A stretch of DNA of 25,013 nucleotides. Source: a virus. Under the pieces are notes generated by a model. It was not told the origin of the DNA and did not search any database. It was given only the letters and a program-made list of their open reading frames with translations. This document shows positions 1 to 25,013 of the stretch, piece after piece (the first letter of the stretch is position 1; every line of letters starts with the position of its first letter). The DNA is taken from positions 1-25,013 of IMG/VR virus record IMGVR_UViG_3300033153_002573, one strand, 5' to 3'. A program made the translations under genes and the position numbers.

Positions 1-55
1 CAAGCATTCAGAATTACATAATTATAAATAGATTCTACCAGATTATGTCGATATA

Positions 56-75
56 AATTACATAATTATGTAATT
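56..75. repeat. Perfect 20-bp palindrome, candidate operator
   Basis: AATTACATAATTATGTAATT equals its own reverse complement over all 20 bases. The first 14 bases also occur as a separate copy at 12-25, so there is one full site and one left half-site plus centre about 44 bp apart. The pair lies just upstream of promoter P1 and the first gene. A dimeric DNA-binding protein site is the simplest reading, and the small HTH-like product of the gene at 144 is a possible ligand. In a region this AT-rich, part of the symmetry could be chance, but a 20/20 match with a repeated arm is hard to dismiss. Confidence 0.5.
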
Positions 76-91
76 CTATTTTAATATAATC

Positions 92-113
92 TTAATAATT
101 ATTTAGATATAAT
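92..113 (+). promoter_or_regulatory. Promoter P1 for the first rightward block
   Basis: A TATAAT hexamer at 108-113 is preceded by GA, giving GATATAAT, and by a TTAATAATTATT stretch. There is no convincing TTGACA -35 box. The same arrangement (TTAA, AT-rich spacer, GNTATAAT) recurs at 5731-5751 and 10779-10799, the other two intergenic gaps that carry no structured RNA. An ATCTTAAT element at 89-96 overlaps its upstream edge. The first start codon lies 30 bases after the -10, with GAAGGAG as ribosome binding site at 131-137. Called from sequence alone; AT-rich DNA produces false TATAAT boxes, and the agreement among three gaps is the main support. Confidence 0.55.
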
Positions 114-143
114 TTCATAATTAATAATTAGAAGGAGTCAGTA

Positions 144-377
144 ATGACATACGAAGAGTTGATAGCAAAGATAGCAGAGAGACCTAAGATGCAAGATAAT
201 GAGTATTATACATTATTACTAGACCATGCAGAGGTTATATTTCTTGAGACTTCTGCAAGAAAGAAAGCAGAGATTGCAAAAGAGTTAGGATTTAGTTATT
301 CGCAGGTATTCTCAGTAGCTTATAAGTTTATATTAGCGAGTGCACTAAAGGCGAGGCCAGTTTCTGGTCAAGCATAA
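144..377 (+). CDS. Small HTH-like protein, function unknown
   Basis: This 77-residue protein opens the rightward block. A GAAGGAG ribosome binding site lies seven bases before the ATG. Residues about 38-65 (ARKKAEIAKELGFSYSQVF onward) have the spacing of a helix-turn-helix: a basic helix, a Gly turn, then a second helix. The N-terminal third is helical and charged. There are no cysteines, signal peptide or membrane segment. Its position directly behind promoter P1 and the palindrome at 56-75 fits an early regulator, perhaps an autoregulator, but this is inference. No specific family was recognised. Confidence 0.7.
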   Translation: MTYEELIAKIAERPKMQDNEYYTLLLDHAEVIFLETSARKKAEIAKELGFSYSQVFSVAYKFILASALKARPVSGQA

Positions 378-386
378 GGGCTTAAC

Positions 387-470
387 ATGCAGAGGTTTAT
401 CAAAGAGTTCCAAAGACATAATATCAACATTACTCCAGCAGGGCAGTGGGAGCAAGAAACATGCTATTAA
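387..470 (+). other. Short ORF, probable displaced N-terminus of the primase
   Basis: An ATG at 387 opens a 27-codon frame that ends at TAA 468-470. An AAGGG stretch seven bases upstream could act as a ribosome binding site. The start reads MQRFIKEFQRHNINITPAG, which resembles the opening helix and strand (helix, then I-x-P) that normally precedes the first catalytic strand of Prim-Pol domains. The downstream primase frame is +1 relative to this one and stays open well upstream of its TTG start. The two pieces together would give a Prim-Pol N-terminus of normal length. It could be a programmed +1 shift, a real mutation, a sequencing error, or an unrelated leader peptide. Confidence 0.35.
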
Positions 471-489
471 TGCCAAGAGAGTAGATAAC

Positions 490-2730
490 TTGAGCTGGGA
501 AGACTCGAGATATCAAGATGATAACATGGGTAGGCACTTCATTGACAATACAGACTTAACAAATGGTATACTCGTGCTAGATATAGATGGATGCAAGACT
601 AAGATAACTAATAACCAAATGTATATAGAAGACCTAGACATAACGGTACCATTAGGACTATATACTGTTACAACGCAGCCTAATAAATATCATGTATATT
701 ATAGAGGTGATGTATCCGACATAGCAAATAGATTGAAGGGCTTGCACAACACTACAATTGATATATTCACTCATGGAACAGTATTTGAAGGTCATACATT
801 CTCACCAGACAATCAACTGATAGAAGGTGATATCCTACCGATACCAGCCAATCTAGCAGAGTCTATCTACGAGTATCAACTAGAGAAGAATCTCTCAACT
901 AGCAAGGCACTAAATACTTTAGGTCTCACCTCAAATATACAGAGATATAATCTAGTTAAGAGTTTCATCGCAGACACACTAGATACACAGAAGCAATGGA
1001 ATATGTTCTTCAAGATGGTGATTCCACTCGAGTATCAAGACAAGAAGCGAACTAAGAAGATAGATAACTACGAGCTATCTTACGACCTATTCAATAAGCT
1101 CTGTGTTAAGCTAACTACTACGAGTGAATTAGATTTCAATCAACATACAATGCCTGCTATTCGCAAGCTGCTCCAAATGTGGAATATTGACCCAGATTCA
1201 CCGCAAAGCCAGCAGCAGTTGAATAATATACTGCCAAGCTTACCACAACACGAGTCTGAATTTAACTATCAGATTGAAAATGATGTGAAGACATTTCAGG
1301 AGCATCTCGACCATCAGAAGGGTACTGACTCACCGGTGTTTTATACATTCAAGGGCAGCAGACTATACTATATAGAAATAGATAAGTTCAGTCATGTGCC
1401 GAAACAGAACGGTGACTCTTATCTATTAGAAGAGAAGGCGATGGCTAAGATGCACCCAGAACGTAACATTGAGAATGAAGAGGGTAGAGTGATAGGTTGG
1501 GATAGTAACGTGCCACTAGTGTATCTGATTAACAATCCATACAAGCCACAGTATGAACTAGATTTCAAGACAGAGCGGCATACTATTAACCTCTACCAAC
1601 CTACCGAGTATGTAGAGCAGGCAACTGCTAACTCAGAACTACGAGCAGATAATTTGATATACAAGACTATTTACTCTACAATAGGTCCCATATGGTATGA
1701 CCTCTACATGGCATATGCTGCACAGATAGTGTTCGGAAGCAGTAGTCCTACTATGGTGATGTGGATGTCTGCGCTCAAGACTGAACTTGGTGGTTCTGGT
1801 AAGTCAGTTGTTACTCTGGAATTGTTCTCATTGATTCTAGGTTCAGCAGCAGCGGCAGTAGACCACAAGACTGTGTCCTCAGGGTGGGGTGATATCGTAT
1901 CAGCTACGAAGGTGCTCTCCCTTGAGGATATGCCTGAACTGAACAAAGAGTGGGAAACAGTATACTCTAACATTAAACAGCAGAATACTAACTCATATAG
2001 AAAGCTGAACATGAAGGGTTCTAGCATAGTGAGTGAAAGAGTCTCTATTGCGATTACAGGCTCAACCAATCATAGGCTCAAGCTTAGCCCGAGTGATAGA
2101 AGATTCTTGTGCTTAGAACCTGCACACTTCCATGGGCTAACAGAGCCTCTGAATGAGCAAGACCAAATCAAACTATCACAGATTCTAGGTTCACATGAAT
2201 ATAATGACGAGGTGCAAGCATTTGTGGACCACCTACTATACTTACACAAGGAGGGATTCGATGAAGAGATACAACGTGCGTTATTCATACAAGCACCTGA
2301 AACAGAGTTTAGACACAAGTGGATAGGTGGCGGTGAAAGCAATACGCTGAATATGCTACATTCTATGTCTAGACCGAGAGACCTACTGGATAACATCAAG
2401 CTAGGTAGTAAAGATGATATTACAGCAGAAACTATTGCTGAACTATTTGAAGATATCTGTCGAGCTTACCAACCGGTTAATAACAAATCAGCGGTTAGTT
2501 GGAAGTGGTTTGAAGAAATGCTCCCACTAGTGCAGAGTGACAAATACTCTGAGCAGACTTACAGCAAGGCATCTATTAGTAAGATGTTGCATATCGACTT
2601 CAAGAATGTTGGTACATATGCGAAGAGTTGGGACGATAGGAACTGGCCTGCAAGTGGCTACACATTTACATTGCTAGAGAGTGCTTATGAAGAGTATCTA
2701 GAAATTATAAAAGAATTAAAGGGTATATAA
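490..2730 (+). CDS. AEP-type primase (Prim-Pol) fused to SF3 helicase
   Basis: This 746-residue protein should synthesise primers and unwind DNA at the phage fork. The N-terminal domain has the archaeo-eukaryotic primase pattern: D31-I-D33 in a hydrophobic strand (ILVLDIDG), H68 in the KYHVYYR strand, and D91 in TIDIF. The C-terminal domain is an SF3/D5-like ATPase with Walker A GGSGKS (K438), acidic Walker B-like LSLED (E479, D480), a sensor Asn in TGSTN (N527) and a basic finger in SDRRF (R537, R538). A TTG start is used because there is no in-frame ATG upstream; AAGAGAG lies about eight bases before it. Only 30 residues precede the DID motif, fewer than usual, and a candidate missing piece lies in another frame at 387-470. 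The gene overlaps the next start by one base (TAATG). Confidence 0.85.
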   Translation: MSWEDSRYQDDNMGRHFIDNTDLTNGILVLDIDGCKTKITNNQMYIEDLDITVPLGLYTVTTQPNKYHVYYRGDVSDIANRLKGLHNTTIDIFTHGTVFEGHTFSPDNQLIEGDILPIPANLAESIYEYQLEKNLSTSKALNTLGLTSNIQRYNLVKSFIADTLDTQKQWNMFFKMVIPLEYQDKKRTKKIDNYELSYDLFNKLCVKLTTTSELDFNQHTMPAIRKLLQMWNIDPDSPQSQQQLNNILPSLPQHESEFNYQIENDVKTFQEHLDHQKGTDSPVFYTFKGSRLYYIEIDKFSHVPKQNGDSYLLEEKAMAKMHPERNIENEEGRVIGWDSNVPLVYLINNPYKPQYELDFKTERHTINLYQPTEYVEQATANSELRADNLIYKTIYSTIGPIWYDLYMAYAAQIVFGSSSPTMVMWMSALKTELGGSGKSVVTLELFSLILGSAAAAVDHKTVSSGWGDIVSATKVLSLEDMPELNKEWETVYSNIKQQNTNSYRKLNMKGSSIVSERVSIAITGSTNHRLKLSPSDRRFLCLEPAHFHGLTEPLNEQDQIKLSQILGSHEYNDEVQAFVDHLLYLHKEGFDEEIQRALFIQAPETEFRHKWIGGGESNTLNMLHSMSRPRDLLDNIKLGSKDDITAETIAELFEDICRAYQPVNNKSAVSWKWFEEMLPLVQSDKYSEQTYSKASISKMLHIDFKNVGTYAKSWDDRNWPASGYTFTLLESAYEEYLEIIKELKGI

Positions 2731-2903
2731 TGAACAATTGTATAAGTTGCAAACATTTCACAAAGTATGATAAATCTCATGCTACTTGTGATAGTGGTAG
2801 TATGTTGATAAGGTCAGCGAGAATACCTCTCAAATATTTCAAGAAATTCAAGTGCTCAGAGTACTTAGTTAAGGAGACAAAACATGTACATAAAAACAAT
2901 TGA
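2730..2903 (+). CDS. Small zinc-binding protein, CxxC type
   Basis: A 57-residue frame starts at ATG 2730, overlapping the primase stop as TAATG, with AAGGG upstream. The start MNNCISCKHF gives C4 and C7, and two further cysteines lie at about C20 and C42 (KKFKCSEY). This C-x2-C...C...C arrangement is common in tiny phage proteins and is expected to bind one zinc. The 3' end runs 20 bases into the next gene, whose own AAGGAG lies inside this frame. Translational coupling on both sides supports it as real. The partner and role are unknown. Confidence 0.65.
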   Translation: MNNCISCKHFTKYDKSHATCDSGSMLIRSARIPLKYFKKFKCSEYLVKETKHVHKNN

Positions 2904-3126
2904 TGGTGGATACATATATCCTGATGAGCCACAACTCGGCAAGCTACCAGATGAAGAAGAGATAGTTGAAGATTTTGATAATGAGATAGTAGACTATATT
3001 AAGCAGGTAATGGCAGATGATGAGTATGATGACTTACCAGAGTATGTTACTATGACTGATTCTCTTAGCGGTGTGCTAATTGATATACTGGTTGAAGATT
3101 ACATGACTCACCATACAGTGAGATAG
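2884..3126 (+). CDS. Acidic small protein, unknown
   Basis: An 80-residue protein with a strong ribosome binding site (AAGGAG, seven bases from the ATG). It is markedly acidic, with clusters PDEEEIVEDFDNE and ADDEYDDLPE. There are no cysteines or membrane segments. Small acidic phage proteins made early are often inhibitors that bind host enzymes or mimic DNA, but nothing here points to a target. It lies in a run of short, closely packed genes between the primase and the SF1 helicase. Confidence 0.7.
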   Translation: MYIKTIDGGYIYPDEPQLGKLPDEEEIVEDFDNEIVDYIKQVMADDEYDDLPEYVTMTDSLSGVLIDILVEDYMTHHTVR

Positions 3127-3134
3127 GAGAACAG

Positions 3135-3614
3135 ATGAAATTACATATATTTAAAGCACATAAACAAGGTATAACAGAAGCTATGCAAGAGACACTAACT
3201 ATGTCTAAGGCATTAGGTAGACCTCTTAAAGATTACTGCATTCAAGAAGTTAAAGAAGATGTTTATATCTATGCTAATGAAGATAGGAATGAGTTAGATT
3301 TAGACGAACTTTTATATAAAGTAGAACAACTCCGTAAAAAACCTAATAGTACTATGTCTATACATGGAGGTACTAAGCCTGCTGGACGTTATGACTATTT
3401 CAGCTATGTTAGGTTTATAGCTACCATAGATACTATTAAGGACACTATTGAGCCTCACCAAATAGAAGAGGCTATGAAACTACTAGTTAAGAAGCATATG
3501 GGTTTAAAGTCTTATGCTAACCTAGATTGTAAGATAATGGACTTGTATAAGTCAGAGGTTATAACATGGGAAGAGGCCACAGAAGCTATGCACAAGCAAT
3601 GTGAGATATTATGA
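3135..3614 (+). CDS. Hypothetical protein, 159 aa
   Basis: Starts at ATG 3135 with GGAGAA just upstream, nine bases after the previous stop. The sequence is mixed alpha/beta and soluble, with a charged central part (VEQLRKKPNSTMSIHGG) and helical C-terminal half. No catalytic motif or known fold was recognised. Its stop overlaps the ATG of the next small membrane protein (ATGA), so the two are probably co-translated. Confidence 0.75.
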   Translation: MKLHIFKAHKQGITEAMQETLTMSKALGRPLKDYCIQEVKEDVYIYANEDRNELDLDELLYKVEQLRKKPNSTMSIHGGTKPAGRYDYFSYVRFIATIDTIKDTIEPHQIEEAMKLLVKKHMGLKSYANLDCKIMDLYKSEVITWEEATEAMHKQCEIL

Positions 3615-3727
3615 CAAATTATATAATAGTTGATAATGGTATGCTACCACTATGGATAGCACAAGCATTTGTATCATTTGTGTTCTTTGGTATGGCTGTT
3701 TGGATATTATTGGAGCATGAAGGATAA
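3611..3727 (+). CDS. Tiny single-span membrane protein
   Basis: This 38-codon frame overlaps the previous stop as ATGA. It has a short N-terminal head, one hydrophobic stretch of about 22 residues (LWIAQAFVSFVFFGMAVWIL), and the short polar tail LEHEG. This is a textbook single transmembrane helix. Such early phage peptides can act on the host membrane, for example in superinfection exclusion or inhibition of host functions, but no specific role can be assigned. Support comes from the coupled start, the clean hydrophobic profile and the next gene starting four bases after its stop. Confidence 0.6.
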   Translation: MTNYIIVDNGMLPLWIAQAFVSFVFFGMAVWILLEHEG

Positions 3728-3730
3728 GTG

Positions 3731-3883
3731 ATGAGCATTGAAGCACAACTAAAACTGTTCAATCTTTACAAAGGTAAAACGATTAAAGAAGTTGCATACA
3801 GAATGAGTATTGCTGAGATATACTACGAGCAGAGAAAGCTTGCACAGCGAGTTAGACTTGCTGGATTAACGATAGGAGAATGA
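3731..3883 (+). CDS. Tiny HTH-like protein
   Basis: A 50-residue frame with AAGGA seven bases before its ATG. Residues about 13-42 (KGKTIKEVAYRMSIAEIYYE) look like a helix-turn-helix of the sigma region 4 or small regulator kind: a T-I-K-E-V-A helix, a short turn, then a recognition-type helix. The last codons lie just before the next gene. It is too small to assign to a family. It may be a DNA-binding regulator acting in the early region. Confidence 0.55.
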   Translation: MSIEAQLKLFNLYKGKTIKEVAYRMSIAEIYYEQRKLAQRVRLAGLTIGE

Positions 3884-3884
3884 G

Positions 3885-4157
3885 ATGTCACATTACAGAA
3901 AGAATAAACATGATTTGGTATATACATTATCTCAGCCTGAACTGAGGAACTTACTAACTGCTCGTATAGGTACAGTAACAGAAGAGTTTGTTAAGTATGT
4001 ATATGATGGATACACTTTTGCTATGGGAATGAAAGCGATTAGAAAACCTAAGACTAGGAAGCATGTACAGCTAGCATTCCATAGAAGTTGTGAGAGTAAA
4101 GAAGATGCTCAACTATGGGTTAACAAAGCTGTTAGATATACTAAAGCATTAAACTAA
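3885..4157 (+). CDS. Hypothetical basic protein, 90 aa
   Basis: ATG lies one base after the previous stop and uses GATAGGAGA as ribosome binding site. The protein is basic, with a YRKNKHD start and a central KAIRKPKTRKHVQ stretch, and is predicted mostly helical. A nucleic-acid contact is plausible from the charge alone. No family recognised. Confidence 0.65.
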   Translation: MSHYRKNKHDLVYTLSQPELRNLLTARIGTVTEEFVKYVYDGYTFAMGMKAIRKPKTRKHVQLAFHRSCESKEDAQLWVNKAVRYTKALN

Positions 4158-4167
4158 GGATTAGCAA

Positions 4168-4347
4168 ATGTTAATAGACCAAATCAAACAATACATGAGC
4201 ACAAACGTTGGATATACAAAGAAGCAATACTATAAGATGGTTGCAGATAAATTTGGTATATCTCAAAACGATGCAAAGGAATATGTTGTCTTTGTAATTG
4301 ATAATAGAATAGGAGTTAATGATTCTATTGATGTGGGAGAGCAATAA
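4168..4347 (+). CDS. Small HTH-like protein, 59 aa
   Basis: An AAGGA ribosome binding site precedes ATG 4168, and the frame ends at TAA 4345-4347. Residues about 18-40 (KKQYYKMVADKFGISQNDAK) have the helix, Gly-Ile-Ser turn and helix order of a small HTH. A reading frame on the opposite strand covers the same bases but has no ribosome binding site and opposes the local gene direction. The last base of the stop is the first base of the ATG of a 10-codon peptide frame at 4347. Confidence 0.6.
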   Translation: MLIDQIKQYMSTNVGYTKKQYYKMVADKFGISQNDAKEYVVFVIDNRIGVNDSIDVGEQ

Positions 4348-4379
4348 TGGCAATACAAACTAGAATGAGGAATAAATAA
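4347..4379 (+). other. Ten-codon peptide frame coupling two genes
   Basis: ATG 4347 overlaps the previous stop (TAATG) and the frame MAIQTRMRNK ends at TAA 4377-4379, which overlaps the helicase ATG at 4379 in the same way. GAGGAA for the helicase lies inside it. The two one-base overlaps could pass ribosomes from the upstream gene to the helicase. It may have no peptide function at all. Confidence 0.3.
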
Positions 4380-5674
4380 TGCTAGAACAAGTAAGTAATT
4401 TTGACCAAGAGATAAAATTCATTGAGGGTTTTGCAGGTAGTGGGAAGAGCACAGAGTTGGCAAGGAAGGCAGATAGTAAGACTCTGGTTTTAACTCCTAC
4501 CCACAAAGCTGCGGCAGTACTGCAAGCAAAGGGTGTAGATAATGTGTATACTATTCACTCAACACTCAAGCTAGTACCAACACTGAATCAGAACTACAGA
4601 CCAGGTAAACAGAAGATACAGAAACTCAAGAAGATTGGCGATACAGACTTATCAGCTTTAACTGATGTATTTATTGATGAATACTCTATGATTAATCAAG
4701 AGATACTAGACCTACTTCTAGAGGTTCTACCTGCTGAATGTAAAGTGACAGTATTCGGTGACCCTTATCAGTTACCTCCTGTTGATGGTGAGCCTGTAGA
4801 AGCAGGTTTATATACTGATGATATCACAGAGCTAACGACTCAGCACAGAGCAGAAGCACCAGAGGTTGTAGAAACTTTTATGAGGTTTATGAATTTTATC
4901 AAGAGTGGTAAAGAAATGAATCTGCAATTCAACAAAGGTATCAAGCGAGGTACTCTAGATAACTTTAATCCTGAGACCGACAGAGCATTAGCATATACTA
5001 ATGCTAGAGTGATACAGATTAATACAGAGATAGCAGAGAAGCTAGGACTAGATAGAGAATACAATCTAGGTGAGAAACTAGTAGCTAATGTTCTTGACTG
5101 TATATTGATAGATAACACTGTGCCAGCTGCCAACGGTTATATCTATCCTAACTGTTTATCTAAAGGTAAGCTGAAAGAAGGTGGTGAGCTTGCAATGAAG
5201 GTTTCTGAAACAGAAGCTAACATCAGCAAGTTTGGTACAGATTTATCAGACTATCAAAACTGTACAATAGAACATAATGGTAAGAACTATTCTATCTATT
5301 ATGATGTAGAACATTACAAGAATGACCAGATACTGAAAGCAGAGGTAGATAAAGCACAAGCATTTGTCTATGCTAATAATGACATACCAGAAGATACTCC
5401 TCTAGTTAAGTGGTGTCAACAGAATAGACAAGGTAAAGGAGTGAGAGAAAGAGGTTGGGCTTGGTCTAAATATATAGCTCATCAGAACTTGGTGTTCAAT
5501 TTGCAGCGACCATTTGCTACGACTATTCACAAGAGTCAAGGTTCAGAGTTCTCTACTGTTTATATAGCACAAGAGGATATAAAGAAAGCGATACGAAATG
5601 GATATTATGTTAACTATGCAAGGTTAATGTACGTAGCACTGAGCAGAGCTATACACAAGGTAGTAATAATATAG
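4379..5674 (+). CDS. Dda/RecD-like SF1 DNA helicase
   Basis: This 431-residue ATPase should translocate 5'-3' on single-stranded DNA, as T4 Dda does, helping replication initiation or recombination. Visible motifs in order: Walker A GFAGSGKST (K23), motif Ia LTPTHKAAAVL, Walker B FIDEYSM near residue 100, motif III GDPYQLPPV near 125, an arginine in TQHRAEA, UvrD-like C-terminal motif TTIHKSQGSEF, and motif VI YVALSRA near the end. Length is close to Dda (about 440). Between motifs IV and V an insertion (about 255-345) corresponds to the 2B/SH3 region and is poorly conserved. It is the last gene before promoter P2. Confidence 0.9.
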   Translation: MLEQVSNFDQEIKFIEGFAGSGKSTELARKADSKTLVLTPTHKAAAVLQAKGVDNVYTIHSTLKLVPTLNQNYRPGKQKIQKLKKIGDTDLSALTDVFIDEYSMINQEILDLLLEVLPAECKVTVFGDPYQLPPVDGEPVEAGLYTDDITELTTQHRAEAPEVVETFMRFMNFIKSGKEMNLQFNKGIKRGTLDNFNPETDRALAYTNARVIQINTEIAEKLGLDREYNLGEKLVANVLDCILIDNTVPAANGYIYPNCLSKGKLKEGGELAMKVSETEANISKFGTDLSDYQNCTIEHNGKNYSIYYDVEHYKNDQILKAEVDKAQAFVYANNDIPEDTPLVKWCQQNRQGKGVRERGWAWSKYIAHQNLVFNLQRPFATTIHKSQGSEFSTVYIAQEDIKKAIRNGYYVNYARLMYVALSRAIHKVVII

Positions 5675-5717
5675 ATTGTCCCTGATGAAGTTCACACAAA
5701 TATAATTATATAGAATC

Positions 5718-5751
5718 TCTTAATATTAAATTAAGAATAATACGATATAAT
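5718..5751 (+). promoter_or_regulatory. Promoter P2 with inverted ATTAAGA element
   Basis: In the 138-base gap after the helicase, TATAAT lies at 5746-5751 inside CGATATAAT. The upstream TTAAGAATAATAC (5731-5743) matches the P3 sequence TTAAGATTAATAT base for base except two positions. TCTTAAT (5718-5724) and ATTAAGA (5730-5736) form a 7-bp inverted repeat with a 5-base spacer overlapping the promoter's upstream edge, so a regulator could sit there. The first gene follows 61 bases after the -10. No factor-independent terminator for the upstream block was found in this gap. Confidence 0.55.
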
Positions 5752-5812
5752 TATCTTATCTATTTAATATAGAATCAAATTTAAAAAATCCCACAGGGTA
5801 AGGAAATTTATT

Positions 5813-6259
5813 ATGGCAACTAAAAAAGAAGTATTTGAAAGCGCATTGGTTATTTGTACGGAGTTAAAACTTGGTGACGAAGCTATCGCAGCATTCACAG
5901 AGTTACTTGAGCCTAAGAAAGGTGGAGCACAGTTCAACATCGAAGATGTGACTGAGGTTGACGCTGAAGGCGTTATCACACACATCCTTGATTCTGTATT
6001 TGATGTTATGGTACCAGTATTTGATGCTGAAGGTAACCCTAACTTTTATGAAAAACCAGACACTGAGCTTGGTTGGTCACGTTTCTCTAAAGCAGCTGAG
6101 AAATCACGTAAAGACCGTGAGAAAACTTTCAAAGCTACTGAGAAAGCAGTATTCACTGATGTTATGTCAGGTGATGTTTCTCCAGAAGAAGCAAAAGAGC
6201 TTATGGCTGAAGCAGAAGCAGCAAGAAAAGAAGTTATCATACCTGATGGTTTAGTATAA
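5813..6259 (+). CDS. Unknown soluble protein, probably abundant
   Basis: A 148-residue protein heading the second block, with AAGGAAA upstream of ATG. It is acidic and largely helical; residues about 88-140 are a charged coiled-coil-like segment (KAAEKSRKDREKTFKATEK, later EEAKELMAEAEAARKE). The central part holds a beta-rich VMVPVFDAEGNPNF stretch. Codon choice differs from the first block, with more CGT for Arg and more GAG/GCT, as in the SSB downstream, which suggests strong expression. No family was recognised. A frame inside it on the same strand (5958-6254) is a shadow. A structured non-coding gap follows. Confidence 0.75.
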   Translation: MATKKEVFESALVICTELKLGDEAIAAFTELLEPKKGGAQFNIEDVTEVDAEGVITHILDSVFDVMVPVFDAEGNPNFYEKPDTELGWSRFSKAAEKSRKDREKTFKATEKAVFTDVMSGDVSPEEAKELMAEAEAARKEVIIPDGLV

Positions 6260-6288
6260 CACAATACTGAATTCCCTCTACATGAGGG

Positions 6289-6340
6289 GACTTAGTGATG
6301 AGCATTGACTCCCAGAGTTGTGCGTGCTCATCACTAAGTC
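6289..6340 (+). other. 16-bp perfect stem-loop
   Basis: GACTTAGTGATGAGCA at 6289-6304 is the exact reverse complement of 6325-6340. The loop GACTCCCAGAGTT can fold into an inner stem of five pairs (one G-U). As RNA this is a long, nearly continuous duplex of the kind cut by RNase III. It shares bases 6289-6290 with the smaller hairpin at 6272-6290, so the two compete at their junction. Both strands can form it because the arms are perfect. Confidence 0.65.
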
Positions 6341-6377
6341 TAGGTTCCACCCCATAAAATGATTAACAACTGCAATA

Positions 6378-6435
6378 CCTCGGTGGCAGTGACCTGACTC
6401 GGAAAACACTCGGTAGAAATACTTAATACACTCGA
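6378..6435 (+). repeat. Reiterated CTCGG elements
   Basis: CTCGG occurs at 6379-6383, 6398-6402 and 6409-6413, with a variant CTCGA at 6431-6435; three of the four are preceded by A. Start-to-start steps are 19, 11 and 22 bases, close to whole helical turns, so the elements would lie roughly on one face of the DNA. This is an iteron-like pattern next to a long inverted repeat, upstream of the SSB gene. The units are only five bases, so significance is limited. Confidence 0.35.
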
Positions 6436-6455
6436 AATAAAACAAAGGCAATATA

Positions 6456-7118
6456 ATGGCACAAGCTAAACAAGAATTTAAAACACCTCTACTACCTCTT
6501 TCATGGGTAAACATTACCGGCACAGGTAAACTCAAAATGAACAAAGAGGATAATCAAGACCCTGCTAACTATAATTATACAGCATCTGTTATCTATCCTG
6601 ATGAAGCATCAATGAAGTCTGACAAAGCTCTTTTTGATAAATTCTGGCGTGAGAATAAACCAGCTGGTTGTACTAAACAAAACTATGACATGTTTAAACC
6701 TGAAATGAAACCAGTGTTAGACAAAGATGGTAAAGAACAATTTGATGAAGATGATGCAATTATTAAAGAAGCAACTGGTCGTTGGACTCTTGCCGCTAAG
6801 ACTATTACAGTTTGGCCGAAAGATAACAAGGTTAATGTGATTAAAGTATTACGTGGTAATGGCAATCCTCTTAAGCTAGGTGATAAGAAGATAGGTGATG
6901 GCTCAACAGGAGTTATTCATGGCTCAATAGGTATCAATGCTTATGCAGGTAATGAAGGTCTAGCTTTCTACCTTGAAGCAGTTCAACTTAAGAAATTTGT
7001 TGAATACACTGGTGGTTCAGAAGTTCATGCTGATGACCTTGGTGATGATGAAGGTATGGACGACCTCGACATTGATAGTGTTGAAGATATCTCTGGCGAA
7101 GACGGTCCGAAAGTATAG
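6456..7118 (+). CDS. Single-stranded DNA-binding protein, T7 gp2.5-like
   Basis: A 220-residue protein predicted to coat ssDNA at the fork. The core is beta-rich; residues about 150-185 (GSIGINAYAGNEGLAFYLEAVQL) match the end of the OB-fold in gp2.5-type and DUF2815-type phage SSBs, where a strand reading L-x-A-V-Q is typical. The last 30 residues are very acidic (DDLGDDEGMDDLDIDSVED), the usual tail that contacts polymerase and helicase, though the terminal aromatic of gp2.5 is missing (ends GPKV). AAAGGCAA precedes the ATG. Its place between P2 and the polymerase fits. The family call is by pattern, not by alignment. Confidence 0.75.
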   Translation: MAQAKQEFKTPLLPLSWVNITGTGKLKMNKEDNQDPANYNYTASVIYPDEASMKSDKALFDKFWRENKPAGCTKQNYDMFKPEMKPVLDKDGKEQFDEDDAIIKEATGRWTLAAKTITVWPKDNKVNVIKVLRGNGNPLKLGDKKIGDGSTGVIHGSIGINAYAGNEGLAFYLEAVQLKKFVEYTGGSEVHADDLGDDEGMDDLDIDSVEDISGEDGPKV

Positions 7119-7122
7119 GACC

Positions 7123-7134
7123 TGCCTTCGGGCA
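7123..7134 (+). promoter_or_regulatory. UUCG tetraloop hairpin abutting a ribosome site
   Basis: TGCC-TTCG-GGCA forms four pairs closed by C-G around a UUCG loop, an exceptionally stable small RNA hairpin. It lies between the SSB stop and AAAGGAG (7134-7140) of the next gene, one base overlapping. GGTCC 7104-7108 and GGACC 7118-7122 can form another hairpin just before it. It may shield the upstream mRNA end or set relative expression of the two genes. Confidence 0.45.
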
Positions 7135-7145
7135 AAGGAGATAAC

Positions 7146-7433
7146 ATGGCAACAGTAAAGAAAGCTAAAGCTTCGGCTAAAGCAGGCAAACCTGCCGCAG
7201 TAGGTAGAGATAAAAAGAAGCCTACTAAAACAGGTTTGAATGCCAAGAAAGGTGCAGTAAAAGGTAGAGCAACAGTTAGTAAACAAAATGACAAAATTCA
7301 GGCTAGCAATAAAGCTCTACTAAAAGACTCAGCCAACCCTAAGAGTAGGCAAGAAATGTCGCCTGCGGCAAGAACTAGATTATCTAAGCAAGTAAAAGAC
7401 TACGATGCTTTAAAAGCTAAGAAGAAGAAGTAA
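7146..7433 (+). CDS. Lysine-rich basic protein, histone H1-tail-like
   Basis: This 95-residue protein is about one quarter lysine and rich in alanine (VKKAKASAKAGKPAAVG, end KAKKKK). It has almost no hydrophobic core and is probably disordered. Composition recalls the C-terminal tails of histone H1-like bacterial proteins, so DNA or RNA binding is likely on charge alone. It directly follows the SSB gene and has a strong AAGGAG site. It could condense DNA or bind a polyanionic partner such as the acidic SSB tail. No enzyme motif. Confidence 0.7.
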   Translation: MATVKKAKASAKAGKPAAVGRDKKKPTKTGLNAKKGAVKGRATVSKQNDKIQASNKALLKDSANPKSRQEMSPAARTRLSKQVKDYDALKAKKKK

Positions 7434-7435
7434 TT

Positions 7436-7666
7436 ATGATAATCGCAGACTTGGGAGATACAGAAGTAGTGACGTCTACTCAGGCTAATCCCTCCCGAGC
7501 TGCGGCTCATATAATTGCTTTAGAATATAAAGTAGATGAGTTGACAGCTGAGAATAAACAGCTTAGGAAAAAACTCAAGAAGAAACCAACGGTAATTACT
7601 CAAGAAGAATATGACAGAGTATGTAAATTATTACAAGAAGCATATAACGAATCATTACCATTTTAA
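7436..7666 (+). CDS. Small coiled-coil protein
   Basis: A 76-residue protein starting two bases after the previous stop, with only a weak purine-rich stretch (AAGAAGAAG) as ribosome site, so translation is probably coupled. Residues about 27-50 form a heptad-like helix (IALEYKVDELTAENKQLRKKLKKK), suggesting a dimer. The C-terminal part is helical (EEYDRVCKLLQEAYNE). Function unknown. Confidence 0.65.
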   Translation: MIIADLGDTEVVTSTQANPSRAAAHIIALEYKVDELTAENKQLRKKLKKKPTVITQEEYDRVCKLLQEAYNESLPF

Positions 7667-7680
7667 AGTGTGCATACACT
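7667..7680 (+). other. Small hairpin before the polymerase gene
   Basis: AGTGT (7667-7671) and ACACT (7676-7680) flank GCAT and can pair, right after the coiled-coil gene's stop. The polymerase ribosome site AAGGA follows ten bases later. It is short and may only mark the gene boundary. Confidence 0.3.
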
Positions 7681-7697
7681 AAAACTAAGGAATATAA

Positions 7698-9533
7698 ATG
7701 TTAAAAACTATTACAACAGAAGAACTGCTCAATCGTGGCAGGGACCTCACAAGACCAACCTTTGCCGATATAGAATCAGAAGATTTGTACTATAATTGTT
7801 CTCTTATACAACTCCGTTCAAATGGACATACAGAGATTGTAAGAACAAATTCTGATGAAGAAGTAGCTCAAGCAATTGAGTATATGAAACCATTACACCT
7901 TGTATTTTGGGGTGGTAATTATGATTTGGGTACATTGAAATTTGTACCAGAAAAACTAGATGATTTATGGATTGCTTTTAAGATAGCTTATCCATCAGTA
8001 CCTGGTCAGAACTTTGACCTACTTAGTGCTTGTAAGCATCTGGGTTACAAAGACCTCTATGTAGATATAGAGAAGAAGGGTATGCAGAAAGAAGGTTTTG
8101 TTCGCAAAGCTTATCTATCTCAAGCTCAACTACAGTATGCTAGTGATGATGTAGAAGCACTAGATAGAATGTGGCAAGATGAAAAGATACAGAAGGTTAT
8201 TCAAAACAATCTTGCTTATCGTCTTGCTATCTATGCACTCAGAGAATCTGTTCAATGGCAGCAGAATGGTCTACCTATTCTGAAAGATACTGTTGCTAAA
8301 TATAAGATAGATACGCAGGTTAAGATAGATAAGTATATGGCAGAGCTAGAAGCTATTGCAGGCTTTCCTCTTAACCCTAGAAGCTCTAAGCAGGTTAAAG
8401 AGTATCTAGGTACTCCTACTTCTGATAAGGCTATTCTAACAAGGATAGCTATTGAGGGTGAACTAGATGAAGCTAAAGAATATGCAGCGAAGGTTAGAGT
8501 TAAAGCACGTCATGCACAGAGCTTTACACCTGAGGAGCAACAAGCAGCAGAAGTAATACTCTTGGCAAGGAAGGCAAAGAATGATTTATCTAAACTCAAC
8601 CAGTACAGCTTTGACAAGTTATATGGTTTCTTCAGTCCTGTTGGAGCGAGAACAAGTCGTTGGTCTTGTAAAGGAAGCAAAGCTATCCCAAACACCAACA
8701 ACCTCCAGAACTATAGTCGTGACTTCAAATCTTGTTTTGGAATTAAAGCAGGCAGTGGACAGATAATAGTTGCTGCTGACTTTGCTACTCTAGAGATTAG
8801 AATCGCTGCGGCAATAATGAATGAACCTAACATGTACAGAGCATTGATGCGAGGTGAAGATATCCATAAGACTACGGCTTCTCTTATATATGGTAAGCCG
8901 ATTGAAGAAGTTCATGGTCGTGAAAGAAGTAATGCTAAGGTTGCAAACTTTGGTTTAACTTATGGCATGGGTAGAGAAACATTCAAACACTATGCTTATG
9001 ATATGTATGGTATCAAGTTTACAGATGTAGAAGTTAAAGAGCTTGTTGGTAAATTCTTCACAGCTTACCCTGGTCTAAAGAGATATCATACTATGGTAGG
9101 TGATAAATTACGTAAACATAACTATGTGTGTCAAACTGCTCTTGGTTATAGAATGAAGCCAAAGCAATATGCAGAAGCAATTAATGGTCCTACTCAAGGT
9201 ACTGGTGGTGAGGTTATGCGTCTTGCTATTCATATATTGATAGAAAAAGATAATAGAGCAACGAGGTATATAGTTAATTCTATACATGATGCGGCGTATC
9301 TGATAGTACCAGTAGAAGATAAAGATTACTGGGGTAAGCTATTACAAGATAGTATGCAAGAAGCATGGTATGAGATTAGAAAGTCGAAAGTATTCCACTA
9401 CCATGATATCCCAATGCCAGTGGATTTAATGTTTGGTTACTCTATGGGTGACTTAGAAGAAGATTTCTCAGGTGGTGGTCAAGCACTATCAGTTGCAGAA
9501 CTTAAAGCCGCGAAAGCAAGGAATCATTTATGA
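7698..9533 (+). CDS. Family A DNA polymerase with 3'-5' exonuclease
   Basis: This 611-residue protein is the replicative polymerase, similar in layout to T7 gp5. Exonuclease domain (1-180): Exo I D24-I-E26, Exo II-like GGNYDLGTL near 75, and Exo III YASDDVEAL near 150. Polymerase domain: fingers R410...K414...FGLTYG (ERSNAKVANFGLTYGMG), motif A AADFATLEIR with D361, and motif C SIHDAAY with D531. The Glu normally after the motif C Asp (HDE) is Ala here, and motif A has ATLE instead of the usual SQIE. There is no 5'-nuclease domain; a separate 5' nuclease is encoded at 11329. AAGGA precedes the ATG. The stop overlaps the next gene (ATGA), tying it to the dCMP-type enzyme. Confidence 0.93.
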   Translation: MLKTITTEELLNRGRDLTRPTFADIESEDLYYNCSLIQLRSNGHTEIVRTNSDEEVAQAIEYMKPLHLVFWGGNYDLGTLKFVPEKLDDLWIAFKIAYPSVPGQNFDLLSACKHLGYKDLYVDIEKKGMQKEGFVRKAYLSQAQLQYASDDVEALDRMWQDEKIQKVIQNNLAYRLAIYALRESVQWQQNGLPILKDTVAKYKIDTQVKIDKYMAELEAIAGFPLNPRSSKQVKEYLGTPTSDKAILTRIAIEGELDEAKEYAAKVRVKARHAQSFTPEEQQAAEVILLARKAKNDLSKLNQYSFDKLYGFFSPVGARTSRWSCKGSKAIPNTNNLQNYSRDFKSCFGIKAGSGQIIVAADFATLEIRIAAAIMNEPNMYRALMRGEDIHKTTASLIYGKPIEEVHGRERSNAKVANFGLTYGMGRETFKHYAYDMYGIKFTDVEVKELVGKFFTAYPGLKRYHTMVGDKLRKHNYVCQTALGYRMKPKQYAEAINGPTQGTGGEVMRLAIHILIEKDNRATRYIVNSIHDAAYLIVPVEDKDYWGKLLQDSMQEAWYEIRKSKVFHYHDIPMPVDLMFGYSMGDLEEDFSGGGQALSVAELKAAKARNHL

Positions 9534-10309
9534 TTAGTTCAGCAGAACGACAGTACTATCAGTTGATAGAAATGATACAGAGCAATGGAACAGAGTCTAA
9601 ACCTACTAAAGGTACTTGCCTCTCAGTGTTTGGTCATACTATTACTCTGATACCAGAAGAGGTACCTTTACTATTAGGTAGAAAGATTTATTGGGAAGGT
9701 CTTGTAGGAGAACTACGAGCGTTCATAGCCAATGAGAACACAGTGGCAGGCTTTGAGAGTCATGGTTGTAACTTCTGGGGTTCATGGAGTAATGAAGATG
9801 GTTCACTTGATGTGGACTATGCTAGATTGCTACACAACTTCAATGAGGTTAATCAGCTATCAAGAGTGATAGGCAATATCTGCTTGAGACCTCATAGTAG
9901 GAAACATGTTATCAGTCTATGGGACCCTAGCAGTGATGCTAAGCAGGTGCCTTGCGTGCTGAGTTATCAGTGGTACGTATCTGCTGGTAGACTACATATG
10001 ATATGGACACAGCGTAGTGCTGATGTTATGGTAGGTCTTGCCTCTGATATGTTCAGTGCTTGGCTGCTTAACAAACTAATGGCTGGTACCTGTAGTCTTA
10101 AACCTGGTACTGTTACAATGAATCTAGGTGACTGTCATATCTATGAAGAGCACTATGAAGCAGTTGATATATATAAGGATGCAGTATGGGCTAGTGAGTC
10201 TATTGCTAATCAGCCTATATGCAGAACTTATGGTAGCATAAAAGATTTCAGTATTCAGTTACAGTATTACAATCCAATGCCGCCTATTAAATTCGAATTA
10301 AAGGTTTAA
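9530..10309 (+). CDS. Thymidylate synthase homologue, probable dCMP hydroxymethylase
   Basis: This 259-residue protein matches the thymidylate synthase (TS) fold throughout: FGHTITL near 34, E61 in the first helix, W83, Y97, R124, catalytic Cys C142 (VPCVLSYQWYV), QRSAD (R162), and LGDCHIY (H203, Y205). In TS the Asn of GLPFNIASY contacts the uracil ring; the aligned position here is Asp (GLASDMFS, D173). The same Asn-to-Asp change sets cytosine preference in T4 dCMP hydroxymethylase. The His after the catalytic Cys is Val, also as expected of a non-TS member. It therefore probably acts on dCMP, transferring a one-carbon unit from methylene-tetrahydrofolate to C5. The product could be hydroxymethyl-dCMP or methyl-dCMP. 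The start overlaps the polymerase stop, so co-expression is likely. Confidence 0.8.
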   Translation: MISSAERQYYQLIEMIQSNGTESKPTKGTCLSVFGHTITLIPEEVPLLLGRKIYWEGLVGELRAFIANENTVAGFESHGCNFWGSWSNEDGSLDVDYARLLHNFNEVNQLSRVIGNICLRPHSRKHVISLWDPSSDAKQVPCVLSYQWYVSAGRLHMIWTQRSADVMVGLASDMFSAWLLNKLMAGTCSLKPGTVTMNLGDCHIYEEHYEAVDIYKDAVWASESIANQPICRTYGSIKDFSIQLQYYNPMPPIKFELKV

Positions 10310-10310
10310 C

Positions 10311-10682
10311 ATGAAAGTAGGAATATTATTACTATCTGCTGATGGATACTATGTTGATGAGGACGGGTTCTTACCTGCTCGTCCAGACTTTGATAAGAAG
10401 CTACTATTAGGTTTGTGCAATAACCAGACCTATATTTGTAGCCCTAAGACTCTAGAAACTCTACCGCTGAGTCTATTAATGATAGGCGAGAAAGCAACGA
10501 GTGAAGAGTATGATATCAACTTGGGAGTGAAAACTCTCTACACGTTACCTCCTCATCTATTGATAGTGGTGAGAAGTAACGAGGAGCTAAAAGCAGGCAA
10601 GAAGTTTGATTTAACAGGTTTTAGGCAAGTTTATGATTCTAATGATTTGGAATTGTATATCCTTAGAACGATATCAGAATAA
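10311..10682 (+). CDS. Small protein, weakly dihydrofolate reductase-like
   Basis: A 123-residue protein starting one base after the TS-like gene's stop. The first 55 residues recall the start of dihydrofolate reductase: a strand KVGILLLS, then GYYVDEDGFLPARPDFDKK where an acidic residue follows Leu-Pro, then a strand and SPKTLETLP in place of GRxTWES. The end (AGKKFDLTGFRQVYDSND) resembles the C-terminal DHFR strands. It is about 35 residues shorter than bacterial DHFR and lacks a clear glycine-rich cofactor motif, so activity is doubtful. Being next to a folate-using enzyme strengthens the idea. It may instead be an unrelated protein. Confidence 0.4.
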   Translation: MKVGILLLSADGYYVDEDGFLPARPDFDKKLLLGLCNNQTYICSPKTLETLPLSLLMIGEKATSEEYDINLGVKTLYTLPPHLLIVVRSNEELKAGKKFDLTGFRQVYDSNDLELYILRTISE

Positions 10683-10742
10683 CAGAGAGGGCCTAGAAGG
10701 AGTTTTAATTCTTTCCCCTTATGATTCATCATATCAGAAATT

Positions 10743-10767
10743 TTGGACGGCGAGAGAGCCTGTCCAA
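10743..10767 (+). other. Hairpin between the second and third blocks
   Basis: TTGGAC (10743-10748) pairs GTCCAA (10762-10767) and GGC (10749-10751) pairs GCC (10758-10760), with one bulged T and a GAGAGA loop. The sequence after it is AATTCAGATT, with no U-run, so it is not a clear factor-independent terminator. It lies just before promoter P3 and could be a weak terminator or processing site for the polymerase transcript. The rest of the gap 10683-10742 shows nothing else beyond a repeated ATATCAGAA (10671 and 10731). Confidence 0.4.
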
Positions 10768-10778
10768 TTCAGATTAGA

Positions 10779-10799
10779 TTAAGATTAATATGTTATAAT
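10779..10799 (+). promoter_or_regulatory. Promoter P3, extended -10 type
   Basis: TTAAGATTAATATGTTATAAT ends in TGTTATAAT, an extended -10 box (TATAAT 10794-10799). It differs from the P2 sequence at 5731-5751 at only three of 21 positions. The start codon of the HTH gene lies just 25 bases downstream, giving a leader of roughly 18-20 bases with AAAGGAGC as ribosome site. Called by matching the three gaps. Confidence 0.6.
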
Positions 10800-10824
10800 A
10801 TAATTATATTATAAAGGAGCAAAA

Positions 10825-11055
10825 ATGCGAGAAATGTCAATTGTAGACTTTATCAATGAGCGATTAGATTCTGGCGAGTATGATAGAAACTTTGAACTTG
10901 GTACAGAATTAAATATCAGTTCAGCACAGCTAACACATTATAAAATGGGTAGAACTAGGCAGTCATCCCTTGAGTTAGCTCAAAGGATTTATACTAAGTA
11001 CCAGGTTGTTATATACCCTTACTCAGAAGGAGCAGTAGATGTTTCAGAAAGATGA
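10825..11055 (+). CDS. XRE/Cro-type helix-turn-helix regulator
   Basis: This 76-residue protein has one DNA-binding domain: residues about 25-58 (LGTELNISSAQLTHYKMGRTRQSS) show the Cro/C1 pattern of helix 2, turn and recognition helix, with the Y-K-x-G-R step that follows helix 3 in the XRE family. It is the first gene behind promoter P3 with a very short leader, so autoregulation is likely. ATTAAGA-type sequences shared by all three promoters are possible targets. The 3' end overlaps the next gene by 17 bases. No membrane or enzyme part. Confidence 0.75.
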   Translation: MREMSIVDFINERLDSGEYDRNFELGTELNISSAQLTHYKMGRTRQSSLELAQRIYTKYQVVIYPYSEGAVDVSER

Positions 11056-11329
11056 TAGCAAGAAACTACGATTAGAATTAATAGACCCGACCTTTATTAA
11101 TGGAGTAGGTGCAGTGTTAACATTTGGTGCTGAGAAATATACAGCGAACAACTGGAAGCAAGCTAATTCTATGGTTAATAGAGAGAGAATAAAAGGTGCT
11201 ATGCTTAGGCATCAGATGGCCTATGCTAACGGCGAGAAGAATGACCCTGATAGTGGTCTACACCATATGTATCATATAGCTTGTAATGCAATGTTTCTAG
11301 CTTATCATGATATGCACGAAGGAGCTTAA
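11039..11329 (+). CDS. dATP/dGTP diphosphohydrolase-like (MazG-type) protein
   Basis: A 96-residue all-alpha protein that matches the phage family usually annotated as dATP/dGTP diphosphohydrolase N-terminal domain (DUF5664). Signature pieces: VLTFGAEKYTANNWKQ, a central RIKGAMLRHQMAYANGEKNDPDSGLHHMYH, and a closing ACNAMFLAYHD helix. The Glu/Asp/His set in GEK-DPDSGLHH is where the family places metal ligands. It should cleave a dNTP to dNMP and pyrophosphate; substrate cannot be read off. T4 uses a dCTP pyrophosphatase of the same broad MazG-like class to clear dCTP and supply dCMP, so a dCTPase role next to a dCMP-type enzyme is possible. GAAGGAG lies upstream. Confidence 0.75.
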   Translation: MFQKDDSKKLRLELIDPTFINGVGAVLTFGAEKYTANNWKQANSMVNRERIKGAMLRHQMAYANGEKNDPDSGLHHMYHIACNAMFLAYHDMHEGA

Positions 11330-12216
11330 TGATGGTTGAAGATTTAGGTAGTGAGGAAGGACTCGAAGAGTTTAAGACCTCAAATAAGATAGCGTTAATA
11401 GATGCAGATACTATTGTATTTGCTAGCTGTACAGTGAAAGAGTATGCTGATGATTTACTTGACTGGGATATGTATACCTTAGATGAAAAACTAGACATAC
11501 AGAACACACCAGGTTATGAAGAAGAAGGTCACTGTATATGGAAGTATGATGAAGAGGAAGTGTTTAATGACTGTGTGTCTAGAATTAGAGAGATACAAGA
11601 GTTAACTAATACTAAAGATATAGAGCTTCACTTCACAGCAGGTAGAAATTTTAGATATGATGTTTCTAGTTTGTACAAAGCTAATAGAACTACGCGATAC
11701 CCTGTTGGTATGTCGTCTATAAAGCAACTGCTATTACAGAAGTTTGAAGGTGGTATTCATACCAAGTTTGAGGCTGATGATATAGTAGTGCTAAAGAAGC
11801 GTACACAACCAAACAAGTATGTACTATGCGCTGTTGATAAAGATGTTTATCTATCAGTACCAGGTAAGCACTTCAATTACTATCGCAGTGCAAAGTACAA
11901 GATAGATATGAAATGGTTAGAGGTAGAGCATATTGATGCTTATCAGTTCCCTTATGTTCAGACTCTCATGGGTGACTCAACAGATAATATCAAAGGGTGT
12001 CCAGGTATAGGCAAGGTTAAAGCTAAGAAAGCTATGAAAGGATTAGTTACTCCTTGTGATATGTGGAAGGCAGTGCTTAAACTATTCAAGGCTAAGAAGC
12101 TAACGGTTAAAGATGCTATCACTGACATGCGACTCGTTAATATGCATCAGCTTGATATAGACGAGAAAACTATCAATCTATGGGAGCCGCCTTGTGACCC
12201 CAGCACAGAAGCTTAA
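11329..12216 (+). CDS. 5'-3' exonuclease, FEN / T7 gp6-like
   Basis: This 295-residue structure-specific nuclease should remove RNA primers and resect 5' ends, the job of T7 gp6 or the Pol I N-terminal domain that this polymerase lacks. Active-site acids in order: D25 and D27 (ALIDADTIVF), E148-A-D150-D151, D170/D172 (AVDKDVYL), and D216/D219 (LMGDSTDNIKG). The last runs into a helix-3-turn-helix GCPGIGKVKAKKAM. It has a double ATG; the second (11332) is better spaced from AAGGAG, so the true start may be three bases later. The previous stop overlaps the first ATG. The last 23 bases overlap a small gene starting at GTG 12194. Confidence 0.88.
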   Translation: MMVEDLGSEEGLEEFKTSNKIALIDADTIVFASCTVKEYADDLLDWDMYTLDEKLDIQNTPGYEEEGHCIWKYDEEEVFNDCVSRIREIQELTNTKDIELHFTAGRNFRYDVSSLYKANRTTRYPVGMSSIKQLLLQKFEGGIHTKFEADDIVVLKKRTQPNKYVLCAVDKDVYLSVPGKHFNYYRSAKYKIDMKWLEVEHIDAYQFPYVQTLMGDSTDNIKGCPGIGKVKAKKAMKGLVTPCDMWKAVLKLFKAKKLTVKDAITDMRLVNMHQLDIDEKTINLWEPPCDPSTEA

Positions 12217-12367
12217 GTCTTTATCAGAGGTACCTATCGGAGGTTCAGAAGATGAAACCAAAGAGAAGGTTAAACAAGCATTTAAATCTAATGACCCTGA
12301 CAAGAGATGGAAAAACTTGTCAGCAGAAGATATAAAAGAATTGGAAAGGCAACACAATGATACCTAG
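12194..12367 (+). CDS. Small basic-acidic protein with GTG start
   Basis: A 57-codon frame starts at GTG 12194, inside the end of the nuclease gene, seven bases after GGGAG. It ends at TAG 12365-12367, inside the start of the SF2 helicase gene. The product (TPAQKLKSLSEVPIGG...) is short, helical and highly charged, with the stretch DPDKRWKNLSAEDIKELE. No in-frame ATG exists. It fills an otherwise empty 140-base gap and overlaps both neighbours, which supports it. Function unknown. Confidence 0.6.
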   Translation: MTPAQKLKSLSEVPIGGSEDETKEKVKQAFKSNDPDKRWKNLSAEDIKELERQHNDT

Positions 12368-13580
12368 ACCACACCAAAGGGAGGGAGCACAATGGGCACT
12401 AATGACAGTGAGAGAGTATGGACTAGCATATTTAAGTTGGCAAGAAAGAACAGGGAAAACTTTGACAGCCTTGTTAACAGTAGAGAGTTCAAAGGCCAAG
12501 ACTTGCCTAATAGTAACAAAGAAAAAAGCTATTTCGGGTTGGATAGACACTTTAGAAGAGTGGGAGCATACTTCAAGCTTCACGGTAATAAATTATGAGA
12601 GTATACATAAAGTTGAAGGTGATTTCGATTTTGTTATCCTTGATGAGTCGCATCACGCGATTGCTTCTATTGGGAGACCATCAAAAACTTGGAAAGCAGT
12701 CGCTAAGGTTGCTAAAGGGAAACCTATCCTCTACTTATCAGCTACACCGTATGCTGAAACAGTTGGACAATTGTATCACCAGTTTAAATTAAGTAAGTGG
12801 AGTCCTTGGTTATTGTTTAAGAACTACTATGACTTCCATAGAAGATATGGCATACCTGCTACTATCTATACTAGTTATGGACCACAACCTGATAGGTCTA
12901 AGTTTAGAACTGAAGATGTCCTAAACACTTGTGACCATTTGTTTAACTTCAAGACTAGAGCAGAGGTAGGCATAGAACATGAACCTACTATTAATGTAGT
13001 TGTAGTTAGGATGTATGACCAGACAAGACACCTTATTAATAACTGGATGGATAAAAGGGTATTAAAACTTACAACTTATAAGCTGGTAGATGGTCAACCA
13101 ATACCCACTGAGTATGAAGTATTAGGTGACAGTGACCCTAAGATGAGAACAGTGCACTATCAACTAGAGGGTGGAACATTGAAAGTAAATGATAAGACTT
13201 CTATCTTTCTGGGTAGTCATGAAAAAATAGACTACATAAAGGAACACTATGAAGAAGAAAAGATTGCGATTATGGCACACTTCATCAAGGAACGTGAGCT
13301 ACTTGAGAGGGAGTTTCCTAATGCTAAGATACTTAGTTCTGATGGCCACGCCGAAGGAGTTGACTTGCATGAAATGGAAAAACTTATCGTGTATAGTATG
13401 TCGTTCAAAACGAGCAAGCATACACAGAGGACAGCACGTCAGGCTAACCATAATAGAGCGACTCCAATTGAAGTAGACATACTAGTGGCTGATAAACCTG
13501 GAATTGGTTTGTATGTGTATAACACAGTAGCTATTAAGAAAGAGAACTTTGTTAAATCATCTTATGAGAGGAGTATATAA
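12357..13580 (+). CDS. SF2 (SNF2/DEAD-like) DNA helicase
   Basis: A 407-residue ATPase with two RecA-like halves. Motifs: Q-like start RPHQREGAQWAL, Walker A QERTGKT (K34), Walker B LDESHH (DESH 96-99), motif III LSATPY (128-131), and motif VI QRTARQANHNR (357-367, R361 and R367). Helicases of this class in phages remodel branched DNA or strip proteins during replication and recombination. The protein is short compared with UvsW or SNF2 proteins, with no extra accessory domain. GGAAAGG precedes the ATG. It is followed without gap by a 78-residue gene (TAATG overlap). Confidence 0.85.
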   Translation: MIPRPHQREGAQWALMTVREYGLAYLSWQERTGKTLTALLTVESSKAKTCLIVTKKKAISGWIDTLEEWEHTSSFTVINYESIHKVEGDFDFVILDESHHAIASIGRPSKTWKAVAKVAKGKPILYLSATPYAETVGQLYHQFKLSKWSPWLLFKNYYDFHRRYGIPATIYTSYGPQPDRSKFRTEDVLNTCDHLFNFKTRAEVGIEHEPTINVVVVRMYDQTRHLINNWMDKRVLKLTTYKLVDGQPIPTEYEVLGDSDPKMRTVHYQLEGGTLKVNDKTSIFLGSHEKIDYIKEHYEEEKIAIMAHFIKERELLEREFPNAKILSSDGHAEGVDLHEMEKLIVYSMSFKTSKHTQRTARQANHNRATPIEVDILVADKPGIGLYVYNTVAIKKENFVKSSYERSI

Positions 13581-13816
13581 TGAAGACTATACCAAGTATT
13601 AAAATAGTCACTGAAGAGATACACACTTTACTAGACGTTAGTGTACGAGGAAGAACTGAGTTTGAACGATTTAACAAAGTTGAAGATTATAGGATTATAG
13701 AGCTTACCTTTACTGACGGGTTTAAGACAGGCGTTAGTATTGATGACAGAACAGATAAATTAACCGTAGCCACATATCTACGTGAGATGGCTTATAAGAT
13801 AGAGCAATCTAGGTGA
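13580..13816 (+). CDS. Hypothetical protein, 78 aa
   Basis: Starts on the last base of the helicase stop, with GAGGAG upstream. It is a mixed alpha/beta soluble protein; the central strand pair (YRIIELTFTDGFKTGVSID) resembles a small beta sheet. No motif recognised. Its stop overlaps the GTG start of the zinc-ribbon gene. Confidence 0.65.
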   Translation: MKTIPSIKIVTEEIHTLLDVSVRGRTEFERFNKVEDYRIIELTFTDGFKTGVSIDDRTDKLTVATYLREMAYKIEQSR

Positions 13817-14301
13817 GTAGAGCTAAACCAATAGGTACTCATGTTACATATACTCATATCTGTGCTAAGTGCCCTGATGTTAGAGTAGCTAGAGTAAAGA
13901 GGAGGACTAATTTGTGTGGTAAATGTAGTAGAACATATGCTAAGAAAACTAATGTAGATAAGTTTTACTTTGATTATGAAGCATTTGTTATTAAGTGCAT
14001 ACCTAAGGTTAGACATTATAAGGTATGTACTAAATGTGAGAAAGCTAGAGAAGTACCTAAATACTTAGCTGGTTTTGGTGTATGTGCTAAGTGTAGTTCT
14101 AAAGTTAATGGTGCTGTAGTCAAAGTTAATTACAAACCAAAGAAGAAGAAGTCAAAGCTGTTATCGGAGTCAGCAAAGGTTATACTTAGAGAGGAGCGTG
14201 AGGAGTTCAAGAAGAAAGAGAAAGCTAAAGAGAAGTTCCCACAGTTAGATGAACATACTAGTCTTAGTATGCAAGAAGAATTTTTAAGGAAAAGAAGATG
14301 A
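13813..14301 (+). CDS. Tandem zinc-ribbon basic protein
   Basis: A 162-residue protein starting at GTG, which overlaps the previous TGA (GTGA); no ATG is available in frame near the start. It has two zinc ribbons: C17-x2-C20...C35-x2-C38, and C72-x2-C75...C91-x2-C94. Linker and tail are very lysine-rich (NYKPKKKKSK, REEREEFKKKEKAKEK). The two ribbons look like a duplication. Binding of nucleic acid, or of RNA polymerase through a zinc ribbon, is possible. No family could be named. The stop overlaps the next ATG. Confidence 0.7.
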   Translation: MSRAKPIGTHVTYTHICAKCPDVRVARVKRRTNLCGKCSRTYAKKTNVDKFYFDYEAFVIKCIPKVRHYKVCTKCEKAREVPKYLAGFGVCAKCSSKVNGAVVKVNYKPKKKKSKLLSESAKVILREEREEFKKKEKAKEKFPQLDEHTSLSMQEEFLRKRR

Positions 14302-14537
14302 GTAAGTTTAAAATATTAGGTAATGAAGGTCAGTCAATGGTTAAAACAGATAGACCTTGTAGAGAGTCAAAGAAAGATGTGAAAACTAGATTAAAAAGAG
14401 CTACATATAAACTAGAGTTGTTGCTGGCAGTCAGTGAAGCAGGTATAGATATAGATTACAAAGCATTAGATGCAGCTATAGGTTGTGCCTATAAATATAA
14501 AGCACAAATTAAAAGGGAGCTTAATTCTTATGGCTAA
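14298..14537 (+). CDS. Hypothetical basic helical protein, 79 aa
   Basis: ATG overlaps the previous stop as ATGA, with AAGGAAAAGA upstream. The middle (KKDVKTRLKRATYKLELLL) is a basic amphipathic helix, followed by AVSEAGIDIDYKALDAAIG, and a lysine-rich end. No known domain. Confidence 0.6.
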   Translation: MSKFKILGNEGQSMVKTDRPCRESKKDVKTRLKRATYKLELLLAVSEAGIDIDYKALDAAIGCAYKYKAQIKRELNSYG

Positions 14538-14643
14538 ATGTAGTTTAAGAGTACCACCTGCTAACCCTATAGATGGAACTATATGGGTTAGAGAAGATGG
14601 AGTAGAGTTTACATATTATAAAGGTAAAGGATGGGTAAGATGA
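14530..14643 (+). CDS. Tiny protein, 37 aa
   Basis: ATG 14530 lies inside the end of the previous gene, ten bases after AAGGGAGC. The product MAKCSLRVPPANPIDGTIW onward contains WVREDGVEFTYYKGKGWV, a short hairpin of two strands like the tips of small phage tail-type or host-takeover peptides, but no function can be given. The stop overlaps the next ATG. Confidence 0.5.
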   Translation: MAKCSLRVPPANPIDGTIWVREDGVEFTYYKGKGWVR

Positions 14644-14801
14644 TTGTAATACAAGTAGAGCATAATATAACTAGTACTACTATATTAGTTAAAGATGGGA
14701 TGTATAAAGCTACGTTAACTATTCCTTTAGAAGCAGATATAATTGACATAGGTGCTAAACTTATATTATTAGGTAAGTCTATTATAAAGGACAACAGATG
14801 A
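14640..14801 (+). CDS. Tiny beta-rich protein, 53 aa
   Basis: ATG 14640 overlaps the previous stop and its own TGA (14799-14801) overlaps the ligase ATG at 14798. AAAGGATGGG lies upstream. The product is rich in Ile, Val and Thr with alternating strands (MIVIQVEHNITSTTILVKDG) and ends in a lysine stretch. A frame on the opposite strand here is a shadow. Function unknown. Confidence 0.5.
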   Translation: MIVIQVEHNITSTTILVKDGMYKATLTIPLEADIIDIGAKLILLGKSIIKDNR

Positions 14802-15670
14802 CAAAGATTAATAAAGCATTAGACTATAACAAACTACTTGAAGACCAAAGCAAAGGTAAGCTGTTAAAGAAGCATTTAAAGTTTCCATTAATAGCTCACA
14901 TCAAGTATGATGGGAATTACGTGGTTGTGGAGATAGGTGATGATTATAGAATACACCATACTAGTGGAGGACTTACTTATACTCATGCAGATAATGCAGG
15001 TGATATATTTGATGAGGCAAAACCTGGTTTCTATCTATGTGAGAGAATACATGGTGAGGGTAAGTTAGGTGCTAGAAACAAATGTAATTTAACAGGCAGT
15101 AAAGACAATCAGAAATCTAAAGGGCATAACTATAAAGTATTTGATTACCTAACGATTACAGAGTATATATTTAGTAAGAGTAACTACGGTTATTTTGTAC
15201 GTAGAGGGGCTGTAGAGAATAGCTACCTACCTGCAAGTTGCATAGAACTAGGAAAAGCTATAAACTCTAAAGAAGAACTAGATGCCTATCTTAGAGAGGT
15301 TGTTAATGATGGCTATGAAGGGTTAATGCTATATGGTTATGACTATGTATGGGAAGATACTAAATCTCGTAAGCCTCACTTTGCTAAGTATAAAAAGCGA
15401 AGAACTGCTGACCTACTATGCATTGGTTGGAAAGAGGGCACAGGTAAGTATGAAGGTTTGATAGGTTCCTTACTATTGCAAGATAGTGAAGGTAGAGAAG
15501 TCTATGTAGGTAGTGGTATGAGTGATATGGATAGACAGATAGTTCCTGAATACTTTGTAGGTCTTGTTATAGAAATAGAGTATGAACAGATAGTTGATAC
15601 TTATATACAAGCTACACACTCACCACTAAATGAGGGTGTATTAATAAGAGATAAAAGGGAGATAGATTAA
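14798..15670 (+). CDS. ATP-dependent DNA ligase
   Basis: This 290-residue enzyme joins nicks using ATP. Nucleotidyltransferase motif I is I-K36-Y-D-G, with K36 as the AMP-accepting lysine. Motif III is VFDYL, motif IV YEGLMLY, and motif V YKKRRTADLL; an OB-fold part follows (GSLLLQDSEGREVYVG, then IEIEYEQI). It is compact, smaller than T7 ligase (359). It should seal Okazaki fragments after the 5' nuclease. AAGGA precedes the ATG. The stop overlaps the next gene (TAATG). Confidence 0.88.
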   Translation: MTKINKALDYNKLLEDQSKGKLLKKHLKFPLIAHIKYDGNYVVVEIGDDYRIHHTSGGLTYTHADNAGDIFDEAKPGFYLCERIHGEGKLGARNKCNLTGSKDNQKSKGHNYKVFDYLTITEYIFSKSNYGYFVRRGAVENSYLPASCIELGKAINSKEELDAYLREVVNDGYEGLMLYGYDYVWEDTKSRKPHFAKYKKRRTADLLCIGWKEGTGKYEGLIGSLLLQDSEGREVYVGSGMSDMDRQIVPEYFVGLVIEIEYEQIVDTYIQATHSPLNEGVLIRDKREID

Positions 15671-15831
15671 TGACTAAGATAGAAGAATTAACAGAACGAG
15701 TGAAGAAGCTTGAGGAGTTAGTAAGTAAGATAACTGAAGTACTTAATAATAATGCTAACAAAACTTTAGAGGTTGATAATAACCTAGATTTAGTAGTGCG
15801 TAAGTTAGCTCAACAAGGGATAAAAGTATGA
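15670..15831 (+). CDS. Small coiled-coil protein, 53 aa
   Basis: ATG overlaps the ligase stop, with GGGAGA upstream. The first 30 residues form a clear heptad coiled coil (IEELTERVKKLEELVSKI), followed by an Asn-rich linker and a short basic tail. Likely a dimer or a binding partner of the nuclease that follows; the stop overlaps that gene's start (ATGA). Confidence 0.6.
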   Translation: MTKIEELTERVKKLEELVSKITEVLNNNANKTLEVDNNLDLVVRKLAQQGIKV

Positions 15832-16214
15832 CTGAATCAGGATATCAAAAGAAGATAATAGATAGTATAGAAGCTATTGGTGGTATAGCTGTTAATGGGA
15901 ATTTCACAAAGGCTGGTACTGCTGATTTAGTTTGTGGTTATCCAATAGAAGTACACAGCCTTATGACTAATAGTCGTAAAACATACCTAAGACATCTTCA
16001 CGTAGAAGTTAAAACAAAGCACGATTATGAAAGAGTGTTTAAGAGTATAGAAGAGGTTGATGGTCTATATGTATTTAAAGATAACATTAAGTCTTTAAAG
16101 AAGCATGAATACCTTCAAATCACTAAGTTGAATCATCTACGTGATATAGGTGGTTTAGGTCTAATAGCTCATTCATTTGAACAAGTAAAGGAGTATGTAG
16201 ATGGCAAGCATTAG
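15828..16214 (+). CDS. VRR-NUC-like nuclease
   Basis: This 128-residue protein carries a PD-(D/E)xK core: G30-T-A-D33-L in the first strand and V-E60-V-K62 in the second, preceded by the typical SGYQKKIIDSIEAIG helix. This is the VRR-NUC arrangement found in phage resolvase-like and recombination nucleases. It probably cuts branched DNA, a job done by endonuclease I in T7. A loop of about 20 residues sits between the two catalytic strands. AAGGGAT precedes the ATG. The C-terminus overlaps the start of the zinc gene. Confidence 0.78.
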   Translation: MTESGYQKKIIDSIEAIGGIAVNGNFTKAGTADLVCGYPIEVHSLMTNSRKTYLRHLHVEVKTKHDYERVFKSIEEVDGLYVFKDNIKSLKKHEYLQITKLNHLRDIGGLGLIAHSFEQVKEYVDGKH

Positions 16215-16434
16215 TAGTTTAAAACATATCTGTGATAGATGTGGTAATAGTTTAGAGATAACAGTAACAGGTAGTAATATCTATCCTAAGGATTGGCAAC
16301 ATATAGTCTTAGGACAAACAGGTGCAGAGTTAGATTTATGTAATGACTGTAATGCCGTACTATTTAACTTTATGGTTGGTGAAGGTGCTAATGGTATGGA
16401 AGAAGCACTCTTCAATAAGAGGGAGGTTTTATAA
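16201..16434 (+). CDS. Zinc-ribbon protein, 77 aa
   Basis: Last gene of the rightward region. It has C11 and C14 near the start (HICDRCGNSL) and a second CxxC at LDLCNDCNAV, the spacing of a zinc ribbon. The C-terminal part is helical and ends KREVL. AAAGGAG precedes the ATG, inside the nuclease gene. Its stop lies inside the convergent hairpin. Similar small ribbons are common in phage early regions but have no set role. Confidence 0.7.
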   Translation: MASISSLKHICDRCGNSLEITVTGSNIYPKDWQHIVLGQTGAELDLCNDCNAVLFNFMVGEGANGMEEALFNKREVL

Positions 16435-16440
16435 ACCTCC
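16422..16440. terminator. Bidirectional terminator-like hairpin between convergent blocks
   Basis: GGAGGTTT-TAT-AAACCTCC is an inverted repeat of eight pairs with a three-base loop, with further pairing possible between AAGAG and CTCTT outside it. The + strand stop TAA (16432-16434) and the - strand stop (16429-16431) both lie within it, so the two genes overlap by six bases at their ends. The flanks are CTCTCTT on one side and CTCTTATT on the other, only partly U-rich. It is a good candidate for a terminator working in both directions. Confidence 0.6.
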
Positions 16441-18480
16441 ACTCTCTTGTGAAACCCCTAAACCTACCGCAGCTCCTCCTACTCCCCATATAGTCCAATC
16501 AATTGGTTTGTCTTTAGCCTGCTCCACTTTCATAATATAAATTTCATTAATCTTCTTAGGTTTAGCTACTCTACCAATAAGATTATCTTCAATCCACTCC
16601 AGTTGTTCTATGTAAAGATTAGCTTCATATCCTCTAGCCTCAGCATACTCTTTAGCTTTCTTTTGTGCATCATGTAAGATACGAGGAGACTGCAAACTAT
16701 CAGGATAGCTAACCAAACGATTAATCGAAGTAGATAATTCATACTCTCTTTTAGAAGGTCTATCCTGTTCAAGGGTATTAATAGCTTTATACTCTTCTCT
16801 TACATGTCTCATATTATTTCTAATCTCTTCTGATTTAAGCTTCTCTTCGGGAGTATACTCATCAGACAACTTAGTATAGTCTTGCTTCTTAATAGTAACA
16901 GTGTGACCTTGAGCAGTAAGTTTCTTTCTTATTACTTCTAAGTCTTTAGGTACATCACGTTTGTACGCTGCTGTTACTTCTTCAGTACCTGCAAGACCAG
17001 TGCTAGGTCCTCTCTCAATAGGTATAGCAATAGTATTGATACCATCTTTCATAGCCATATCAAGCTCATTCATTATCTGATATTGTCTAAACTTCTTATC
17101 ATTAATAGGGAAGTCTTTAACTAAATTACCTTCACGTCTGTGACCTTCAAGTGCTATTAAGTCTTCTCTTCTAGTATTTACCTTAATCTTAGCTATATCA
17201 AATGCTTCGGCATAGCTGTTATTATTTTGAATCTCGTATCGTTGTTTCTCTATAACCTCAAGTTGTGCATCTAGTCTATTCAACTCTTCTGCTTGGTCTA
17301 TCATACCAGGAGCATCATTTTCCCAAATATCATCTATCTTTTTAGCAAGGTCACGACTCTCATTAGTAAGACGTTTGTAGTCTTTGTTCTGTTTAAGTTC
17401 TTCTCTGAAATTACTAAAGATTTCATCATAAGACTTCTTAGCTTCTTCATAAGATTTCTTAGCAGGTCCATATTCAATGGCAGCTTTTGCACCATGTTGT
17501 CTAGTGTTCATGCTGTCTAATCTTTCTATATGTGCTTCTGATTTACTAATTTCTATTCTCTTAGCATCTAGTGCAGCTTTACGCGCTTTCGTAATAGATA
17601 CTTCTGCCACATATTTTTCATCTTCATAAACATAAAGCATATCTCCATACTCATCACGTAAAGAAGTGCTCTTAGCCTCTGCCTTAGCTACTAACGCATC
17701 GTAGTTGGTTTTCATTTGACTCTCATGTATATCTCTAGAGCCTAGCTTACGTGTTGTCTGCCCAAAGTCTGATTGATACTCTTGAAGCATTCTAACTGTA
17801 CCCCAACCTTCTATCTCTTCTGTGGTGTATCTAGAGTGTCCTACATTCTCAAAATCATCCCAATGATTAGCAGGCAATGCCGCATCCATCTTGGTAGGTA
17901 TAGCCTGAGTATTCATAGATTGTATGTTTATACCATAGCTATCCCTATTAGACTCAGGCATCAGTATACTAGAATATTCATCACTCTTGAGTCTAGTTCT
18001 ACTGGTAACTTTGAAATCACCTAGCGCATCTAGGTAGTCAATCCATGACCCAACTGTACGGTCTGGCATATTTCCTGTAAGTCCCATCATTTCTATCTGA
18101 GTAGGAGGCACTTGTATATTCTTAGTATTGTTCAACTTTGAGATAAGCTGCTCTTTGCTGAGCACAGTTTTCATTCCCATCTTCTTGAGAGCTTCAATGG
18201 CAGAGTAAGTAAACTTAACTCCGGTCTTAGCCGTCATACCAACCATACCACTAGGGTCAAAGAAATCTATGTCTGTATCAGAAATCTTAGGGAGCTTCAT
18301 CTTACCTACTGAATCAAACTTGAAGTTATCATCTTTGCTATGTGCTTCTCTATAGTTCTCCATCATCCAACCACCAGCAGTACCCCAACCTTTGAGAGGT
18401 GTGTAGTCTGCTTCCGTTAGGAACTCAAAGTTATTATCTTCTACATGTTGTGAGATTTCTAACTCTTCAAACTCATCCAT
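16429..18480 (-). CDS. Virion-associated protein with QSD motif, polyvalent-type
   Basis: A 683-residue protein, last of the leftward block. Residues about 205-241 contain NHWDDFENVGHSRY and MLQEYQSDFGQ; the matching piece in large phage polyvalent proteins reads GH-x-R ... EIQSDWHQ. The region before it (about 108-160) also follows that pattern. A long coiled-coil segment covers about 265-440. The last 25 residues include a glycine-rich hydrophobic stretch (WTIWGVGGAAVGLGV), as often seen at the ends of ejection proteins. Its catalytic role is unknown. It starts one base into the previous gene's stop. It is probably packaged in the head and delivered with the DNA. Confidence 0.65.
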   Translation of the reverse strand: MDEFEELEISQHVEDNNFEFLTEADYTPLKGWGTAGGWMMENYREAHSKDDNFKFDSVGKMKLPKISDTDIDFFDPSGMVGMTAKTGVKFTYSAIEALKKMGMKTVLSKEQLISKLNNTKNIQVPPTQIEMMGLTGNMPDRTVGSWIDYLDALGDFKVTSRTRLKSDEYSSILMPESNRDSYGINIQSMNTQAIPTKMDAALPANHWDDFENVGHSRYTTEEIEGWGTVRMLQEYQSDFGQTTRKLGSRDIHESQMKTNYDALVAKAEAKSTSLRDEYGDMLYVYEDEKYVAEVSITKARKAALDAKRIEISKSEAHIERLDSMNTRQHGAKAAIEYGPAKKSYEEAKKSYDEIFSNFREELKQNKDYKRLTNESRDLAKKIDDIWENDAPGMIDQAEELNRLDAQLEVIEKQRYEIQNNNSYAEAFDIAKIKVNTRREDLIALEGHRREGNLVKDFPINDKKFRQYQIMNELDMAMKDGINTIAIPIERGPSTGLAGTEEVTAAYKRDVPKDLEVIRKKLTAQGHTVTIKKQDYTKLSDEYTPEEKLKSEEIRNNMRHVREEYKAINTLEQDRPSKREYELSTSINRLVSYPDSLQSPRILHDAQKKAKEYAEARGYEANLYIEQLEWIEDNLIGRVAKPKKINEIYIMKVEQAKDKPIDWTIWGVGGAAVGLGVSQESGGL

Positions 18481-21056
18481 TACTTCAACACCTTCTTGAT
18501 AATTTTAGCACCTTTCTCTATGAGCCCTGCATCTTTAATCATCTTGCCTCTGTGACCTACTTTACCAGCCCAAGCACCAACAGCAGCACCTTCTGCTTCG
18601 TGACCTTCAGGAGCAATAGTAGCACCGGCTGCTGCGCCACCTACTCTACCTATACCTGTTTCTAGAACTGCTTCAGACCAACTGAAGTTTACTTTCTCAC
18701 CATAGGCTCTCAACATACGTCTAGTATATAGGTAGTCCTTCATTCTCTGAGTAGTAATAGTAGAGATAGTTTCAGGCAGGTCTCTAGTCCACGCTCTAAA
18801 TGTAGACCTCTGAACTAGCGTATTAGTTTCATCTTGTGCAGCTTCACCTAGTTCTCTAGTTAACAATCGCACAACAGATAAATCTTTCAGAGTGTTCTCA
18901 CCATAGATATCAGTTATCATCTTTCTACCATCTGCAGTATCTAGCAGCGGTCTAATATCTTTCTCAAAAGCTTCTGCACTTACTCTAGGCATTGCTCTTG
19001 AGTTATCTAGTTTTACCACACTCTTCTTAATCTTGCTTTCTATGTAAGCTTTCTTGAGTTTATTTGTAGCTTGTGTACCTAGTCTAATTTCAATATGTTT
19101 TATTTTAGAGGCAAAGACTGCTGGTATCTCATTTAATAACCCTTCCACAACCTTTAGTTGTATAGGAAATGCTTCACCAAGAACCTCACCTAACTCAGGA
19201 GTATAGACTTTCTTACCTGCATTCTTTCCGCTCGAATATCCAAATGTTTCATACATATCTCTTGAAGCAGCCTTAGCATGGTCGTAAGCACCTTTAACCT
19301 TTTCTATCTCTGGTATGTCATTTAGGGAATCCTCTAAATGCTTTCTCATCTTATTAAGATAGTGACGTTGCTTGCCATCTCTAACATTGATATTACCACC
19401 AGATATGAACTCTTTATTATTAAGCTTTTTAATCATCTCAATAACATTATCTGCTGTTAAGTTCTGTGAGGCCTCTGCATCCATACCTTCATAGATAGCT
19501 TTAGATTCATTTAACTCTCTAATCTTAGTTGAGTATTTCTTAGTTAAAGATTTAAGCTCTTCTTCACTTGCTACTTCTTTAGAAGCTAGGTAGTCAACAT
19601 GTAATGATTTCTTTTGTCTAACTATATCATCAATAGCTAATTGATTACCTTTCAAGTCTAATAACTTCTTACTAAATTGTTTAATAGTATCAGAAGCATT
19701 AACTAGAACTAAATCTAAATCATGTGCTAATTGAGTGCCGGATATAGTATCTGTTTGAGTAATATTAGCAGCTAGGTTATCCCAGGCATTATCTGCATTA
19801 TCTCTCATCTTCTTACTAAGCTCACTAGAGCTAGAAGCAAAGTCTTTAGCAACTTCATCTAGTACTTGTCTACCTTTCTTACCAAGAGTATCCATAGCTT
19901 TCATATACTCATTATAAGCTTCATTACTTAGGTTTTGTTTCTGTCGTTCAGCTATCCCATCAATAACAGGATTGCCTGTTCTACCTGCAGTAACCATTTC
20001 AGAACTTACATCAGGATGTTCTTGATAGTACTTAAGTAAAGCTATCACATCAGCTTTCTCTTCTGGTGATTTAATAATCTGCGCTACCTGTGCAGCTTCT
20101 CTGGGTGATAGAACATTCATGAAAGTGTTAAGTATTTTAGTACTTGCATAGCCACCTATAGCTCCATAAATCTTACCTTCACCAACATCAGTACCTTCAG
20201 TCTCTGCGCGAGAGCCGCCCATTATGGCTTCTATCATAGCCGCATATCTAGGTATGTTAGCTAGACTGCCCATAAAAGCTGTCATCATGTCAGGAATAAA
20301 AGAAACTACTTCTGTTATATAAGGAGCAGACTTGTTCTTCTTTTTGAACTCAGCTTCATATGCTTTAATCCAAGCTTTACGTTGCCTTGAAGATTTCTGA
20401 TTGGCCTTAGCTAATTTAGTGGCTCTCTCAGGATAAGAACCTAACTCGCCCTCAATTCTTGGCAGCGTCACGTCAGGATTAATATCTGTATCTAACACAC
20501 CCTCTGCTATAGTGCTTACAGCATCAACACCTTTTTGTGCTATCCATTCAGTGGCCGCTATTCCAAGGTTTAGGAAAGGCTTAGTAGCATCCACTAGTCT
20601 TAGTGGGTCATCAATTACTTCCATAATACTAGGTACACTAGTTATAGCTCCCTCTACTACATCATGAGCTTTTACAAGACCAGCCGCTGCTTGCATTGCA
20701 GGGTCATTAAACCCTTTGATGGTACCAGCCCTTGCACCCTTAGGAGCATCCACCAGATTGCTCACATCCATAGCATTTTCATTAACTCTGATAAAAGCTT
20801 GATTGATATAGTCATGGCCCATACCTGACTCTTTCATCTTAGTCTCTATCTCAGTATCACTATATCCACGTTCTCTACCACCACTAACAACAGACGAATA
20901 ACTATCAACTGTTTCAACAGGTGTTGAGCGTTGCTGAAAAGCTTTGTTAACTTTAGTAATGTCATACCCTTGTTTAGTTAGAGTTTCTCTTACTTCATCT
21001 TTAGAGTATCCTCTTTCTAAACCAGCCTTAATAAGGTCTTGATATTGCTCAGCCAT
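18480..21056 (-). CDS. Large internal virion / DNA ejection protein
   Basis: An 858-residue protein. The N-terminus has two copies of a UBA-like helical unit: residues 4-40 (LIKAGLERGYSKDEVRETL) and 52-90 (VVSGGRERGYSDTEIETKM), sharing ERGYS, a following acidic helix and N-x-AF at the end. The middle is mostly helical with many coiled-coil segments. The C-terminus holds Gly/Ala-rich hydrophobic stretches (GRVGGAAAGATIAPE, EGAAVGAWAGKVG) and a basic end (KIIKKVLK), which suits membrane passage. The position behind the portal and the size fit an ejection or inner-core protein. A good AAGGAA site precedes the ATG. No transglycosylase motif was found. Confidence 0.65.
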   Translation of the reverse strand: MAEQYQDLIKAGLERGYSKDEVRETLTKQGYDITKVNKAFQQRSTPVETVDSYSSVVSGGRERGYSDTEIETKMKESGMGHDYINQAFIRVNENAMDVSNLVDAPKGARAGTIKGFNDPAMQAAAGLVKAHDVVEGAITSVPSIMEVIDDPLRLVDATKPFLNLGIAATEWIAQKGVDAVSTIAEGVLDTDINPDVTLPRIEGELGSYPERATKLAKANQKSSRQRKAWIKAYEAEFKKKNKSAPYITEVVSFIPDMMTAFMGSLANIPRYAAMIEAIMGGSRAETEGTDVGEGKIYGAIGGYASTKILNTFMNVLSPREAAQVAQIIKSPEEKADVIALLKYYQEHPDVSSEMVTAGRTGNPVIDGIAERQKQNLSNEAYNEYMKAMDTLGKKGRQVLDEVAKDFASSSSELSKKMRDNADNAWDNLAANITQTDTISGTQLAHDLDLVLVNASDTIKQFSKKLLDLKGNQLAIDDIVRQKKSLHVDYLASKEVASEEELKSLTKKYSTKIRELNESKAIYEGMDAEASQNLTADNVIEMIKKLNNKEFISGGNINVRDGKQRHYLNKMRKHLEDSLNDIPEIEKVKGAYDHAKAASRDMYETFGYSSGKNAGKKVYTPELGEVLGEAFPIQLKVVEGLLNEIPAVFASKIKHIEIRLGTQATNKLKKAYIESKIKKSVVKLDNSRAMPRVSAEAFEKDIRPLLDTADGRKMITDIYGENTLKDLSVVRLLTRELGEAAQDETNTLVQRSTFRAWTRDLPETISTITTQRMKDYLYTRRMLRAYGEKVNFSWSEAVLETGIGRVGGAAAGATIAPEGHEAEGAAVGAWAGKVGHRGKMIKDAGLIEKGAKIIKKVLK

Positions 21057-21057
21057 G

Positions 21058-22686
21058 CTATTCCTTTATAGGAAATAGTCTATCTATTTCATTCTGTATT
21101 TCTGCAGGGGAGTAGGGATTAGTATCTCCAAAAGACTTCTCAACTACTATGGGGTCAGAGGTCATAGGAATTTTAGGCAGTGTACTACCTGCGATACCTT
21201 CTGTCATACCGGCAGTAATTTCTTTTTCTACCATGTCACCCCAATTAGGTCTAAGTGCTTTACCACCAGAGATTTTTTTATTTAAACCTTTCTGAGCTCT
21301 TTTACCTAGGATATTAACAAACTCATCTAGTTTCTCCGTCAAGGCATCCATATTCTTAAGTTCCCCACCTATAACCAGGTTCATCAAGTATTCACGTTCT
21401 TCATTGGTTACAGCCGCACCTGAAATCTCTTTGATTAACATTACCATAGGAAAACCAATGGCAGTTTCTATTCTATTAAATACCGCCATAGCTTTCTTGT
21501 CATTAAGAAGAGCAGCAACATCTGCTTTGCTTGCTCCTTTTTCATCGCCCTCTTTAGCACTAATTTTGCTTAACCATGCAGAAGTCTCTTCGCCTAGATA
21601 TTGTTTTATTTTGTAGCCTATATTAGACATTGCATCTCTAGTAATAGGTGCTTGTTCGAGTAGTTCATTTACTCTAGCTCTAGTTCCTGTAAACTCCCTA
21701 AAGCTTTCAACTAATTCTTGAACAGCCTCAAACTTCTTCTCTTTATCTTTTATTTGGAGAGTATTGAAGTGTTTAACATCTTCTGCTCCACCTTTGTATA
21801 GTTTACCAGCAGCTTCATTCTTCTGAGCCTGAGTATATTCATCTCTATTTTTACGGCCAGTTTCTGCTGAAGCAGCACCTATGCTTTCTTTTCTATATAG
21901 GTTTTCATTGTGAGCTATTCTATTAGTTAGTTGTTGAGGGACACTGCCTCCAGCTTCAACAATCTCATCACGTAGTTTCTTATCAGAAGTAATTTGATTC
22001 AGTAGCTGCATTTGGATATCTTCCTCACCACCATCACCTGTTAACTTACCTTTGCCAGCCTGCATCAGTTTGTTCTTCATTTTAGTGTAGGCATTAAACT
22101 TTGTATGAGATTCTTTATTCATCTGTGCACCTAGAGCACCATATAGTTTATCTACAGGGATAATCTGGTCACTACCTTCTCCAACAGCTATATACTCACC
22201 TGACATTCCAAGCTTCTTAGCTGCATCCCATAAGTATAGGTCATCTATACCACTAGTATCCTCACCTAAGTCTTCTCTAAGCATATTAAAGATTTGTCTT
22301 ACTTGAGTATCGTCACCCATGTTTGGAACCTGTGGAGGTTTCTTACCAGGGGAAGCTATCCTTGAGAAGTCTTGTATCTTAGTGATATCACCACCAAACT
22401 CATCAGGATTAACTAAAGCATCTGACCGTAGACTACCTATGTATTCATTGATAGATTGGTCTCTATTAACTTCTACGTTGGCTTTCTTCCAACGAGCAGC
22501 ATTAGCCTCAGACTCTTCAAGAGCTTTACGCATCATATCCATTTCAAAGTTTGCATTCTCATTAGTTCTCATTTGACTATCATGTGCCTGCTTTTGCATC
22601 TTTAAAGTTTCTTGTTGTTGCTGTCTACTAGCACCTGCTTCTGCTCCTTGAACATAAGCTGCACCAGGGTTACCGTAAATTCCCAT
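21058..22686 (-). CDS. Internal virion protein, 542 aa
   Basis: The gene starts two bases after the portal stop, with GGGAGG as ribosome site. The N-terminal 70 residues are Gln/Ala/Gly-rich and coiled-coil (GASRQQQQETLKMQKQAHD), the usual start of phage internal and DNA-transfer proteins. The central part is helical and charged. Residues about 390-440 (FNRIETAIGFPMVMLIKEIS then GAAVTNEEREYL) hold one short hydrophobic helix and a pattern seen in several phage ejection proteins. The end is Pro/Asn-rich. Assigned by position, composition and these pieces, not by a clear domain. Confidence 0.55.
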   Translation of the reverse strand: MGIYGNPGAAYVQGAEAGASRQQQQETLKMQKQAHDSQMRTNENANFEMDMMRKALEESEANAARWKKANVEVNRDQSINEYIGSLRSDALVNPDEFGGDITKIQDFSRIASPGKKPPQVPNMGDDTQVRQIFNMLREDLGEDTSGIDDLYLWDAAKKLGMSGEYIAVGEGSDQIIPVDKLYGALGAQMNKESHTKFNAYTKMKNKLMQAGKGKLTGDGGEEDIQMQLLNQITSDKKLRDEIVEAGGSVPQQLTNRIAHNENLYRKESIGAASAETGRKNRDEYTQAQKNEAAGKLYKGGAEDVKHFNTLQIKDKEKKFEAVQELVESFREFTGTRARVNELLEQAPITRDAMSNIGYKIKQYLGEETSAWLSKISAKEGDEKGASKADVAALLNDKKAMAVFNRIETAIGFPMVMLIKEISGAAVTNEEREYLMNLVIGGELKNMDALTEKLDEFVNILGKRAQKGLNKKISGGKALRPNWGDMVEKEITAGMTEGIAGSTLPKIPMTSDPIVVEKSFGDTNPYSPAEIQNEIDRLFPIKE

Positions 22687-22688
22687 AA

Positions 22689-24551
22689 CTAGTTACCTCC
22701 CGTTGGTATCTGTAATTGTTGTGACTTAGGGCCACCACCATTTGAGCCACCTAGTGCTCCACCCATTATAGCTTTAGTATCACCACCGGCTTGAGCTAGA
22801 CTAGGGTCCATTTGTCCACCTGATATCTTCTGATTCATTCTAGCAAGGATATCTGATATCTTAATACTATTCTTAGTACCCATCTCACCTGTTTGAAGTG
22901 CAAGAATTTCAAAGTAGCTAGGAGGGTCTGTTTGAAGTATTGCTTGACCTGATGGTCCATTAAGCATAGTTTCAAACATCAGCTGATTTTGCTCATCAGC
23001 ATTATTGTAAGGCATAGCTTCTACTTTAATATCTACATCAATAAACTTGATATCAGTATCAGGGTCATTTAATGGAGTCATAAGAATGTTGCCCTCTTTA
23101 TCCTCCATAGGTTCTCCAGTTGCATCATCTATCTCTTCTGCATACACTGGACCTTCCTGACCATTACCTTGAGGCATCATGATAGGTTGATTTAAAGCTA
23201 AAAATCTATCGCCATTAGCTTTATCAGAAACTCTTAGTATCTGTGATGAAGTGTAGTATTGCTGAATAAATTTAACTACATCTTCTCCAACCATCTTGTA
23301 AAGAAACTGAACTCTTTTAACTACAACACTTAGTTGAGACTTAGAAGAGTTTTGTTGTAAGTTTACTTTACGTCCACTATCACTAGCAAATGCCTGACCC
23401 AAGAAACTATCATTAACTCCTAGAACAGTTTGAACACGGCTTAGACCTTTATCAATAATACTATACTGTGCCATGATGTCTTTACTAAGGTCTTCAATTC
23501 TAACACCCTCTAAATCATCCACAACAACAACTTCATTTACTCTATTGAATTGCGCTTTGAATTCATCTATATCACCAACAGCCTCTTTCTCAACTATTGC
23601 TTTCTTAGTATTGATGAGAAGTTGAATCTGTATTAGAGCCTGATTGATAGCTTTTTGAGTTTCTACAACCTCTCTGAAAACACCATAGTGTTCAGCTTTA
23701 TCACTACTACTCATAAGTACAATTCTATAAGGGTTCTGACCACCATCAAAAGGTATCTTCTTTTTCTCTAATAGAATATCATTATGCCAAAAACATGACC
23801 ACATAGTGTCACCATCTCTCATAATAGTGTGGACTACAAGATAGTTATTCCACTCTTCAAACTTACCTTTGAAACGCATATTGTATCTGTTTTCAAATTC
23901 TGTTAGTTTATCTTCTGTACCCTCAGTACTATAAGACTCAGCTTTCTTGTTCTTACTTCTACCCTTGTGATTAACAGTGGTTACTTGAGGCCAATTTTCA
24001 TTGAACTCTTCTTCATCTACCCATCTCCATCTACTAGTAAACCTAGAATCAGACCTGTCATCTTTTCTTGACATAGGGTCAATACGCATCTCAGCTGCTG
24101 GTACGTGCTCTATCTTTAGTGACTTAACCTTTCTACCGAAAGCATCTGATTTAGGTGTGTCCTTGATATCATAATAGAAACACATCTTACCTGAAAGTAG
24201 TCCATCTAGTTCAGCTTTTGTAGCTTCTGTTTCAAATTCATTTTCATCTAGAACATACTGTACAACATCATCTAATAGTAATGCAGCTGCAGGGTTTGAT
24301 AGGTATCTAGGCTTTACCATGATAGTGTTTACTACATTATCAAAGTAACCTGATACAGCATTACTAAATGTTTTAATAATGTTGAATGTTTCTACAGGCT
24401 GTCCTCTACTAGTAAGCACATCAATCTCAGCTTGAGTGTACTGACGATTGTGATACATATCAACAGCTACTTGAGCCTCTAAATCAGAAGGCTCATATAC
24501 ATCACGAGATATAGCAAAAGCATCTTGTAGGTTTGTTATTGTAGGTTTCAT
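22689..24551 (-). CDS. Portal protein, P22-type
   Basis: This 620-residue protein is predicted to form the twelve-subunit DNA channel at one head vertex. Pattern matches to the P22 portal family: an early helical YTQAEIDVLTSRGQPVETFN segment leading into the conserved N-x-I region (FNIIKTFSNAVSGYF), then MRIDPMSRKDDRSDSRF, a D-P plus arginine-rich turn near 165, WRWVDEEEFNENWP, and a long basic helical stretch (about 330-390) before the C-terminal part. The C-terminus is Gln/Gly/Asn-rich (GGALGGSNGGG). GGAGG precedes the ATG. It heads the visible structural run. Confidence 0.75.
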   Translation of the reverse strand: MKPTITNLQDAFAISRDVYEPSDLEAQVAVDMYHNRQYTQAEIDVLTSRGQPVETFNIIKTFSNAVSGYFDNVVNTIMVKPRYLSNPAAALLLDDVVQYVLDENEFETEATKAELDGLLSGKMCFYYDIKDTPKSDAFGRKVKSLKIEHVPAAEMRIDPMSRKDDRSDSRFTSRWRWVDEEEFNENWPQVTTVNHKGRSKNKKAESYSTEGTEDKLTEFENRYNMRFKGKFEEWNNYLVVHTIMRDGDTMWSCFWHNDILLEKKKIPFDGGQNPYRIVLMSSSDKAEHYGVFREVVETQKAINQALIQIQLLINTKKAIVEKEAVGDIDEFKAQFNRVNEVVVVDDLEGVRIEDLSKDIMAQYSIIDKGLSRVQTVLGVNDSFLGQAFASDSGRKVNLQQNSSKSQLSVVVKRVQFLYKMVGEDVVKFIQQYYTSSQILRVSDKANGDRFLALNQPIMMPQGNGQEGPVYAEEIDDATGEPMEDKEGNILMTPLNDPDTDIKFIDVDIKVEAMPYNNADEQNQLMFETMLNGPSGQAILQTDPPSYFEILALQTGEMGTKNSIKISDILARMNQKISGGQMDPSLAQAGGDTKAIMGGALGGSNGGGPKSQQLQIPTGGN

Positions 24552-24554
24552 TTG

Positions 24555-25013
24555 CTATAGTCCTCCATCCGTTCTAAATGGACCTTGTATAGGCGATAGG
24601 CCTGTATCAGCACCATATAATCCTCTACCGCCATAAGAACCATAAGCCCCGTTTGCTAAACTTGTCTGACCACCAAAAGCATTATTGTTATAAGCCATAG
24701 CACCAACTAATCCACTAGATAAATCACCAATACCTTGAGCATGTTGCATACCTAAGTTGGCTGCGTTCATGCCACCTTGCATAGCTATATTAGATTGATT
24801 ACCATATGCACTATTAACTAGTCCAGCCGTGTTAGCAGCTAGTCCTTGAGCATTCTGTTTCTCTTGTAAGCCCATACCTAGCCATGTCATCTGTTCATTG
24901 TTATACTGCTGTTCAGCATTAACCGTGTTACGACCCATAGTCTCTTCTCTAGCCGCTTCTAAAGCTACTTGAGCACTAGCTCTCTGTCCACTATTGTACA
25001 TACCATTGTTACT
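24555..25013 (-). CDS. Gly/Asn/Ala-rich structural protein, 5' end cut by window
   Basis: The frame stays open to the window edge. A possible ATG lies at 25001, but no ribosome binding site is visible in the 12 bases before it, so the true start is probably outside. The readable part begins with a helix (ASAQVALEAAREETMGRN) and continues as Gly/Asn/Ala/Gln-rich low-complexity sequence (NMAG-like repeats, AYNNNAFGG, NGAYGSYGG). The composition is like small internal or tail-associated proteins encoded next to podophage portals. It lies just upstream of the portal and its stop is three bases before the portal ATG. No function can be assigned. Confidence 0.5.
   Translation of the reverse strand, partial: SNNGMYNSGQRASAQVALEAAREETMGRNTVNAEQQYNNEQMTWLGMGLQEKQNAQGLAANTAGLVNSAYGNQSNIAMQGGMNAANLGMQHAQGIGDLSSGLVGAMAYNNNAFGGQTSLANGAYGSYGGRGLYGADTGLSPIQGPFRTDGGL

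Follow-up and report, generated by a model that had tools for sequence, protein, structure and literature searches.

The viral DNA fragment analysed here (25,013 nt, hereafter the window) carries, within a run of replication genes, a gene for a protein of the thymidylate synthase (TS) family. The question it raises is whether this protein acts on cytosine, and whether a methyl or a hydroxymethyl group would be the product of that action.

The gene and its protein family

The gene and its surroundings were annotated as follows.
7698..9533, + strand: family A DNA polymerase (PF00476, E 1.8e-39)
9530..10309, + strand: TS-family protein of 259 aa, predicted dCMP C5-methylase (PF00303 match and AlphaFold2 model)
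9953..9955, + strand: codon of the catalytic C142 (C146 of E. coli TS, EcTS), invariant in a 12-member alignment
10311..10682, + strand: 123-aa gene directly downstream of the TS-family gene, weakly DHFR-like (PDB profile matches, hhalign)
10825..11055, + strand: small HTH-like protein (the counterpart in the relative L003 matches HTH_3, E 1.3e-5)
11039..11329, + strand: dATP/dGTP diphosphohydrolase-family domain, candidate dNTP diphosphohydrolase (PF18909, E 1.3e-26)

The ATG of the TS-family gene lies within the 3' end of the polymerase gene, the two overlapping by 4 bases, and one base separates the gene from the next one downstream; it therefore belongs to a replication operon. Its product matched PF00303 over the full length (E 2.3e-47, residues 8-258). 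The AlphaFold2 model of the protein (pLDDT 88) had E. coli TS as its best structural match, and the superposition on 1tys (Z 31.9, 1.6 Å, 249 residues) extended through the last residue. The catalytic set named in the original prediction (C142, E61, R162, H203 and Y205) was present as claimed and, together with D173, was invariant in the 12-member alignment. With the full-length family match, the TS fold and the catalytic Cys, Glu, Arg, His and Tyr, the protein is a member of the TS family. Its identity to E. coli ThyA is ∼26%.

The residue that reads the base

Canonical dUMP TSs carry Asn at EcTS position 177, and cytosine readers carry Asp. The residue of the window protein at this position is encoded as follows.
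10046..10048, + strand: codon of D173 (EcTS N177 column; T4 gp42 D179), placed by an ungapped HMMER alignment

It had been claimed that D173 lies opposite the TS Asn, and this was borne out. The HMMER alignment was gapless at this point (QRSADVMVGLASDMFSAW / QRSADIFLGVPFNIASYA), and multiple alignments also placed D173 in the Asn177 column of E. coli TS. The column was occupied by Asp in 19 of 19 members of a podovirus clade (the window, 11 viral contigs and 7 annotated phages) and by Asn in all 7 canonical TSs aligned. The strongest associations with cytosine-modified phage contigs were reported for positions 177 and 147, and when Asn was changed to Asp in an engineered TS (N177D), 5mdCMP was formed (PMC8670742); the Asp of the window protein is natural. 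The link between Asp177 and cytosine-modified phage DNA is thus already published, and the window sequence is a further instance of it. Because D173 stands in the N177 column, Asp is found throughout the clade and the D177 association has been published, dCMP is the likely substrate of the window enzyme.

An ordinary TS that tolerates Asp177 and still acts on dUMP would be in keeping with the other TS catalytic residues and the C-terminal tail, both of which are kept, and with the fact that TS genes are common in phages. Such an enzyme is nevertheless very improbable here, given that Asp is found in every clade member at a position known to select the pyrimidine (PMC8670742). In addition, the phage Triscuit has a canonical Asn177 TS and, next to it, a distinct homologue with Asp177; an enzyme of the Asp form can accordingly occur alongside a TS.

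The original prediction had also pointed to a Val after the catalytic Cys. This residue is present (V143, EcTS position 147), but it is not diagnostic of cytosine, since B. subtilis ThyA combines Val at 147 with Asn177 (PCVYETQWYV); in the other clade members, position 147 is His. As for the sugar, the window protein keeps Ser163 and Arg124 (EcTS S167 and R126), whereas MilA, which shares the Asp at the cytosine-reading column, has Ala176 and Lys133 at the equivalent positions, and these confer its ribo-specificity. The window protein therefore differs from CMP hydroxymethylases of the MilA/BcmA type, and dCMP rather than CMP would be the expected substrate.

Methylation versus hydroxymethylation

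Hydroxymethylases of this family have a two-part signature: Asp or Glu at the third residue ahead of the catalytic Cys, and Ser or Thr at the second residue ahead of the catalytic Tyr (PMC6400193). The D145N variant of the T4 enzyme makes no 5hm-dCMP. Two codons of the window gene bear on this signature.
9944..9946, + strand: codon of Q139, 3 residues before the catalytic Cys (alignments; rule from PMC6400193)
9815..9817, + strand: codon of D96, adjoining the catalytic Tyr97 (Asp throughout the 19-member clade)

T4 gp42, the SP8 enzyme and MilA have Asp at the -3 position relative to the catalytic Cys, while the window protein has Gln139, most of the clade and EcTS have Leu, and the genus of phage Xp12 has Asn. 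Two residues before the catalytic Tyr, the window protein has Val (V95-D96-Y97), so neither part of the signature was found. T4 gp42 also has no TS C-terminal tail and no Trp at the W83 position, whereas in the window protein Trp86 occupies the place of EcTS W83 and the C-terminal tail aligns through EcTS residue 264. Since the hydroxymethylase signature is absent and both the Trp83 position and the TS tail are kept, methylation of dCMP, leading to DNA with 5-methyl-dC as in Xp12, is favoured over hydroxymethylation, and 5-methyl-dCMP is probably the likelier product. The comparison with the T4 dCMP hydroxymethylase made in the original prediction was consequently upheld for the Asp at 177 and for the catalytic Cys, Glu, Arg, His and Tyr, which the two enzymes share, but not for the features that distinguish gp42. 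In the same way, its proposal of a cytosine substrate is supported by D173, the clade-wide Asp and PMC8670742, and of the two products it allowed, the hydroxymethyl form appears less likely than the methyl form.

If the enzyme were nonetheless a dCMP hydroxymethylase like T4 gp42, water would resolve the methylene intermediate, D96 would replace T4 D145, and the phage DNA would contain 5-hydroxymethylcytosine. Asp177 as in T4 gp42 and MilA, the invariance of the acid D96 within the clade, and a polar Gln139 instead of Leu would all agree with this scheme. D96 corresponds to EcTS position 93 and was found outside the clade only in Triscuit66, itself an Asp177 protein; its acid would lie near the Ser94/Asp145 site of T4, making activation of water by another acid possible. 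Besides the missing signature residues, the kept Trp83 position and the kept tail, hydroxymethylation is opposed by the gene content: the carbamoyltransferase of hypermodification was found in 0 of the 24 records searched, and nothing glucosyltransferase-like was seen by eye among the larger ORFs in other parts of the genome of the relative L002. Taken with these points, a hydroxymethylase is considered unlikely.

The reading that we prefer, which has a somewhat better than even chance of being correct, is that the window protein converts dCMP and 5,10-methylene-tetrahydrofolate to 5-methyl-dCMP, which then enters the phage DNA. In this reaction, C142 would attack C6 of the cytosine ring, E61 would aid the opening of the cofactor, and D173 would hold and protonate the cytosine. 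A closed, TS-like pocket would then allow a hydride to be transferred from tetrahydrofolate, leaving dihydrofolate. Host or phage kinases would convert 5-methyl-dCMP to 5-methyl-dCTP, the phage polymerase would use the latter instead of dCTP, and the resulting 5-methylcytosine DNA would, like that of Xp12, be guarded against restriction. The diphosphohydrolase encoded nearby may clear dCTP and yield dCMP, as T4 gp56 does. Modified cytosine in the phage DNA is plausible on these sequence grounds. No biochemical test of any clade enzyme or phage was found in the literature surveyed; restriction data on the isolates may exist.

Gene neighbours, relatives and the Xp12 type

The Pfam searches covered 24 records, of which 21 had PRA-PH/MazG matches, 17 a dCMP deaminase and 9 a PF18909 domain. 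Neither a dCMP deaminase nor a MazG-family gene was found by Pfam in the window (a 25-kb fragment) or in L002; in L003 a dCMP deaminase was likewise not found, and a MazG-like protein missed by Pfam was detected by PHROG. The frequency of the deaminase bears on another scheme, a thymidylate shunt in which dCMP would be converted to 5-methyl-dCMP and then, by deamination, to dTMP, leaving ordinary cytosine in the phage DNA. In MW202744, MW202665 and the Xp12-genus phages, the deaminase gene lies close to that of the TS-family protein, and PMC8543423 cites a "new thymidylate biosynthesis" in cells infected with Xp12. On the other hand, the window and its relatives L002 and L003 are among the records in which no deaminase was found, and Xp12 itself still carries 5mC, which makes the shunt improbable.

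The 123-aa gene is conserved downstream of the TS-family gene in L002 and L003. Among the six PDB profile hits of its product, five were DHFR (E 0.16-1.2), with the likeness in the N-terminal half, and hhalign gave a probability of 35-52 for DHFR versus 0.6 for a TS control. A phage search at E up to 1 gave no match for the protein, and neither Pfam nor PHROG assigned it to a family; a pattern scan showed no viral-contig relative, and its model was poor (pLDDT 41). Kinship to DHFR is thus suggestive; a DHFR gene beside an enzyme that produces dihydrofolate would fit methylation, and the main case does not rest on it.

The podovirus clade includes Edwardsiella KF-1, Vibrio VPMS1, Dickeya Amaethon, Pseudoalteromonas PH1 and environmental contigs. 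Its support in the tree was 88/92, compared with 98/99 for the Xp12-genus group and 100/100 for the pair of the window and L002. The two groups were separate in the tree; in AU tests, a single origin of all Asp177 enzymes gave p 0.27 and the joining of T4 gp42 to the podovirus clade p 0.31. The genus-mates AXL1 and DLP4 and their relatives stood in for Xp12 as the reference for its type. This type shares with the window protein the TS family, Asp177 and the lack of an acid at -3. AXL1 and DLP4 have NTP-pyrophosphohydrolase, TS, dCMP deaminase and DHFR genes together, and such neighbours (DHFR-type in the case of the last) are shared by the podovirus clade at group level, although no deaminase was found in the window. 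AXL1 DNA resists the majority of restriction enzymes whose recognition sites contain C (PMC9206674). The two types also differ: proteins of the Xp12 genus show N-V-P-C-P, have Phe in the place of W83 and end in another C-terminus, whereas the window protein has Q-V-P-C-V, Trp and D96. D96, Gln139 and Val at 147 also distinguish it from E. coli ThyA.

The residue switch itself was known before. Tentatively, and with rather less than even confidence, the podovirus clade may be regarded as a second dCMP methylase lineage, distinct from the Xp12 group and with its own active-site set (D96, with Q139 in the window branch), in which 5-methylcytosine would take the place of cytosine in podoviruses of ∼40 kb that infect marine and enteric bacteria. 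Within the literature surveyed, Xp12 is the only phage in which a complete exchange of cytosine for 5-methylcytosine is documented; for relatives of Xp12 it is suspected. If the proposal is true, DNA modification in small podoviruses could be studied directly in the cultured phages KF-1, VPMS1, Amaethon and PH1, and the family would offer a natural series on hydride transfer versus water addition in TS-type enzymes.

Several minor observations were made in the same records. The two TS homologues of the Microbacterium phage Triscuit are adjacent (L039:593-2298), with a dCMP deaminase nearby, and its Asp177 homologue also has Asp at 93. The "bifunctional DHFR-TS" annotated in MW202744 (L016:329-1339) was considered as a second TS and rejected, as it had no TS or DHFR family match; the record contains one TS, and the annotation looks wrong. 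In KF-1, one ORF (L031:13338-13946) holds both dCMP deaminase and PF18909 domains, and shared open frames suggest a fused dCMP deaminase-PF18909 ORF in Amaethon, PH1, L004 and L006. The L002 genome (L041:2768-3496) encodes a 242-aa protein, the C-terminal part of which appears SET-domain-like by eye. Finally, a protein of 746 aa is encoded at positions 490-2730 of the window; neither Pfam nor PHROG gave a match for it, and the VPMS1 gene in its place is annotated as a P4-type primase.
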